From Asanoa ferruginea (GTDB lineage: Bacteria; Actinomycetota; Actinomycetes; Mycobacteriales; Micromonosporaceae), in NCBI RefSeq assembly GCF_003387075.1, contig NZ_QUMQ01000001.1:248001-312000 (forward strand): a stretch of DNA of 64,000 bases, read 5' to 3'. This document shows, in pieces, positions 1 through 64,000 of the stretch (position 1 is the first letter of the stretch; each line of letters opens with the position of its first letter). The notes below the pieces were generated by a model. That model ran no database searches. It had not been told where the DNA came from and saw only the letters and a program-made list of their open reading frames with translations. Made by a program: the position numbers and the translations under genes.

Positions 1-2
1 GT

Positions 3-929
3 GCCGCGCCGGTGCCGCCGGCCGTGCCGAAGCGCAAGAAGTGGCTCGACGACGAGTCGGGCTTTCCGCCTCCTCCTCCGCCGCCCGCTGAGCGGCGCGA
101 ACCGACCCGGCAGATGGCCACCGGGCGGATGTTCGAGCCGGACACTCCGGTCGACCCGTGGGCCGACGCCGACCCGTTGCCGGCGTACCCGATGGACGTC
201 ACTTATCCGCCCACGTGGGTCGAGCCCGCGGTGGCACCCCCAGCGCCGCCGCCGCTTCCCGTTCCTGTTCCGGCCCGCCCTCCGGTCAAGGTCCGCAAGG
301 CGAAGCGGCCCGAGCCGGCGCTGCCGCCGCCGGGATGGCGGCCGCCGCCCGGCTATGTCGCGGTCCCGGTGCGGCGCCGTCGCCGCTGGCCCTGGTTCGC
401 GCTGCTCTCGCTGCTCTGCTGCTGCGGCTGCCCGGCGTGGTTCGGTCTGCCGGTCTACGCGCAATACCCGGCCGAGGCGGCGGTGCCGAGCGCGGTCGGC
501 GGGCTGACGCTGCGCGACGACACGGCGAGCAAGCGCACGGCGCAGCAGCTCGAAGGTGACATGCGCGCCGCCTATCTGTTCGCCGCCTCGACCTTCGCCG
601 GGCTGTTCGTCGACAGCGACAACAAGCGGGCCACGGTCTACGGCACGACCGGGTTCCATTGGTCTCCGGACAGTGACGTCGCGGCTGAGATCAGCCGGGT
701 GACGCCCACCTACAAGTTGCACGACGTGCAGACCGTGAAGGCGACCGAACGCGGCGAGGCCCGGCGGTGCGGGGTCGGCACCGACAAGGGCGCGGAGGTG
801 GTCGTCTGCTCCTGGGTGGACTACGGCAGCCTCGGCACCGGCGTGTTCACCCGGCTCGACGTCGGCGACAGCAACAACCGGCTGAGTGCTCTGCGCGACA
901 CGATCGTCACGCGCAAATCGAAGGGTTGA
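3..929 (+). CDS. Proline-rich single-pass membrane protein, 5-prime partial
   Basis: The reading frame is open to the window edge, so the true start may lie upstream; a GTG at 12 is the first candidate inside. The N-terminal part is proline-rich and low complexity, typical of a disordered cytoplasmic region. An Arg cluster (RRRRRWPW) then leads into one hydrophobic segment with an unusual CCCGC run, followed by an extracytoplasmic domain of about 150 residues. The C-terminus (a CG..., then V-V-C-S-W-V-D-Y-G) matches the pattern of the protein at 30649-31323 (CG..., then A-V-C-G-W-A-D-H-G), so the two are probably distant paralogues. Function unknown. The next gene follows after 29 bp on the same strand. 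Confidence 0.7.
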   Translation, partial: AAPVPPAVPKRKKWLDDESGFPPPPPPPAERREPTRQMATGRMFEPDTPVDPWADADPLPAYPMDVTYPPTWVEPAVAPPAPPPLPVPVPARPPVKVRKAKRPEPALPPPGWRPPPGYVAVPVRRRRRWPWFALLSLLCCCGCPAWFGLPVYAQYPAEAAVPSAVGGLTLRDDTASKRTAQQLEGDMRAAYLFAASTFAGLFVDSDNKRATVYGTTGFHWSPDSDVAAEISRVTPTYKLHDVQTVKATERGEARRCGVGTDKGAEVVVCSWVDYGSLGTGVFTRLDVGDSNNRLSALRDTIVTRKSKG

Positions 930-958
930 ATCCCTCGAAAGAGGGGCACAATGATCGG

Positions 959-2428
959 ATGATCCGCCGGTGGCTGTTCGCCGACCAATTGGGGCCGCAC
1001 TTCCTCGACGCGCCCCGCCAACCGGTCCTGCTGGTCGAGTCGAAGGCCGTCTTCCGGCGCCGCGCGTTCCACCGGCAGAAGGCCCACCTCGTGCTTTCCG
1101 CCCTGCGCCACCGCGCCGCCGAACTCGGTGATCAAGCGATCTTCCTGCGCACGGAGACCTACGCCGAGGCGCTACGCAAGGTCAGCGGCGAACCACTCGA
1201 CGTATGCCATCCGACCTCTCGCCGTGCTCACGAGTTCGTGCAGGGTCTTGACGGGGTGACCGTGCGGCCGCCCCGCGGCTTCGCCACCAGCCCCGCTTCG
1301 TTCGTGGCCTGGGCCGACGGCCGGCACGGGCGCCTGCGGATGGAAGACTTCTACCGCGACGCCCGGCGCCGCCTCGACGTGCTGATGGATGGCGACGCAC
1401 CCGCCGGCGGGCGGTGGAACCTCGACACGGAGAACCGCCAGCCACCGCCCCGCGAAGGCATGGAGGTGCCGGCACCGCCAATGCCGGTGGAAGACGAGAT
1501 CGACGAGGGCGTACGCGCCGACCTCGACCAGTGGGAACGCGAGGGCATCCGTTTCGTCGGCGCCGACGGCCCGCGGCTGTTCCCGGCAACCCGCGCCGAG
1601 GCGCTGGCCAGGCTGCGGCATTTCATCAACCACCGACTATCGGCGTTCGGCCCTTATGAAGACGCGATGCTCGCCGACGACCCATGGATGGCCCACAGCA
1701 TGCTGTCGGCGCCGCTCAACCTGGGCCTGATCGACCCGTTGGACGCCGTACGCCGCGCGGAGGACGCCTACCGCGCCGGCAAGGCGCCACTGTCGAGCGT
1801 GGAGGGCTTCGTCCGCCAACTCATCGGCTGGCGCGACTACATCTGGCACCTCTACTGGTATTTCGGCGCCGACTACGGCGGCGCCGACGGCCTGCGCGCC
1901 ACCCGTCCGGTCCCGTCGTGGTTCCAGTCGCTCGACGCCGACTCGGTCGAGGCCCGCTGCCTGGCCGACGTCCTGCGCGGCGTCCGCGACCGGGGCTGGG
2001 TGCACCACATCCCGCGCCTGATGGTCCTCGGCAACTACGCGCTCCAGCGCGGCTGGCGCCCGGCCGAGCTGGTCGACTGGTTCCACCGCAGCTTCGTCGA
2101 CGGCTACGAGTGGGTGATGACGGCGAACGTCATCGGCATGAGCCAGTACGCCGACCTGGGCGCGATGACCACGAAGCCCTACGCGGCCGGCGGCGCCTAC
2201 ATCAACCGGATGAGCGACTACTGCCGCGGCTGCCGGTATGACCCGCGGTCGCGGTTGGGTGTCAACGCGTGCCCGTACACGGCAGGCTATTGGTCGTTCT
2301 TGGATCGCAATCGCGGCCGGTTGTTGGGCAACGCGCGGCTGGGCCAGGCGATGCGCCAACTGGATCGCCTGGAAGACCTGGGCGCGGTCCGCGACCAGGA
2401 ACGCGACCGCGGCGACCGCGCACCATGA
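959..2428 (+). CDS. Cryptochrome/photolyase family protein, FeS (6-4) type
   Basis: This 489-aa protein belongs to the deoxyribodipyrimidine photolyase-related family (prokaryotic FeS-BCP (6-4) photolyases such as Agrobacterium PhrB), which use FAD and light to repair UV lesions. Cysteines at about residues 334, 422, 425 and 438 have spacings of 88, 3 and 13, exactly those of the four PhrB cluster ligands, so a 4Fe-4S cluster is expected. The N-terminal start ([15 protein letters not shown]) is the usual antenna-domain beginning. The ATG at 959 is preceded by GAGGGG at 941-946; an ATG at 951 is in another frame and stops at once. The stop overlaps the next start as ATGA, implying translational coupling. 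Repair activity itself is inferred from family. Confidence 0.9.
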
Positions 2429-3180
2429 CCGCGTCCTATGTGGTCACCGGCGGCGCGGGCGGCGTCGGCCGGGCGATCGCCTCGCGCCTGCTCGCGGTCG
2501 AGTCCACCACCGTGGTGGTCCTCGACCTGACCCCGGTGTCGTGGTCCCATCCACGCCTGCTCACGGTGACCGGCGACGCCACCGACGAGGCCGCTGCTTC
2601 GTCGGCGGCCGACCTGGCCGAGGCGGCGGCACCGCTGGCCGGCTGGGTCAACAACGCGGCCGTCTTCCGCGACCTGTCGTTGTCCTCGGCGCCGGCGGCC
2701 GAGGTGGTCGCGCTGATCGCACTCAACCTGGCGCCGGCGGTGGTCGGCTCGGCGGTGGCGGTCCGCCGCTTCCTGGCGGCCGGCACCCCGGGTGCGATCG
2801 TCAACGTCTCGTCACACCAGGCCCAGCGAGCGGTCCGCGGCGCCCTCCCCTACGCGACCGCAAAGGCGGCGGTGGAGGGCCTGACGCGGGCGTTGGCGGT
2901 CGATTACGGGCCGTCCGGGATCCGGGCGAACGCGGTGGCGTTGGGCTCGATCGAGACGGAGCGCTACGCGGGCTATCTGGCCGGCCTGCCAGCGACGGCG
3001 GTGACCCAGGTGGCGGAGGAGATGGCGCGTCTCCACCCGATCGGCCGCGTCGGCCGGGCCGACGAGGTGGCGGAGGCGGTCGCCTTCTTTCTCTCCCCTG
3101 GGGCCAGCCTGATCACCGGCACGGTCATCCCCGTCGACGGCGGCCGCGCCGCTCAGGGCCAGGACCCAGAGTCGCGCTGA
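2425..3180 (+). CDS. Short-chain dehydrogenase/reductase (SDR)
   Basis: A 251-aa classical SDR. Visible motifs are the nucleotide-binding TGGAGGVG at residues 8-15, the NNA motif (VNNAAVF), the catalytic Ser region (NVSSHQ near residue 130) and Y143-x3-K147 (YATAKA). The C-terminal DGGRA after the cofactor loop is normal for the family. Start is the ATG at 2425 that overlaps the photolyase stop by four bases, so the two are co-translated. A link between SDR activity and photorepair is not obvious; co-transcription may only reflect stress regulation. Substrate cannot be told from sequence. Confidence 0.88.
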
Positions 3181-3193
3181 GGTCGTCGCGGGT

Positions 3194-3526
3194 TCAGTTC
3201 CACGGGATGCCGCAGGCCTGGGCGATCGCCGCGATGAGACCGGCCGCCGCACCGACCTCTTCGAAGCGATCCCGCGCGGAGCGGAGCCGGTTCGCCAGCC
3301 GCGGCGCATCCGTGGGTCGGCTCACCGCCTCCTCGACGTCCTCGACAGCGGCGCGGGCTGCGGCACGGTCGCTGGCCTGGTCGATCAAGGTGCGAAGCTG
3401 GCCCAGCAGGGCATCCAGGTCGGTCGCGGATACCGGTGAGTGATAGTTGACGGTCGCGCTGGCCTCCTTGCCGGCAGCCACCGGGCCGTGGAACGTGCCG
3501 CCGCTGATGCTGACTCCGTCGCTCAC
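3194..3526 (-). CDS. Small SGGTF-motif protein, partner of the upstream membrane protein
   Basis: A 110-aa protein. The first 25 residues form a short beta-rich element, VSISGGTFHGP followed by AAGKEASATVN, and the rest is predicted alpha-helical (DLDALLGQLRTLIDQA; VEDVEEAV). The same element (VNVSGGTFNGP, then FGREATATAN) closes the 586-aa membrane protein upstream, whose stop this ATG overlaps by four bases, so the two are coupled and share a motif. Short G-rich elements of this type accompany actinobacterial conflict-system and STAND-associated proteins, where a role as docking or oligomerisation modules has been proposed. The helical part may match DUF5955, but I am not certain. No catalytic residues are apparent. 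Confidence 0.75.
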   Translation of the reverse strand: MSDGVSISGGTFHGPVAAGKEASATVNYHSPVSATDLDALLGQLRTLIDQASDRAAARAAVEDVEEAVSRPTDAPRLANRLRSARDRFEEVGAAAGLIAAIAQACGIPWN

Positions 3527-5283
3527 GCTTTCTTCGCTCCGTTGGGCACGGCCGCTGCGTTGCTGCCGACCGCCGCGCCGTTGGCGGTGGCTGTCGCCTC
3601 ACGACCGAACGCGGCGGGACCGTTGAAGGTGCCGCCCGAGACGTTGACCACCGAGTTGTCATGGACCACGTTGACACGCTGGATCAACTCGCTGGTGTCG
3701 ACGCCCTGGCTCTCCAGGTAGTCGATCACCGCGCCGGTCAATCGGCGCTCGATGAGCTTGCTGTACTTGGTGGAGTCCAGCGTCTGAATGAAGGTGTCCG
3801 GGCCGCGGGCGGATGCGAGCGCGCGGATGCTGGTGCGAGCGCCGTAGTCGTATCGCAGGGCCTCGAAGCTGCGCCGGTCCATCCGGTTCATGCGAGCGGT
3901 CATGGTCCAGTGCCGAAAGAGCCCGGCGGCCAACTCCAGCGGGGCGAGGATCAACGCCACCGGCAGCGCGCGGACCGCCTCGGCCAGCGCCCGAAGCAGC
4001 AGGTCTGAACTGTTGCGGGGCAGATGGTCGATCTCGTGGAACCGATCGTCGAGAGGCCCGAGCATCGTCGGCACATACTCGAGATACAACAGCCCGCCCT
4101 CGACCGCCAGGTGGACGAACGCCGAGACCTCGACCTCCTGATCCTCCGCGCCAAGAATCGGGTAGCCGTACTGGTCACGCACCGCGGTGCCGCGGGTTCC
4201 GGTGGTGGCCCGCAGAAAATGTCGCGCGCTCGCCTGAGGATGCCGGATGAAGGCTTCGATGGCGGCGCGGCTGGTGTAAGGGAAGGGGAGCCGGGCCGCC
4301 AGGTCGACCAGCGGACTGGTGGGCTCCCGGTCACCCGCCGCGACAATCACGTCGCGGAGTTGGAGGCCGGCGATCTGCTCCGGCTCCGGAAGCGAGTCGT
4401 CGCGCAGGTCGGCGAGCCGCCGCTTGACGTATCGGTTGAGGGCGACCGGGTCGATGCGGACCAGTTCACCCGGCGCGTAGCCGCTGGGATCCGCGGCGCG
4501 CCTCAGCTCGAGCACCATGGACCAGTCACGACCCCGCCGGCCGGCCCCAAGGAAGGGCTCGTTTCCACTGTAGAGCAGCAGGTTGCCGTCCTGGGCTCCG
4601 CCGGCGACCTGGGCCCTCCGCTCGAGCCGCTGGCTGCGAAGTCGCGGCAGCTGGTGCGCCGCCTCCGGCGCCAGCTCGCGTACGAGTGTCAGGAGGTTGC
4701 GGTTGTTCGCGAAGGTCAGGGTTCCGAACACGAGCCCAGCGAAGACCACGGTCTCGACGATCAGTTGGAAGCCAGTCGGTGACGACGGCTCCACGAACGC
4801 CTGGTCGCCCTCGATGGTGGGACGTGCGATCAGCAGATACAGCGGAACCAGGACGAAGAACTCCGCGGCCACGACGATCAACACCGTGCCCAGTGCGATC
4901 TTGCCCCAGTCCAACGACGTGTGCTGGCGGAGCAGCATCGGGACGGCGAACCACAGCACTGTGCCGTAGACGATCAGAACGCCCCACGGCAGCAGACCCA
5001 CGCCGACGATCAGCACGACAGTGAGCGCGGCGGCGCGCAAGATCCAGCGAAACCGGGCCCGGAAGGCGTGCCGCACGACGGGCTCGACATCGAACTCATA
5101 CGACGGGGCCACCGCGCGGTGCTCGTCTTCGACGAGTTCGCTGATCACGCGATCGGCGAAGCTCCGGTCGGTGTACGCGGCCCCACACAGATAGCGGGTC
5201 GTCGCCGTCAGGTGCCGCGCCGGCGGCCGCGGACCGTCGCCGTGGTGGAACGGCAACTCGCCTGCCGCTTGCGGTCTCGTCAC
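3523..5283 (-). CDS. Multi-pass membrane protein with C-terminal SGGTF motif
   Basis: A 586-aa protein of unknown function. An N-terminal segment (YLCGAAYTDRSFADRVI and following) precedes about four hydrophobic helices between roughly residues 80 and 200. A long soluble region of about 340 residues then ends in SGGTFNGP near residue 549 and a low-complexity Ala/Asn tail. The tail motif is shared with the 110-aa protein encoded just downstream with a 4-bp overlap. GTG start at 5283; the divergent zinc-ribbon gene begins 88 bp away, so this is a promoter region. The pairing of membrane protein and motif-sharing small protein looks like a sensor/effector arrangement, which is inference only. 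Confidence 0.8.
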   Translation of the reverse strand: MTRPQAAGELPFHHGDGPRPPARHLTATTRYLCGAAYTDRSFADRVISELVEDEHRAVAPSYEFDVEPVVRHAFRARFRWILRAAALTVVLIVGVGLLPWGVLIVYGTVLWFAVPMLLRQHTSLDWGKIALGTVLIVVAAEFFVLVPLYLLIARPTIEGDQAFVEPSSPTGFQLIVETVVFAGLVFGTLTFANNRNLLTLVRELAPEAAHQLPRLRSQRLERRAQVAGGAQDGNLLLYSGNEPFLGAGRRGRDWSMVLELRRAADPSGYAPGELVRIDPVALNRYVKRRLADLRDDSLPEPEQIAGLQLRDVIVAAGDREPTSPLVDLAARLPFPYTSRAAIEAFIRHPQASARHFLRATTGTRGTAVRDQYGYPILGAEDQEVEVSAFVHLAVEGGLLYLEYVPTMLGPLDDRFHEIDHLPRNSSDLLLRALAEAVRALPVALILAPLELAAGLFRHWTMTARMNRMDRRSFEALRYDYGARTSIRALASARGPDTFIQTLDSTKYSKLIERRLTGAVIDYLESQGVDTSELIQRVNVVHDNSVVNVSGGTFNGPAAFGREATATANGAAVGSNAAAVPNGAKKA

Positions 5284-5370
5284 CGGGACGACGGTAACCC
5301 TTGTTCCCGCGGACGGTAATCACCGGAACGAGGTACCGGCTCAACCGGCCGATACGCGTACCGTGTAGCG

Positions 5371-6156
5371 GTGACGCCCTGGCAGTGTGGCGAATGCGGC
5401 CGGCGCAACGAGCCTCTCGCCACGACGTGCGCGGTCTGTGGGAATCCCGCCGACGAGCCGGCAGCTGATCCCGTCAACGAGACTGCGCCCGCTCCCGCGA
5501 CGAGCTACGAACCGCTGCGCGCCTACCAGCCCGCCGCCCGCGTTCGTCGCCAGCGCGGACCGCTGATCGCTGGGATCGCCGCCCTCGCCCTGCTCGTCCT
5601 GGCCGGCGGCGGCTGGTATGCCGGCGTCCACGAACGGCTCACCGCGAGTCCGGAGGCCACGAGCACCACGACCGTAGCGCCACCTGATACCGCGCCCACC
5701 TTCACCACTGCCCCGGTCGAGCCCACGATCGCCCCGCCGCCCCAGACCGTCGGGATGGTGACCATCCACCCGGCGGTCACCGACGAGCGTGCGCCGGCGG
5801 TGGCCGCCCTGTTCGACGGCTACTTCTCGGCGATCAACGCGCACAACGCCGAGCAGGCCGTCGCTGCCTTCGATCCGGCCGGAAACATCGCTCCCACCGA
5901 CGCTGATGCGGTGGCGAAGTTCGCTACCGACATCTCCACCACCTGGGACTCCGACGTGGTGCTGATGTGGCTCGGCGACAACGGTCCGGGCGCCGTGCAG
6001 GCTCAGGTGACCTTCACCAGCCGCCAGGATCCATACTTCGGCCCGACCGGACGGGAGTCGGAAACCTGCACGCTATGGGACATCACCTATCTGCTGACTC
6101 AACCCGCCGGCGCACACCGCATCCACAGCGGCTCCGCGACCAGCACACCTTGCTGA
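5371..6156 (+). CDS. Zinc-ribbon, membrane-anchored hypothetical protein
   Basis: A 261-aa protein that begins with a four-Cys zinc ribbon (CGECGRRNEPLATTCAVCG, CxxC-x12-CxxC), then a flexible stretch, an Arg-flanked hydrophobic helix around residues 65-83 (LIAGIAALALLVLAGGGWYAG), and a Thr/Pro-rich linker. The extracytoplasmic domain of about 130 residues (VAALFDGYFSAINAHNAEQAVAAFDP) resembles SnoaL/NTF2-like or ketosteroid-isomerase-like folds often found outside the membrane in actinobacteria. GTG start; divergent from the 586-aa membrane protein gene. Exact role unknown. Confidence 0.8.
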   Translation: MTPWQCGECGRRNEPLATTCAVCGNPADEPAADPVNETAPAPATSYEPLRAYQPAARVRRQRGPLIAGIAALALLVLAGGGWYAGVHERLTASPEATSTTTVAPPDTAPTFTTAPVEPTIAPPPQTVGMVTIHPAVTDERAPAVAALFDGYFSAINAHNAEQAVAAFDPAGNIAPTDADAVAKFATDISTTWDSDVVLMWLGDNGPGAVQAQVTFTSRQDPYFGPTGRESETCTLWDITYLLTQPAGAHRIHSGSATSTPC

Positions 6157-6181
6157 GGCAGCCGCTGTCTACAGTGGCGAG

Positions 6182-6724
6182 ATGGTGCTGTCGATCGATG
6201 GTCTTTGGGGTGAGATCGAGGCCTGGCTGCAGGCTCATGCGCCGGCGACGTTCGGCGCGTTGAGTCCGCCGGCGGGAGATGACGTGCTCGGCGATCTGGC
6301 GGCCCGGCTCGGGCTGGCTCTGCCCGCCGAGTTGGTCGCCAGCTTGCGACGGCACAACGGTGCCGACAACTCGCGGGTTGGGCCTGGGTTCTCCTTCCCA
6401 GGGGATTTTCATTTGCTCGACGCCGACGGGATTGTTGCCCAGGCTTCGGTGGGAAAGCGTCTGTTGGAGCATGACGACGACGTCCGCGGTCGGTAATGGC
6501 ACGAGGCGTGGATTCCGTTCGCGGCGGACTTCTGCGGGGGCCCGTTCGGTGGCAGGTGGGAGTCGCTGCGGGACCTGTTCGCGGACACGGTGGACGCGCT
6601 CGCCCAGATACCGCCAACTCGCGTCGGCCGTCTCCCCGCCGACTACCCCCGGCCCGGCGGCTGGCCGACGTCGCGACCGACCGTCGACCAAGGGCAACTC
6701 GCGTGGCGCGACCACCGGGACTGA
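6182..6724 (+). pseudogene. SMI1/KNR4-like gene interrupted by an in-frame stop
   Basis: The frame starts at ATG 6182 with an SMI1/KNR4-like N-terminus (LWGEIEAWLQAH; LGLALPAELVASLRRHNGAD). A TAA at 6494-6496 interrupts it, but the same frame continues to TGA at 6722-6724 with typical family residues (WHEAWIPFAADFCGG), then GGRWESLRDLFADTVDAL. The stop falls where family members usually carry an aromatic residue before WHPxWIPFAxD, so a point mutation from TAC or TAT is likely. A segment normally present between the PFAAD and GGRWESL parts also seems missing, suggesting a deletion. Intact relatives are immunity or interaction proteins in toxin systems. I read this as a decayed gene; readthrough or sequencing error are alternatives. 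Confidence 0.75.
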
Positions 6725-6730
6725 CAGGCG

Positions 6731-7507
6731 TCACAGGGTGTCCAGGGACGCGCGGCGCCGAGACTCGGCCTCGAAGATCTTCAGCAATAAAGCCGCCACT
6801 ACCGCGTATGCCGCGCCCACCGCGACCTCTCGACCCAGTGGCGACAGAGCCGCACCGAAGCCATCGCCCGCGACCAGGCGGCGGGCCGCCTCCGCCGAAT
6901 GGGTGATCGGCAGGCCGCCGCCCACGACCCGCATCCACGCCGGCAGGTGGTCGGCCGGCACGTTCACGCCGGTCAGCAGCAGCAACAGCGACACCGACAC
7001 GTTGGAGACCAGCCACACGTCGCGGAAGCGCAAGCCCAGCGCGCCCAGGGTCAGGCCGAAGAACGCGCACGACAGCGACCCGACCGCGAGCGTCAACGCC
7101 AACCCGGGCAGCGCGCCCAACGGGATGCGCAACCCCAGCAGCAACGACCCGACCGTCAACGTGAAGGCGGCGATCAACAACCCGTTGCCCGCATAGGGAA
7201 TCGCCCGACCGAGGAACACCAGCGTCCGCGGCCGCGGCGAGAGCAGCACGTGGCCGAGCGTCCCGTAACGCCGCTCGTTGGAGACCGCCATCGTGCCGCC
7301 GAAGACGCAGGCCAGTGACGCGGCCAGGACCGCGTTGCCGACGATGTAGAACGTGTCGTCCGCTACGCCCAGCTGGCGGCCCAGAAAGGCGAAGAACAAC
7401 AGCTGGAATAAAGGCCCGACCAGCAGGGTGCCGACGAACATCGACGGGGTAGTCCAGTTGAACAGGGCGCGGTAGGCGATCACGCCGCCGACGGCGAGTA
7501 GGCGCAT
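6731..7507 (-). CDS. ABC-2 type transporter permease
   Basis: A 258-aa integral membrane protein with about six hydrophobic helices, in the ABC-2 permease superfamily (motifs YRALFNWTTPSMFVGTLL; FGLTLGALGLRFRD; LLLLTGVNVPADHLPAWM, the last typical of the periplasmic amphipathic segment before the final helices). It is the last gene of a three-gene exporter operon: ATPase (8291-9289), a first permease (7521-8294) and this one, 13 bp downstream. Two different permeases with one ATPase imply a heterodimeric membrane channel. The substrate is probably a drug, lipid or antibiotic, but the sequence does not show which. Confidence 0.88.
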   Translation of the reverse strand: MRLLAVGGVIAYRALFNWTTPSMFVGTLLVGPLFQLLFFAFLGRQLGVADDTFYIVGNAVLAASLACVFGGTMAVSNERRYGTLGHVLLSPRPRTLVFLGRAIPYAGNGLLIAAFTLTVGSLLLGLRIPLGALPGLALTLAVGSLSCAFFGLTLGALGLRFRDVWLVSNVSVSLLLLLTGVNVPADHLPAWMRVVGGGLPITHSAEAARRLVAGDGFGAALSPLGREVAVGAAYAVVAALLLKIFEAESRRRASLDTL

Positions 7508-7520
7508 GGCAGACCAAACC

Positions 7521-8294
7521 TCAGGCTAGGGCGAGGGTCGCGTTCGCGCGGGCGCGACGCTCCACGTAGGACATCGTTACGGCGCCGGCCGCCAGGCATA
7601 CCGCGCTGATCGCCAGGCAGATGCCCAGCGACGGCCAGACGGGGCCCGAGCCGGTGACCGACTCGCGGACCGCGCGCGCCGCCCACGTCGTCGGCAGCAC
7701 CGCGCCGATCGGGCCCGTCCAGCCGGGGAGCACCGTGATCGGCACGAGCATTCCCGAGACCAGCCAGATCGGGTATTCCAGCGTGTTGTTGATGGCGTTG
7801 GCGTTCGGCAGCAGCACGAACGTCGACGCCAGCAGCAGGCCGAACATGCCCAGGCCGAGGATCGCGGCCGGCACCGAGACGGCGAACGCCACCGGGTCGG
7901 CCACGTCGAGCGGGATCCGGTAGACGAGACCGCCCCAGAGCAGGGTCGCGATCATCGCGTAGGTGCCGGTGACCGCGGTCGCCAGCGTGATCGGGAAGAC
8001 CAGCAGCGCCGGCGGGCGGGGCGCCAGCATGAGCATCTCCAGCGTGCCCTGCCAGCGCTGCATCTGGATGGCGCCGCCCGAGCCGAACAGCACCGAGCTC
8101 CAGACCGCCATCATCCCCGCGCCGACCGCGGCCTCCAGCAGGCGGTGCGGTTCCGTTCCCGCCCGGAACAGATAAACAGCCAGGGTCGCCTGCACCAGGG
8201 GTACGAACAACGCGGTCGCGATCTCGAATTGCGACCGGCTGAGCTGCTTGACGTGCAACAGCGTGGCGACACCGATCAACCGCAACAACGTCAT
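7521..8294 (-). CDS. ABC-2 type transporter permease
   Basis: A 257-aa protein with about six predicted membrane helices, including the LVSGMLVPITVLPGWTGPIG segment that marks ABC-2 exporters. It overlaps the ATPase gene by four bases, so translation is coupled, and is followed 13 bp later by the second permease. The partner relation with the permease at 6731-7507 is inferred from position and similar topology. No substrate evidence. Confidence 0.88.
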   Translation of the reverse strand: MTLLRLIGVATLLHVKQLSRSQFEIATALFVPLVQATLAVYLFRAGTEPHRLLEAAVGAGMMAVWSSVLFGSGGAIQMQRWQGTLEMLMLAPRPPALLVFPITLATAVTGTYAMIATLLWGGLVYRIPLDVADPVAFAVSVPAAILGLGMFGLLLASTFVLLPNANAINNTLEYPIWLVSGMLVPITVLPGWTGPIGAVLPTTWAARAVRESVTGSGPVWPSLGICLAISAVCLAAGAVTMSYVERRARANATLALA

Positions 8295-9289
8295 GCGGTC
8301 ACCATCGCCGGCGTGCGGTCGACCCCGTTGACGATCGCGATGTAGGCATCCTCCAGCGTCGGCTGCCGCGCCGTCACCCGGCCCAGCCGCACCCCGTCGA
8401 GCGCGCTCAGCACGGAAGCCTGCACGTCGACCGTGGCGTCCGACTGGATGGTCAGCACCTGACTCGTGCCGACCACTTCGACGCTCGCCTCGCGTACCCC
8501 CGGAAGCACGTCGATCCCGGCCAGTTGCTCGTCACTGACCCCGAAGGCCTGCACCTCCAGCACGCGGCGACCCTCGGCGTGGTGCTTGAGCTCGTCGGCG
8601 GTGCCCAGCGCCTGGATCTCGCCGCCGGCGATCACCGCGATCCGGTCGCACAGCTCCTCGGCCTCGGCCATGTAGTGGGTGGTGAGCAGAACGGTCGTCC
8701 CCGTGGCGGCAAGGCCGGCGACCGTGTTGCGCAACTCCCGTGCGGCGACCGGGTCGACACCGATCGACGGCTCGTCGAGGAACAGCACCTCGGGGTCGTG
8801 CAGCAGACCGCGGGCGATGTGCAGCCGCTGCCGCATGCCCCGCGAGTAGCCCTCGACCCGTTCCCGCTCCCGCCCGGTCAGCCCGACCAGCTCCAGCAGC
8901 TCGCCGATCCGCTGCTTCTGCCGCGCGGCCGGCACGGCGTAGAGCTCGGCGAAGTAGCGCAGGTTGTCCAGCGCCGACAGCCGGTCGTAGAGGCCACGGT
9001 CGCCGCCGAAGACGTACCCGATGCGGCGCCGCACTTCCCGGGTCTGTGACACCACGTCGAAGCCGCACACCCGCGCGGTGCCCGAGGTGGGTATGAGCAG
9101 GGTGTTGAGCATCTTGATGGTGGTGGTCTTGCCCGCGCCGTTGGGCCCGAGCAGGCCGAACAGCTCACCCCGGCGGACGTCGAGGTCGACACCGCGAACG
9201 GCGTCGATCTCGACCCGGCGGGGATTGAACCAGCCCGTGCGGGTGCGGTAGGTCCGGCGCAGGCCACGCGCCTCGATCGCGAGGGTCAT
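8291..9289 (-). CDS. ABC transporter ATP-binding protein
   Basis: A 332-aa ATPase of the DrrA/ABC-2 exporter type. Walker A is GPNGAGKTT at residues 48-56, the signature is YSRGMRQ (a variant of LSGGQ seen in this subfamily), Walker B is VLFLDEP, and the switch His lies in TTHYMAEAEEL. The C-terminal 100 residues form the extra regulatory domain typical of DrrA-like proteins (TLEDAYIAIVNG). It opens an operon with two permeases. A perfect inverted repeat lies 40 bp upstream of the start, between this gene and the ArsR regulator, which points to direct control by that regulator. Confidence 0.92.
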   Translation of the reverse strand: MTLAIEARGLRRTYRTRTGWFNPRRVEIDAVRGVDLDVRRGELFGLLGPNGAGKTTTIKMLNTLLIPTSGTARVCGFDVVSQTREVRRRIGYVFGGDRGLYDRLSALDNLRYFAELYAVPAARQKQRIGELLELVGLTGRERERVEGYSRGMRQRLHIARGLLHDPEVLFLDEPSIGVDPVAARELRNTVAGLAATGTTVLLTTHYMAEAEELCDRIAVIAGGEIQALGTADELKHHAEGRRVLEVQAFGVSDEQLAGIDVLPGVREASVEVVGTSQVLTIQSDATVDVQASVLSALDGVRLGRVTARQPTLEDAYIAIVNGVDRTPAMVTA

Positions 9290-9328
9290 GCGGAGAAAGT
9301 AGGTGCGCCCGCGCAGTCAGGGAAACGA

Positions 9329-9346
9329 ATTCGGCGAACGCCGAAT
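9329..9346. promoter_or_regulatory. Perfect palindrome, probable ArsR operator
   Basis: ATTCGGCG-AA-CGCCGAAT is an 18-bp perfect inverted repeat in the 72-bp gap between the stop of the ArsR-type regulator gene and the start of the exporter ATPase gene. Position 40-57 bp upstream of the ATPase start fits an operator over the promoter. Binding by the neighbouring regulator is inference. Confidence 0.6.
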
Positions 9347-9361
9347 CATCGACTCAGCGGT

Positions 9362-10372
9362 CTAAGCCGAATGCTGGCGGCGGCTCGGGTCGTCGGCGAG
9401 CAGGTGCAGCAGCGCGGTCCCGGCCGGTTCGAGCGAGTAGAGCACCCGCCGCCCGGCCCGGCGCCGATTGACCACCCCGGCGGCGGTCAGCGCGGCGAGA
9501 TGCTCCGACACCGTGCTCGGCGCCAGCCCCAGCGTCGCGGCCAGGCCCGCGGTGGTCGAGGGACGGGAGAGCGCATCGAGTACGGCGGCCCGCCCGCGCC
9601 CGATCAGAATGGCCAGCCGGTCCGGCGCCGGTTCCGGGCGGCCCTCGGCCAGCACGGCCGCGCCCCGGGCCTGGTAGGAGACCGCGACCACCTCGGGATG
9701 GTCGGTGGAGCACATCAACGCGCCCCGGGAGAAGATCAACGGGATCAGCAGCAGCCGCTTGTCGACGGCGGAGAACGCCTGCTCCAGCGGTTTGATCAGG
9801 GTCAGCACGGGCCGTTGCCAGACCACCCGCTTGTGCAGGCCGGAGAGCAGCGCGTCGGGGCCGTCGGCGGCCAGCGCCCGGGCCCGGTGCAGCACCTCTT
9901 CGTCGAGGGCGGCCCGCATCGCCGGCCAGTGCGGCGCCATCGCCTGTGCCCAGAACGCGGCGAGCCCGTCGGCCAACTCCGCGAACGCCCGCGCGGAGTC
10001 GTCGCGGAAGGGCCGGATCCAGGCCGGCGGATCGTCGGCGTAGTAGTCGGGCAGCTGCTCCTTCACCACCCGCAGGGGCGTCGCGCAGAGGGCGTGCAAC
10101 TCCTCCTCGATCGTGGGCGCCGGACCGGGCGGGATCGGGCACAGAAAGTCGGGCGCCCGCGAACCGGACTCGCGGATCAGCCACGCCGCCCGGGCCGCGG
10201 CGGGATCGTCGCGGATCACCTCGCGGGCCCGGACCGCCCACTGCTGGTAGGGCCAGGGCACCCCGTCGGGGTTGCGGTCGAGCAGATAGAACGAGTCGAC
10301 CAGCTCCCAGAGCGGGCTGATCGCGATCCGGGTGCGGTCGAGCGTCGGCTCGTCCAACTCGATCCGGATCAC
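9362..10372 (-). CDS. ArsR-family winged-helix regulator with N-terminal DUF5937-like domain
   Basis: A 336-aa protein. The C-terminal 85 residues are an ArsR-type winged helix (AVLDALSRPSTTAGLAATLG; LAPSTVSEHLAALTAAGVV; GRRVLYSLEPAG). The N-terminal 240 residues (LVDSFYLLDRNPDGVPWPYQQWA; DDPPAWIRPFRDDSARAFAELADGLAAFW) resemble the DUF5937 sensory domain common in actinobacteria. No metal-binding Cys pattern such as CVC is present, so a metal ligand is unlikely. It lies directly upstream of the ABC exporter operon on the same strand, with a palindrome between them, which suggests control of that transporter. Confidence 0.88.
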   Translation of the reverse strand: MIRIELDEPTLDRTRIAISPLWELVDSFYLLDRNPDGVPWPYQQWAVRAREVIRDDPAAARAAWLIRESGSRAPDFLCPIPPGPAPTIEEELHALCATPLRVVKEQLPDYYADDPPAWIRPFRDDSARAFAELADGLAAFWAQAMAPHWPAMRAALDEEVLHRARALAADGPDALLSGLHKRVVWQRPVLTLIKPLEQAFSAVDKRLLLIPLIFSRGALMCSTDHPEVVAVSYQARGAAVLAEGRPEPAPDRLAILIGRGRAAVLDALSRPSTTAGLAATLGLAPSTVSEHLAALTAAGVVNRRRAGRRVLYSLEPAGTALLHLLADDPSRRQHSA

Positions 10373-10424
10373 GGCCCGAGAATAAGTCGCGCGCGCCTGT
10401 TGTTGGCAGTCAGGTAGCCTTATG

Positions 10425-10623
10425 TGCCATAGGCGACGATCCGGCTATCACCGGTGAGCCTCCGGAAGAACGGATCTTCGGATCTCAGTAGAACCGGACG
10501 GGTCGGCCCGTTACAGCCGGCCAACGAGCGGGTGGTCGTTCTTTGATCACCAAGCGGGGTGGTACCGCGGCCCGGAAGGGTCGTCCTCGCAGTCCACGAC
10601 GTGTGTGAGCTGTTCGAGGAGAT
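10425..10623 (+). promoter_or_regulatory. Translational T-box riboswitch (isoleucine) upstream of ileS
   Basis: The leader carries the T-box core GCGGGGTGGTACCGCGG at 10554-10570. Its TGGT (10560-10563) can pair with the ACCA end of uncharged tRNA-Ile. The specifier is probably ATC at 10447-10449 in the CTATCACCGGTGAG region, consistent with the ultrashort stem I described for actinobacterial ileS T-boxes. Downstream, TCCTCG (10582-10587) is complementary to CGAGGA (10615-10620), which includes the ribosome-binding site of ileS. This is the expected sequestrator helix of a translation-controlling class. When tRNA-Ile is uncharged the site should open and ileS be translated. Confidence 0.92.
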
Positions 10624-10632
10624 TGACCACCG

Positions 10633-13600
10633 ATGGCCTATCCCAAGCACGAGAGCAAGCCGGGCGTCCCGGCGAGCCCCGACCTGCCCGCGGTCGAGCG
10701 GCGTGTGCTGGATCACTGGACGGCCGACAAGACCTTCGAGGCCTCGATCGAGCTGCGTGACGCCGGGGTGAACGGGGACAACGAGTTCGTCTTTTACGAC
10801 GGCCCGCCCTTCGCCAACGGCCTCCCCCACTACGGCCACCTCTTCACCGGCTACGTGAAAGACGTCGTCCCCCGCTACCAGACCATGCGCGGCAAGCGCG
10901 TGGAGCGCCGGTTCGGGTGGGACACGCACGGGCTGCCGGCCGAGGTGGTCGCCGAGAAGCAGCTCGGCATCACCACCAAGGCCGAGATCGTCGACCTCGG
11001 CGTGGAGCGGTTCAACGACGTCTGCCGCACCTCGGTCCTGCAATACACCCAGGATTGGGAGCGCTACGTCACCCGCCAGGCCCGCTGGGTCGACTTCACC
11101 AACGACTACAAGACGCTCGACCTGTCCTACATGGAGAGTGTCATGTGGGCGTTCAAGAGCCTGCATGACAAGGGCCTGGTGTACGAGGGCTTCAAGGTGC
11201 TGGCCTACTGCTGGCGCTGTGAGACCCCGCTGTCCAACACCGAGACCCGGATGGACGACGTCTACCGCGACCGGCACGACCCGTCGCTGACCGTCTGGTT
11301 CACCCTCGACAGCGGCGAGAAGCTGGCCGTCTGGACCACCACGCCGTGGACGCTGCCGTCCAACCTCGCGGTGGCGGTCGGCCCCGACATCGAATACGCC
11401 GAGTTGACCGACGACGCCGGCCAGGTCTACCTGGTGGGTGCCGCCCGCACCGACTACTACGCCAAGGAGTTGGAGGGGTTCACCCGCACCGGCACCCGGC
11501 GCGGTGCCGACCTGGTGGGCAAGCGCTACACGCCGCTGTTCGACTTCCTGGTCGATCGGGCCGGGCCCAACGCCTACCAGGTGCTGGGTGGCGATTTTGT
11601 CACGACCGAAGACGGCACCGGGGCCGTGCACATGGCGCCGGCGTTCGGTGAGGAAGACCAGAACGCCTGCAACGCGGCGGGCATCCCGACCATCGTGACG
11701 GTCGACGACCACACCCGGTTCACGGCGCTCGTTCCCCCTTACGAGGGACTTCAGGTCTTCGAGGCCAACAAGCCGGTGACCCGCGACCTCAAGGAACGCG
11801 GCGTGGTGGTGCGGCAGGAGACCTACACGCACTCCTACCCGCACTGCTGGCGCTGCGACACCCCGCTGGTCTACAAGGCGGTGTCGTCGTGGTTCGTGCA
11901 GGTGACCAAGTTCAAGGACCGGATGGTCGAGCTCAACCAGCAGATCGACTGGACGCCGGGGCACGTCAAGGACGGCTCGTTCGGCAAGTGGCTGGCCAAC
12001 GCCCGCGACTGGTCGATCAGCCGCAACCGGTTCTGGGGCTCGCCGATCCCGGTGTGGAAGTCCGACGACCCCAACTACCCGCGGCTCGACGTCTACGGCT
12101 CGCTCGAAGACCTCGAGCGTGACTTCGGCGTGCAGGTCACCGACCTGCACCGGCCCTTCGTCGACGACCTGACCCGGCCCAACCCCGACGACCCGACGGG
12201 CAAGTCGACGATGCGTCGCGTCCCCGAGGTGCTCGACTGTTGGTTCGAATCGGGTTCGATGCCGTTCGCCCAGGTGCACTACCCGTTCGAGAACGCCGAC
12301 TGGTTCGAGCACCACTATCCGGGCGACTTCATCGTCGAATACATCGGACAGACGCGCGGCTGGTTCTACACCATGCACGTGCTGGCGACCGCGCTGTTCG
12401 ACCGGCCGGCGTTCCGCACCTGCGTGAGCCACGGCATCCTGCAGGGCTCCGACGGCCGCAAGATGAGCAAGACGCTGCAGAACTATCCCGACGTCTACCA
12501 GGTGTTCGACGACTACGGCTCCGACGCGATGCGTTGGATGCTGATGTCGTCACCCGTGCTGCGCGGCGGCGACATGCCGGTCACCGAGCCGGCGATCCGC
12601 GACACCGTGCGGCAGGTGCTGCTTCCACTGTGGAACGTCTGGTACTTCTTCTCGCTCTACGCCAACGCCGACGGCTACGAGGCGGTGCGCCGGGTCGACT
12701 CGACACACCTGCTCGACCGTTATGTGCTGGCCAAGACCGGCGAGTTGGTGTCGACGGTGACCCGGCAGATGGACGCCTACGACATCTCCGGCGCCTGCGT
12801 GACCGTGCGGACCTTCCTCGACGCGCTGACCAACTGGTATGTGCGCCGGTCCCGTGACCGGTTCTGGGCCGGCGACCGCGACGCGTTCGACACGCTCTAC
12901 ACGGTGCTGGAGACGCTGACCCGGGTGATGGCGCCGCTGGCTCCGCTGACCGCCGAGGAGGTGTGGCGCGGGCTGACCGGCGAGCGCTCGGTGCACCTGA
13001 CCGACTGGCCGGCTGCCGACGAGTTCCCGGCCGACCACGACCTGGTGGCCGCCATGGACGCGGTCCGCGACCTGGTCTCGGCGGCGCTGTCGGTGCGCAA
13101 GGCCAAGGGCCTGCGGGTCCGGCTGCCGCTGCCGTCACTCACGGTGGCGTCGCCGGGTGCGGCCGCGCTGCGGCCGTTCGCCGACCTGGTCACCGACGAG
13201 GTCAACGTCAAGTCGGTCGAGTTCACCGACGACGTGGCGGCCTACTGCGAGCGGGTGCTCACGGTGGTGCCGCGGGCGCTCGGCCCGCGGATCGGCGGTG
13301 CCGTGCAGCAGGTGATCAAGGCGGTCAAGGCCGGCGAGTGGTCGCTGGTCGAGGGCCAGCCGGTCGCCGCCGGTGTCACCCTCCAGGAGGGTGAATACGA
13401 CCTGAAGCTGGTCGCCGCCGACGCGGCCAACTCGTCGGCCCTGCCCAACGGCGAGGGCGTGGTCGTGCTCGACAGCGCGGTGACGCCGGAACTGGCGGCC
13501 GAGGGCGTGGCCCGCGACGTGGTCCGGGTCGTGCAGCAGGCCCGCCGCGACGCCGACCTCGACGTCTCCGACCGGATCCGGGTCGATCTCAACGGATCGT

Positions 13601-13749
13601 CGTCGGTCCGTGAGGCGGTCGAGACGTTCGGCGACTTCGTCGCCCGCGAAGTGCTGGCCGACTCGATCACATTCAGCGCGGCCGCCACCGGGTTCGCCGG
13701 TGAGGTCGGCGACGGGGAAACCGTTCGGGTGACAGTGGTGCGTAGTTAG
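10633..13749 (+). CDS. ileS: Isoleucine-tRNA ligase, long eukaryote-like type
   Basis: A 1038-aa class I synthetase charging tRNA-Ile. The ATP-binding HIGH motif appears as HYGH at residues 66-69 in [16 protein letters not shown], the second motif is KMSKT at 610-614, and [11 protein letters not shown] marks the editing CP1 domain. Two Cys pairs are seen in [12 protein letters not shown] and [10 protein letters not shown]. Length and motifs place it in the IleRS2/eukaryote-like clade found in mycobacteria and many actinobacteria, a clade known for low mupirocin sensitivity. It is controlled by the T-box leader just upstream; the ribosome-binding site GAGGAGA lies at 10616-10622. Confidence 0.97.
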
Positions 13750-13827
13750 CGCCTGTTCGTCCACTCGCGGGCGCGGGCGGCGTCGGTTACGGTGACACCG
13801 CCCACGCCCGCGAGATCCGGAGGACCC

Positions 13828-14514
13828 GTGCCGCTGCTCTACACAATCGGCCAGCTCACCATCGGCGTGAGCATGCGGTGGGGTTGGGCGCCGAAGGTCG
13901 AGGGGCTGGAGAATGTGCCCCCGCGCGGTGGCGCGATCCTCGCGGGCAACCACCTCTCGGTGGCCGACGAGCTCTTCCTGGGTTCGGTCATCCCGCGGCA
14001 CATCGCGTTCTGGGCGAAAGCGGAATATTTCAGCGGCACCGGCTTCCGTGGCTGGTTCACCCGCTCGGTGATGAACGGCATCGGCGCGATCCGGGTCGAA
14101 CGCGCCGGCGGGCGCGCGGCCCTGACCGCCTTCGACGGTGCGATCCCGGTGCTGAAGTCCGGCGACCTCGTCGCGATCTACCCGGAGGGCACCCGGTCGC
14201 CGGACGGGCGCCTCTACCGCGGCCGCACGGGCGTGGCCCGCTTGGCCCTGGCCGCCGGCGTGCCGATCATCCCGGTCGGTTTCATCGGCACCGACGAACT
14301 CCAGCCGATCGGCCATCGCGTGCCCCGCTTCAAGCGCGGCACGGCCACGGTCAAGTTCGGCAAGCCGATCGAGGTCATCGGCCGCGGCACCGACAGCTCC
14401 TCGTTGCGCCAGGTCACCGACGAGGTGATGGCCGCGATCCAGGAGCTCACGGGCCAGGAATACGTCCCGAAATACGCCCCTATGCTCCGCGTCGGCACAC
14501 CGCAGGCGGAGTAG
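13828..14514 (+). CDS. 1-acyl-sn-glycerol-3-phosphate acyltransferase family protein
   Basis: A 228-aa PlsC-like acyltransferase of phospholipid synthesis, probably membrane associated. The catalytic HX4D motif is H42-LSVA-D47; motif III is YPEGTRSPDG, and VPIIPVGFIGTDEL corresponds to motif IV. I chose GTG 13828 because GGAGG at 13819-13823 lies just upstream; an in-frame start at 13792 has no ribosome-binding site and adds an atypical proline-rich leader. Separated by 78 bp from ileS, so it may be transcribed with it or alone. Confidence 0.88.
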   Translation: MPLLYTIGQLTIGVSMRWGWAPKVEGLENVPPRGGAILAGNHLSVADELFLGSVIPRHIAFWAKAEYFSGTGFRGWFTRSVMNGIGAIRVERAGGRAALTAFDGAIPVLKSGDLVAIYPEGTRSPDGRLYRGRTGVARLALAAGVPIIPVGFIGTDELQPIGHRVPRFKRGTATVKFGKPIEVIGRGTDSSSLRQVTDEVMAAIQELTGQEYVPKYAPMLRVGTPQAE

Positions 14515-14543
14515 CCGCGCTGGGTGCCGATCTCGGTCCGAAA

Positions 14544-15671
<1,128 letters not shown>

Positions 15672-15680
15672 ACACCCACG

Positions 15681-15712
15681 GGTGGCGCGGCGGCGTTGGC
15701 CGCCGCGCCACC
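15681..15712. terminator. Strong hairpin between convergent genes
   Basis: A perfect 14-bp stem (15681-15694 with 15699-15712) closes over a GTTG loop. It sits exactly between the xylanase stop and the stop of the convergent phosphotransferase gene, so it can act as a bidirectional terminator. There is no T-tract, as is common in GC-rich actinobacteria. Confidence 0.75.
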
Positions 15713-15715
15713 GCG

Positions 15716-18304
15716 TCAGTCGGGCAGGATCTCGACATACCCCGCTGTTCCGTGTACGCGGATCCGCTGCCCGTCCCGGATCCGCCGGGTGGCCCGGTCG
15801 ACGCCGACGACGGCCGGCAGTCCGTATTCGCGGGCGATCACCGCGCCGTGCGTCATCTGACCGCCCACCTCCGTCACCAGGCCGGCCACCGCGACGAACA
15901 GCGGCGACCAACTGGGATCGGTGTGGGCCGTGACCAGAATGTCGCCGGGCTCGAGCTCGGCCTCCGCCATGTCGAGGATCACGCGGGCCCGGCCCTCGAC
16001 GGTCCCGACGGAAACCGGCAGACCGATCAGAGCATCAGTGGGTACGTCGTCGCGCCGGTAGGCACCGTTGATGGCCTCGCCGTCGGAGGTCAGCACCCGG
16101 GGCGGGGTCAACGCCTGGTGTGCCCGGAACGCCTCTTCGCGCCGCTGGATGAGCTCCGGGTCGGCCTCGTTCGCACGGGCGACGGCGTGCAGGTCCTGGA
16201 ACGTCAGGTAGAAGATGTCTTCCCGCTCGGCCAGGACACCGGCCCGCACGAGGCGCTCGGCCTCGGCCAGCAGGGCCTGCTTGTAGACGAAGTAGCGGCT
16301 GACGATGACGTACTTCGGGTATTCCCGGTAGCCGATGAAGATCCGTACCCGATCGATCATCCGCTTGGTCTCGTCGGCTTTCCGCTCACCGTCCGGAAGC
16401 GCCCGCAGCCGCGACAGCACGTCGTGTTCCTTCTGCCGCGCCTCCTGCCGCCCCCGCTCGAAGCGTTGCCGTGCGGCGCCCGGCTCGAAAAGCCTGACGT
16501 TGTCGAGGATCAGCGGCACCAGCGTGGCCGGACGTTCGCTCCAGCGCGGCCGGGTGATGTCGATCTCGCCGACGCAGCGCATCCCGTAGCGGTCGAGGTA
16601 GGCCGTGATGGCGTCGCGCGCCTCGGTGCCGCCCGCGAGCTTCGGCAGGGCGTCCAGGAAGGACTCGTCGACGCCGCCGCGCAGGAACGCCAGCACCTCC
16701 GGATGCGGCCGGATCACGTCGGCGACGTCGAGCAGCGCCAGCCCCATCTCCGAGGTGATGTTGCCGGGTGCCGAGAGCGTGAGCGTGTCGGCCGCGTTCT
16801 TCTCGCCCAGCCACTCCAGGAGGTGGTCGTTGAGCCACCAGGTGGCCTCGTGGCTCGCCATGATCGCCTGCATGCTCAGCGGATCGCCGAGCACCCGCTT
16901 GTGCTCCTGGAAGGCCTCGAGCAGGAAGTCGAACAGCGCCGGCCCGGTCACCGCCGCGATGTCGCGCTTCAGGGCGGCGACGGACGCCTCGCCGCGCTCG
17001 ACCAGCGTGGTGACGATGGCCGGATCGTTGTCGATCGCCGCGGGTGCGCCGCCGACCGGCGGGCCGCCCTGGCCGGTGTCGGGGAGCGTCGGAACGAAGT
17101 CGCCGCCGTCGAGGACGGTCTCGAGCGCGTCTTTCATCAGCGGATCGGCCCGGCCCGCGAGCTCCAGGAATGCCGCGCGGCCGGCCGGCGAGGTCAGCCG
17201 CATGGTGGCGTCGACCCACAGGCGCCCGCCGGCCTCCAGCATCGGGGCCATGGCCGTGAGCTGCCACATCGAGAAGCCGAGCGGCTTCATCGCGTCGGTC
17301 ATCATCTGCTGGTGGCCGACGGAGAGGTAGACGTGGTTGGCGTCGTCGTCGCGGTGCGGGACCGGGAACAGCGTGGTGATCGGCCGGCTCTGCACGATCT
17401 CGAAACCGTCGTCGACCAGGCACCATTCGATGTCCTGTGGGCGACCGAAGTGCGCCTCGATCCGCCGGCCGAGCTCCACGAGCCGCACGACCTGCGCATC
17501 CGTTAGCGCCGGCTGCTCGCCCTGCCGCGGGTCGATCGCCACTTCCTCGGTGCCGCCGGCCGGCAGCGCCTGAATGGCGAGGTGCTTGGTGCCGATCACC
17601 TTGTCGACGACCTCGCCGTCGCGGACTTTGAAGACGTCGGGGTTCACCAGGCCCGAGACCAGCGCCTCGCCAAGACCGAAGCTGGCGTCGACGGCGGCGA
17701 CCTTACGGTTGCCCGTGACCGGGTCGGCGGTGAACAGGATGCCGGACGCCTGCGGGAAGACCATCCGCTGCACGACCACGGCCATGCTGACCTTCCGATG
17801 GTCGAAGCCGTTCCGCACGCGGTAGGTCACCGCCCGCTCGGTGAACAGCGACGCCCAGCACCGGCTGACGTGCTGGAGGACGGCGGCCGGTCCGACGACG
17901 TTGAGGTAGGTATCCTGCTGGCCGGCGAAGGAGGCCGTCGGCAGGTCCTCTGCCGTGGCGCTGGACCGGACGGCGTAGGCCTCTGTGGCGCCGATTTTGC
18001 TTCTGACCGCCGTCGCCAGGTCGGCGGGGATGGCGACGCCTTCGATCGTGCGGCGGAGCTCGGCGCTTCGGGCCCGGATCTCCTCCTGCGCATCCGGCTT
18101 CACGCGCGACAGCCGATCGAGCTGATCGTTGATCGTCGGTGCTTCGGACAGGATCTGGCGGAAGGCGTCCGTCGGCACGCAGAAGCCGGCCGGCACCGCG
18201 ATGCCGTCGATCCGCGACAGCTCACCCAGGTGCGCGCCCTTGCCCCCGGCGACCGCGACCCGCGTGTCGTCGACCTCTCGCAGATCCAACAACCACTCGC
18301 CCAC
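15716..18304 (-). CDS. rph: Rifamycin-inactivating phosphotransferase
   Basis: An 862-aa, three-domain dikinase-like enzyme. Residues 1 to about 315 are the PPDK/PEP-synthase ATP-grasp domain (GGKGAHLGELSRI; YAVRSSATAEDLPTASFAGQQ). The middle 430 residues form the substrate-binding domain. The C-terminal swivel domain carries the phospho-histidine H819 in GGQMTHGAVIAREYGLP. Genuine PEP synthases have a TCHAAI-type motif here; THGA, the length (Listeria RPH is 868 aa with its His at 825) and domain order indicate rifampin phosphotransferase. Known members move the beta-phosphate of ATP to the rifamycin C21 hydroxyl. GTG start at 18304. A RAE-type inverted repeat upstream supports the call independently. 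Confidence 0.92.
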   Translation of the reverse strand: MGEWLLDLREVDDTRVAVAGGKGAHLGELSRIDGIAVPAGFCVPTDAFRQILSEAPTINDQLDRLSRVKPDAQEEIRARSAELRRTIEGVAIPADLATAVRSKIGATEAYAVRSSATAEDLPTASFAGQQDTYLNVVGPAAVLQHVSRCWASLFTERAVTYRVRNGFDHRKVSMAVVVQRMVFPQASGILFTADPVTGNRKVAAVDASFGLGEALVSGLVNPDVFKVRDGEVVDKVIGTKHLAIQALPAGGTEEVAIDPRQGEQPALTDAQVVRLVELGRRIEAHFGRPQDIEWCLVDDGFEIVQSRPITTLFPVPHRDDDANHVYLSVGHQQMMTDAMKPLGFSMWQLTAMAPMLEAGGRLWVDATMRLTSPAGRAAFLELAGRADPLMKDALETVLDGGDFVPTLPDTGQGGPPVGGAPAAIDNDPAIVTTLVERGEASVAALKRDIAAVTGPALFDFLLEAFQEHKRVLGDPLSMQAIMASHEATWWLNDHLLEWLGEKNAADTLTLSAPGNITSEMGLALLDVADVIRPHPEVLAFLRGGVDESFLDALPKLAGGTEARDAITAYLDRYGMRCVGEIDITRPRWSERPATLVPLILDNVRLFEPGAARQRFERGRQEARQKEHDVLSRLRALPDGERKADETKRMIDRVRIFIGYREYPKYVIVSRYFVYKQALLAEAERLVRAGVLAEREDIFYLTFQDLHAVARANEADPELIQRREEAFRAHQALTPPRVLTSDGEAINGAYRRDDVPTDALIGLPVSVGTVEGRARVILDMAEAELEPGDILVTAHTDPSWSPLFVAVAGLVTEVGGQMTHGAVIAREYGLPAVVGVDRATRRIRDGQRIRVHGTAGYVEILPD

Positions 18305-18363
18305 GTCGTTGCCCCCATTTCCGCAGCTCGTAGCCCTCGGCCGACGATTCTGCGCCGCGACCC

Positions 18364-18382
18364 GGGTCTTGCCGCAAGCCCC
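18364..18382 (-). promoter_or_regulatory. Rifamycin-associated element (RAE) upstream of rph
   Basis: On the minus strand the site reads GGGGCTTGCGGCAAGACCC, a 19-bp inverted repeat 60 bp upstream of the rph GTG. As I recall it, the published RAE consensus is GGGGCTTGCGGCAAGGCCC, differing at one base. RAEs precede rph and other rifamycin-inducible genes in actinobacteria and are needed for induction by rifamycins. The minus-strand TATAGC at 18390-18395 just upstream could belong to a promoter but is not certain. Confidence 0.85.
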
Positions 18383-18390
18383 CCGGTCCG

Positions 18391-18603
18391 CTATACGTTA
18401 GAAGTGGCGGGAGGTCGGTGTGCGTCATCCCAGACCACCGCCTGGGCCACGATGACGCGCTCGCCGTTGAAGGTCACGGCCGGGCCGAGGTGCAGCCGAT
18501 AGCCGAGGTCCAGCGCTTCGCTGACCCGCCGGCAGAACTTCTCGTCATCCGGTCCGGTCAGCACGCGATACCGCGGCAGCCCATCCGGTGGTTGATCTGT
18601 CAT
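18391..18603 (-). CDS. Small DUF1737-type protein
   Basis: A 70-aa soluble protein (PRYRVLTGPDDEKFCRRVSEALDLGYRLHLGPAVTFNGE) of the DUF1737 family, whose function is not known. The ATG at 18603 overlaps the stop of the lipoprotein gene as ATGA, so it is translationally coupled to it. Its 3-prime end lies only 8 bp from the RAE, so the operon may read towards rph; rph also has its own control element. Confidence 0.8.
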   Translation of the reverse strand: MTDQPPDGLPRYRVLTGPDDEKFCRRVSEALDLGYRLHLGPAVTFNGERVIVAQAVVWDDAHRPPATSNV

Positions 18604-19346
18604 GGTCCGACCGTAGCCGGCGGCACCGGTGCGGTGACCGCGTCGAAGTCGGTGAACCTGGTCTCCAGGCGGTGGTCGGGCACGTCCATGACGAGAGTGG
18701 TGATCCGGCCGGTGAGGTCGAGCGTCACGGTCAGCGGCACCGCCCTGGCCCGCTCGCCCAACGTGGCGACAAAGGACTCGTCGAGCAACCCGACGAGCGG
18801 GTGTGCCGCGATGTCGATCGTGCCCGCATACGTCTGCGGCGCGGTCTGGTGCAGCCCGGTGACGCCGGTGAAGAGGTCGGTGCTGACGAGGAACGCACCA
18901 CCGGCGACCTGCCGGAACGGCTCCTGCGCGAGCATCTCGGGCGGCAGCACCTTCCACTGCGTGACGCCTTCGGTGCTGGCCGGCACACCGTCGACCGGGG
19001 CCATGATCAGGTCGATCCGGCCCCAGCCCCGGTCACCGATGCGGACGAACTGCGTGACGGAGGTGCCGGCATCCTCCATCGTGATCGCCATCTTCATGGT
19101 GGTGGACTCCGACGGGCGGTGGACCACCCCGTCGATGACGCTCGCCCCATCGTCGCTGGTGTTCCGGAAAGCGAAACTGGTCTGCTCCATCGTCTCGACC
19201 GCGGCGCGCACCCGGTCCGTGGCCTGCTCGGCCGACTCCGCCGCCGACCCGGCGCCGCCGCGCGTGCGGTCGGCCGGCTCCGGGCCGGCGTCGCCGCACC
19301 CCGCGAGGCTGAGCAGGACGATGGTGAGACCCACAACGCGCCGCAT
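18600..19346 (-). CDS. LppX/LprAFG-type lipoprotein
   Basis: A 248-aa secreted lipoprotein: signal peptide MRRVVGLTIVLLSLAGCGD with a lipobox LAGC, then a domain with the LppX_LprAFG pattern (DRVRAAVETMEQTSFAFRNTS; FLVSTDLFTGVTGLHQT; LTVTLDLTGRITTLVMDVPD). Family members carry lipids or lipoglycans across the periplasm in mycobacteria; in other actinobacteria their ligands are mostly unknown. I chose the ATG at 19346, with GGGGG upstream, over one 30 bp earlier that would add ten residues before the signal peptide. Coupled to the DUF1737 gene. Confidence 0.85.
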   Translation of the reverse strand: MRRVVGLTIVLLSLAGCGDAGPEPADRTRGGAGSAAESAEQATDRVRAAVETMEQTSFAFRNTSDDGASVIDGVVHRPSESTTMKMAITMEDAGTSVTQFVRIGDRGWGRIDLIMAPVDGVPASTEGVTQWKVLPPEMLAQEPFRQVAGGAFLVSTDLFTGVTGLHQTAPQTYAGTIDIAAHPLVGLLDESFVATLGERARAVPLTVTLDLTGRITTLVMDVPDHRLETRFTDFDAVTAPVPPATVGP

Positions 19347-19379
19347 GCCGACCCCCGTGTCGTTTGGCTCCCTCAAGAT

Positions 19380-19688
19380 CTAATCAGGCAGCGGCCGGCG
19401 CCAGGGCCAGGGGTTGTTTCGCCACGTGCGCGAGTGGATCAGGCCGACGGCGAGCACGCCGAGGGCCACCGCGGACCAGCCGGCCGCCGGGTGCCTCGGC
19501 AGGTGCGCGAAATGCCCGAAGACGGCGGCCACGACCAGCATGAACCAGCCGACGAGCACGTTGCCCGCCGCCGAGTCGGCGAACGGGCCCGGATTGCGGC
19601 CGTCACCGGTGCTGCCGGCGACGAAGTAGGGCAGGCCGTTGCCGCCCCAGAAACCGGCCAGGAACCCGAACACGATCGTGGTCACCAT
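19380..19688 (-). CDS. Small membrane protein in a TetR operon
   Basis: A 102-aa protein with about three hydrophobic segments (TIVFGFLAGFWGGNGLPYFV; VLVGWFMLVVAAVFGHF; GWSAVALGVLAVGLIHS). Its start overlaps the TetR stop (TGATG), so it is very likely the cargo that the TetR repressor controls. Family unknown to me; small multi-pass proteins in such pairs are often exporters or membrane-stress proteins, but nothing in this sequence proves that. Confidence 0.78.
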   Translation of the reverse strand: MVTTIVFGFLAGFWGGNGLPYFVAGSTGDGRNPGPFADSAAGNVLVGWFMLVVAAVFGHFAHLPRHPAAGWSAVALGVLAVGLIHSRTWRNNPWPWRRPLPD

Positions 19689-20263
19689 CAGGCGTCACCC
19701 GCCCGGTGCTGGACCAGCGGCAGCAGCACGCGGTCGACGAGGTCGGTCAGGAACGCGTCGTCGAGCGGCTCGCCCGTCACGAACGCCCGGGAGAACAGCA
19801 TCGCCGAGCTGACCTCGGCGAGCATCGCCCGGTCGAGCCCCTTGGGCAGCTCGCCGCGGTCGATCGCCCGGTCGATGGCCGGGTCGAAGGCCCGCCGCTT
19901 GTCGTCGATCATCCGCGCCCGCACGATGGCCGCGAGTTCGGCGTCGTGGTGCATCGCGGTCAGCAACCCGAGCAACAGCCCGGCGTCCTGACCGGTCAGC
20001 CCGTCGCGCATCGCCCGCATCCGGCCGAGCAGGTCGTCGCGCAGGTTGCCCGGGTCGGCCCGGTCGTCCATCGCGGCGGCGGTGTGCCGCTCGATCGCGG
20101 TCACCACCAGCTCGGCCTTGCCCGGCCAGCGCCGGTAGATCGTCGCCTTGCTGGCCCTGGCCCGCTCGGCGACGGCATCCATCCGCATCCGGTCGTAACC
20201 GACCTCGGCCAGCAGCTCCAACGTCGCCGCGAGGATCGCCTCCTCGCGCTCTTCCCCTGCCAC
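19688..20263 (-). CDS. TetR-family transcriptional regulator
   Basis: A 191-aa regulator. The N-terminal helix-turn-helix is clear (EEAILAATLELLAEVGYDRM; MDAVAERARASKATIYRRWPGKAELV). The C-terminal ligand domain (LLLGLLTAMHHDAELAAIVRARM; AEVSSAMLFSRAFVTGEPLDD) matches the TetR C-terminal type found next to exporters. It is co-translated with the downstream small membrane protein. A 35-bp perfect palindrome begins 18 bp upstream of the start and is the likely autoregulatory operator. Confidence 0.92.
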   Translation of the reverse strand: MAGEEREEAILAATLELLAEVGYDRMRMDAVAERARASKATIYRRWPGKAELVVTAIERHTAAAMDDRADPGNLRDDLLGRMRAMRDGLTGQDAGLLLGLLTAMHHDAELAAIVRARMIDDKRRAFDPAIDRAIDRGELPKGLDRAMLAEVSSAMLFSRAFVTGEPLDDAFLTDLVDRVLLPLVQHRAGDA

Positions 20264-20280
20264 TACTGCTCCCCCGGAAC

Positions 20281-20315
20281 GCTATGGTGAACGAAACGGT
20301 TTCGTTCACCATAGC
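20281..20315. promoter_or_regulatory. 35-bp perfect palindrome, TetR operator
   Basis: Left arm GCTATGGTGAACGAAAC and right arm GTTTCGTTCACCATAGC are exact reverse complements around a single central G at 20298. Position just upstream of the tetR start fits autoregulation. Core half sites GAACGAAAC/GTTTCGTTC resemble those of QacR/TetR-type operators. There is no other transcription start nearby except that of the tetR unit. Confidence 0.8.
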
Positions 20316-20326
20316 ACCGGCGGGGT

Positions 20327-21061
20327 CTACCGTGTTTCGCGCAGGACGAGGGTCAGGAAGCCCCAGGTGTCGCGGTAGACGCGGAGCCATTCGGTGTAGC
20401 GGGTTTCGGCCGTCTCGAGGACCTGGGCGCTGTCGGGGTCGGACGGATGGTCGAGCGCCCACGAGGACAGCGACCCCCAGCACGCCCACTCGTAGTCGTC
20501 CATCTCCCGGCGGGTGCTGACGTGACCGTGGACCGGCGTCCAGCCGTCGGCCTTGACCCGGTCCATCGTGGTCGCGAGGTCGGTGAAGTCGCCGAGCATC
20601 TCCACCGCCTCGGGTGACGGGTCGGCGATCCAGAAGCCGTCGCCGATCAGCACGCGGCCTCCCGGCGCCAGGTGCTTGCGCGCCGCCGCCAAGGTCGGCA
20701 GCAGGCCGCCGAAGGCATGTGCGGCGCCGACGCTGAGCACCAGGTCGAAACCGTGCGGCGCGGAGAAGGCCTCCGCCTCGCTCTGGTGCAGCACCAGGCG
20801 GTCCTCGACGCCGCGGTCGATCGCACTCGCGCGGGCCTGCTCCAACGCGGCCGCGGAGATGTCGACACCCTCGGCCCGCAGCCCCGGGTGCATGGCCAGC
20901 GCTCGCAGCAGCCACTCACCGCCGCCGCAGCCGAGGTCGAGGATCCGCTCGTCGCCGCGCGGGAGGGCGCGAGCGAGCAGGGCGCGCACGGCGTCGTCGT
21001 CGAGCGGGGACTTGATCGGGTGGTCGGCATGCGCGATCCCGGACATCTGTTCACGGTCCAT
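20327..21061 (-). CDS. Class I SAM-dependent methyltransferase
   Basis: A 244-aa protein with the SAM-binding motif I ILDLGCGGGEWLLRAL, an acidic strand-2 end (RAEGVDISAAALEQAR), and motif IV FDLVLSVGAAHAFGG. The C-terminal part (WTPVHGHVSTRREMDDYEWACWGSLSSWALDH) is characteristic of a small actinobacterial subfamily whose substrate is unknown to me. ATG at 21061; a second in-frame ATG lies 15 bp inside. Its 3-prime end faces the TetR palindrome. It is divergent from the DUF4032 gene, with a 64-bp gap. Confidence 0.87.
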   Translation of the reverse strand: MDREQMSGIAHADHPIKSPLDDDAVRALLARALPRGDERILDLGCGGGEWLLRALAMHPGLRAEGVDISAAALEQARASAIDRGVEDRLVLHQSEAEAFSAPHGFDLVLSVGAAHAFGGLLPTLAAARKHLAPGGRVLIGDGFWIADPSPEAVEMLGDFTDLATTMDRVKADGWTPVHGHVSTRREMDDYEWACWGSLSSWALDHPSDPDSAQVLETAETRYTEWLRVYRDTWGFLTLVLRETR

Positions 21062-21125
21062 CGGCGCAGCTTGCCAGTGCGCGGCCGGCCGTGTGAAACG
21101 CTGCGCTCTCGGGTATCTCAGGTGA

Positions 21126-22400
21126 ATGGGCCTTGACCTGCGACTGCGGTCGACGTCGCCGGGTCTGTTGGCTCTTCCGTGGCTGCAGCCGCTGGCGACC
21201 TGGGACGCGACCGAGGTGCCACTGCGCGACGTCCCGGTCGGCCCGAGCCGGCATCTGGTGCGCTTCGTCGACACCGACGGGGCGCGCTGGGCGCTCAAGG
21301 AGTTGCCGGTCCGGATCGCGCAGAAGGAGTACGCCGTGCTGCGCGACCTGGAGGCCCGCGCCCTGCCTGCGGTGCGGCCGGCCGGCCTGGTCGTGCAGCC
21401 GCAGGAGGACACCGCGATCCTGGTCACCCGCTATCTGGAGCGGTCGTGGCAATACCGGCGGCTGCTGATGCGGATCCCACCCGACCAGACGGCACACCGC
21501 GACCGCCTGCTCGACGCGCTGGCCAGCCTGCTGGTCGACCTGCACCGGCACGGCCTGTTCTGGGGCGACTGCTCGCTGGCCAACACGCTCTTCTCCCGCG
21601 ACGGCCAGGTGCTCCAGGCCTACCTGGTGGACGCCGAGACCAGCGAGATCCACCCACGGCTGTCCAACGGACAGCGGGCCCACGACATCGACATCATGGT
21701 CGAGAACGTGGCCGGCGGCCTGGTCGACGTCGCGCTGCGGCTCGACCAGCCGCCGGAGCAGTTCGACGACCTGATCGCGGCGGCCGAGTCGGTCGGGTCG
21801 CGCTACCAGGCCCTGTGGGACGTGCTGCACGCCGAACCGGTGTTCTCCTACGACGACCGCTACCAGGTCGAGTCGCGGATCCGGCAACTGCACGACCTGG
21901 GTTTCGCGGTCGACGAGGTCAATCTGGTGTCCTCGGCCGGCACCGACCAGTTGCGACTCAAGGTCGCGGTGGCGGCGCGGCGCTACCACGCGTCGCAGCT
22001 GCACGACCTGACCGGCCTCGACGTGGGCGAGGGCCAGGCCCGCATCCTGCTGCTCGACATGCGCGCGTTCCAGGCACACGTCCAGCAGCAGTCGCACACC
22101 GACATGGCCGACGCGTCGGCCGCCCTGCGCTGGATCGACGAGGTGCTCCGGCCCGGCATGGCCCGGGTGGCCGACCTGGGCGAGCCGATCCAGGCCTACT
22201 GCGACCTGCTCGAGGTCCGCTGGCTGCTCAGCGAGCAGGCCGGCGCCGACGTGGGCGACGAGGCCGCGATCGCGGCGTTGCGCGATCGCACCGTCCCGCC
22301 CGCGTCAGCGGCGGGCATGGCGGTCGCCGAAGCGGCGACCGGCCAACTGGTCGCGCTGACCCCGGACATGCTCGAGGCCATGTCCCACGACGAGCCATGA
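21126..22400 (+). CDS. DUF4032 protein with kinase-like fold
   Basis: A 424-aa protein. Residues 40-210 look like a lipopolysaccharide-kinase/protein-kinase-like fold: a Lys in WALKELPVR, a Glu in AQKEYAVLRDLE, a catalytic-loop-like HRHGLFWGDCSLANTLF and a D in YLVDAETSE. The remaining part is the DUF4032 C-terminal region. The motif order suggests that ATP binding is retained, but the substrate is unknown. Conserved in actinobacteria as a single-copy gene. Convergent with ndk; the 142-bp gap contains short repeats (CCGCGGACCCGG twice) but no gene. Confidence 0.85.
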   Translation: MGLDLRLRSTSPGLLALPWLQPLATWDATEVPLRDVPVGPSRHLVRFVDTDGARWALKELPVRIAQKEYAVLRDLEARALPAVRPAGLVVQPQEDTAILVTRYLERSWQYRRLLMRIPPDQTAHRDRLLDALASLLVDLHRHGLFWGDCSLANTLFSRDGQVLQAYLVDAETSEIHPRLSNGQRAHDIDIMVENVAGGLVDVALRLDQPPEQFDDLIAAAESVGSRYQALWDVLHAEPVFSYDDRYQVESRIRQLHDLGFAVDEVNLVSSAGTDQLRLKVAVAARRYHASQLHDLTGLDVGEGQARILLLDMRAFQAHVQQQSHTDMADASAALRWIDEVLRPGMARVADLGEPIQAYCDLLEVRWLLSEQAGADVGDEAAIAALRDRTVPPASAAGMAVAEAATGQLVALTPDMLEAMSHDEP

Positions 22401-22542
22401 CCGGGCCGCGACGGCGAGGCACCACCGCGGACCCGGCTCGGCCGCGAGGCTGGCAGCGAAGCGTCAGCGAGCGGTCCCCGGCGGGAGCGACGGTCGTGCC
22501 CCCCGCGGACCCGGGACCAGCTCTTGATCTCTTGGCTCTGAA

Positions 22543-22962
22543 CTAGGCCTTCGGGAACCAGAGGGCGATCTCGCGCTTGGCGCTGTCGGGTGAGTCCGAC
22601 GCGTGGACGAGGTTTTCCCGGTTGGAGAGCGCGAGGTCGCCGCGGATCGTGCCGGCCGCGGCCTTGCGGGCGTCGGTGGCGCCGACCAGGGTGCGAACGA
22701 CCTCGATCGCGGTGTCGCCGCTCAGGATCAGGGCGACCAGCGGCGCGCTGGTCATGAACTCCTTGAGCGGCGGGTAGAACGGCTTCTCGACGTGCTCGGC
22801 GTAGTGCGCGTCGGCGAGGTCGGCGTCCATCATGCGCTTGACCAGCACGTCGATGGTCAGGCCCTTGCGCTCGAAGCGGCTCAGGATCTCGCCGACCAGG
22901 CCGCGCTGGACCGCGTCGGGCTTGATCAGCACGAGCGTGCGCTCGACCGTAGTGCTGGACAC
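22543..22962 (-). CDS. ndk: Nucleoside diphosphate kinase
   Basis: A 139-aa enzyme of usual length that moves the gamma-phosphate between nucleoside di- and triphosphates through a phospho-histidine. The N-terminus [20 protein letters not shown] and the active-site His in [16 protein letters not shown] are diagnostic. GTG start at 22962 with AGGAGGG about 9 bp upstream. Single gene, divergent from the large membrane/VOC protein gene. Confidence 0.97.
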
Positions 22963-23086
22963 GTTGAAACACCCTCCTGAAGCTGGGGGTTCAGCCTACC
23001 GAGGGCGGATCACCCGCTTCCCTCCGGCTCTTCCCTCGGCGGGCGCGCGGGGCCTAGCCTTCTTGGTGACTCAGGGGAGGTCCACT

Positions 23087-25423
23087 GTGGCGAACGGCAA
23101 CCGCCGCCCGCTCGCACCGGTCCGGAAGTTGTTCGCCGCGGTGCTGGGCACCTGTGCGCTGTTCGTGGTCCTGTTCGGGATCGGCATGAAGAGCCTGGCG
23201 ATCGTGGCACTCGGCATCGCGCTGATCGTGCTGGCCGTCGGGCTCGTGCTGGTCACCACGATCCGGGGCGGTGCCCGCGCCTGGGTCGCCGGCACCGCAC
23301 ACGTGCACACCGTCTCCGAACCACCGGCGTCGTCGGTGTTCGGGCGGTGCGAGCTACAGGTGCTGATCGACGCGCCGGGCGTGGCCGGTCGGCTGGTGCG
23401 CATGCGCGACCCGCGGGTGCCGGTGGCCAAGTGGCCCGACGTGGGCGCCAGCCTGCCCATCATGGTGGCGATCGACGACCCGCGGCACATCCGCATCCTC
23501 TGGGACGAGGTCCTGACCCACGCCGAGGCGGCCGCCGCCCGCGAGACCGACATGGGCCCGCTCGAGGATGACGACTGGGACCGTCCTGACAGCGGCTACG
23601 GTGCTGCGGCGCCCGTCGAGACCATCGAGACCACCACCGCCGACCTGACCGACGAGCTCAGCGGCCTGCGCGAGCCGGCCGAGCCGGTGGTCGTCCACCA
23701 GACCCCGGGCGGGCCGATCGTCGTCGAGGGCACCCTGGTCGATCCGCCGGAGCCGGCGCCGCCACTGACCCGCCGGGCGCGGCCTGATCCGCGGTTGACG
23801 CGCGCGGAGCGCGCGGCAAAAGCTGAGGGCTCCGGGGGTACGGCCACCGCCACCGCCCCGCCTCCCGCCCCCGACGTGCCCGGGCAGCGGGCGGGTGCCG
23901 GGCCGGACGACGTGTTCGACTTCGACTCGCAGGCCACCTGGGCCGATCCGCTGTTCGCCGAGCGGCGGGTGAGCCGGCCGGCGCGGGGGTCGGACGATAC
24001 CGAGGTCTCGCCGCCGGCTGCTGAGGCCCGCCCGGCGCGCGGTGGTGCGTGGGCCGATGCCGGTGGTCGGCCGCCTTCGGCTCGGGGCAGCGCCGCTGTC
24101 GACGAGCCTGCTGCATCCGGCACGACTGGCAGCGGCGAAGACGTTGAGGAAGGCTGGGCGCCCGCTGGCCGGGACGCCCGCCGGGCGGCGCGGAGCGACG
24201 AGGATCTGGCGGCGTCGAGCGGTCCTGCGAGCAGTGGCGGGGGCGGGCCCACCAACGGCGCTGCGGCCTCAGGCCCGCCCGTGAGCCGCATCCGCCGGGA
24301 CGACGACCTTGGCGACGATCTTGGCGATGACCGGGCGAGGTCCGCTGGACCCAGCAGCTCCGCCAAGCCGGGCGACGACCCCGCCGATGATCAGGCGCCA
24401 CCGGACCCGGACGCGAGGCCCAGCCGGGGAGACGACCCCGTCGGCGATCAGGCGCCGCCGGACCCAGACGCGAGGCCCAGTCGGGGAGACGACCCCGCCG
24501 ACGATCAGGCCCCATCGGACCGGGACGCGAGCGGCACGCGGCGGCGGGACGACCCTGCCGGCGACGATTCGGTATCTGGCCCGAGTGTGAGCCGCACTCA
24601 GGTCGCAGACGAGGACCTGGCCGCATCCGGCGCGGCCGCCGGCCCGACCGAGCCAGCCGACGATGAGGTCACGTCGGGTTCGGGTGCGAGCCGCATCCGG
24701 CGTGACGACGACCTCGGCGAGGATCTGGCGGCATCGGGCGGGACCGCCGCGAGCCGTGCGCAGAGCGGCGGGGATTCCGCGGCTGCTACCCCCGAGGGGG
24801 GTCGGGCTGACGATAGCGCCGCGTCGGCGAGCGGTCCCCTGCTGGCCGAGGCGCCGACCACCGCCGATGCCGATCGCGGCACCGCAGACGCCGTGCTGGC
24901 TGGCGCCGCGGTCGGTGCCGGCGGCCTTGCCGCGGGCGTGACCGACGACGAGCCGTCGCGCACCTCGGGTGGCAAGGACGGCGACGAGGATGTGTTCGGC
25001 GATCTGTTCACCGCCTACCCGAGCGCCCGGCCCGGTGCGACCGGGGCGACCATCCACGGCGTCGGGCTGACCTTCCTGGTGCGCGACCTGCCTCGGTCGG
25101 TCGCCTTCTACCGCGACATGCTCGGCTTCCTGGAGATCGACGGCGGGGAGCACAACGCGGTGCTGGCGTCCGGCGACACCCGGATGGTGCTCCGGGAGAT
25201 CCGCGACGCGTCCCCGGTCAACCGGCGGCTGGTACACCTCAACCTCGAGGTCGGCGACGTCATGTCGGTCTACGAGGACCTGCGGGCGAAGGGCGTGCGC
25301 TTCACCTACCCGCCGCGGGTGGTCAACCGGGGCGCGAAGCTCGAGCTCTGGGCGGCCGCCTTCCGCGACCCCGACGGGCACGGCATCGCGATCACCCAAT
25401 GGCGTAGCCGGGAAACGGGGTAG
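23087..25423 (+). CDS. Membrane-anchored protein with long disordered region and C-terminal VOC domain
   Basis: A 778-aa protein of unusual design. Two hydrophobic helices near the N-terminus (LFAAVLGTCALFVVLFGIGM; IVALGIALIVLAVGLVLVTT) are followed by a small globular domain (residues 65-145, CELQVLIDAPGVAGRLVRMRDPRVP). About 450 residues of acidic, Ala/Pro/Asp-rich disordered sequence include a 19-residue tandem repeat. The last 115 residues are a complete vicinal-oxygen-chelate (glyoxalase/bleomycin-resistance) domain (VGLTFLVRDLPRSVAFYRDMLGF; FRDPDGHGIAITQW). GTG 23087 has GGGGAGG 6 bp upstream. VOC at the end of a membrane-tethered linker is unusual; the substrate is unknown. Confidence 0.85.
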   Translation: MANGNRRPLAPVRKLFAAVLGTCALFVVLFGIGMKSLAIVALGIALIVLAVGLVLVTTIRGGARAWVAGTAHVHTVSEPPASSVFGRCELQVLIDAPGVAGRLVRMRDPRVPVAKWPDVGASLPIMVAIDDPRHIRILWDEVLTHAEAAAARETDMGPLEDDDWDRPDSGYGAAAPVETIETTTADLTDELSGLREPAEPVVVHQTPGGPIVVEGTLVDPPEPAPPLTRRARPDPRLTRAERAAKAEGSGGTATATAPPPAPDVPGQRAGAGPDDVFDFDSQATWADPLFAERRVSRPARGSDDTEVSPPAAEARPARGGAWADAGGRPPSARGSAAVDEPAASGTTGSGEDVEEGWAPAGRDARRAARSDEDLAASSGPASSGGGGPTNGAAASGPPVSRIRRDDDLGDDLGDDRARSAGPSSSAKPGDDPADDQAPPDPDARPSRGDDPVGDQAPPDPDARPSRGDDPADDQAPSDRDASGTRRRDDPAGDDSVSGPSVSRTQVADEDLAASGAAAGPTEPADDEVTSGSGASRIRRDDDLGEDLAASGGTAASRAQSGGDSAAATPEGGRADDSAASASGPLLAEAPTTADADRGTADAVLAGAAVGAGGLAAGVTDDEPSRTSGGKDGDEDVFGDLFTAYPSARPGATGATIHGVGLTFLVRDLPRSVAFYRDMLGFLEIDGGEHNAVLASGDTRMVLREIRDASPVNRRLVHLNLEVGDVMSVYEDLRAKGVRFTYPPRVVNRGAKLELWAAAFRDPDGHGIAITQWRSRETG
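24374..24544 (+). repeat. 57-bp tandem repeat, three copies, within a CDS
   Basis: Three consecutive 57-bp units begin at 24374, 24431 and 24488, the last degenerate. Each encodes a 19-residue acidic unit (DDPADDQAPPDPDARPSRG in the first). They lie in the disordered linker of the VOC membrane protein and keep the frame, so copy number can change without breaking the gene. Confidence 0.85.
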
Positions 25424-25437
25424 CACCGCCCGCCCCA

Positions 25438-25470
25438 CCGTGGCAGGTTGAGTGCTCCACCCTGCCACGG
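25438..25470. repeat. Inverted repeat between two VOC genes
   Basis: CCGTGGCAGG (25438-25447) and CCTGCCACGG (25461-25470) form a perfect 10-bp stem with a 13-nt loop. The right arm touches the GGAAGGA ribosome-binding site of the next gene, so the hairpin may attenuate transcription or translation between the two co-oriented genes. Confidence 0.6.
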
Positions 25471-25483
25471 AAGGAGCGCCGCA

Positions 25484-25867
25484 GTGGCGCCAACGGTTCT
25501 CAACGTCACGTTCGACACGGCGGATGCCTACGAGCTCGCCACGTTCTGGAGCAAGGTCATGGCGGCGCCGCTGGCCGACGACGACCTGCCCGGTGATCCC
25601 GAGACGAGCATCGCGCTGCCGACCGGGCTGCACCTCTACTTCCAGACCGTCGCCGAGCCGAAGGTGGCCAAGAACCGGGTACACATCTGCCTGCGGCCCG
25701 ACGTCCCCCGCGACGAGGAGGTCGAGCGGGTGCTCGCGCTGGGCGCCACGATCGTCGACGACCGCCGCACTCCCCCGCCCGGCGAACACGGCGGTTGGGT
25801 GGTCTTCGCCGACCCCGAGGGCAACGAGTTCTGCGTGCTCCGCAGCGCCGCCGAGCGGCACCCCTAG
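25484..25867 (+). CDS. VOC (glyoxalase-like) family protein
   Basis: A 127-aa protein with one VOC fold (VLNVTFDTADAYELATFWSKVM; LHLYFQTVAEPKVAKNRVHICLRP; WVVFADPEGNEFCVL). The GTG at 25484 with GGAAGGA upstream is preferred; an earlier in-frame ATG or GTG lies inside the hairpin. It follows a gene ending in another VOC domain, but the two sequences are not close copies. Small VOC proteins bind a metal and act on small molecules; the substrate is not evident. Confidence 0.87.
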   Translation: MAPTVLNVTFDTADAYELATFWSKVMAAPLADDDLPGDPETSIALPTGLHLYFQTVAEPKVAKNRVHICLRPDVPRDEEVERVLALGATIVDDRRTPPPGEHGGWVVFADPEGNEFCVLRSAAERHP

Positions 25868-25871
25868 CGAG

Positions 25872-26579
25872 TCAGCGCAGGATCGAGCGGCGGACGTAGA
25901 GCACGTAGAGCCACACCAGGGTGAAGATGACGCCGAGCGCGAAGAGCGTCCAGTGCAGGAGGCCGCTGACCACCAGCAGGCCTTGCACGACACTGCCCGC
26001 AGTCCACACCCACGGCCGGCGCATCATGCCGCACAGCACGAAGCAGACCACCGCGAGGCCGACCGCAGCCCAGACGGCGCCGGCACCCACGCCGTCGCCG
26101 AGCACCCGGATCGGCTGGATCGCGAGCAGAAGCACGACGCCCTGCAGGCCGAGCGCCGCAGCGCCCATGCCCCGCACGGCCCCGGCCGGATTCTTCAGCC
26201 CGGACCGCCGATAACCAGGCGGCAGGTCATCCGCGCCCGCCGGCTCCGCATTCGGCGCGGCCGCAGCGGCCGACCCGACGTCCGCCGCCGTAGCAGCGGC
26301 CGGCCCGACCTTCGCCGCCGTAGCAGCGGCCGGGCCGACCTTCGCCGCCGTGGCGGCGGCCGGGCCGACGTTCGCCGCCGTGGCGGCGGCCGGGCCGACG
26401 TTCGCCGCCGTGGCGGCGGCCGGGCCGACGTTCGCCGCCGTGGCGGCGGCCGAGTCCGCGTTCGCGGCCGAGGAACCCGCCGGATCCGCGGCGTCGACGC
26501 GGGCTCGCCGTGCTGGCGCACCGGCGGCGTCGGTCGGTGGTTGGCCTGCAGGCGCCTGGGCGCCGTCGGGAGTCGTCAT
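25872..26579 (-). CDS. DUF4233 membrane protein with alanine-rich repeat
   Basis: A 235-aa protein. The first half is a low-complexity Ala-rich segment containing a decapeptide repeated six or seven times (units such as NVGPAAATAA). The second half has four hydrophobic helices (GMGAAALGLQGVVLLLAIQPI; GAVWAAVGLAVVCFVLCGM; VWTAGSVVQGLLVVSGLL; LFALGVIFTLVWLYVLYVRR), the DUF4233 family. In actinobacteria this gene regularly follows folC. It overlaps folC by four bases here. Function unknown. Confidence 0.85.
   Translation of the reverse strand: MTTPDGAQAPAGQPPTDAAGAPARRARVDAADPAGSSAANADSAAATAANVGPAAATAANVGPAAATAANVGPAAATAAKVGPAAATAAKVGPAAATAADVGSAAAAAPNAEPAGADDLPPGYRRSGLKNPAGAVRGMGAAALGLQGVVLLLAIQPIRVLGDGVGAGAVWAAVGLAVVCFVLCGMMRRPWVWTAGSVVQGLLVVSGLLHWTLFALGVIFTLVWLYVLYVRRSILR
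26251..26460. repeat. 30-bp tandem repeat, six to seven copies
   Basis: Six 30-bp units occupy exactly 26281-26460 and a degenerate seventh precedes them at 26251-26280. The plus-strand unit begins TTCGCCGCCGTGGCGGCGGC. The last four copies are nearly identical while earlier ones carry shared variants (TAGCAGCGGC), a pattern of recent expansion. The repeat keeps the DUF4233 frame. Confidence 0.9.
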
Positions 26580-27901
26580 CGAACCAGCAACGTCCTTGCC
26601 TCGGCCACGGTGATGACCGAACCCGTGACGAGCACGCCGACACCGGCCAGCTCGCCCTGAACCTCGTCTTCCGCGATCGCCACCGCGAGCTCGATCGCGT
26701 CCGGCATGTTGGCCGCCGTCGCCACCCGGTCTTCGCCGAATACCTCGGTCGCCAGGTCGGCCAGTTCCTCGATCGGCATTGCCCGGGGCGACTGGTTGCG
26801 GGTCACCACGATCGCGTCGGCGATGGGCTCCAACAGGTCGAGCATGCCGATCACATCCTTGTCGGCGAGCACGGCGGCGATCACGACCAGCTTGCTGAAC
26901 GCGAACTCCTCCTGGAGCGCGGTCACGGTGGCGGCCATGCCGTGCGGATTGTGCGCGCCGTCGAGCAGGATGGTCGGCGCGTTGCGGACCCGCTCCAGGC
27001 GGCCCGGTGACGACGCGCCGGAGAAGCCCTCGCGGACCGTCTCCACCGGGAGTTGGCGGTCGGCGCCGGCGCCCAGGAACGCCTCGACCGCCGCGAGTGC
27101 CACGGCCGCGTTCTGGGCCTGGTGTGCGCCGTGCAGCGGCAGGAAGATGTCGTCGTATTCGCCGCCCAGGCCCTGCAATGTCAGCACCTGGCCGCCGACG
27201 GCGAGGGTGCGGCGCAGCACGCCGAACTCGCCGCCCTCGCGGGCGATCGTGGCGCCGACCTCGACGCAGCGTTCGAGCAGCGGGCGGGCCGCCTCCTCGG
27301 GCTGCGCGGCGGTGATGACCGTGGCGCCCTTGTGGATGATGCCGGCCTTGGCCCAGGCGATCTCCTCGAGCGTGTCGCCGAGCCACTCGGTGTGGTCGAG
27401 GCCGATCGGGGTGATCACGCAGACGCCGGCCTGGATCACGTTGGTCGAGTCGTCGGCGCCGCCGAGGCCGACCTCGACCACGGCGACGTCGACGGGTGCG
27501 TCGGCGAAGGTGGCGTACGCCAGGGCGGTTGTCATGTCGAAGTAGGTCAGGGGTTCGTTGTGCTGCTGGTCGACCAGCGCGGCGAGCGGTTCGACCTCGC
27601 GGTAGACCGAGACGAACCGGTCCTCATCGATCGGCTCGCCGTCGAGCGAGATGCGCTCGCGGACCGTCTCCAGGTGGGGGCTGGTGTAGCGGCCGGTGTG
27701 GATGCCGAACGCCCGCAGCAGCGAGTCGATCATCCGGGCGGTCGAGGTCTTGCCGTTGGTGCCCGTGAGGTGGATCGACGGGTAGGCGCGCTGCGGCGAC
27801 CCGAGCAGGTCGAGCAGCTCTTCGATCTTGCTCAGGTCGAAGACCATCCGGATGTTGCCGCGGGCCTCCAGCGCGGCGTCGACCTCGCGGAACTCGGTCA
27901 T
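26576..27901 (-). CDS. folC: Dihydrofolate synthase / folylpolyglutamate synthase
   Basis: A 441-aa Mur-ligase-type enzyme that adds glutamate to dihydropteroate and then to folates, using ATP. The P-loop is HLTGTNGKTSTARM; DMTTALAYATFADAPVDVAVVEVGLGGADDSTN and ILLDGAHNPHG are family signatures. The ATG at 27901 is chosen because GGAGG lies 7 bp upstream; an ATG 30 bp earlier is less likely. It sits downstream of valS with a 73-bp gap and is coupled to the DUF4233 gene, the usual actinobacterial order. Confidence 0.95.
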   Translation of the reverse strand: MTEFREVDAALEARGNIRMVFDLSKIEELLDLLGSPQRAYPSIHLTGTNGKTSTARMIDSLLRAFGIHTGRYTSPHLETVRERISLDGEPIDEDRFVSVYREVEPLAALVDQQHNEPLTYFDMTTALAYATFADAPVDVAVVEVGLGGADDSTNVIQAGVCVITPIGLDHTEWLGDTLEEIAWAKAGIIHKGATVITAAQPEEAARPLLERCVEVGATIAREGGEFGVLRRTLAVGGQVLTLQGLGGEYDDIFLPLHGAHQAQNAAVALAAVEAFLGAGADRQLPVETVREGFSGASSPGRLERVRNAPTILLDGAHNPHGMAATVTALQEEFAFSKLVVIAAVLADKDVIGMLDLLEPIADAIVVTRNQSPRAMPIEELADLATEVFGEDRVATAANMPDAIELAVAIAEDEVQGELAGVGVLVTGSVITVAEARTLLVR

Positions 27902-27949
27902 GCCACTGCCTCCCTTCGGCAGGAGAGGCACGACAGGGCGCTCAGTTGA

Positions 27950-27972
27950 CCGCGCTCGCTTCGCTCGCTGAT
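27950..27972. repeat. GCTCGCTTCGCTCGC-type short repeat
   Basis: Between valS and folC the sequence holds two tandem CGCTCGCTK units (GCGCTCGCTTCGCTCGCTGA). Very similar GAGCGAGCGAAGCGAGCG elements are scattered through Micromonosporaceae genomes, from recollection, near gene ends. It may be a REP-like or mRNA-stabilising element. Confidence 0.45.
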
Positions 27973-27974
27973 GC

Positions 27975-30578
27975 TCATGACGGCAACGCCTCCAAAGCCG
28001 CGCCGATCCGCGCGAGGTCGGCCTCGGCGGTGGCCAGCCGTTCCTTGATCTTGTTGACCACCGGTTCGGGCGCCTTGCCGACGAAGGCCTCGTTGCCGAG
28101 CTTGGCCCGGCACTGGGTGGCTTCCTTCTCGGCGGCCGCGCGGTCCTTCTCCAGGCGGGCCCGCTCGGCGGCGATGTCGATCACGCCGCGGGTGTCGAGC
28201 GCGACCCGCACGCCGCCGGCGACCGACAGCGTCGCGGAGGCGGTGAAGTCGGCGCCGGACTCGTCGAGCCGGACCAGCGACCGGATCAGTCCCTCGTGCG
28301 GTGCGACCACACCGAGGCCGTCGAGGCGGGCGGCCACCCGCTGCGCGGGACGCAGGCCCTGGTCGGAGCGGAACCGGCGGATCTCGGTGACCACCCGCTG
28401 GAGCGCGTCGATCTCGGCCTCGGCGGCGTCGTCGACCAGCGCCTTGTCGAGCTGCGGCCAGGCCGCACGGGCCACCGTGCCCTCGCCGTTGAGCGCGATC
28501 CACAGCTTGTCGGTGACGAACGGGATCACCGGGTGGAGCAGCCGCAGCAACTGGTCGAGCACGTGACCGAGCACCCGCCGGGTCGCGTCGGCGGCGGGAC
28601 CGCCGGCGGACAGCACGGGCTTGCTCAGCTCGACATACCAGTCGCAGACGTCGTCCCACGCGAAGTGGTAGAGCACGTCGCAGGCCTTGGCGAACTCGAA
28701 CCGCTCGAACAGCTCGTCGACCTCGTCGACCACGTGCTGGAGCCGCGACAGGATCCAGCTGTCGACAGTGGACGGCTCGGCCGGCAGCGCGCCCTCGACG
28801 TGTGCGCCGTTCATCAGCGCGAACCGGGTGGCGTTCCAGAGCTTGTTGCAGAAGTTGCGGGAGCCCTGGCACCACTCCTCGCTGACCGGCACGTCCTGGC
28901 CGGGGTTGGCGCCGCGGGCCAGGGTGAACCGGGTCGCGTCGGCGCCGAAGCGGTCCATCCAGTCGAGCGGGTCGACCACGTTGCCGAACGACTTCGACAT
29001 CTTCTTGCCGTGCTCGTCGCGGACCATGCCGTGCAGCGCGATCACGTCGAACGGCTGCTTGCCGTCCATCGCGTAGAGGCCGAACATCATCATCCGGGCG
29101 ACCCAGAAGAACAGGATGTCGTAGCCGGTGACCAGCACGCTGGTCGGGTAGAAGCGCTGGAGGTCGGGGGTCTGCTCGGGCCAGCCGAGAGTGGAGAACG
29201 GCCACAGGCCACTGGAGAACCAGGTGTCGAGAACGTCGGTGTCCTGCTCCCAGCCCTCGCCCGGCGGCTCCTCGTCGGGGCCGACACAGCGCACCGCGCC
29301 GTCGGGGCCATACCAGACCGGGATGCGGTGCCCCCACCACAGCTGGCGCGAGATGCACCAGTCGTGCATGTTGTCGACCCAGGCGAAGTAGCGCTTCGAC
29401 ATGTCTTCCGGGTCGATCCGGACCCGGCCGTCGCGCACCGCGTCGCCGGCCGCCTTGGCCAGCGGGCCGGTGTTGACGAACCACTGCAACGACAGCCGCG
29501 GCTCGACCGTGGTGCGGCACCGTGAGCAGTGCCCGACGGCGTGCACGTAGGGCCGCTTCTCGGCGACGATCAGCCCCTGCTCGCGCAGCGCCGCGACGAC
29601 CGCCGGGCGCGCCTCGAACCGGTCCAGGCCCTCGAACGGGCCGGGCGTGGTGATCACGCCCCGCTCGTCCATCATCGTGATGCTGGGCAGGTTGTGCCGC
29701 TGCCCGATCTCGAAGTCGTTGGGGTCGTGGGCCGGGGTCACCTTGACCGCGCCGGTGCCGAACGCCGGGTCGACGTGCTCGTCGCCGACGATCGGGATGC
29801 GCCGCCCGGTCAGCGGCAGCTCGACCTCGGTGCCGATCAGGTGCTTGTAGCGCTCGTCGTCGGGATGCACCGCCACCGCGGTGTCGCCGAGCATCGTCTC
29901 CGCGCGGGTGGTGGCGACGACGATCTCGTCGCTGTAGCGGATCGAGACCAGCTCGCCCTCGTCGTCGGAGTGCACGACCTCGATGTCGCTGAGCGCGGTG
30001 AGGCAGCGGGGGCACCAGTTGATGATGCGGTTGGCGCGGTAGATCAGGCCGTCGTCGAACAGCTTCTTGAACATGGTCTGCACGGCCCGGGACAGGCCCT
30101 CGTCCATGGTGAACCGCTCGCGGCTCCAGTCGACCGAGTCGCCGAGCCGGCGCATCTGGCCGAGGATCGCGCCGCCGGACTCGGCCTTCCACTGCCAGAC
30201 CCGCTCGACGAACGCCTCGCGGCCCAGGTCGTGACGGGACAGGCCCTCAGTGCCGAGTTGGCGCTCGACGAGGTTCTGGGTGGCGATGCCGGCGTGGTCC
30301 ATGCCCGGCAGCCACAGGGCCTCGTAGCCCTGCATGCGCCGGCGGCGTACCAGAGCGTCCATCAGGGTGTGCTCGAAAGCGTGGCCCATGTGCAGCGAGC
30401 CGGTGACGTTGGGCGGCGGGATCACGATCGTGAACGGCGGCTTGTCACTGGACACGTCGGCGGTGAAGACGCCGTCGGATACCCACGCCTCGTAGCGCCG
30501 ACTCTCTACGTCTGCCGGCGTGTATTGCGCCGGTAGGGTCGGTGTGGCGAGCTCACGGGTCTCCGGTGTCTGGGTCAC
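27975..30578 (-). CDS. valS: Valine-tRNA ligase
   Basis: An 867-aa class I synthetase. [18 protein letters not shown] holds the HMGH form of [14 protein letters not shown] is the KMSKS loop, and [17 protein letters not shown] is typical of ValRS. A C-terminal coiled coil ([34 protein letters not shown], given in parts) that contacts tRNA is present. Length is normal. Upstream of folC; divergent from the 224-aa membrane protein gene, with a 70-bp promoter region between. Confidence 0.97.
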
Positions 30579-30648
30579 CCGTGAAGTCTACGGAGCGTTC
30601 CGGGCGACCCCGCATGCGACCACCGGCCGTTCCGTTACGGTGGCGAGC

Positions 30649-31323
30649 ATGTCGAACGACCGTATTTCCGCCGCCGAACCGGGCGAGCCGATCGACGTCA
30701 CACCCCCCGTGTGGGCGGCGTCGCCGGACGCGCCGGAGGACGACGGCCCCCGCCCACCGATGTCCAGCCGCCGCAAGATCGTGCTCGGCTCGGTGGCCGT
30801 GGTGGTCCTGGCGGGGGTTCTCGGTGTCGGCATCTGGGGCGCCGGGATCATCTCCCAGCAGGACACGACGATGTCGACGCCGGTGAAGGCCGCCGGCCTG
30901 ACGAAGGACAACTCGTCGGAGGCCGAGGCGACGGCGGAAGACCTCCGGGCGGCCTTCGCCGCCGGCATCGACCTGAAATCCAGCGTGGGCGCGGTTTACA
31001 CGGATCCGGCGGGTGCCAACCGCAGCGTCCTCTTCTTCGGGGGTACGGCGTTGCTGTGGTCGCCGGCCAAGGACCTCGACACGTTGTTCCGGCTGATGGG
31101 CGACGAGTCCGGTGAGGTCTCCGGTGTGCACGAGGTGGACGCCGGCGCCCTCGGTGGCGTGATGAAGTGCGGCACGACGCCGGTCGACGACGGCGGCACC
31201 ATGGCGGTGTGCGGCTGGGCCGACCACGGCGCGACCGGGATGGCGCTGTTCCCGTCACGTTCCCCGGAAGAGGCCGGCACGCTGATGCGCGAAATGCGGG
31301 GCGCGGTCCAGACCCGCGACTAA
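30649..31323 (+). CDS. Single-pass membrane protein, paralogue of the first gene in the window
   Basis: A 224-aa protein with an acidic proline-rich N-terminus, one hydrophobic helix at about residues 45-67 (IVLGSVAVVVLAGVLGVGIWGAG) and an outer domain. Its final part, CGTTPVDDGGTMAVCGWADHG, carries two cysteines and the C-x-W-x-D-x-G pattern also found at the C-terminus of the partial gene at 3-929, which suggests a disulphide-bonded shared domain. The ATG at 30649 is preferred; a GTG 9 bp upstream is possible. Function unknown. It is convergent with the methyltransferase gene; the 138-bp gap contains the short dyad GGCCGCG-AC-CGCGGCC. Confidence 0.8.
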   Translation: MSNDRISAAEPGEPIDVTPPVWAASPDAPEDDGPRPPMSSRRKIVLGSVAVVVLAGVLGVGIWGAGIISQQDTTMSTPVKAAGLTKDNSSEAEATAEDLRAAFAAGIDLKSSVGAVYTDPAGANRSVLFFGGTALLWSPAKDLDTLFRLMGDESGEVSGVHEVDAGALGGVMKCGTTPVDDGGTMAVCGWADHGATGMALFPSRSPEEAGTLMREMRGAVQTRD

Positions 31324-31461
31324 CGCGGCGCCGTCACGACCGGTCACCGGCGGACCATCCGCCTGGCGGGACCCGCCACCGCTGACGTTGGCCGCGACCG
31401 CGGCCGGGCGCCACAGACGTGAGCCCGGCCGTCACCGGGCGGCGGCGACGTGGGCCAACCC

Positions 31462-32274
31462 TCAGGCCGCCGCGCCGTGGGCGAGCACTGCCGATGTGGG
31501 CAACCCCAGCGACCCGTCTCTGCCCAGGAACGGCGCGGTCAGCCGGTCGAACTCGACCCGGATCCGCGCCTTCGTCGCGGCGTCCTGGCGGGCCAGCATC
31601 GTTCCGGCGGCGCCGATGCCGTTGGCCGGCCCGTTCCACCAGGCCTCGCGGTCGGTGCGGTGGGTCCAGCCGACCACGGCGCCGCCGGCATCGGCGAAGC
31701 CGGCCTGCCGCAGGAGGTCGGTCAGGCCGTCGACGGAACGCGGGAAATCCAGGGCGGCGTCGACCCGTGGCAGGTCCGTCGGCCGCACGGCGCCGGCCGC
31801 GGCGAAGGCGTCCGGCCACACCTGCTGCGCGGGCGGCGCCGGATGCGGCCAGATCGTCACCGCGACCCGGCCACCCGGACGGACCACCCGCCGCAGCGCA
31901 CGCAACGCGGCCAGCGGATCACCCACATGGTTGACGACGAAGTTCGCCACCGCCGCGTCGAAGGCCTGCGCCGCGAACGGCAGCGCGGGAAGCGCAGCCA
32001 GGCCGAGGCCGGCGGTGGGCACGCGGCGGCGGGCCAGGGAAAGCATGCTCGGTTCCGCGTCTACGGCCACCACGCACGCGCCGCGCTCAGCGGCCAGCGC
32101 GGCGACCGTGCCGGTGCCGGTGCCGACGTCGAGCGCCAGAGCACCGGCCACGATCCCGGCGGCGTCCAGCAGGGATTCGACCGGCCCGGCGCACAAGGCG
32201 GCCAGGGTGTCGCGGTAAGCGGTCGCGCGCCCGGACCACTGCGCGCGCTCGTGCGCGTCGAAGCCCGCGCTCAA
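31462..32274 (-). CDS. SAM-dependent methyltransferase (class I, UbiE-like)
   Basis: A 270-aa protein with motif I ALDVGTGTGTVAALAAERG, an acidic post-strand-2 residue (CVVAVDAEPSML), motif IV DAAVANFVVNHVGDP and motif VI LRRVVRPGGRVAVTIW. No ATG or GTG is available in a good position. The likely start is TTG at 32274, where TTGA overlaps the TGA of the nitrilase gene, so translation is coupled. The target is unknown; UbiE-like enzymes act on small molecules. Confidence 0.8.
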   Translation of the reverse strand: MSAGFDAHERAQWSGRATAYRDTLAALCAGPVESLLDAAGIVAGALALDVGTGTGTVAALAAERGACVVAVDAEPSMLSLARRRVPTAGLGLAALPALPFAAQAFDAAVANFVVNHVGDPLAALRALRRVVRPGGRVAVTIWPHPAPPAQQVWPDAFAAAGAVRPTDLPRVDAALDFPRSVDGLTDLLRQAGFADAGGAVVGWTHRTDREAWWNGPANGIGAAGTMLARQDAATKARIRVEFDRLTAPFLGRDGSLGLPTSAVLAHGAAA

Positions 32275-33080
32275 GCGACGTCGAACGGCCGGCTGTGTGC
32301 CAGGGACGGCAACTCCCGGCGGATCGTCGCCAGCCGGGTCAGGTCGAGGTCGGCGACGATCACCGTCACCTCGTCGGGTGCCTGGGCGACCACGGTGCCC
32401 CACGGGTCGATGATCATTGAGCGGCCGAAGCAGCTGCGGCCCGGCTCGTGGTCGCCGATCTGGCCCGCCGCGATCACGTAGCACTGGTTTTCGATCGCCC
32501 TTGCCCGGAGCAGGACCTCCCAGTGGTCGCGCCCCGTGTGCAGCATGAACGCCGCCGGGACCACGAGCACCTGGGCAGCGCTGTCCTTCGCGAGGGACCG
32601 GTAGAGCTCCGGGAAACGCAGGTCGTAGCAGATCGTCAGGCCGAACGGGACGCCCTCGACGGTGGCGACCGACGTCGTGGTGCCGGGTGCGATCGTCGCG
32701 GACTCCAGGTAGGACACCTTGCCGGGGATCTCCACGTCGTAGAGGTGGATCTTCCGGTAAGTGGCCGCCAGGGCGCCGGTGCGGTCGAACACCAGCGAGG
32801 TGTTGTAGGAGTGCTCCGGCGACGGGCCGATCTCGTGGAACGAGCCCGCGTGCACCCACATGCCCAGGTCGCGGGCGGCGGCGGCGAAGAAGGAGCCGTA
32901 TTCACCGTCGACCGGCTCGGGGGCCGGCGTGCCCTCGGCGGGGCCGAGGTAGTCGGTGTATTCGGGCAGCACGGCGACGTCGGCGCCCTGGGCGGCGGCC
33001 CGCTCCAGCAGGGAGCGGGCGACCTTCAGGTTGTCGGCGCGGTTGTCGCGCGCGTTGAGCTGGCAGACCGCGACGCGCAT
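32271..33080 (-). CDS. Carbon-nitrogen hydrolase (nitrilase superfamily)
   Basis: A 269-aa amidase-type enzyme. The Glu-Lys-Cys triad is visible: E40 in AVLPEYTDYLGP, K110 in YRKIHLYDVE and C151 in LTICYDLRFPE. The context is that of Nit/deaminated-glutathione amidase-like proteins; because actinobacteria use mycothiol, the natural substrate is uncertain. It lies 5 bp downstream of clpX and is coupled to the following methyltransferase gene, so all three may be co-transcribed. Confidence 0.9.
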   Translation of the reverse strand: MRVAVCQLNARDNRADNLKVARSLLERAAAQGADVAVLPEYTDYLGPAEGTPAPEPVDGEYGSFFAAAARDLGMWVHAGSFHEIGPSPEHSYNTSLVFDRTGALAATYRKIHLYDVEIPGKVSYLESATIAPGTTTSVATVEGVPFGLTICYDLRFPELYRSLAKDSAAQVLVVPAAFMLHTGRDHWEVLLRARAIENQCYVIAAGQIGDHEPGRSCFGRSMIIDPWGTVVAQAPDEVTVIVADLDLTRLATIRRELPSLAHSRPFDVA

Positions 33081-33085
33081 CGCGG

Positions 33086-34375
<1,290 letters not shown>

Positions 34376-34535
34376 CTACGTTCTCCCTGCGCTCATCGGC
34401 CGCGGCGGACCGCCTCCGGGGTGTGTGCAAACTCGACGTTACCCGCTGGGGGCGTTATCTCCGACCCCCAATATGGGTGTGTCAGGGACCAGCCAGTGTT
34501 GTCGAACCTGGCCGATCCCCGACACTACGCCTATT

Positions 34536-35198
34536 TCAGCCCGCTGCGGCAGCCGCGAGCAGGCCCTTCTTGCGGCTGGTGAGGATCGTGTCGACCAGCC
34601 CGTATTCGCGGGCCTCTTCGGCCGTCATGATCTTGTCGCGATCGACGTCCTTGGAAACCGTCTCGCGCGGCCGCCCGGAGTGCCGGGAGATGATCTCCTC
34701 CATCTGCGACCGCATGCGCAGGATCTCGCGCGCCTGGATCTCGATGTCGGAGCCCTGGCCGTAGCCGCCCTCGGTGGCCGGCTGGTGGATGATGATCCGC
34801 GAGTTGGGCAGCGCCATCCGCTTGCCCGGCGTGCCGGCGCCCAGCAGGACGGCGGCGGCCGACGCGGCCTGACCCAGGCAGACCGTCTGGATGTCAGGAC
34901 GGACGTATTGCATGGTGTCGTAGATCGCCGTCATGGCCGTGAACGAGCCACCGGGCGAGTTGATGTACATGATGATGTCGCGGTCGGGGTCGGTGCCCTC
35001 CAGCGTCAACAGCTGTGCCATCACGTCGTTGGCCGACGCGTCGTCGACCTGGACGCCGAGGAAGATGATCCGGTCCTCGAACAGCTTGTTGTAGGGGTTC
35101 GACTCCTTGATGCCGTAGGACGTGCGCTCGACGAACGAGGGCAGCACGTAACGGTTGTGCACCGGAGCGAACTGCGGAGGCAGAGTCAGATCGGTCAT
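34536..35198 (-). CDS. clpP2: ATP-dependent Clp protease proteolytic subunit 2
   Basis: A 220-aa serine protease subunit. Catalytic S113 lies in LGQAASAAA, H138 in IIIHQPA, and the Asp in KDVDRDK. Actinobacteria build a mixed ClpP1P2 tetradecamer; order in the operon (second) and the N-terminus (PSFVERTSYGIKESNPYNKL) identify this as ClpP2. Start ATG 35198 has AGGAGG a few bases upstream and lies 11 bp after clpP1. Confidence 0.95.
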   Translation of the reverse strand: MTDLTLPPQFAPVHNRYVLPSFVERTSYGIKESNPYNKLFEDRIIFLGVQVDDASANDVMAQLLTLEGTDPDRDIIMYINSPGGSFTAMTAIYDTMQYVRPDIQTVCLGQAASAAAVLLGAGTPGKRMALPNSRIIIHQPATEGGYGQGSDIEIQAREILRMRSQMEEIISRHSGRPRETVSKDVDRDKIMTAEEAREYGLVDTILTSRKKGLLAAAAAG

Positions 35199-35209
35199 GG
35201 TTGGCCTCC

Positions 35210-35851
35210 TCAGCCCAGAGTCCCGGCGCCTTCCGGAACCTGTGCGGCTCCGGTGATCACCTTGTCGATGAATCCGTAGTCCTTGGCCTCCTGGGCCGTG
35301 AACCAACGGTCACGGTCGGAGTCGGCCTCGATCTGGTCCTGGGTCTGGCCGGTGTGGTGCGCGACCCGATCCTGGAACATCCGCTTCGTGTAAAGCATCT
35401 GCTCCGCCTGGATCGCGATGTCGGACGCCGTGCCACCCATGCCGCCGGACGGCTGGTGCATCATGATCCGCGCGTGCGGCAGGGCGTAGCGCTTGCCCTT
35501 GGTGCCGGCGCAGAGCAGGAGCTGACCCATCGACGCGGCCATGCCCATCGCGACGGTGGAGACGTCGTTGTCGATGAACTGCATGGTGTCGTAGATCGCC
35601 ATGCCGGAGTAGACCGAGCCACCGGGCGAGTTGATCCACAGGTTGATGTCGCGGCCCGGGTCTTCCGCGGCCAGCAGCAGCAGCTGCGCGCAGATGCGGT
35701 TGGCCACCTGGTCGGTAACCTCACTGCCGAGGAAGATGATGCGTTCCTTGAGCAGCCGGTTGTAGACCGAGTCGTCGAGCCCGCCGGCGAGGTTGTCGCC
35801 GCGAGCCTCGTGCGCCCGGATGGGCGTCGCTGGGATATGCAGATCGGTCAT
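35210..35851 (-). CDS. clpP1: ATP-dependent Clp protease proteolytic subunit 1
   Basis: A 213-aa ClpP with S107 in [10 protein letters not shown]132 in IMMHQPSGG and the Asp in SDRDRW. It is the first gene of the clpP1-clpP2 operon and forms the mixed protease with ClpP2. A ClgR-type operator lies 77-94 bp upstream of the ATG at 35851, which suggests induction by the ClgR stress regulator, as shown in Streptomyces and Corynebacterium. Confidence 0.95.
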
Positions 35852-35927
35852 GGCAGCCTCTCGCTCGTTTCCGTACTACGCCCGACATTAACCGGTGCCC
35901 GAGGCGCTGACTTCCCGCAGCGGACGG

Positions 35928-35945
35928 TGTTCGCTCAGAGCGCAG
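35928..35945. promoter_or_regulatory. ClgR-type operator upstream of clpP1
   Basis: TGTTCGCTCAGAGCGCAG fits the ClgR consensus as I recall it (WNNWCGCYNANRGCGWWS) at 17 of 18 positions; the single miss is C for W at position 16. It lies in the 102-bp gap between tig and clpP1, upstream of clpP1. ClgR itself is not in this window. Confidence 0.75.
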
Positions 35946-35953
35946 GGCGGGGC

Positions 35954-37288
35954 TCAGTGGTTGTGTTCGGTGACCTCGCGCACCGCGTCGAGGCTGATCT
36001 GGTTGCCGGCCGAGTCGCTGATCTTGACCCGCTCCATCACCAGGGTGAGCGCCTTGCCCCGGCGCACGTCGCCGAAGACCGCCCCGGCGGCACCCGACCG
36101 GACGAGCTGGTCGTAGTACTGCTGCGGCTGCATCCCGGCGCGCTGGGCGCGGTGCATGATCTCGTGACCGAACTCGTCGTCGGAGACCTGCACGTCTTCG
36201 GCGTCGGCCAGGGTGTCGAGCACGAGCTGGATCTTGACGCCCTCGGTGGCCGCGTCGGTCAGCTCGGTGTCGATCTGCTCCTCGGTCTTCTCCTCGGCCG
36301 CGAGGTATTCCTCGAAGGAGGCGCCGATGCGCTCGAGCTGGTCGGCCATCGCCTGCTTGCGGTGCTCGACCTCCTCCTTCACCACGCCCTCGGGCGCCGG
36401 CACGTCAGCGGCCTCGACGACCTGCTGGAGCGCCTTGTCGCGCGCGGCGTAGATCTGCTCGACCTGCTTGGCCTGGGTGACCCGCTTGCGGAGGTCTTCG
36501 CGCAGCTCGTCGAGGGTGTCGAACTCGCTGGCGAGCTGGGCGAACTCGTCGTCGAGCTCGGGCAGCTGCTTCTCCTTGACGGTGCGCACGGTGACCGCCA
36601 CGTCGGCGTCACGGCCGGCGAAGTCACCGCCCACCAGCTGCGTGCTGAAGGAGGTCTCGGCGCCGGCCGACAGGCCGACCAGCACCTCGTCGAGCCCGGG
36701 CAGCAACTGCTTGCTGCCGACCTCGTGGGAGATGTTGGTGGCGGAACCGCCCGGCACCTCTTCGCCGTCGACGGTCGCCTTCATGTCGATCTGGACGTAG
36801 TCGCCGTCCTGCGCGGCCCGCTCGACGGTCTTGAGCGTGGCGAACCGCTCGCGGAGCGCCTTGACCTGGTCGTCGATCTCGTTGTCGCCGATCGCCAGCT
36901 CGTCGACCGTGACCTCGATGGTCGACAGGTCGGGCAGGTTGAGCTCCGGACGGACGTCGATCTCCGCGGTGAACTTCAGCGGCTCGCCGTCACCGAACTC
37001 GGTGATCTCCACCTCGGGGCGGCCGAGCGTCTTCACCTCGTGCTCGCGGACGGCGGCGACGATGTTCTCCGGGATCGCCTCCTGCACGGCCTCGTTGAGC
37101 ACGGCGCCGCGGCCGACCCGCTGGTCGATGACCGCGGACGGCACCTTGCCCTTGCGGAAACCGGGCACCGTGACCGACTGGGCGATTTCCCGGTACGCCT
37201 TGCGCAGGCTCGGCTCGAGCTCGACAAACGGCACCTCGATGGCGAGCCGCACCCGGGTCGGGCTCAGGGTCTCGACGGTGCTCTTCAC
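35954..37288 (-). CDS. tig: Trigger factor
   Basis: A 444-aa ribosome-associated chaperone and prolyl isomerase. The ribosome-binding signature is VPGFRKGKVP near residue 45, the PPIase domain follows (QDGDYVQIDMKATVDGEE; LPGLDEVLVGL), and the C-terminal helical domain ends with a His-rich EHNH. GTG 37288 has GAGGAG about 8 bp upstream. The order tRNA-Pro, tig, clpP1, clpP2, clpX is conserved in actinobacteria. Confidence 0.96.
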   Translation of the reverse strand: MKSTVETLSPTRVRLAIEVPFVELEPSLRKAYREIAQSVTVPGFRKGKVPSAVIDQRVGRGAVLNEAVQEAIPENIVAAVREHEVKTLGRPEVEITEFGDGEPLKFTAEIDVRPELNLPDLSTIEVTVDELAIGDNEIDDQVKALRERFATLKTVERAAQDGDYVQIDMKATVDGEEVPGGSATNISHEVGSKQLLPGLDEVLVGLSAGAETSFSTQLVGGDFAGRDADVAVTVRTVKEKQLPELDDEFAQLASEFDTLDELREDLRKRVTQAKQVEQIYAARDKALQQVVEAADVPAPEGVVKEEVEHRKQAMADQLERIGASFEEYLAAEEKTEEQIDTELTDAATEGVKIQLVLDTLADAEDVQVSDDEFGHEIMHRAQRAGMQPQQYYDQLVRSGAAGAVFGDVRRGKALTLVMERVKISDSAGNQISLDAVREVTEHNH

Positions 37289-37373
37289 AGGCGTACTCCT
37301 CGGAATGTCTCTTGGACTGATCAGCCCATCGAGTGTAGGCGCGCGGCAGTTGACACCGCCGCGGCGGTCACAG

Positions 37374-37447
37374 TCGGGGTGGCGGGATTTGAACCCACGG
37401 CCCCTCGCTCCCAAAGCGAGTGCGCTACCAAGCTGCGCCACACCCCG
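37374..37447 (-). tRNA. tRNA-Pro (TGG)
   Basis: A complete 74-nt cloverleaf on the minus strand. The acceptor stem is CGGGGTG/CACCCCG with discriminator A, the D arm GCGCAGCTTGGTAGCGC, the anticodon stem CTCGC/GCGAG with loop TTTGGGA (anticodon TGG), and the T loop GGGTTCAAATCCC is canonical. CCA is not encoded. It lies 85 bp upstream of tig in the same orientation. Confidence 0.97.
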
Positions 37448-37636
37448 TGGCGAACCGAAGTCTATGCGGTAGCGGCGCACCCGCCGCGCCCGGCGTCCCT
37501 TTCCCGCACGGTGGGTGACGGATAAACCAGACAAACCCGATTGCGCGGGTACGGCGACAGGTCCGTTTACCGACCGGGGGCCTTACCGGCGGACGGTACG
37601 ATGCGCGCGAATACGTGCCGGAAGGGAGGCGGGGCC

Positions 37637-38293
37637 ATGCGCATTCTGCTCGTCGAAGACGATCTGCGGGTGGCGTCCGTCATGAAGTCGATGCTGGTCC
37701 GCCGGGGTTACCAGGTCGAGCACGCCGCCACCGCCCGGGCCGCGGTCGAGGCCGCACCCTGTGACCTGGTGCTGCTCGACCTCAGCCTGCCCGACGGCGA
37801 CGGCATCGACGTGTGCCGCGCGTTGCGCACCCGCGACGACAACCTCGCGATCATCGCCGTGACCGCCCGCTCCGACGAGCGCGACAAGGTCAACGGCTTC
37901 CGGGTCGGCGCCGACGACTACGTGGTCAAGCCGTTCTCGATGGCCGAGTTGCAACTGCGCATCGAGGCGCTGCTGCGCCGGGCCGCCCGCGGCGTCGCCG
38001 CCCGGCAGACCCGCGAGATCGGCCCGCTGCGGATCGACTTCACCGCCCGCGAGGTCAGCGTCGACGCCAAGCCGGTCGCGCTGACCCGCAAGGAGTTCGA
38101 CATCCTGGCCTCGCTGGCCCGCCAGCCCGGTGTCGCGGTCACCCGCGAGCGGATCCTGCTCGACGTCTGGCAGACCACCTGGTCCGGCCGGCACACGCTG
38201 GAGGTGCACATCGCCTCCCTGCGGGCCAAGCTCGGCCAGCCCGACCTGGTCCGCACCGTGCGCGGGGTGGGCTACCGGCTCCAGGCCGAGTGA
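37637..38293 (+). CDS. Two-component response regulator, OmpR/PhoB family
   Basis: A 218-aa regulator. The receiver domain (residues 1-115) has the acidic pair in LLVEDD, the phospho-Asp in LVLLDLSLPDGDGID and the Lys in DDYVVKPFSM. A winged-helix domain follows (LTRKEFDILASLARQPGVAVTRERILLDVW; VHIASLRAKLGQPDLVRTVRGVGYRL). The ATG at 37637 has GGGAGG 7 bp upstream. It is 1 bp ahead of the sensor kinase gene. The neighbouring TAXI receptor gene suggests that the pair senses a TRAP-type substrate. Confidence 0.94.
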   Translation: MRILLVEDDLRVASVMKSMLVRRGYQVEHAATARAAVEAAPCDLVLLDLSLPDGDGIDVCRALRTRDDNLAIIAVTARSDERDKVNGFRVGADDYVVKPFSMAELQLRIEALLRRAARGVAARQTREIGPLRIDFTAREVSVDAKPVALTRKEFDILASLARQPGVAVTRERILLDVWQTTWSGRHTLEVHIASLRAKLGQPDLVRTVRGVGYRLQAE

Positions 38294-38294
38294 C

Positions 38295-39686
38295 GTGCGG
38301 CGCCGGCTCGTCACCACGTACCTCCTGCTGGCCTGTCTGGTGCTCCTGGCACTGGAGGTGCCGCTGGGGCTGGTGATGAGCGGGCGAACCACCCAGGCGC
38401 TGCTCGCCGACCGGCTGGCCGACGCGACCCGGTTCGCGGCGCTGGTGGCACCCGCGATGCGCGGCGGCGAGCTCGAACCGGTCCGCGCGGAGCTGACCCG
38501 CTACCACGATCTCTACGGCATCGTCGTGATCGTCGTCGACCAGAACCGGCGGGTGGTGACCCACGCCGGCGCCCGGCCCGGCCTCGACACCGACCCGGTC
38601 GTCCGCGGCGCGCTCGCCGGCCGGCAGGTCAGTTCGCCGACCAACGTCTGGCCCTGGCAACGCAGTTCGCTGCTGGTGGCGGTGCCCGTCTACGAGGGCG
38701 GCGAGGTGCTCGGCGGGGTGCTGACCATCTCGTCGACCGAGCGGGCCCGCGGCTCGATGCTCTTCGCCTGGTCGGTGCTCGGCGTGGTCGGGCTGGTGGC
38801 ACTGGTGGGTTCGCTGGTGGCGGCGGTGCGGCTCGCGCGCTGGGTGCTGCGGCCCGTCCTCTCGCTCGACACGGCCGTCCACGAGATCACCGCCGGCGAC
38901 AGCACCGCCCGGGTGCCGCACGCGCTCGGCCCGCCCGAACTGCGCCGACTGACCACCAGCTTCAACGAGATGGCCGACACCGTCTCCGACGCCCTAGAAC
39001 GGCAGCGGCTCTTCGTCGCGCACGCCAGCCACCAGCTCCGCAACCCGCTCACCGTGCTCCGGCTCCGGGTCGAGGGCCTGGGCGACATGCTGCCGCTGGC
39101 CGCCCGGGCCGAGCACCACCTGGCGCTGGAGGAGTCCGACCGGCTCAGCCGGGTGCTCGACAGCCTCCTCGCCCTGGCCCGCGCCGAGTGGGACGGCCGC
39201 CCGCCGATCACCGTCGACGCCGCCGAGCTGGTCGCCGCCCGGGTAGAGGCCTGGCGCCCGCTGGCCGATCAGCGCGGCGTCGCACTGACGGCCGAGGTGC
39301 CGACCGAGCCGGTGCCCGCCGAGGCCGCCGACACCGCACTCGACCAGGCACTCGACGCGCTGATCGACAACGGCCTGAAGTTCGCCGGCGCCGGCGGCCA
39401 GGTGACGGTCTCGGTCGAGGTGGTGGCCGGCCGGGCGGTGGTCACCGTTCGCGACGACGGCCCCGGGATGACCGCCGACCAGTGCCGCCTCGCGACCCGG
39501 CGGTTCTGGCGGGCCCCGAACACCCAGAACGTCGACGGCGCCGGGCTCGGCCTGTCGATCGCGACCGTGCTGGTCGAGGCGTCGGGCGGCACGCTGACCC
39601 TCACGCCCCGCGAGCCCCGCGGCTTGGTCGCCCGGGTCCGGCTACGGCTTCACCGAGCGGAAATAACGGGCGGCGCCCGGGTGTAG
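38295..39686 (+). CDS. Sensor histidine kinase
   Basis: A 463-aa membrane kinase. Helix 1 is at residues 5-28 (VTTYLLLACLVLLALEVPLGL), an extracytoplasmic loop of about 130 residues, and helix 2 near 160-185 (WSVLGVVGLVALVGSLVAAV). A HAMP domain, the HisKA box with phospho-acceptor H246 (HASHQLRNPLTVL), and HATPase motifs N (LIDNGLKFAG), G1 (VRDDGPGM) and G2 (GAGLGLSIATVLVEASGG) follow. GTG start at 38295. Its 3-prime end overlaps the convergent TAXI gene by 45 bp. Confidence 0.93.
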   Translation: MRRRLVTTYLLLACLVLLALEVPLGLVMSGRTTQALLADRLADATRFAALVAPAMRGGELEPVRAELTRYHDLYGIVVIVVDQNRRVVTHAGARPGLDTDPVVRGALAGRQVSSPTNVWPWQRSSLLVAVPVYEGGEVLGGVLTISSTERARGSMLFAWSVLGVVGLVALVGSLVAAVRLARWVLRPVLSLDTAVHEITAGDSTARVPHALGPPELRRLTTSFNEMADTVSDALERQRLFVAHASHQLRNPLTVLRLRVEGLGDMLPLAARAEHHLALEESDRLSRVLDSLLALARAEWDGRPPITVDAAELVAARVEAWRPLADQRGVALTAEVPTEPVPAEAADTALDQALDALIDNGLKFAGAGGQVTVSVEVVAGRAVVTVRDDGPGMTADQCRLATRRFWRAPNTQNVDGAGLGLSIATVLVEASGGTLTLTPREPRGLVARVRLRLHRAEITGGARV

Positions 39687-40592
39687 CGGGACCGGCATGG
39701 TGCCGATCGCCGACCTGACGTCGAACCGCTCCCCCGCCGGGTGCGCGCGGGCCAGGGCCTCGTGCTTCTCCATCAACAGCTTCGTCAGGTTGTAGGCGAC
39801 GTCGTCGGGCATGTCGGTCGGCACCACGAGGAAGTTGGGCACGGCGAGGGTGCTGACCGCGGGCAGGTTGTAGACGGAGTCGTTGACCTCGCGCTGCACG
39901 TACACCATTGAATGGGCCTTGCGCATCGGCTCGACCCACGCGCCGAGATCGACGATCCGGATGCCCAGGCTGTTGTTGAGATCTTCGATCGCCTGCACCG
40001 GCAGCCCGCCGGAGAAGAAGAAGGCGTCGATCCGCCCGTCGCGCAGCGCGGCCGCCGAGTCGTCGAGCCCCAGCCCTTCGGTCTGGATCATGCCGGGCGC
40101 GCTCAGCCCGCCGACCCCGAGCAGCCGCTTGACAGTGATCTCGGTGCCGGATCCCGGCGCCCCGATCGCGACCCGGCGGCCCTTCAGGTCCTCGAGCGAG
40201 CTGATCGCCGAATCGGACGGCACGACCAGATGCAGAAGATCTTCATAGACCCGAGCCAGCGCGCGTACGCGTGGGTCCGGCGGCGCCGAGCCCGTGACCA
40301 GGATGTCGGCCTGGGTGAAACCGATCTCCGCGCCCTTGCTCTCGACCAGCCGCACGTTTTCCACGGAGGCGGCCGTGACCATCACCTGCGCGTCGGTGTC
40401 GGGCAGGTTGTCGTCGACGAGCTGGCCGAGTGCCTTGCCGAATGCGTAATAGACGGCGGTCTGGCTGCCGGTGGCGATCCGGATGTGGGTGACCGGCGGA
40501 TTCCCCTCGCCGGCGACGCCGATGCCGATGAGCAGCAGCACGAGGACCGACAGTCCGGTGCGCCGCGCCTCGATCACCCTCACGCAGCGCAA
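39642..40592 (-). CDS. TAXI-family TRAP solute receptor
   Basis: A 316-aa periplasmic-type binding protein. A hydrophobic N-terminus (GLSVLVLLLIGIGVAG) acts as signal or anchor; no lipobox Cys is seen. The body has TAXI features (IRIATGSQTAVYYAFGKAL; VENVRLVESKGAEIGFTQADIL; LKGRRVAIGAPGSGTEITVKRLL; RDGRIDAFFFSGGLP). No TRAP membrane subunit (DctQ/DctM) is nearby, so the receptor may serve sensing by the adjacent kinase rather than uptake. Start is TTG 40592 (AGGA 5 bp upstream) or GTG 40583. The last 45 bp overlap the kinase gene on the other strand. Confidence 0.88.
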   Translation of the reverse strand: MRCVRVIEARRTGLSVLVLLLIGIGVAGEGNPPVTHIRIATGSQTAVYYAFGKALGQLVDDNLPDTDAQVMVTAASVENVRLVESKGAEIGFTQADILVTGSAPPDPRVRALARVYEDLLHLVVPSDSAISSLEDLKGRRVAIGAPGSGTEITVKRLLGVGGLSAPGMIQTEGLGLDDSAAALRDGRIDAFFFSGGLPVQAIEDLNNSLGIRIVDLGAWVEPMRKAHSMVYVQREVNDSVYNLPAVSTLAVPNFLVVPTDMPDDVAYNLTKLLMEKHEALARAHPAGERFDVRSAIGTMPVPLHPGAARYFRSVKP

Positions 40593-40661
40593 GTTTTCCT
40601 CAAGTAAGGGGCTCGCGCATACCCCCTGAACGGCCGGACCGCCACGCTGAACCCGGAGGCG

Positions 40662-41426
40662 ATGACGATGGCCATGCAGCGTGAAACCACTGAATCCGCG
40701 GCCATGCGGTCACTGCCCGCAGCCTTCGAGGCGGCCTGCCTCATCCGATGCACCGGCGTGGGCCGCTCTCCGGCACCGAGATCCGGCACGGGGGCGGATT
40801 TCGCGGGCGACTTCAGACCTGGGCCCGGGCCGGCACCCGGACCCACGCCCGCTCTGTCGGGCACCGACGCCGCGCCGGCCTGGGCCGGCGCGGCGCTCCG
40901 GGTGCTGCCGGAGGCACCGGAACAGACCCTGGCGGAGTTCAACCAGCCCGAGGCCGCGGCCCGGCTGGCCAAACTCCTGACCGACCTGGGCGTTTCCGCG
41001 ACGAGCGCGACGCTGGTCGGCGGCGGGCGGCGGCAGTATTTCGTGCACCGGGTGACGGTGCCGGCCGCTGTTTTCTTCGAGACTTCGCAGCGATTGACCT
41101 CGGCGTGGCGGCAGGGTCGGCACTTCCTGCTGCGGACCGACCCGGTGGGTGCTTCGTCGCCACACAACGCGCGGCGCGAGACACTCGCCCGGCGGGCCTG
41201 GCAGGCGGCGTCACTGGCCGCGGGCCGGCAGCGGCGAGGCGGCATCTTCGGGGTGCGGCTGGCCGACCAGGAAATGGCCGCGGTGCTGGTCCGGGGTGCG
41301 CGGCTACTGGGAGGGACGGCGTCCATCCGGTCGCGGCCGGGTTGTCTGCAGGTGTCGGTGACGTCGGTCTCCTCCGATGCGGCGCTGCTGGAGATCGCGA
41401 CACCCCCGCTCCGCGCGGCGTCGTGA
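40662..41426 (+). CDS. Hypothetical protein
   Basis: A 254-aa frame that I do not recognise. After a Gly/Pro-rich stretch (residues 40-75) it has a mixed alpha/beta region (TLAEFNQPEAAARLAKLLTDLG; GGGRRQYFVHRVTVPAAVFFETSQRL; GGIFGVRLADQEMAAVLVRGARLLGG). GGAGG lies next to the ATG at 40662. Long open frames exist on both strands here because of high GC, so the frame choice is moderate; this one best keeps protein-like periodicity. It ends 41 bp before tRNA-Gly. Confidence 0.55.
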   Translation: MTMAMQRETTESAAMRSLPAAFEAACLIRCTGVGRSPAPRSGTGADFAGDFRPGPGPAPGPTPALSGTDAAPAWAGAALRVLPEAPEQTLAEFNQPEAAARLAKLLTDLGVSATSATLVGGGRRQYFVHRVTVPAAVFFETSQRLTSAWRQGRHFLLRTDPVGASSPHNARRETLARRAWQAASLAAGRQRRGGIFGVRLADQEMAAVLVRGARLLGGTASIRSRPGCLQVSVTSVSSDAALLEIATPPLRAAS

Positions 41427-41467
41427 GCGAGCCAGTACGCTGTCGGATGTGCGCCCGCGGCGCACCC

Positions 41468-41541
41468 GCGGGCGTAGCTCAATGGCAGAGCTTCAGTCTT
41501 CCAAACTGACGGTGCGGGTTCGATTCCCGTCGCCCGCTCCA
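41468..41541 (+). tRNA. tRNA-Gly (TCC), CCA encoded
   Basis: Acceptor stem GCGGGCG/CGCCCGC, D arm GCTCAATGGCAGAGC, anticodon stem TCAGT/ACTGA around loop CTTCCAA (anticodon TCC), T loop region GGGTTCGATTCCC, discriminator T at 41538 and encoded CCA at 41539-41541. The sequence from the anticodon stem to the end (41496-41540) is repeated twice downstream, making this gene an integration target. Confidence 0.96.
41496..41540 (+). repeat. Direct repeat 1: tRNA-Gly 3-prime half, att site
   Basis: The 45 bp from the anticodon stem to the tRNA end match exactly the copy at 42909-42953 and, with changes, the copy at 46899-46945. Such identity blocks are left by tyrosine-recombinase integration into tRNA genes. 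A further 40 bp after the repeat (GGGGGCGAC, TTGCGGT at 41621-41627) is also shared, but here it is separated from the tRNA by a 46-bp insert. Confidence 0.85.
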
Positions 41542-41573
41542 TTTCTTATGACCTCCGGTCATAAGAAATGGAG
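41537..41573. repeat. 17-bp perfect hairpin fused to the tRNA end
   Basis: CTCCATTTCTTATGACC (41537-41553) and its exact reverse complement (41557-41573) enclose a TCC loop. The left arm includes the discriminator-CCA junction of tRNA-Gly. It could terminate or impede processing of the tRNA transcript, or be a recombination feature. Compared with the second repeat, the 46 bp 41541-41586, which includes most of the hairpin, is an insertion bounded by GCTCC on both sides. Confidence 0.75.
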
Positions 41574-41693
41574 CCATCCTTGCTCCGGGGGCGACCCCCG
41601 GATACCCCACGGTCCGGTGGTTGCGGTCCCCGGTAACCCCGCGGGCTTCTCGATCCACTTGGCCATCGCGTCGGCGATCTCGCTGGCCGCAAG

Positions 41694-41996
41694 TCATGGG
41701 CGCCACACCTCCCGGGCGAGGGTGGCCTTGCATTGAGTGCAGGCGTTGGCGTGGGTGTCGAATCGGCGGGGCTTGCGCCAGCCGAGGCAGCGAGGGCAGC
41801 AAATCTCGACGACGGTCGCCGCGGAGCCACCGACGGCGATCGTGCCGGAGCCGGCTAGGGCGCGGCTGAACGCGGCGATGCCCATCAGGACCACCCCCGC
41901 GCACGCCGGGCATGGCGATGCGGCCGGGCCGGCTGGGAACTCCCGGCCGCAGCCGACGCTCTCACGCCAGAGGGACCAGGGAAACGTGGGCAGCAC
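41694..41996 (-). CDS. Small multi-CxxC zinc-ribbon protein in the island
   Basis: About 100 aa from GTG 41996; the start is uncertain (ATG 41885 would give a 63-aa form lacking the first Cys pair). Cys motifs are CGREF, CPAC, CCPRC and CTQC, with the last two in EICCPRCLGWRKPRRFDTHANACTQCKATLAREVWRP, given here in part as CCPRC and CTQC. The pattern indicates a zinc ribbon, common among small proteins of actinomycete integrative elements. Downstream of its stop a short fragment (EIADAMAKWIEKPAG) looks like a gene remnant. Function unknown. Confidence 0.5.
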   Translation of the reverse strand: MLPTFPWSLWRESVGCGREFPAGPAASPCPACAGVVLMGIAAFSRALAGSGTIAVGGSAATVVEICCPRCLGWRKPRRFDTHANACTQCKATLAREVWRP

Positions 41997-42219
41997 GAAC
42001 CAAGGGCATGACAGCCCTTCCCTTCTGTTGGGTGTGGTTGAGGTCGCCGAGGTGGAGGCCCGCTTGCGGGCGACCCCTGATCCCACAGCAGAGGTGCGTG
42101 GCCCGCTCCTTCGCCGGATAGCGCTCTATGAGATCAAGGCGCCGCGCTCGCGCGGCGTGCCGGCCGGCCACTTGGCTCGCGAGTCTCCCGCTCACCAGCC
42201 ATTCCGGCATCATCGTCAC

Positions 42220-42543
42220 GTGGCAATCTCTGTGCATGTCGAAGAGTTCACCGGCACGGTCGTCGAGCGACTGCCGTCCAGCACCGCAGACGTCAACGCG
42301 TTGTGCGACTTCGTCAACGACGACCCGGCCGCCTATCCGCTCCTCGCCGGAGTCGACCCATTGGATGACACTTGCTTCAACCCGCGCCAGGCAGCGTCCC
42401 TCCAGCGGGAGCTGGCCGAGCTCGTTCACCGTGGACCAGACTCGATCGCGTCAGTCGCTCGGGGCCTACTTGCCTTGACCGCGCTTCTTGAGGTCGCTCC
42501 GGGGCGGCCCCACCACCGACGCCTTCTCTTCAGTGGCGATTGA
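42220..42543 (+). CDS. Hypothetical protein in the first insert
   Basis: A 107-aa protein from GTG 42220 (GTG 42232 also possible). It reads as a real, compact sequence (VEEFTGTVVERLPSSTADVN; LCDFVNDDPAAYPLLAGVDP; CFNPRQAASLQRELAELV; IASVARGLLALTALLEV), mostly helical and acidic, with no known motif. The upstream in-frame extension to 41737 is Arg/Pro-rich and looks non-coding. No ribosome-binding site stands out. It lies between the first and second att repeats. Confidence 0.55.
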   Translation: MAISVHVEEFTGTVVERLPSSTADVNALCDFVNDDPAAYPLLAGVDPLDDTCFNPRQAASLQRELAELVHRGPDSIASVARGLLALTALLEVAPGRPHHRRLLFSGD

Positions 42544-42908
42544 GCAAGCCTTCGTAACCGCGGGGCGCTGCCCCGGACCCCGGTCCTCCTCGGAGATCAG
42601 CATCTTGTGGGGATCTCCTCGGTCGTGCACCCGGGACGGCTACACGGGAACCTCCGACGCCGCCAAGGCCAAGCCGCTTCGCGGTCGCCTTCGGCGAGCC
42701 TTGACCCGACCGGAGAACCCCGCGCAGGGTTGAACCTGCCCGACAGAGGAGATCCCGCCGCGAGCCGAAGGTGTGGGGAAGAACCAAGATCGCCGTGCCA
42801 TCCACGTGCCAGTAGAGCGTGCCACAAGGGGTCGTCAAGGGTCACCTGCGGGCATGACGACCACGTCGCTGAGCTGCACGTTCGCGCTCAGCGGCCTGGC
42901 CGGTTGAC
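42544..42908. other. Gene-poor end of the first insert
   Basis: These 365 bp between the small hypothetical gene and the second att repeat contain no frame I would call a gene. Short open frames on both strands lack ribosome-binding sites and protein-like composition. It is probably decayed element DNA. Confidence 0.5.
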
Positions 42909-42953
42909 GTCTTCCAAACTGACGGTGCGGGTTCGATTCCCGTCGCCCGCTCC
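42909..42953 (+). repeat. Direct repeat 2: duplicate tRNA-Gly 3-prime half
   Basis: Exact 45-bp copy of 41496-41540, with the CC of the CCA end but no 5-prime half, so it is not a functional tRNA. It is followed directly by GGGGGCGACCCC and then CCACGTTCC and TTGCGGTT, the flank shared with the other two copies. This uninterrupted form probably reflects the element-borne att sequence. Confidence 0.88.
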
Positions 42954-43149
42954 GGGGGCGACCCCGGACACCCCACGTTCCAGTGGTTGCGGTTAGTCGG
43001 TATCCGGGCGGTCGCCCGCTGGTGGGGCGACGGTGTTGCAGGAATGGCGCAGGTCGTGGACGTGGAAGTCGTCGTCCCTGCTGGCCGCGGGGTCGAGTCG
43101 CGATCGAGACTGCATAAACGATGTGGGTTCCTGATCCTGCCCGGCTCGC

Positions 43150-43692
43150 CTAGCCGGCACTCGCCGCGGTTAACACCATTGTCGGTCTAGTCCATGGCCG
43201 AATCTTTCTGCCGGCTGCCGGCGACGCGCCGACGTGCACGTGGATATGACGCGGCAACGATCGGTGCGTGAACGGATGGCGCAATGCTGTCAGCGTTGCA
43301 AAATCTGGATCATCTACTACGTCTGACAACCATGCGGCGCACCCAGAGCAGAGCTGTGATTGATTCTTGGGTCTGCCAAGTTCCCCGACGTCGTACGCAC
43401 GGTCTGGACGGTGCGGAAGATGGAGTGCTCCGATAGACGCGGCGGCTAGGTCAACAGCGGTCATCGCAGTCCCAACCGCCCATCGAGCGTGTGTGATGTC
43501 AACGGTATCCACGTGGTGTGCGCCGATGCTCCTTGTCGCGCCGCGGAAGACATCGTCATCGAGGTCGTCAAGATAGGCCAGCCCGTCGACCGACCAGATT
43601 GCCCAGATGGCATACGTGCCGGCAATCTGCGTCTTGGCCCCTAGGGCGCGGGCAGACTCTTCTAGATCAAGGGGCCAAGCGTATGGCGGCAT
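43150..43692 (-). CDS. HEPN-like protein with Rx4H motif
   Basis: A 180-aa mainly helical protein. R138-HPFT-H143 in TALRHPFTHRSLPRHI matches the Rx4-6H ribonuclease motif of HEPN domains and sits, as expected, near the C-terminus of the helical core (DITHARWAVGTAMTAVDLAAASIGALH). HEPN RNases are toxins or effectors in many defence systems. Family assignment rests on this motif and helix pattern only. It is divergent from the first nuclease-like gene with 110 bp between, a likely shared control region. Confidence 0.65.
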   Translation of the reverse strand: MPPYAWPLDLEESARALGAKTQIAGTYAIWAIWSVDGLAYLDDLDDDVFRGATRSIGAHHVDTVDITHARWAVGTAMTAVDLAAASIGALHLPHRPDRAYDVGELGRPKNQSQLCSGCAAWLSDVVDDPDFATLTALRHPFTHRSLPRHIHVHVGASPAAGRKIRPWTRPTMVLTAASAG

Positions 43693-43802
43693 GCGCAGAA
43701 TACTATCCAGGTCGTCGAGCGGTTTGTCGCTCGCTCGGGCAAGGCCAATCCAGAGGTCCGTGCACGCTGCGCTTCCGAGCCTCCACCCGCTATGGTGGGG
43801 CC

Positions 43803-44600
43803 GTGATCTGGCTTCCTAAATCGTCGGTGGAGCTGAACGCGATCGGGCACCAAATCATGGTCCGTGATCCCGAAACGTTGTTGCATGCGGTTGATGAACT
43901 CATATCCGTCGGATCAGAGGTCAGCAATCTCAAGATCCGCGCAGGCGAACACCTTGCCGCACTCATGCTCACGGCCGTATGCGGACCGCCAACATCCATT
44001 GACACCGTCGGCCAGGTCGACCTTCTCTTCGACCGGGAGGCACTGACATCACACGATTGGTGTTTTGGCGCCGCCGGTCGTGCCGCCGTCGAAGTTAAGT
44101 CCTACGCTGGCGTTTTCCGCGAGGTCGAGAGCCGAATCAGGCCCGGAGATTTGCATGCCGTGACGATCCGAAGTGCGCTGGATATTCTTCTAGACGCGTC
44201 GCCCCAAATCGATAGAGCCATCGATGCTTTGGAGCGAAAGACTGGACCACAAATTTCAAGGAATGTCTTTCTTGTAATCCACATGTTTGATGCAGTTGCG
44301 GTTGAGGCCTACGACGAGATGCCATTCATCGGACATCGGCTTCCACTCGTTGCACCGTCGGTTGGCCTCGACACTCTTTGGATCCTATGGCATCCGGGGA
44401 TGCTGACAATGTGGTCGAAAAACGATCAACGGTGGATCGACGTCATTTTCGCCAATGAGGACCCTTTCGCCGAAGAGGCTGACGAAATGGATATCATTCA
44501 ACAGGCCGAGGAAACGTTTCTATCGGCGACCGGCCATCGCGGAGATTCGCCATGGTTGTACAAATTAGTTCAATTGCCTGAATCAATGAAAGACCTATGA
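43803..44600 (+). CDS. Putative PD-(D/E)xK nuclease, protein A of a pair
   Basis: A 265-aa protein I do not recognise as a named family. D73 in VGQVDLLFD followed by E97-V-K99 in AAVEVKSYAG has the spacing and hydrophobic setting of a PD-(D/E)xK catalytic core. The rest is mixed alpha/beta (HAVTIRSALDILLDASPQIDRAIDALE; NVFLVIHMFDAVAVEAYDE). Codon use is clearly more AT-rich than outside the island. GTG 43803 has GGTGGGG upstream. The second nuclease gene starts 150 bp downstream on the same strand. A role in defence is inferred from neighbours and fold. Confidence 0.65.
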   Translation: MIWLPKSSVELNAIGHQIMVRDPETLLHAVDELISVGSEVSNLKIRAGEHLAALMLTAVCGPPTSIDTVGQVDLLFDREALTSHDWCFGAAGRAAVEVKSYAGVFREVESRIRPGDLHAVTIRSALDILLDASPQIDRAIDALERKTGPQISRNVFLVIHMFDAVAVEAYDEMPFIGHRLPLVAPSVGLDTLWILWHPGMLTMWSKNDQRWIDVIFANEDPFAEEADEMDIIQQAEETFLSATGHRGDSPWLYKLVQLPESMKDL

Positions 44601-44750
44601 CGGAATACCTCACCCCTGGGCGCACTGATCCGGAGTCCCTAAACGGGTGCGCAGTGGTGGCCGATGATGCCCGGCCCGTATGCGGAGTTTCTGATCATGC
44701 CGTTAAGGCGATACGCTGTTTGCCAGGCCCTCAACCTCGGTTGGTGATCA

Positions 44751-45671
44751 ATGAAGAAGATCAGCCCCGGAGCGTTCCCAGCACTCAAGGACTCCCTTTC
44801 GTTGATTTACTGGTATCGCTCGGACTTAGTAAGCTTCCTACAGAGTGCCTTGTCCGGGACCCCAGAGATTTTGGCGGTTGCCACTTGGGACGGTCCAAAG
44901 CGGAACATCGCAAGCCACATCGTTGACGTCCTGGCACGCAACGAGGAGCGCTATCAAGGTCAAATTCTCAGCCTAATGACTCAAGTGGCTGAGGTGACCG
45001 ACTTCCGGCATCTAGAGAAGCTTGATGACGGCAAGAAGAAAGCCGAGGACGCGCGCCATGCGGTCGAGGCGCTACGCCGGTGGATCACACCCCATGCTGA
45101 CCAATTGGCAGAAGAGAAGGCGGCCGAGGAGCGGCGGCGAATTGCGTACGAGACGGCGCTCCGAACGCAGGGTGTCAGAGAAAAGCTAGCCGAATTGCAC
45201 ATCCTTATGTTGGACGTGATCCAGCCGAGCGCGCCTCAGGCACGCGGTTACAAATTGGAAAAGCTTCTTAGGGAACTCTTTGCACTTTTTGACTTAGACC
45301 CGCGGGCATCCTTTAAGATCGATGGAGAACAGCTCGACGGGTCGTTCACGTTCGACAATACCGACTACCTTCTTGAGGCCAAGTGGGAGGCCGAACCCAC
45401 TGACGTGCCTGACCTCTCTTTCTTCAAGGATAAGATTGAGGATCGCTTAGAGAACACTCTCGGCCTTTTCGTTGCGATGAATGGCTATACAGCCAGAGCC
45501 ATCAGCCGCTTTTCGGCCAAGCGGTCACTGATGATTCTCATGGACGGCGGGGACCTCATGGCCGTCTTAGAAGGTCGGATTGACCTTGGTGACTTGCTCC
45601 TCCGCAAGCGTAGGCACGCCGCGCAAACGGGAGAGATCTACCTGCCGGTCTACAGGATCCTCAGTGATTAG
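44751..45671 (+). CDS. Mrr-like restriction endonuclease-fold protein with helical N-terminal domain
   Basis: A 306-aa protein. Residues 1-110 form a helical domain (PALKDSLSLIYWYRSDLVSFLQ; IASHIVDVLARNEERYQ; LTQ-like region to LEKLDDGKKK). A coiled-coil-like segment follows (115-150). The nuclease core begins at 165: E170 in GYKLEKLLRELF, D196 in GEQLDGSF and E209-A-K211 in LLEAKW, the complete PD-(D/E)xK set of the Mrr_cat type. The C-terminus (LLLRKRRHAAQTGEIYLPV) is well conserved in relatives I recall. No methylase is nearby, which fits a type IV-like or abortive enzyme. ATG 44751; AT-rich codons. Confidence 0.8.
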   Translation: MKKISPGAFPALKDSLSLIYWYRSDLVSFLQSALSGTPEILAVATWDGPKRNIASHIVDVLARNEERYQGQILSLMTQVAEVTDFRHLEKLDDGKKKAEDARHAVEALRRWITPHADQLAEEKAAEERRRIAYETALRTQGVREKLAELHILMLDVIQPSAPQARGYKLEKLLRELFALFDLDPRASFKIDGEQLDGSFTFDNTDYLLEAKWEAEPTDVPDLSFFKDKIEDRLENTLGLFVAMNGYTARAISRFSAKRSLMILMDGGDLMAVLEGRIDLGDLLLRKRRHAAQTGEIYLPVYRILSD

Positions 45672-45823
45672 GCTGTGACCGCGGATTACTCTTGCCCGCG
45701 GGGCGTGAGCTGCTCGGTCGCGCCAGACTGCCGAAATGGCCTCCCAGAAATCAAGGCGCCGGTCGGGGCGTGACTTCGCCAGGCATCGCGCTCTAGGCCC
45801 CGGCCCGCCACGCGCTGGCTAAA

Positions 45824-46579
45824 CTAAGCGGCGGGCTGATCGTCCGCGCCGACGCTGGCCTGGTCTGGAACGCGCACCTCGCTTGGGCGGTCCGGTGCTA
45901 GGTGTGACACGTCAAGCCGAACGACTCGACGGGCCGACACGACCGTGTATTGCCACTCGAGCGGGACCTTTTCGCCGTCAGCGGTGGTGAGTTCGAGCGG
46001 ACTTTCGAGCATCAGCTCACGGTCTGCTGTCTCCGCTGCGGCTACATTGAAATGAGAGAGCCGACCTCGGAGATAGCTCCCGTCTTCCATCTGGGCGCCG
46101 ACCTCGATTGGACCTGGGTCATCGGCGTAAAGGTTCATCACGATGTACCAGGCGGAGGCTCGCTTCACATCGGTGTCTGTATGCGCTGTTAGCCACCTCA
46201 GCGGTCGTCTAACGGCTAGGCGCTCGGTCAGCCGAACAATCCTAGGATCGGCGGCGATCAGCCCAATTCCGACCGCCAGACTGAGGTAGGCAAGCGACCA
46301 CCACGTCACCTCGATGTGGTGGATGCGCGCAAATCGCGCCGGTTGCTGGACCAGCCCTCCAAAGTTGAGCGTGTGCTCTGGCCAGAGCCACCGAGCAAAC
46401 GCGAAGATGAGGCTGGCGGTGGCTAGGCACAGGATGCTTACAGCTACAACTAGCACGGTCTCGCGGAACGCCGAGTACGTTCTTACCGGTCGGATGCGCT
46501 CCTGGCGCAGCACGAATCCCAGGCCAGGCGCAAGGAGCAGGACGAAGAGCGCTAGGCCGAGGAGCGACGAGGGAACCAA
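45824..46579 (-). CDS. DUF6338 membrane protein
   Basis: A 251-aa protein with an N-terminal helix (LLGLALFVLLLAPGLGFVLRQ), a second (TVLVVAVSILCLATASLIFAF), and a third (WWSLAYLSLAVGIGLIAA), then a cytoplasmic beta-rich domain (VGAQMEDGSYLRGRLSHFNV; KVPLEWQYTVVSARRVVRLDVSHL). This is the DUF6338 pattern. The start appears to be TTG at 46579 because no ATG or GTG precedes the membrane helix. It follows the 54-aa gene by 9 bp, an operon. Function unknown; association with mobile DNA here is notable. Confidence 0.78.
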   Translation of the reverse strand: MVPSSLLGLALFVLLLAPGLGFVLRQERIRPVRTYSAFRETVLVVAVSILCLATASLIFAFARWLWPEHTLNFGGLVQQPARFARIHHIEVTWWSLAYLSLAVGIGLIAADPRIVRLTERLAVRRPLRWLTAHTDTDVKRASAWYIVMNLYADDPGPIEVGAQMEDGSYLRGRLSHFNVAAAETADRELMLESPLELTTADGEKVPLEWQYTVVSARRVVRLDVSHLAPDRPSEVRVPDQASVGADDQPAA

Positions 46580-46588
46580 CCGCGGTTC

Positions 46589-46753
46589 CTACTTCGTCTT
46601 TCCGCTCGGCGGAGGCGTCGCCGGAGACTTCGTCGGCCTTGGCTGCGCGGCCGCGTTCTTGGCGCCAGGTGCCTTCTGCTGCCCCTCCCTGAACTCGCCC
46701 TGAGGGTTGCCTTTCCGATCGAAGGTGCGCGTACGACGATCGTCCTTAGCCAC
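46589..46753 (-). CDS. 54-aa basic protein paired with DUF6338
   Basis: A highly charged small protein (VAKDDRRTRTFDRKGNPQGEF, then a Lys/Pro/Ala-rich tail ending SGKTK). GTG 46753 has GGAAGGGGG about 5 bp upstream; a longer frame from 46780 is less likely. It is 9 bp ahead of the DUF6338 gene. Similar short basic proteins next to DUF6338 genes are familiar to me, but no function is known. Probably disordered. Confidence 0.65.
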   Translation of the reverse strand: MAKDDRRTRTFDRKGNPQGEFREGQQKAPGAKNAAAQPRPTKSPATPPPSGKTK

Positions 46754-46898
46754 TTGGCCCCCTTCCGAGCGCGCAACCATAGCGCACCGCTGCCGCCTGG
46801 CGCGACGACCCGCCGACCCACCCGTCGTTAGGTGTCTCCTTCAGACATCACGAAGCCTCCGAGCTGCGGTTTCATGGTCGGTGACCCGGTCGGTCGAC

Positions 46899-46966
46899 GT
46901 CTTCCAAACTGACGACGATGCGGGTTCGATCCCTCTCGCCCACGCCACGTTCCGGCGGTTGCGGTC
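46899..46966 (+). repeat. Direct repeat 3: diverged tRNA-Gly 3-prime half
   Basis: Starts with GTCTTCCAAACTGACG, gains a four-base ACGA insertion, continues GCGGGTTCGATCCC with scattered changes, then shares CCACGTTCCGGCGGTTGCGGTC with the flank of repeat 2. Both repeats 2 and 3 are preceded by GAC immediately before GTCTTCC. The divergence suggests that this is the oldest junction. Confidence 0.75.
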
Positions 46967-47080
46967 GTCCCTTTTCAGGGCTCCGACGGCAGAGTCCGCC
47001 GCCGGGCGCTCGTCCTTGATCGGCACCCGCTCGATGGTGGCCGGGTTGATCGCGAACACGGTCGCGGCGATGCTGTCGGC

Positions 47081-47920
47081 GTGGAGTACGTGTCCAGAGT
47101 GCCGCGGTCGCCGCTGGACGGGCTGATCGACGACCTTTATTACCTGGAGGGTGCACCGCCGTACGCCCGGTTGATGTTGCCGCCGAATCCGTCGGCTTTG
47201 CTCATCGTCAACCTCGGCGAGCCGTTCCGCATCCGCGCTGGCGCCGACATCGAGTCGGCCGAATACGTCGACGGCTGCGTGATCTCCACGCCCACCCGCG
47301 CGTTTGAGTTCGCCTACCCAGTCCCGACTCGGTCCGTCGGTGTGCACGTGAAGCCGTGGGGGCTCGCGCCGTTCCTGCCAATGCCCGTGGCCGAGCTGTG
47401 CGACCGGCCGGTGACGATAGAGCAAGTTTGGGGCCGGCCCGCCGTTGCTGAGCTTCAAGACCGGCTGGCCACCGCGGACACACCGCAAGAGATGCTGACG
47501 CTGCTCGAAGACGAGCTGATGCGACGGCTGTGCGGGACCGCCGGCCTGGGGCTGGTCCGCCACACCAGCAGCGTCATCGCGGCGAGCAGCGGGACCGTGG
47601 CGATCGGAGACCTCAGGGTGGCCGCCGGTGTCAGCAGCACTCATCTGGAACGGCGGTTCAAGGAGCTCATTGGCGTCACGCCGAAGCGGCTGGCCCGCTC
47701 CTACCGCTTCACCGCCACCGTGCTCGCGATCGACCCCGCCGGACCGATCGACTGGGGCGACGTCGCCGGTCGGGCGGGCTACTTCGACCAGGCCCACTTC
47801 GGCCATGAGTTCCGGGCGTTCACCGGGCTTACGCCGACCCGCTACGTCGAAGTTCGGCAGCGGTTCCTGCGCGAGCATCCCGGCCACGTGCTGGACGGCT
47901 GGCCGCTGCCAGCTGATTGA
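47081..47920 (+). CDS. AraC-family transcriptional regulator
   Basis: A 279-aa regulator. The N-terminal half (LMLPPNPSALLIVNLGEPFRI; FAYPVPTRSVGVHVKPWGLAPF) is the DUF6597-type sensing domain of this AraC subgroup. The C-terminal pair of helix-turn-helix motifs is clear: IGDLRVAAGVSSTHLERRFKELIGVTPKRLAR and DWGDVAGRAGYFDQAHFGHEFRAFTGLTP (cited in parts). GTG start at 47081, just outside the island. The dihydrofolate-reductase-like gene 65 bp downstream is a plausible target. Confidence 0.9.
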   Translation: MEYVSRVPRSPLDGLIDDLYYLEGAPPYARLMLPPNPSALLIVNLGEPFRIRAGADIESAEYVDGCVISTPTRAFEFAYPVPTRSVGVHVKPWGLAPFLPMPVAELCDRPVTIEQVWGRPAVAELQDRLATADTPQEMLTLLEDELMRRLCGTAGLGLVRHTSSVIAASSGTVAIGDLRVAAGVSSTHLERRFKELIGVTPKRLARSYRFTATVLAIDPAGPIDWGDVAGRAGYFDQAHFGHEFRAFTGLTPTRYVEVRQRFLREHPGHVLDGWPLPAD

Positions 47921-47985
47921 TTTCTTACAAGAGTGACAGCCCACGGCACGCTAATTTGGGGCATCCCAGAACAGAGGAGAGCCCG

Positions 47986-48567
47986 GTGGGCAAGGTAGTC
48001 ATGTACAGCTCGGTGTCGGTGGACGGCTTCGTCGCGGACGACAATGACCAGCCTGGACCGCTGTTCGACTGGTTGACCGGCGGTGACGTCGCGTTGGACG
48101 AGAGCGGCATGGTGAAGGTGTCGCAGGTGTCCTACGACTACACCCGGCCCTACTGGGACCAGATCGGTGTGACGATCGTCGGCCGCCACGTCTTCGACCT
48201 GACTGACGGCTGGGACGGGAAGCCTCCGGGCGGGATCGACCACGTCGTCGTTGTGACGCACCGGCCGGCGCCCGAGGGGTGGGACCGCGAGGCGCCGTTT
48301 CACTTCGTCGACGGCGTCGAGGCGGCCGTGGCCAAGGCGCGGGAGCTTGCGGGTGACCGCATGGTCGAGGTCGCCGCTGGCAACGTCGGTGGCCAGGTGC
48401 TTGCCGCGGGCCTGGTCGACGAGGTGCGCATGGACGTCGTGCCCGTCGTGTTCGGGTCCGGCAAGCGCTACTTCGGGTCGGTCGACGCGCAGCACCTGTT
48501 GGAGGACCCTGACGTGGCGATCCAGGGCAACCGGGTGCTTCACCTGCGTTATCAGGTGCGCCGCTGA
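47986..48567 (+). CDS. Dihydrofolate reductase family protein (RibD C-terminal type)
   Basis: A 193-aa protein of the DHFR/RibD-C fold (VVMYSSVSVDGFVADDNDQPGPLFDWL; VTIVGRHVFDLTDGWDG; VEVAAGNVGGQVLAAGLVDEVRMDVVPVVFG). These relatives are NADPH-dependent reductases of unknown substrate and are not the folate enzyme. GTG 47986 has AGAGGAGAG upstream. It lies downstream of the AraC regulator. Confidence 0.88.
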   Translation: MGKVVMYSSVSVDGFVADDNDQPGPLFDWLTGGDVALDESGMVKVSQVSYDYTRPYWDQIGVTIVGRHVFDLTDGWDGKPPGGIDHVVVVTHRPAPEGWDREAPFHFVDGVEAAVAKARELAGDRMVEVAAGNVGGQVLAAGLVDEVRMDVVPVVFGSGKRYFGSVDAQHLLEDPDVAIQGNRVLHLRYQVRR

Positions 48568-48586
48568 GCGGGCAGAATGCCTCACC

Positions 48587-48943
48587 GTGACCTATGACCT
48601 GGCAGTTTGGGAGGGCGAGCGACCGGCTGACGACGTCGCCGCGTCCGAGGCGTTCGAGGCCCTCTACAAGACCTACATCGACTCGGATGAGACCCATCCA
48701 CCCAGTGCGCGGATCCATTCCTACGTCTCGGCGCTTCTGGCCCGCTACCCGGACATGGACGACGACAACGACGACGTCTGCCCGTGGTCCTCGGCTCCGC
48801 TCCTGGACGAGGCCACGGGTCCGATCGTCTACTTCCCGATGCGCTGGAGCATGGCTGACGACGTGTCCGCGTGGGCCGCTCAGCTTGCCGCCGACCACGG
48901 ACTGATCTGTTTCGACCCCCAGCAAAACGCGCTGCGCCCGTAG
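48587..48943 (+). CDS. Hypothetical protein
   Basis: A 118-aa acidic protein (VTYDLAVWEGERPADDVAA; RIHSYVSALLARYPDMDDDN; PIVYFPMRWSMADDVSAW; LAADHGLICFDPQQNALRP). I recall related actinobacterial proteins of this length, often several per genome and sometimes in polymorphic-toxin immunity loci, but cannot name the family. GTG 48587; 19 bp after the reductase gene, possibly co-transcribed. Confidence 0.72.
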   Translation: MTYDLAVWEGERPADDVAASEAFEALYKTYIDSDETHPPSARIHSYVSALLARYPDMDDDNDDVCPWSSAPLLDEATGPIVYFPMRWSMADDVSAWAAQLAADHGLICFDPQQNALRP

Positions 48944-48994
48944 GTCCGCGGCGCTCCCGGACCCTGACTAGGTCCGGGAGCAGCCGGCAATCGG

Positions 48995-49477
48995 TTAGTC
49001 GAGCGCGGCGAACATGCCGGGCTCGTAGGTGCCGCCCTGCTGGTGGACGATCACGCCCATTCGGGTGGCGGCGTTGATCATTGCGACCAGGAAGACCAGC
49101 GTGCCGACCTCGTCGTCGTCGTAGTGCTTGCGGATCGACTCCCAGGTCTCGTCCGAGACGCCCTCGTCGGCGTCGGCCAGGCGGGTGCCCTCCTCCGCGA
49201 ACGCGAGCGCCGCCCGTTCCGCCTCCGTGAAGACGCTGCTGTGTCGCCAGGCGGCGACCAGGTTGATCCGGACCGCGGTCTCGCCGGCCGCGGCGGCCTC
49301 TTTGGTGTGTACGTCGACGCACCAGCCGCAGCCGTTGATCTGGCTCGCGCGTAGCGACACCAGCTCCTGGACGGTCTTCGGCAGGGTCGACTGCTCCAGG
49401 ACCTTCGCGGCGCTGAAGAAGCGCTTGGCCGCCTTCGCGGCGGTTGGGCTGTCGAACAGGTTGAATCGGGGTTCCAT
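48995..49477 (-). CDS. AhpD-like carboxymuconolactone decarboxylase family protein
   Basis: A 160-aa helical protein with the redox motif CGWCVDVH (CxxC and a downstream His) in ELVSLRASQINGCGWCVDVH, the signature of alkylhydroperoxidase AhpD-like proteins. These reduce peroxides or act as thiol relays. The ATG at 49477 is chosen because the upstream extension is Arg/Pro-rich and non-conserved. Convergent with the preceding hypothetical gene and divergent from the STAND cassette. Confidence 0.9.
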   Translation of the reverse strand: MEPRFNLFDSPTAAKAAKRFFSAAKVLEQSTLPKTVQELVSLRASQINGCGWCVDVHTKEAAAAGETAVRINLVAAWRHSSVFTEAERAALAFAEEGTRLADADEGVSDETWESIRKHYDDDEVGTLVFLVAMINAATRMGVIVHQQGGTYEPGMFAALD

Positions 49478-49643
49478 GTCCTCGTCCTCACTCGTGTGGC
49501 TGGCGTCGAACACGAGATGCCGGCCAGCCCGTCCGCGTGACATCGCCTTCGTGTGACCCGCGCCATCGGGTGGGCGACACAGGCGCGGGCGTACGGGTCG
49601 GATCCGGCGATACTGGCCACACCACGAGATCGAGGGGGCCTGG

Positions 49644-50078
49644 ATGCTGTCCGAAGCGCTCGCCGCGTTGGCGACCAGTGGTGGCACGGTGCTCGCGGGG
49701 GCGATCGCCACGGACGCGTGGAAAGTGGCTCGCGACGGCATCGGGCGGCTGTTCGGTAAGGCGGGGCCGGAGAGCCGGGCTGCGGTCGAGGCGCAGCTGG
49801 ACACCAACGTCGCGCTGGTGGAGCGGTCGGCAGAGCCCGAGCGGGCCCGGCAGGCGCTGGCTCCACTGTGGCAGCTTCAGTTCACCCAGCTCCTCGAGGA
49901 CAATCCCGAGCTGGAAGCCGATCTTCGTGAACTCGTGCGCCAGGTCGAGGCGGCCCTGCCGGCGCAGCAACAGCAGTGGGTGCAGACCAACGTCGCGCGC
50001 GACAACGCGCGGCTGTTCGCCGTGCAGGGTGGCAACATCGTTTACCACGAACTGTCCGACGAGGACCCGCGAGGATGA
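49644..50078 (+). CDS. Small membrane-type partner of a STAND-TPR protein
   Basis: A 144-aa protein. The N-terminus (LAALATSGGTVLAGAIATDAW) is a small-residue hydrophobic segment with GxxxG-like spacing that may enter the membrane. A helical middle follows (ESRAAVEAQLDTNVALVERS; FTQLLEDNPELEADLRELVRQVEAAL), then a short beta-type tail NARLFAVQGGNIVYHEL, a motif style also seen in conflict-system proteins. Its stop overlaps the start of the 1118-aa STAND protein (ATGA), so the two are made together. It is a candidate effector or membrane anchor; no enzyme motif is visible. Confidence 0.75.
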   Translation: MLSEALAALATSGGTVLAGAIATDAWKVARDGIGRLFGKAGPESRAAVEAQLDTNVALVERSAEPERARQALAPLWQLQFTQLLEDNPELEADLRELVRQVEAALPAQQQQWVQTNVARDNARLFAVQGGNIVYHELSDEDPRG

Positions 50079-53000
50079 ACCCGGCGGGCGCGGCGTGGCA
50101 GCCCACCAGCGTCCGGCAGGACGTCCGTGCCGACGGTGGCTTCGCCTACGCGGTGATCGGCGCCGACCTCAACGTGTTCGCCGACCGCGGTCCGACCTAT
50201 CTGCTTCGCGCGCGCCGGCCGGCTGCCGCCGTGCCACCCGAGTGGCTGCTCGCGCAGCCGAGCCGGCTGCTCAACGCCCACCACGCGGTGGTCGGCTTCA
50301 CCGGTCGCGACGCCGAGTTGGCCGCGCTGACGGATTGGCGGGAGAGCGGGCCACGGTTGGCGGCCCGGTGGCTGCACGCACCGGGCGGGCAGGGCAAGAC
50401 GCGGCTGGCCGACGAGTTCGCCCGGCGGTCGGCCGCGGCCGGTTGGAAGGTCGTCGACGCGGTGCCCGGTGTCGGCACGATCCTGCCGGCCGCGAGCCAG
50501 GAGGACCTGCGGCTCGGCGACGCCGCGGGAGTGCTCCTGGTCGTCGACTACGCGGACCGATGGCCCCGCTCCGACCTGACCTGGCTGTTCAGCAACGCGC
50601 TCGTGCAGCATGCCGTGCCGACCCGGCTGCTGCTGGTGGCCCGCAGCGTCGTCCCCTGGCTCTCGGTGCGGGCCGCGCTCGACCGGCTTCAGGCCGGCAC
50701 CAGCGAACAGGCACTGCGGCCGCTCGCCGACGACCGGGGTGAGCGCGAACGGATGTACGCGGCCGCGTGGACCTCCTTCGCCGCCCGCTACGGGACCGCA
50801 CAGGACGCCGGATCGCTGCCCGCCGGCCTGCTCGACAAGCCCGAATACGGGCTGACCCTGGCCATTCACCTCGCCGCGCTGGTCTCCGTCGACGCGATGG
50901 TGCACCGGCGGCCGTACCCCGACAGCGTTCTGGGTCTTTCCGCTTATCTCCTGGATCGGGAGCGTGAGCACTGGGAGAAGCTGCACACCAGCGGCACCGA
51001 CTTCCAGACCCCGCCGCGGGTGATGGGTCGGGCGGTTTTCGTGGCGGCGCTGACCGGATCGCTGCCGCACCGCGACGGCAGCGCGGTCCTCCGCCGGGTC
51101 GATCTGGAAACCCACCCGGACCGCGTCCTCGGCGACCACGCGGTCTGCTATCCGCCCGCCGACGCGAGCGAAGGCGGCGTGCTCGAGCCCCTCTACCCTG
51201 ACCGGCTCGCGGAAGACTTCCTTGCCCTGAGCCTGCCCGGCCACGCGCTCGATGGCCATCCCGCCGACCCGTGGGCGTCCTCCGCGCTCCCCGAGATCGT
51301 CACCGGCGACGTGCCCTATCTGAGCCGGGCGATCACCTTCCTGGCCGCCGCGGCCGGCCGCTGGCCCAGCGTGGGCGAACGGCATCTCTACCCGCTGCTG
51401 CTCGCCAATCCCGGCCATGCCGTCGCCGCCGGCGGTGCCGCGCTGGCGGGCCTTGCCGAGTTGCCCAGCATCCCGGTGCCGCTGCTGGAGGCCATCGAGG
51501 CCGAGCTGCCCGACACCCGCGACGTCGACCTGGACGTGGGCATCGCCGCCGTCGCCGCCGCACTCGCGGCCCACCGACTCGCCGGCGATCCGGATCCGGC
51601 GCGAAGGGTGGGCGTCCAGTGGGAGCTCAGCATCCTGCTGTCGAATGCCGGTCGGGACCGGGAAGCGTTGGAGGCGGCCCAGCAAGCGGTCGCGCTGGCT
51701 CGACATCTCGTCGCCGGCGACCGCGCGGCCTTTGAACCCGATCTCGCGGACTCGTTGGCGACGCTGGGCGGGGCGCTGTCGACGCTCGGGCAGTGGGCCG
51801 ACGGGCTCGGTGCGACCACCGAGGCGGTCGAGCTCCATCGCCGGCTCGCCGCGCGCGACCCGGGCACCTTCGGGCAGGCACTGGCCAGGGGCCTGCACAA
51901 CCTCAGCATCGCGCTGGCCGCGGCGGGGGCGCGGGAAGAGGCGGTCGAGGCGGCCGAGGAGGCCGTCGCGATGCGTCGGCGCACCGATCTCCCCGACAAC
52001 GCCGACCATCTCGCCGGAGCGTTGGACAACCTGCGGGTACGACTGATCGAGGTCGGCCGGTTCGACGGCGCGTTGGGCCTGGCCGAGGAGGCGGTCGCCG
52101 CGCACCGGGACATGGTCGCGGCGAATCCGGCCGCCTTCGGGCCGGACCTCGCCCGGGTCCTGTCGAATCACAGCGTCCTGCTGACGAAGGTCGGGCGGCA
52201 CGCGGAGGCGGTGGCCGCCGCCGAGGAAGCGGTCGCCATGGGTCGAGGGCTGGCCAGGGCCAACAAAACGGCGTTCGAGGTCGATCTGGCCACCTCGTTG
52301 ACCAACCTCGGCAACGCCCTGTCCGAGCTTGGGGAACGCGCCAGGGCGTGCGAGGCGACCAGCGAGGCGGTCGAGCTCTACCGCGAACTCGCGCGTGGCA
52401 ACGCCGGCCTCGTCGCCAACCTGGCGCTGGCCCTGTCCAACCTCGGGAAGCACCTGGCCGACGTCGGAAGGCTCGAGGAAGCCCTTGACGCCACCGACGA
52501 AGCCGTCGAGACGCGCCGGCAGCTGGCGGCCGAAAACCCCGCCGCCCATCGGCCGGGCCTGGCCACGTCGCTGGACGCGCTGGGCAAGCGGCTCTACGCG
52601 GCCGGGTTGCTCCGCGAGGGCCTCGACGCGTCCAGCGAGTCCGTCGAGATCCGCCGGGGACTCGTCGCGGACCATCCGGGTGCCTTCGACGCCGACCTGG
52701 CGACCTCGTTGACCAACGACGGCACCCTGCGCTGGGGGCTCGGGCGTCGCGAGGAGGCGCTGGCGGTGACGGCGGAGGCGATCGAGGTGCGCCGGCGGGT
52801 GGTGACCCGGGGCGTCGACGCCCCTGAACTCGCGGCCGCGCTGGCCAACTTCAGCGCCATGCTCGCCGGCGCTGGGCGGCTGGAGGAGGCGCTCGCCGCG
52901 GCGACCGAGGCCGTGGCGCTCTACCGGCAGCAGTCCACGAGCTATCCGGCGGTCGCCGCGCCGGGGCTGTCGGCGTCGTTGGCGAACCTCGGCCTCGTCC

Positions 53001-53431
53001 TCGCGTTCGTCGGGCGGCAGACCGAAGCACTGGCCGCCACTCAGGAGGCGGTCGCGATCCGGCGGGTGCTGGCCGCCGAGAACCCCATGGCTTTCGAACC
53101 GGAGCTGGCCGCCTCGCTGACCAACCTGGTCGCCGATCTGCTCGCCCTCAACCGGCTCGCCGAAGGGTTGGCGACCGCCGAGGAAGCGGTCAGCAGCTAC
53201 CGGCGGCTCACGGGCACCAGCCCGGGCCGCTTCGCCGGCGGGCTGGCCACCGCGCTGACCAACCTCTGCATCGCCCTCTTCGCGGCGGGCCGGGCGAAGG
53301 ACGCGCACCGCGCCGGAACCGAGTCGGTCGAGATCTTCGAGGCGCTGGCACGGGTGTCGCCGGGCGTCTTCGAGGCAGACCTTGCCCGGGCCCGGGGGCT
53401 GGTCAAGGACCTTCGACGTAAGCGGCGCTAG
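50075..53431 (+). CDS. STAND NTPase with C-terminal tetratricopeptide array
   Basis: A 1118-aa protein. Residues 22-44 hold a short motif (GFAYAVIGADLNVFADRGP, then YLL). The NTPase domain begins FTGRDAELAAL near 75; Walker A is GGQGKT at 104-109 and Walker B LLVVDYAD at 154-161. A winged-helix/arm region to about 500 precedes about 14 TPR units (EALEAAQQAVALARHL; REEAVEAAEEAVAMRR; EEALDATDEAVETRRQL) that run to the end. STAND proteins oligomerise when the repeat domain detects a ligand; many are antiphage sensors. No effector domain is fused, so the coupled 144-aa protein may supply it. Confidence 0.88.
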   Translation: MNPAGAAWQPTSVRQDVRADGGFAYAVIGADLNVFADRGPTYLLRARRPAAAVPPEWLLAQPSRLLNAHHAVVGFTGRDAELAALTDWRESGPRLAARWLHAPGGQGKTRLADEFARRSAAAGWKVVDAVPGVGTILPAASQEDLRLGDAAGVLLVVDYADRWPRSDLTWLFSNALVQHAVPTRLLLVARSVVPWLSVRAALDRLQAGTSEQALRPLADDRGERERMYAAAWTSFAARYGTAQDAGSLPAGLLDKPEYGLTLAIHLAALVSVDAMVHRRPYPDSVLGLSAYLLDREREHWEKLHTSGTDFQTPPRVMGRAVFVAALTGSLPHRDGSAVLRRVDLETHPDRVLGDHAVCYPPADASEGGVLEPLYPDRLAEDFLALSLPGHALDGHPADPWASSALPEIVTGDVPYLSRAITFLAAAAGRWPSVGERHLYPLLLANPGHAVAAGGAALAGLAELPSIPVPLLEAIEAELPDTRDVDLDVGIAAVAAALAAHRLAGDPDPARRVGVQWELSILLSNAGRDREALEAAQQAVALARHLVAGDRAAFEPDLADSLATLGGALSTLGQWADGLGATTEAVELHRRLAARDPGTFGQALARGLHNLSIALAAAGAREEAVEAAEEAVAMRRRTDLPDNADHLAGALDNLRVRLIEVGRFDGALGLAEEAVAAHRDMVAANPAAFGPDLARVLSNHSVLLTKVGRHAEAVAAAEEAVAMGRGLARANKTAFEVDLATSLTNLGNALSELGERARACEATSEAVELYRELARGNAGLVANLALALSNLGKHLADVGRLEEALDATDEAVETRRQLAAENPAAHRPGLATSLDALGKRLYAAGLLREGLDASSESVEIRRGLVADHPGAFDADLATSLTNDGTLRWGLGRREEALAVTAEAIEVRRRVVTRGVDAPELAAALANFSAMLAGAGRLEEALAAATEAVALYRQQSTSYPAVAAPGLSASLANLGLVLAFVGRQTEALAATQEAVAIRRVLAAENPMAFEPELAASLTNLVADLLALNRLAEGLATAEEAVSSYRRLTGTSPGRFAGGLATALTNLCIALFAAGRAKDAHRAGTESVEIFEALARVSPGVFEADLARARGLVKDLRRKRR

Positions 53432-56400
53432 GTGTTTCGGGCCCGGCGGATCACCCGCCGGACCAGCGAGACGATGGTCCACGGCAGGGTGACGACGAAC
53501 ACCACGACGGCGACCACGATCCCCACAAGACCCAGCAGGATCAGGCCGATGAACAGGACCGGGCCGGACGTCAGCCCCAACCGGTCCATGATGGATGGCC
53601 CGAACCCGTAGCGGATGGCTCGCTTGCGCAGCTTGGCCTCCACGCGCGGTGCGATCCGGAGCTGGCCCTCCAGCATGCGGGCCGCCTTCCGCTCCATCTT
53701 GAAGACGTGGGGTGCCTGCCGGACGAGCTGGTCATAGTGCGCGACGGCGGCCTGCGCGCTCTGCTCGCCGTCGGCGTATTCGCGGAGCTGGCCCTCCGCC
53801 GTGGCCAGCAGCGTCAGGGCCCGCGCGAGAGCGGGTTGGTGGAAGGCCGGCGCGCGGTCGGCCAGCGGCCGCAGCAGGGTCACCAGTTCGTCGGCGACCT
53901 CGGCGGCCGGGTCGGCCCGTCCCACCGCCAGGTAGGTCATCGCTTCGGCCTGTAGGACGGCGGCGAACTGCGGCTGGTAGGCGTCGGGCTCGGCGGCGGC
54001 CAGCGTCCGGTAGATGCGCGTCGCGTCGTGCAGCGGATCACCGGCGTCCAGCGGTGCGGTCTGCGCCAGGATGCTCCCGAGCCGCGCCAGGGCCGCGGCC
54101 TGATCCGCCCGGCTGCCGCCGGCCCGCACCGCGGCGACGGTGGCCCGCGCCTTCGCCACCGGGTCCCCGGCACCGGTCAGCTGCGCGCGGATCACGGCCG
54201 CCTCCCCCTCCGCGGCGGTCGCCGGGCGGTCGCGGCCGAGGTTCCGCAACGTGGTGGCGAGATTCTCGATCGAATCCGCGAGCTCGGGCCGCCAGGAAGG
54301 GTCGGTGCGGGTCAGCCTCCGCCGCACCGCCACCGCCTCCTCGATGACCGTGAGCGCCGCTCGGTTCTGGCCCGCCGACGACAACGCGACGCTGTAGTTG
54401 TTGAGTGCTTTGCTCAGGCCGCCGAGGTAGCTGTCGGGTCGCTCGGTGGCCAGCCCGCGGAAGATCTCGACGGCCTCGGCGGTCACCGCGACAACCTCCT
54501 GCGGTTGGGTCGGCGGGAGCGAGCCGGCCAGGTTGACCAGGACCAGGCCGAGGAACTGGCGGTTGGCCGCCGGGTTCGACTCGACCAGCCCGCGCAGTTT
54601 GGCCTCGGCCTCGCGGAGCACCGCGACCGCCTCGCCGGCGTGACCCAGCGCCGCCAAGCGCGTGCCGACGTTGTTCAGAGCCAGGGCGAGGGCCTGCTCG
54701 TACGCGTAGGGGTTGGTCTCCGCCAGCCGGCGACGGATGGCCACCGCATCCCGGCTGACCGCCAGCGCCTCGTGGTGCCGGCCGGTCGACGCCAGCGCGT
54801 TGCCCAGGTTGTTGAGGGAGGTGGCCAGGTCAGGCAGGAACGTGCCGGGATCGCGCTCGGCCAGCTCCCGCCGGATCGTGACCGCCTCCAGGGCGGCGGC
54901 CGAGCCCTCGGCTGCCCGGCCGAGCTCCAGCAGCCGGATGGTGAGGCTGTTGAGCGCGGCCGCCAGCTCGGGACGCTCGGCGTCGGTGAGCCGCCGATAG
55001 ATCGCCACGGCCTCCTCGGTCTGGGCGAGGGCCTGGGCCATCCGGCTCGGCTCCGGTCTCGTGGACTCCCGGCCGAGCAGGTGCAGCGCGTCGGCCAGCC
55101 GCGGCAGGTAGGCGTCGTCGCCCTGGTCGACCAGGTCGCGGTAGATGTCGACGGCCCGGGCGACGGCCGCCTCGGCTTCGACCCGGCGGCCGAGCCCGCT
55201 GAGGGCCCGGCTCTGCTCGTAGGCGCCGGCGGCCGCCACCGCACCGCCTTCGCCGGCCAGCGGCGCGACCCGCAGCGCGGCGTCGAGGGCCGGCTCGAGC
55301 AGGCCGGCGTTGAGGTAGCGACGGGCGAGTGTCACGAACTGGCGGGCGAGCGGCTCACCGGTCAGGCCCGACGCGGCCGCCTGATCGGTGCGCCGGCGGG
55401 TGATCGCCGCGATGCCGAGGTCGAGGTCGGCCTGGCCACGGGCGGGCAGCAGCGGGTCGAGGGCCGCCAGCACGGCCGGATCGAGATCCTCGACCTCGGC
55501 CAGCACGGTCAGGGTGCCGCTGCCACCGCTCAGTGCGAGCTCGGGCGCGTCGCGCAGCACCGCGGCGAGGTGCGCGGCGACGTGCGGCCATCGCCCCGGC
55601 GCGGCCGCCGCGGCCAGGAACGTCAGCGCCCGACCGGCGTAGGTCGCCGCGCCGCCCCGCACCAGGGTCGCCATGGTCGACGGCGCCCAGGGCCGGGAAT
55701 GGTGACCGTGGGCCGGGTGGCCGGGCAGCGTCAGCGCCAGGAAGTCTTCGGCCAGCCGGTCCGGATACAGCGGTTCCAACGCGGTGAGGGCATCGGTCGG
55801 CGGGTAGCAACGGGCGTGGTCGGCCAACAAGCGGTCAGGGTGGCCGGGGAGGTCGAGCGTGCGCAGGATCTCGACACCACGGTCGTAGGGCATCGCACCG
55901 GTGAGCGCCGCGGTGAACACCAGCCGGGTCATCTCCGCCGAGGTGGTCTCGAACTCCAGACCGTCTACTCTGGATTCGTAAAGGCGCTGCCAGTGCCCGT
56001 CTTCGCGGTCGAGCAAGTGTGCCGACAGCCCGGCCGGGTCGTCAGCCACCTCGCCGCCCCGGTGGAGGGCGTCGACCGCGACCAGCGCGGCCATGTGCAC
56101 GGTCAGCGTGAGGGCGAACGCTGGTTCGTCGAGACGCGCCGGCACGGCGACGGTCTCCGGGACGACGCCGTAGCGGAAGGCGAACGCGTCGCGGGCCGCC
56201 AGGAACATCCGCTTCCGGTCGCCCGGCAGCGGCCCGAGCGCCATGACGTCCATCGAGCCGTCGAGCTCCTCGATCGCCGATCGGATCGCGCGGGCGGCGT
56301 AGGGCGAACGCGCCAGCAGGAGCAGCCGCGTCGGCACCGCCCGGTGCAGCACGGCGTTGCTGAGCAGCCAGGCCAGGTGGGTCAGCGGCCACCGGTCGGC

Positions 56401-56844
56401 GTAGTCGACGACCATGAGCAGGCCGGCGACACCGTCGAGGGTCAGGTCCTGGCTGCCCGGCGGTGGGCTCACCGACCCCGGCCCGTGCCGGGCGTCCACC
56501 ACCTTCCACCCGACGGCGGCGCTCGCGTCCGCGAACTCGGCGGCCAGCCGGGTCTTGCCCGCACCACCCGGCCCGTGCAGCAGCAGGGCGGACAGTCCCG
56601 TACCCGAGCGCCAACCGGTCAGCCGGGCCAGCTCGCTCTCCCGCCCGGTGAACGGCACGATCCGGTGGCGGGCGTTGAGCAGCCGGCTGGGCTGATCGGG
56701 CAGCCAGCTCGGCTCCTTCGGGACCGCCGGCAGCCGCCGGGTGAGCACGTAGACCGGGCCACGGTCCTGGAACACGTGCATGTCCGCGCCGATGAGGCCG
56801 TAGCCGTATCCACTCTCGACGTTGACGACCTGGGTGACCGACAC
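53428..56844 (-). CDS. STAND NTPase-TPR paralogue with C-terminal membrane segment
   Basis: A 1138-aa paralogue of the convergent gene. The N-terminal motif is YGYGLIGADMHVFQDRGP; Walker A is GPGGAGKT at 91-98, Walker B LLMVVDYADRW. TPR-like units (RVEAEAAVARAVDIYRDL; HHEALAVSRDAVAIRRRLAE; AALTVIEEAVAVRRRL) occupy the second half. Unlike its partner it ends in a hydrophobic segment (PVLFIGLILLGLVGIVVAVV, then VVFVV) with a basic tail (RRVIRRARNT). GTG 56844 has GGAGG 5 bp upstream. Its stop shares CTAG with that of the other STAND gene. No small partner gene adjoins it. Confidence 0.86.
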   Translation of the reverse strand: MSVTQVVNVESGYGYGLIGADMHVFQDRGPVYVLTRRLPAVPKEPSWLPDQPSRLLNARHRIVPFTGRESELARLTGWRSGTGLSALLLHGPGGAGKTRLAAEFADASAAVGWKVVDARHGPGSVSPPPGSQDLTLDGVAGLLMVVDYADRWPLTHLAWLLSNAVLHRAVPTRLLLLARSPYAARAIRSAIEELDGSMDVMALGPLPGDRKRMFLAARDAFAFRYGVVPETVAVPARLDEPAFALTLTVHMAALVAVDALHRGGEVADDPAGLSAHLLDREDGHWQRLYESRVDGLEFETTSAEMTRLVFTAALTGAMPYDRGVEILRTLDLPGHPDRLLADHARCYPPTDALTALEPLYPDRLAEDFLALTLPGHPAHGHHSRPWAPSTMATLVRGGAATYAGRALTFLAAAAAPGRWPHVAAHLAAVLRDAPELALSGGSGTLTVLAEVEDLDPAVLAALDPLLPARGQADLDLGIAAITRRRTDQAAASGLTGEPLARQFVTLARRYLNAGLLEPALDAALRVAPLAGEGGAVAAAGAYEQSRALSGLGRRVEAEAAVARAVDIYRDLVDQGDDAYLPRLADALHLLGRESTRPEPSRMAQALAQTEEAVAIYRRLTDAERPELAAALNSLTIRLLELGRAAEGSAAALEAVTIRRELAERDPGTFLPDLATSLNNLGNALASTGRHHEALAVSRDAVAIRRRLAETNPYAYEQALALALNNVGTRLAALGHAGEAVAVLREAEAKLRGLVESNPAANRQFLGLVLVNLAGSLPPTQPQEVVAVTAEAVEIFRGLATERPDSYLGGLSKALNNYSVALSSAGQNRAALTVIEEAVAVRRRLTRTDPSWRPELADSIENLATTLRNLGRDRPATAAEGEAAVIRAQLTGAGDPVAKARATVAAVRAGGSRADQAAALARLGSILAQTAPLDAGDPLHDATRIYRTLAAAEPDAYQPQFAAVLQAEAMTYLAVGRADPAAEVADELVTLLRPLADRAPAFHQPALARALTLLATAEGQLREYADGEQSAQAAVAHYDQLVRQAPHVFKMERKAARMLEGQLRIAPRVEAKLRKRAIRYGFGPSIMDRLGLTSGPVLFIGLILLGLVGIVVAVVVFVVTLPWTIVSLVRRVIRRARNT

Positions 56845-56923
56845 GCCAACCTCCAACGGCCGCGCGGGCGGCGCCCACACGCCACGGTCAGCGTATCGAC
56901 CCCACGCCCGATAGCGTCCGGGC

Positions 56924-57514
56924 GTGAGCCTGTTCGTCGCGGTGACCGGTGGGACCGGAAGCGGCAAGACGACGCTCGCCGGCTCGCTGTCGGCCCGCCT
57001 CGGTGCTGACCTGTCCGTGCTGTCGCTCGACGACCTGGTGATCGGGCGGGCGGCACTCGCCGCCGCCGGCCGGACCGTCGTCGACTGGGACGACCCGGCG
57101 CTGTGGCGTTGGGACGACCTGCGAGCCCACCTGGCCGACCTGAAAGCGGGCCGGCCGACCGTCGTCGACGCCCGGTCGCGGGAGAGCCGCGCCGCCGGCT
57201 TCCGGGAACGGCGGGTCGTGCCACGAAAGACCGTGCTGCTAGTCGGGCACCTCGCGTTGCACGACGCGGCCGTCGCCCGGAGCTTCGACGTCCGCGTCTA
57301 CCTCGACCTGCCGGAGGAAGAGCTGATCCGGCGGCGACTGGGCCGGCCGCCGGCCGCGGAGAACCGCGAGCCCTACCTCACCCGCACCTTGCTGCCGGCG
57401 CACCGCAGGCTGGTCGTCCCGCAGCGCGCCCGCGCGACCCACGTCGTCGACGCGACCGGACCACCCGAGGCAGTGGCCGACGCGGTGGCAGCCATCATCC
57501 GAGCTGCAAGTTGA
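56924..57514 (+). CDS. Uridine-kinase-like P-loop NTPase
   Basis: A 196-aa kinase-like protein. Walker A is GGTGSGKTTLAG near residue 8; SLDDLVIG and VDWDDPALWRWDDL resemble the substrate region of uridine/pantothenate kinases; VYLDLPEEELIRRRLGR is the lid-like segment. The exact substrate is not shown. GTG start at 56924, divergent from the STAND gene with 79 bp between. Its TGA abuts the TCA (reverse TGA) of the next convergent gene, giving TGATCA. Confidence 0.85.
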   Translation: MSLFVAVTGGTGSGKTTLAGSLSARLGADLSVLSLDDLVIGRAALAAAGRTVVDWDDPALWRWDDLRAHLADLKAGRPTVVDARSRESRAAGFRERRVVPRKTVLLVGHLALHDAAVARSFDVRVYLDLPEEELIRRRLGRPPAAENREPYLTRTLLPAHRRLVVPQRARATHVVDATGPPEAVADAVAAIIRAAS

Positions 57515-58297
57515 TCACGACGGCATCGGGATGGCGTTGACGGCTGCCGTCGAAGGCAGCGCGGCCGCCGGCGCCGGGAACACCTGCCCGCCATCGCCGG
57601 CCAGTTCGCGCAAGCGGGCGGGCGAACTCGCCCCGAGCAACTCGGGGCCGTAAACAACAGGGGAAACGGGCACGAGTTCGCCCGTCGGCTGCACCACCGT
57701 CGTCGAGAAGGCCAACCCAACGCCAGTCCAACCCAGCGGAACCACGCGGCCGTAGTCACACGGGACCGGGACCTTGTGCTCGCGGCTCGTCTCGACCTCC
57801 ACGAACCGCACCTCGTCGACGCACGAGTCCTGTTTGTTCACCAGTTTCACCCGGGCGAAGGACAACCACCGGCCGTCGGCGGACCAGCGCACGTGGCTGA
57901 ACGGCAACTGGCCCAGGTGCAGCGTCTTGCGGCCCGACACCGTGTCGAACAGCCAGAAGTCGAACGCCTGCGGTAGTTCGCCGACCCGCTCGACCGACAG
58001 CACCGCCCAGTGCAAGTCGGGCGACACCGTGTGCAGGTTGCCCTCCACCGCGCGGTAGTCACCGGTGACCGGGTTGATCACGTGGGAGTGGCCGTCGCCG
58101 TAGCCGATCGGCATCCCATAGCCCACGACGATCCGCGGCCCGCCGACGGCGGCGGTCGACGCGGGCGCCGGCGAGACGATCGGTGACGTCTCGTCAGGGC
58201 CGATGTAGCCGAGCCGCCAGAGCACGGTGAGCGCGACCAGCACCACGACGGCCACGGCGCCGGCTCCGAGGCGTCGGCTACCCGAGGCAGGATCCAT
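57515..58297 (-). CDS. Membrane-anchored beta-propeller-like hypothetical protein
   Basis: A 260-aa protein with one N-terminal helix (AGAVAVVVLVALTVLWRLGYI) and an outer domain with TolB/WD-like strands (HSHVINPVTGDYRAVEGNLHTVSPDLHWAVLSVE, in part; WLFDTVSGRKTLHLG; HVRWSADGRWLSFARV). Two cysteines (DSCVDEV; VPCDYG) may pair. The ATG at 58297 follows the RpiB gene by 41 bp in the same direction. Unknown function. Confidence 0.78.
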   Translation of the reverse strand: MDPASGSRRLGAGAVAVVVLVALTVLWRLGYIGPDETSPIVSPAPASTAAVGGPRIVVGYGMPIGYGDGHSHVINPVTGDYRAVEGNLHTVSPDLHWAVLSVERVGELPQAFDFWLFDTVSGRKTLHLGQLPFSHVRWSADGRWLSFARVKLVNKQDSCVDEVRFVEVETSREHKVPVPCDYGRVVPLGWTGVGLAFSTTVVQPTGELVPVSPVVYGPELLGASSPARLRELAGDGGQVFPAPAAALPSTAAVNAIPMPS

Positions 58298-58338
58298 GGC
58301 CGGATCCTCCTCGCCGACGACGCGATCCGCTGCCCCGG

Positions 58339-58809
58339 TCAGGAGGGCAGGGCCGGCAGGTCCTGGGAAGTCTCATACCCCGCGACCTCGGCGATCCGCC
58401 GCGCGTGCCGGTCGGCGCCCGAGAACGGCGTCGACAGGAACGCCTCGACCAACGCCGTCGCCTCGTCGAGGGTGTGCTGCCGGGCGCCGACACCAGCGAC
58501 GTTGGCGTCGTTGTGCTCTCGGGACAGTTGCGCGGTGGAAAGGTTCCAGATCAGCGCCGCGCGTACACCCTTGATCTTGTTTGCCGCGATCTGTTCGCCG
58601 TTGCCCGAGCCGCCGATCACGATGCCGAGGCTGCCCTCGTCGTCGACCACCCGGGCGCCCGTGTGGAGGCAGAACGCCGGGTAGTCGTCGCCCTCGTCGT
58701 AGGTGTGCGCACCCACGTCGACCACGTCGTAGCCCTTTGTCGCGAGGTAGGTGACCAGGTGGGACTTGAGCTCGAAGCCGGCGTGGTCGGAGCCGAGGTA
58801 GACGCGCAT
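58339..58809 (-). CDS. rpiB: Ribose-5-phosphate isomerase B
   Basis: A 156-aa isomerase of the pentose phosphate pathway. GSDHAGFELK (D8, H9) binds phosphate and sugar, and GGSGNGEQIAANKIKGVRAAL holds the catalytic region. The catalytic base is Glu (GNGEQ) as in mycobacterial RpiB, in place of the Cys of E. coli RpiB. EHNDANV is also conserved. ATG 58809. It lies 13 bp downstream of the DUF1015 gene. Confidence 0.94.
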   Translation of the reverse strand: MRVYLGSDHAGFELKSHLVTYLATKGYDVVDVGAHTYDEGDDYPAFCLHTGARVVDDEGSLGIVIGGSGNGEQIAANKIKGVRAALIWNLSTAQLSREHNDANVAGVGARQHTLDEATALVEAFLSTPFSGADRHARRIAEVAGYETSQDLPALPS

Positions 58810-58822
58810 GGTCAGCAGTCTC

Positions 58823-60010
58823 TCAGTGCGTGCCCAGCTCCGCGAGCACCAGGCCACCTCGCGCCTTCGGGGTGAACCAGGTGCTCTTTCGTGGCATCTT
58901 GGCCCGCGCGAGGTTGACCGCGACGAAGTCGTCGACGGTGACCGGGGCGATCAGGATCGCCAGCTCGGCGCGGCCGGCGTTGACCTCGCCGACCAGCCAC
59001 GACGCGGGGTAGTCACCACCCACATAGGTGATCCGCTTGTCGCCCGGCTCGAGGCCCAGCGCGTCGCGCAGGATGACCCGCTCGACCAGCGCGTGGTCGA
59101 GGTTGTCGACCGGGCCGGCATTGGGGTCGTGCGGCAACTCGACGGCGTAGGCGGCGGCGGCGTACACGATGACGGATGTGGGGTTGAGATCTGAGACCGG
59201 GGTGACCGAAGCGCCCGCCGAACGCAGCGCGTCGAGCAAAGACGCGGGGGTGACGGTCAGCTCCGAGACCAGCCGGTTGTAGGGCTGGATCGCGACCGAC
59301 GCCGGGGTGGTGATCACGGCGAGGAAGCGCGGCAGCTTGCCGAGTTGGGCGGCCAGGCTGCGGTGGTTGCCGTCGGCCACGACCAGGTCGCCCCCGCTGG
59401 CCAGAGCGAGCAGGTTGTCCTGGGTCGCGCCGGGGCCGAGCGGCCAGATCGCGTGGGTGCGGCCCGCCTGGTCGAGGTCGGTCGCCGCGGGCGCGCCGGC
59501 CGCGTCGCACGCCGCCGCGAGGGCGGCCTGCAACTCCGCGCCACGACCAGTCTGCAGCAGGAGTACGGGCGACAGCAGGTGCCCGACCGCCTCGGCGAGG
59601 GCGACCCGCTCGCGCACCTTCTCGATGAACACGTCTTCGTTGCGGATCACCAGGCCGGGCTCGTCGGCACTGGTCGAGATCTGGTCGGTGTCGACCGTCG
59701 CGAACATGCCGTAGGCCGGCTCCTCGCCGGGAGCCGTGATTCGGTAGAGCACGACCACGCCGTCGGCCGGTGTGTAGCTGCCGTCGTCTTTCGCGTCGGC
59801 GAGGCGCTGGGCGGCGGCGCCCAGCGAGTCCAGGAACGACGCTCCGGAGGCGGACGGCGCGCGGTGCGGCATCTCGATCGCGAGCGCGCTGCGCGGGTTG
59901 TCGGCGATGATCGCGGTGATCTCGTTGTCGTCGGCGAACTCGTCGTAGTTTTGCGCGCCGGTGCCGCCGGTGGTGATCCAGGCCCGGGCGATCGGGTGCA
60001 CGATCGTCAT
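58823..60010 (-). CDS. DUF1015 domain protein
   Basis: A 395-aa protein of the DUF1015 family: an N-terminal region (NYDEFADDNEITAIIADNPRSALAIEMPH), LADGNHR-type motif VVADGNHRSLAAQLG, and a C-terminal VDNLDHALVERVILRDALG; each cited in part. The family is widespread and often near serA/serC in other bacteria; biochemical role unresolved. ATG 60010 is preferred; an in-frame start 42 bp upstream is possible. Likely co-transcribed with rpiB. Confidence 0.88.
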   Translation of the reverse strand: MTIVHPIARAWITTGGTGAQNYDEFADDNEITAIIADNPRSALAIEMPHRAPSASGASFLDSLGAAAQRLADAKDDGSYTPADGVVVLYRITAPGEEPAYGMFATVDTDQISTSADEPGLVIRNEDVFIEKVRERVALAEAVGHLLSPVLLLQTGRGAELQAALAAACDAAGAPAATDLDQAGRTHAIWPLGPGATQDNLLALASGGDLVVADGNHRSLAAQLGKLPRFLAVITTPASVAIQPYNRLVSELTVTPASLLDALRSAGASVTPVSDLNPTSVIVYAAAAYAVELPHDPNAGPVDNLDHALVERVILRDALGLEPGDKRITYVGGDYPASWLVGEVNAGRAELAILIAPVTVDDFVAVNLARAKMPRKSTWFTPKARGGLVLAELGTH

Positions 60011-60064
60011 GTCCGAAACGCTACCGATGGGTGCCGGCGTGACGACCGACACCCGGGCGGTGTC

Positions 60065-60322
60065 TCAGGCTGTGGCCGCGACCGGCGTTTCGCGCGGAAA
60101 CGGCACCAGCATGTCGAGCCGATCAAGGGCTGTCGGACCCGATTCACTCGGCCTCGCCAGGCTCGGGAGGGCGGCGATCGCGTCGGTGCCGCAGGGGGCC
60201 GCGCCGACCAGGATCGGCGGGGCGAGCAGGTCGGCGCAGTAGTCGGGCAGGGCCGGGACGAGGGTCTCCCAGCGGCCTTCGTCGACTGACCAGTAGGCAG
60301 CGCCGGCTATCTCATCGGACAT
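60065..60322 (-). CDS. Small hypothetical protein
   Basis: An 85-aa protein (MSDEIAGAAYWSVDEGRWET; LPDYCADLLAPPILVGAAPCG). AAGGA lies 8 bp upstream of the ATG at 60322, favouring this start over one 45 bp earlier. No motif recognised. It sits between the DUF1015 gene and the nitroreductase-like gene, same strand. Confidence 0.65.
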   Translation of the reverse strand: MSDEIAGAAYWSVDEGRWETLVPALPDYCADLLAPPILVGAAPCGTDAIAALPSLARPSESGPTALDRLDMLVPFPRETPVAATA

Positions 60323-60398
60323 CGGGAGATCCTTCGATGCGAGGGTGCCGTCGGACACCCTACGCAACGAATCGGTCGGCTAGCCGGAAAGGGTCCGA

Positions 60399-61022
60399 TC
60401 AGTCGAAAATCGGACCCACATCGCGGGTCCGCTTGAGCTCGAAGAAGCCCGGAGTGCTGGTGACCAGGAGAACGCCGTCCCAGAGCTTGCCGGCGGCTTC
60501 ACCCTTGGGTGCCGGCGTGACGACCGGGCCGAAGATCGCGACGCGACCGCCGTCGGGGCCGGGTGCGTGGATCACCGGGGTGCCGACGTCCATGCCGACC
60601 GGCTTCATGCCGGCCTCGTGGCTGGCCCGCAGCGCGTCGTCGAAGTCGGTGCTGTCGGCGGCGGCGGCCAGCGCGGGGTCCAGGCCGGCATCGGTCAGCG
60701 CGGCGGCGTACAACTCGGGTCCGCGCTCCTGCTTCTGGAGGTGGATGCGGGTGCCGAATGCGGTGTAGAGGTCACGGAGCACGCCGGTGCCGTATTTCTG
60801 CTCGGCGGCGATGCAGATCCGCACCGGCCCCCACGCCGTGCGCAGGAAGTTGACGTAGTTCTCGTCGAGGTCCCGACCGTCGTTGAGCACGGCCAGGCTC
60901 ATCACCCGGAAGGTGACGTCGAGCGGGCGGACCTTTTCCACTTCCAGCAGCCAGCGGGAGGTGATCCAGGCCCAGGGGCAGGCGGGGTCGAAATACATGT
61001 CGACTTCTTGACGATCGGACAC
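60399..61022 (-). CDS. DsbA-fold protein, mycothiol-dependent nitroreductase (Rv2466c) family, CPWA variant
   Basis: A 207-aa thioredoxin-fold protein with the Rv2466c family pattern ([55 protein letters not shown]). Rv2466c has a CPWC active site; here it is C15-P-W-A18, so the resolving cysteine is missing. A monothiol mechanism with mycothiol would be required. GTG 61022 has GGAAGG about 9 bp upstream. Divergent from pepN, with 205 bp between. Confidence 0.87.
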
Positions 61023-61227
61023 GGCGTAAGCCTTCCGGCGGTGGGGGGTACGTACCCTGATATTCACCCTCGTCCGACCCTTTCCGCACCTGATACCGCG
61101 CGTGACGTGGGTTACCGTGGTTCGCTCTGGCGGGCATGGAAGACTCGACTGAACTGCCGGTGACGCGGGCCACAAGCCCAGCGGAACGAGCGCCGGCTAA
61201 CCAAGCGCGTGAAACGGAGAACTGACT

Positions 61228-63786
61228 GTGGCTGGTGTGCGCAACCTGACCCAGGCGGAGGCGGCCGAGCGGGCGCGACTGCTCGACGTCACGTCCTACG
61301 ACATCAGCCTGGATCTGGCCTCGGCCGGTCAGGGCGACGCGCGCACGTTCCGCTCGGTCACGACGATCGTGTTCGACTGCCGCGAGCCCGGCGCCACCAC
61401 GTTCATCGAGTTGGCCGCCGCGTCGGTGCGCTCCGCGACCCTCAACGGCGACGCGGTCGACACCAGCGGCTGGGCCGCCGACAAGGGCCTGACGATCACC
61501 GGCCTGGCCGCCGCCAACGAACTCGTCGTCGACGCCGACTTCAACTATTCGACGTCGGGCCAGGGCCTGCACCGCAGCGTCGACCCGGTCGACGGCGAGA
61601 CCTATCTCTACAGCCAGTTCGAAACCGCCGACGCGCAGCGGGTGTACGCGTCGTTCGATCAGCCCGACCTCAAGTCGGTCTACACCTGGCACGCGACGGT
61701 CCCGGCGCATTGGAACGTCGTGTCCAACATGCCGGTCGACCGGGTCGACGCGCTCGCCGACGACGTCAAGACCGTCCACTTCGCAGTGTCGGAGCGGATG
61801 TCGACCTACATCACCGCGCTGTGCGCCGGCCCCTACCACGAGGTGCGGTTCGAGCACGACGGCATCGACCTCGGCTATTACTGCCGGGCCAGCATGGCGC
61901 AATACTTCGACGCCGACGAGCTCAACCTGATCACCACGCAGGGCTTCGACTTCTACCACGCCAACTTCGGCGTCCGTTACCCATTGCCGAAATACGACCA
62001 GCTCTGGGTGCCCGACTTCAACGCCGGCGCGATGGAGAACTTCGGCTGCGTCACCCACGCCGAGTCGGCCTACGTCTACCGCTCGCAGGTCACCGACTTC
62101 GAATACGAGCAGCGCGCCAACACGATCCTGCACGAGCTGGCCCACATGTGGTTCGGCGACCTGGTGACCATGCGCTGGTGGAACGACCTGTGGCTCAACG
62201 AGTCGTTCGCCGAGTGGGCGAGCCACTGGTGCAACACCCACGCGACGCGCTTCACCGACGCCTGGACGACGTTCCTGTCGATCCGCAAGAACTGGGGCTA
62301 CCGGCAGGACCAGCTCAGCTCCACCCACCCGGTCTACTGCGAGATGCCCGACCTGGAAGCGGTCGAGGTCAACTTCGACGGCATCACCTACGCCAAGGGC
62401 GCGTCGGTCATCAAGCAGTTGGTCGCCTACGTCGGCCTCGACCCGTTCCTCGCGGGGCTGCGGGCCTACTTCGCGAAGCACGCCTGGGGCAACGCGACCT
62501 TCGACGACCTGCTCAGCGAGCTCGAGTCGGCGTCCGGCCGCGAGCTGCGCAAGTTCGCCGCCCAGTGGCTGGAGACCGCGCAGGTCAACACGCTGCGGCC
62601 GCAGGTGGTCATCGGCGCTGACGGCTCCTACGAGTCGGTCGTGGTGCTCCAGGAGGCGCCGGCCGACTACCCCACGCTGCGTACCCACCGGATCGGGGTC
62701 GGCCTCTACGACCTCAGCGCCGAGGGCCGGCTGGTCCGCCGGGAGCGGATCGAGATCGACGTGACCGGCGAGCAGACCCCGGTGCCACAACTGACCGGCG
62801 TACGCGCGCCCGACGTGCTGCTGCTCAACGACGACGACCTGACCTACGCCAAGCTGCGCCTCGACGAGCGCTCGATGGCCACCGTCGTGCAGCACATCGA
62901 CGGCTTCGACTCGTCGCTGGCCCGCGCGCTGTGCTGGGCCGCGGCCTGGGACATGCTCCGCGACGCCGAGCTCGCGGCCCGCGACTACGTGGCGCTGGTG
63001 CTGACCGGCCTGCCGGCCGAGTCCGACATCAACCTGGTCACTGCGACGCTGCGGCAGGCCGGCGGCGCCCTGTCGTTCTACTCCGACCCGGAGTGGGCAC
63101 CGACCGGCTGGGCCCAGGTCGCCGACACGGCCCGCACCGCGATGCTCGCGGCTCCGGCGGGCAGCGGCTTCCAGCTCGCCTGGGCCCGGGCGTTCGCGTC
63201 GGCGGCCCGCTCCGACGAGCACCTGGCCGTGCTGCGCGGTTGGCTCTCGGGCGACAACATCCCGGCCGGCCTGCCGATCGACACCGAGTTCCGCTGGTCG
63301 CTGCTCGGCGCCCTGGTCGCCAACGGCGCCGCGTCGTCCGCCGAGATCGACGCCGAGCTGGCCAACGACCGCACGTCGAGCGGCGAGCGCGAGGCGGCCG
63401 AGATGCAGGCGCTGATCCCGACGGCGGAGAACAAGGCCAACGTCTGGCGCCACCTGACCGGGTCGGCCGAGCTGCCCAACTGGCGCAACCGCGCGCTGCT
63501 GAGCGGCTTCCAGCACCCGGCCCAGGTCGACCTGATCGCGCCCTACGCCGCGAAGTTCTTCGAATCGGTTGTCTCGGTGTGGGGTCTGCGCGACAGCGAG
63601 CCGGCCCAGGAGTTCGTGGTGATGGCCTACCCGACCTACACGATCACCGACGAGGTGGTCGCGGCCGCCGACGCATGGCTGGCCGAGCCCGGTCACCCGG
63701 CGGCGTTGCAGCGCCTGGTGGCCGAGGGCCGCGACAGCACCGCCCGCGCGCTCCGCGCCCGCCTGCGGGACATCGCGGCGGGCTAG
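61228..63786 (+). CDS. pepN: Aminopeptidase N (M1 family)
   Basis: An 852-aa zinc metallopeptidase removing N-terminal residues from peptides. The substrate-anchoring GAMEN begins at residue 267 and the zinc site HExxH begins at residue 302 (HELAHMWFGDLV), with the third ligand Glu in LWLNESFAEW. Length and motifs match the actinobacterial PepN group. GTG start at 61228. Its TAG shares CTAG with the stop of the convergent partial gene. Confidence 0.96.
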   Translation: MAGVRNLTQAEAAERARLLDVTSYDISLDLASAGQGDARTFRSVTTIVFDCREPGATTFIELAAASVRSATLNGDAVDTSGWAADKGLTITGLAAANELVVDADFNYSTSGQGLHRSVDPVDGETYLYSQFETADAQRVYASFDQPDLKSVYTWHATVPAHWNVVSNMPVDRVDALADDVKTVHFAVSERMSTYITALCAGPYHEVRFEHDGIDLGYYCRASMAQYFDADELNLITTQGFDFYHANFGVRYPLPKYDQLWVPDFNAGAMENFGCVTHAESAYVYRSQVTDFEYEQRANTILHELAHMWFGDLVTMRWWNDLWLNESFAEWASHWCNTHATRFTDAWTTFLSIRKNWGYRQDQLSSTHPVYCEMPDLEAVEVNFDGITYAKGASVIKQLVAYVGLDPFLAGLRAYFAKHAWGNATFDDLLSELESASGRELRKFAAQWLETAQVNTLRPQVVIGADGSYESVVVLQEAPADYPTLRTHRIGVGLYDLSAEGRLVRRERIEIDVTGEQTPVPQLTGVRAPDVLLLNDDDLTYAKLRLDERSMATVVQHIDGFDSSLARALCWAAAWDMLRDAELAARDYVALVLTGLPAESDINLVTATLRQAGGALSFYSDPEWAPTGWAQVADTARTAMLAAPAGSGFQLAWARAFASAARSDEHLAVLRGWLSGDNIPAGLPIDTEFRWSLLGALVANGAASSAEIDAELANDRTSSGEREAAEMQALIPTAENKANVWRHLTGSAELPNWRNRALLSGFQHPAQVDLIAPYAAKFFESVVSVWGLRDSEPAQEFVVMAYPTYTITDEVVAAADAWLAEPGHPAALQRLVAEGRDSTARALRARLRDIAAG

Positions 63787-64000
63787 TAGGTTCCTTTGAA
63801 CTCGGTCGCGGCCACGGGTGGTTTTCCGGGGCGCTTGAGCACGAAGTTCGACAGCGCCGACTGGAACGCCGGGCTGGCGAAGTCTTGATCGATCCGGCGG
63901 AGCTCGCGCTGCTGCGTGGCGGCGAGCTCCGCCTCGGTCGGCAACGGCCGCCATCGCTGGTGGTCGAGCTGCTTGGCCGGGTGCCGGTAGTTGACCGCGA
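63783..64000 (-). CDS. C-terminal fragment of an unidentified protein
   Basis: The minus-strand frame open to the window edge encodes 71 or more residues ending LSNFVLKRPGKPPVAATEFKGTY. It is charged and probably helical (PTEAELAATQQRELRRIDQDF). Its TAG (63785-63783) overlaps the pepN stop. Too little is present to assign a family. Confidence 0.6.
   Translation of the reverse strand, partial: AVNYRHPAKQLDHQRWRPLPTEAELAATQQRELRRIDQDFASPAFQSALSNFVLKRPGKPPVAATEFKGTY

What the first reader, a model, noticed from the sequence alone, without database searches (positions are those of the whole stretch)
43150..45671. Candidate defence module: HEPN-like protein opposite two PD-(D/E)xK nuclease-like proteins
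Two consecutive AT-rich genes each retain a nuclease core (D73/E97-K99; E170/D196/E209-K211), and a divergent gene has an Rx4H ribonuclease motif. There is no methyltransferase, so this is not a classical R-M system. The first nuclease-like protein matches no family I can name. The combination on a tRNA-borne island fits an unrecognised defence system.
Basis: partly seen in the sequence, partly recalled or inferred. Interest (0 to 1): 0.8.

Follow-up and report, generated by a model that had tools for sequence, protein, structure and literature searches.

The report
Unlinked nuclease-like genes in tRNA island
A small gene island inserted next to a tRNA gene in a soil actinobacterium holds two probable DNA-cutting enzymes and what looks like a worn-out toxin-like gene; they look like separate, independently acquired defence genes rather than one new system, but one of the two enzymes belongs to a rare family that matched none of the reference collections searched.

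Summary
The genes are really there. A (43803-44600, 265 aa), B (44751-45671, 306 aa) and C (43150-43692, minus, 180 aa) sit with a DUF6338 gene in an AT-richer block between copies of the tRNA-Gly 3' end; the block is absent from the 14-19 kb read downstream of that tRNA in 5 of 5 congeners. The 'module' is not supported: B is not found at 10 of 10 other A-family loci, and among 61 relatives only this genome has both. B is a solitary Mrr_cat-type endonuclease relative, an ordinary kind. C's RxxxxH is kept in 3 of 3 sequences, but C lacks the tail that follows it in both relatives: probably a decayed HEPN gene. A is the interesting part: a rare, unnamed family without a significant match in Pfam, PADLOC, NCBIfam, PHROGs or PDB sequences. 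Its ordered core E49-D73-E97xK99 is invariant in 9 of 9 sequences, 30-48% identical apart from three near-identical rows. Three relatives lie beside or near DarTG, AbiJ-like or ApeA-like genes. Most likely A is a stand-alone PD-(D/E)xK-like restriction nuclease.

The parts
41468..41541 (+). tRNA-Gly (tcc), proximal end of the insertion hotspot
   Evidence: ARAGORN; the stretch upstream of it (38000-41467) matches all five congeners over part or all of its length
42909..42953 (+). exact 45-nt copy of the 3' part of tRNA-Gly (attachment-site-like repeat)
43150..43692 (-). C: HEPN-like 180-aa protein, RxxxxH at residues 138-143, lacks the C-terminal segment of its relatives; probably decayed
   Evidence: homologue L045 (E 5.2e-23), motif in 3 of 3, tail not found in any frame of 42700-43900 beyond a 15-residue chance-level match
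43803..44600 (+). A: 265-aa PD-(D/E)xK-like protein of an unnamed family, GTG start; core E49, D73, E97, K99
   Evidence: 9-sequence alignment; no significant family match
44751..45671 (+). B: 306-aa solitary Mrr_cat-type restriction endonuclease relative with an unassigned N-terminal part (looks helical by eye); core E170, D196, E209, K211
   Evidence: 8-sequence alignment; 7 of 8 members match PF04471 at E 1 or better, B itself not; the relative is annotated 'restriction endonuclease' in 5 of 5 plasmid loci opened
45824..46579 (-). D: DUF6338 protein, function unknown
   Evidence: Pfam PF19865 E 1.1e-28
46899..46947 (+). degenerate third copy of the tRNA-Gly 3' part (82% over 49 aligned positions)

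Best explanation
The block 42954-46898 is a strain-specific insertion at a tRNA-Gly hotspot that carries independently acquired defence-type genes, not one machine. A is most likely a stand-alone nuclease of the PD-(D/E)xK type: E49, D73 and E97-x-K99 would hold the metal and cut invading nucleic acid, and the C-terminal half with its three invariant tryptophans would bind or recognise the target. With no methyltransferase beside it, A should either cut only modified DNA (type IV-like) or be idle until infection. B would act alone as an Mrr-like endonuclease, its N-terminal part serving recognition or regulation. C is probably a decayed HEPN RNase gene. Shown: the genes, the conserved cores, the tRNA repeats, the lack of co-occurrence in what was searched. 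Inferred: nuclease activity, metal site, target, defence role, decay of C.
For: E49, D73, E97, K99 are invariant in 9 of 9 A sequences while 33 of 265 positions are invariant (chance that four named positions all are: 2e-4, without correction for kinship). E49 lies in KxxxGExLAA ahead of the D and ExK positions, the order expected of PD-(D/E)xK (recalled). A-family genes occur without a constant partner: the G008 homologue directly after an Mrr_cat protein, DarT and DarG; the Micromonospora homologue 105 bp from an AbiJ_NTD3 protein; the Mycolicibacterium homologue 3.6 kb from an ApeA_NTD1/HEPN protein. Two further relatives are decayed copies in which the core part was not found. The family is rare: 2 of 61, 2 of 396 and 3 of 300 genomes, this genome included, in overlapping sets. 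B: 7 of 8 aligned members match Mrr_cat at E 1 or better, best 2.7e-10; PADLOC PDC-S02 in 4 of 8 and mREase_IV in 2 of 8, weakly (best 1.2e-4 and 2.3e-4); 2 of 5 plasmid relatives opened lie beside AbiEii with Qat or Hachiman genes. The block is absent downstream of tRNA-Gly in 5 of 5 congeners, and A and B are not found in those five genomes.
Against: No profile, solved-structure sequence or profile-profile match ties A to any nuclease; A family against B family by hhalign has probability 0.3%. No fold was predicted. The neighbourhood argument has no statistical control, rests on three loci, and at the Rhodococcus, Streptomyces and Corallococcus loci I could assign no known defence gene to the immediate neighbours (the pooled scan does not say which member matched). 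The other three B plasmid loci opened show no recognised defence system beside B's relative except toxin-antitoxin genes and, 3.7 kb off, an Abi gene. B itself does not match Mrr_cat. Expression of A and B is unknown.
Confidence: 0.6

Rival explanations
1. A and B (with or without C) form one unrecognised two- or three-gene defence system in which two nucleases act together.
For: They are adjacent, co-directional, 150 bp apart and share the island.
Against: B not found at 10 of 10 other A loci; A not found at the ten B-family loci fetched, short flanks; among genomes searched with both, only this one has both.
Confidence: 0.07
2. A is not a nuclease: the invariant acidic residues and lysine serve another purpose, for example a binding protein or an antitoxin-like partner.
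For: No similarity to any known nuclease profile or solved structure; the loose motif alone arises in 62% of shuffles; the A homologue follows a toxin-antitoxin pair in G008.
Against: All four core residues invariant in 9 of 9, in the expected order and mostly hydrophobic surroundings; no constant toxin partner at the loci read.
Confidence: 0.2
3. The whole block is a decaying, unexpressed cargo remnant with no present function.
For: C is shorter than both relatives; no PF00589 integrase in the window; the third tRNA repeat is degenerate; two A relatives elsewhere are decayed.
Against: A and B are intact frames that align over nearly their whole length with relatives, cores kept; D covers nearly its whole Pfam profile.
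Confidence: 0.15
4. C and A are a divergent toxin-antitoxin pair (HEPN RNase with A as its neutraliser).
For: Divergent neighbours about 110 bp apart; C keeps RxxxxH.
Against: C has no hit better than E 0.18 at the other A loci; G239, which has the closest C homologue, shows no A match, though it is only 81% complete; C lacks its last segment.
Confidence: 0.03

Closest known systems
PD-(D/E)xK nuclease superfamily, stand-alone restriction nucleases (for A)
   Same: Order of the conserved acidic residues and lysine; no methyltransferase in the block; some relatives in defence neighbourhoods
   Different: No significant sequence or profile similarity to any described member; conserved C-terminal half with three invariant tryptophans; fold untested
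Mrr_cat solo restriction endonucleases (PF04471; PADLOC PDC-S02 and mREase_IV weak matches among relatives) (for B)
   Same: Homologous to proteins that match Mrr_cat; E170/D196/E209-K211 kept; relatives annotated 'restriction endonuclease'
   Different: B itself does not match the profile; no Mrr_N match, a different N-terminal part
HEPN superfamily RNases (for C)
   Same: RxxxxH with a polar residue after the R, kept in 3 of 3 sequences
   Different: No profile match; C ends soon after the motif, without the segment (probable helix 4) that both relatives have
tRNA-integrated genomic islands
   Same: Copies of the tRNA 3' end flank the block; strain-specific content at a conserved site
   Different: No tyrosine integrase in the window; one repeat degenerate

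Membership tests
PD-(D/E)xK superfamily (A) | ordered acidic/Lys core conserved across the family | tested here: met
   E49, D73, E97, K99 invariant in 9 of 9 sequences; three of the nine rows are 99-100% identical to one another
PD-(D/E)xK superfamily (A) | alpha-beta nuclease fold | not testable with these tools
   structure prediction switched off
PD-(D/E)xK superfamily (A) | similarity to a described family profile or solved member | tested here: not met
   A alone: no Pfam, PADLOC or NCBIfam match at E 5, PHROGs best E 0.23; nine members at E 1: one irrelevant Pfam match (E 0.14), none in PADLOC; PDB best E 0.1, an ABC exporter
PD-(D/E)xK superfamily (A) | metal-dependent nucleic acid cleavage | not testable with these tools
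   needs protein
Mrr_cat endonucleases (B) | match to PF04471 | tested here: inconclusive
   B itself no match at E 5; 7 of 8 aligned family members match at E 1 or better, best 2.7e-10
Mrr_cat endonucleases (B) | catalytic core acidic residues and lysine | tested here: met
   E170, D196, E209, K211 invariant in 8 of 8
E. coli Mrr-type type IV enzyme (B) | Mrr_N winged-helix DNA-binding domain | tested here: not met
   Mrr_N is not among the 7 Pfam families found in the 8 members; domain plan of E. coli Mrr from passages of PMC3874153
HEPN RNases (C) | Rx4-6H motif conserved | tested here: met
   R138 and H143 in 3 of 3 aligned sequences, one of them a weak relative (E 0.07)
HEPN RNases (C) | helix 4 after the motif | tested here: inconclusive
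   the tail of the two relatives is absent from C and from the frames around it; that the tail is helix 4 is inferred from passages of PMC3710099; no helices were predicted here
A+B defence module | co-occurrence across genomes | tested here: not met
   0 of 10 other A-family loci carry B; two of them decayed copies, three near-identical
Classical R-M system | methyltransferase gene beside the nuclease | tested here: not met
   the block holds A, B, C and D; none is a methyltransferase by Pfam
tRNA-integrated island | direct repeat of the tRNA 3' end | tested here: met
   45 of 45 nt at 42909-42953, degenerate copy at 46899-46947
tRNA-integrated island | integrase gene | tested here: not met
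   5 PF00589 matches in the genome, none inside the window; serine recombinases not sought

The most novel reading that the evidence does not exclude
A founds a new, rare, horizontally moving family of stand-alone, self-sparing restriction nucleases: a PD-(D/E)xK-like core fused in one chain to an unknown recognition half with invariant tryptophans, spread across actinobacteria and a myxobacterium, working without a methyltransferase or any partner.
Probability: 0.35. Interest if true: 0.5.

Novelty: new variant of a known kind. Interest (0 to 1): 0.35.

Why it matters
A family with a conserved nuclease-like core that the reference libraries searched here miss is an easily testable one-gene defence candidate, and its lack of a methyltransferase raises the plain question of how the host DNA is spared. 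The negative result also matters: two adjacent nuclease-like genes on one island need not be a system.

Tried and rejected
Rejected: the A+B(+C) module (no co-occurrence); C as an intact HEPN toxin (missing tail); A as a detectable member of the B family (hhalign probability 0.3%). The ORF 44597-44926 that overlaps the end of A and the start of B was set aside because it overlaps B by 176 bases in another frame. Weak C hits in L029, L030 and L031 were read and judged chance, since the matching ORFs look like unrelated membrane-type proteins; L028, L047 and L048 were not read. The hit in G231 (E 2.7e-4, one stop inside; L046) is undecided.

Led nowhere: A in phage records (none); A, A1, B and C in viral contigs (none); C in phage records (none); accession numbers and a locus tag of A and B relatives in the paper library (0 papers). 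B was not searched in phage records. Papers: PMC3874153, PMC11514479, PMC11719660 and PMC3710099 were seen as passages only; all others as search listings. Only sought A directly, so I do not claim that A is absent from print.

Limits: searches used A without its first residue. Not every gene at the A loci was scanned. The pooled PADLOC scan of 53 chosen neighbours listed 25 of 39 families without saying which member matched. The whole-genome collection scan for A used short exact peptide patterns (104 stretches, 3 relatives) and can miss relatives. Of 7 plasmid records with A, 4 were fetched. L054 was dropped as a duplicate of L012. The L055 copy rests on the profile search; tblastn of A alone does not find it. 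There is no control for the defence-neighbour argument.

Full report
What is there. In 42954-46898 four genes stand in an AT-richer block (GC 0.60 against 0.70 for the window): C (43150-43692, minus), A (43803-44600, plus, GTG start), B (44751-45671, plus) and D (45824-46579, minus; DUF6338). The block lies between an exact 45-nt copy of the 3' part of tRNA-Gly (42909-42953) and a degenerate copy (46899-46947); the intact tRNA-Gly is at 41468-41541. The stretch upstream of the tRNA matches all five congeners over part or all of its length, while the block itself has only matches under 80 bases in the 14-19 kb read downstream of tRNA-Gly in 5 of 5 congeners. A and B are not found in those five genomes. 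No PF00589 integrase lies in the window; the genome has five matches. So this is a strain-specific insertion at a tRNA-Gly hotspot whose integrase was not found.

Gene A. No Pfam, PADLOC or NCBIfam family matches A at E 5, and its best PHROGs match has E 0.23. Scanning the nine members of its alignment at E 1 gave one irrelevant Pfam match (E 0.14) and no PADLOC match. Its profile finds nothing convincing in the PDB sequences (best E 0.1). Counts per search, this genome included where it was searched: 2 of 61 relatives, 2 of 396 in the phylum, 3 of 300 in the family (the third, G555, is the M. zingiberis genome), 1 of 221 and 1 of 200. The last two are partial: the match begins after the nuclease core, and I take them for decayed copies. 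In nine aligned full-length sequences E49, D73, E97 and K99 are invariant, with 33 invariant positions in all. Apart from the three Rhodococcus rows (99-100% alike) the pairs are 30-48% identical. The motif by itself would be worth little, since 62% of 5000 shuffles of A contain its loose form, and 8% a form with hydrophobic flanks.

Neighbours of A. G008: an Mrr_cat protein, DarT, DarG, then A; I attribute the one mREase_IV match of the pooled scan to that Mrr_cat protein. Micromonospora: a convergent AbiJ_NTD3 protein 105 bp away and a PIN gene. Mycolicibacterium: DUF5677, a protein with weak RT-Protease and LmuA matches, and an ApeA_NTD1/HEPN protein. Rhodococcus: an AAA-like gene below the Pfam cut-off and a DUF2201 VWA-like gene. 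Corallococcus: an acetyltransferase next door and an ATPase matching PADLOC HEC-03B about 5 kb away. Streptomyces: a transposase-like gene, by eye. The pooled scan also reports one-member matches to PD-T4-6, mad6, MkoA and PDC-S02 models that I cannot assign. There is no constant partner in what was read, and I have no random control for this list.

Gene B. Relatives occur in 1405 plasmid records, but in only 5 does one place cover at least 80% of B; the rows shown are mostly C-terminal matches. In the 5 plasmid loci opened the relative is annotated 'restriction endonuclease', in two of them next to AbiEii with Qat genes or Hachiman genes nearby. Seven of eight aligned members match Mrr_cat, though B itself does not; PADLOC PDC-S02 matches 4 of 8 and mREase_IV 2 of 8, weakly. 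B's own best PADLOC match is Cas11a at E 6e-4, outside the nuclease part, which I take for chance. E170, D196, E209 and K211 are invariant in 8 of 8. No member matches the Mrr_N domain that E. coli Mrr carries (passages of PMC3874153). B is an ordinary solitary endonuclease relative.

Gene C. One clear homologue (G239, 35% identity, E 5.2e-23) and one weak Rhodococcus relative (E 0.07) keep RxxxxH. RxxxxH alone occurs in 52% of 5000 shuffles of C. In HEPN proteins the motif lies at the end of helix 3, before helix 4 (passages of PMC3710099). Both relatives have a further segment after it; C does not, and that segment is not found in the six frames of 42700-43900, where its best match is 15 residues long at chance level. 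C is probably decayed. Of 151 relatives and 296 phylum genomes searched, 5 and 5 reach E 0.01; this genome and G239 are the clear ones, G231 (E 2.7e-4) is undecided.

Test of the module. tblastn of B against the eight other intact A loci and the two loci of decayed copies gives nothing better than E 0.75; C gives nothing better than E 0.18 there and D nothing better than 0.63. Three of the eight are near-identical Rhodococcus plasmids, so six are independent. A has no hit at E 0.05 in the ten B-family loci fetched, whose flanks are about 1-4 kb. Among the 61 relatives searched with both, only this genome has both A and B; three of the four B matches there are partial. The B-bearing phylum genomes G141 and G336 show no A match. 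The A+B system is therefore not supported.

Mechanism. The best reading is two independent one-gene nucleases. A would cut invading nucleic acid with a metal site built on E49/D73/E97/K99; since no methyltransferase is present it must recognise modified DNA or be switched on by infection. This is inference: the fold could not be predicted and no activity is known.

Host. The M. zingiberis record is the same contig as G555, a genome of the window's own family, so the window comes from the family of Micromonospora (inference).

Noticed in passing
window 42561-42953: A 393-base segment that ends in a tRNA-Gly 3' copy is 87-92% identical in 4 of 5 congeners (over 328-394 aligned bases), at very different distances from the tRNA gene; it looks like the conserved distal end of the hotspot.
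   Followed up: partly
window 45824-46579: DUF6338 gene inside the island; no PADLOC match.
   Followed up: partly
L055 9641-10138 and L056 9923-10330: Partial, probably decayed copies of the A family in which the nuclease core was not found; the one in L055 lies next to a pair that looks by eye like a Panacea-type toxin-antitoxin system.
   Followed up: partly
L011 6052-10586: Mrr_cat protein, DarT, DarG and an A homologue in a row: a compact defence cluster.
   Followed up: partly
window 49976-53431: Large repeat-rich frame (1151 aa) with many similar stretches just outside the island; looks TPR-like by eye.
   Followed up: no
L003 7187-12268: Rhodococcus plasmid gene row downstream of the A homologue: AAA-like protein, DUF2201 VWA-like protein, two unknown proteins and a helicase-like protein.
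   Followed up: partly
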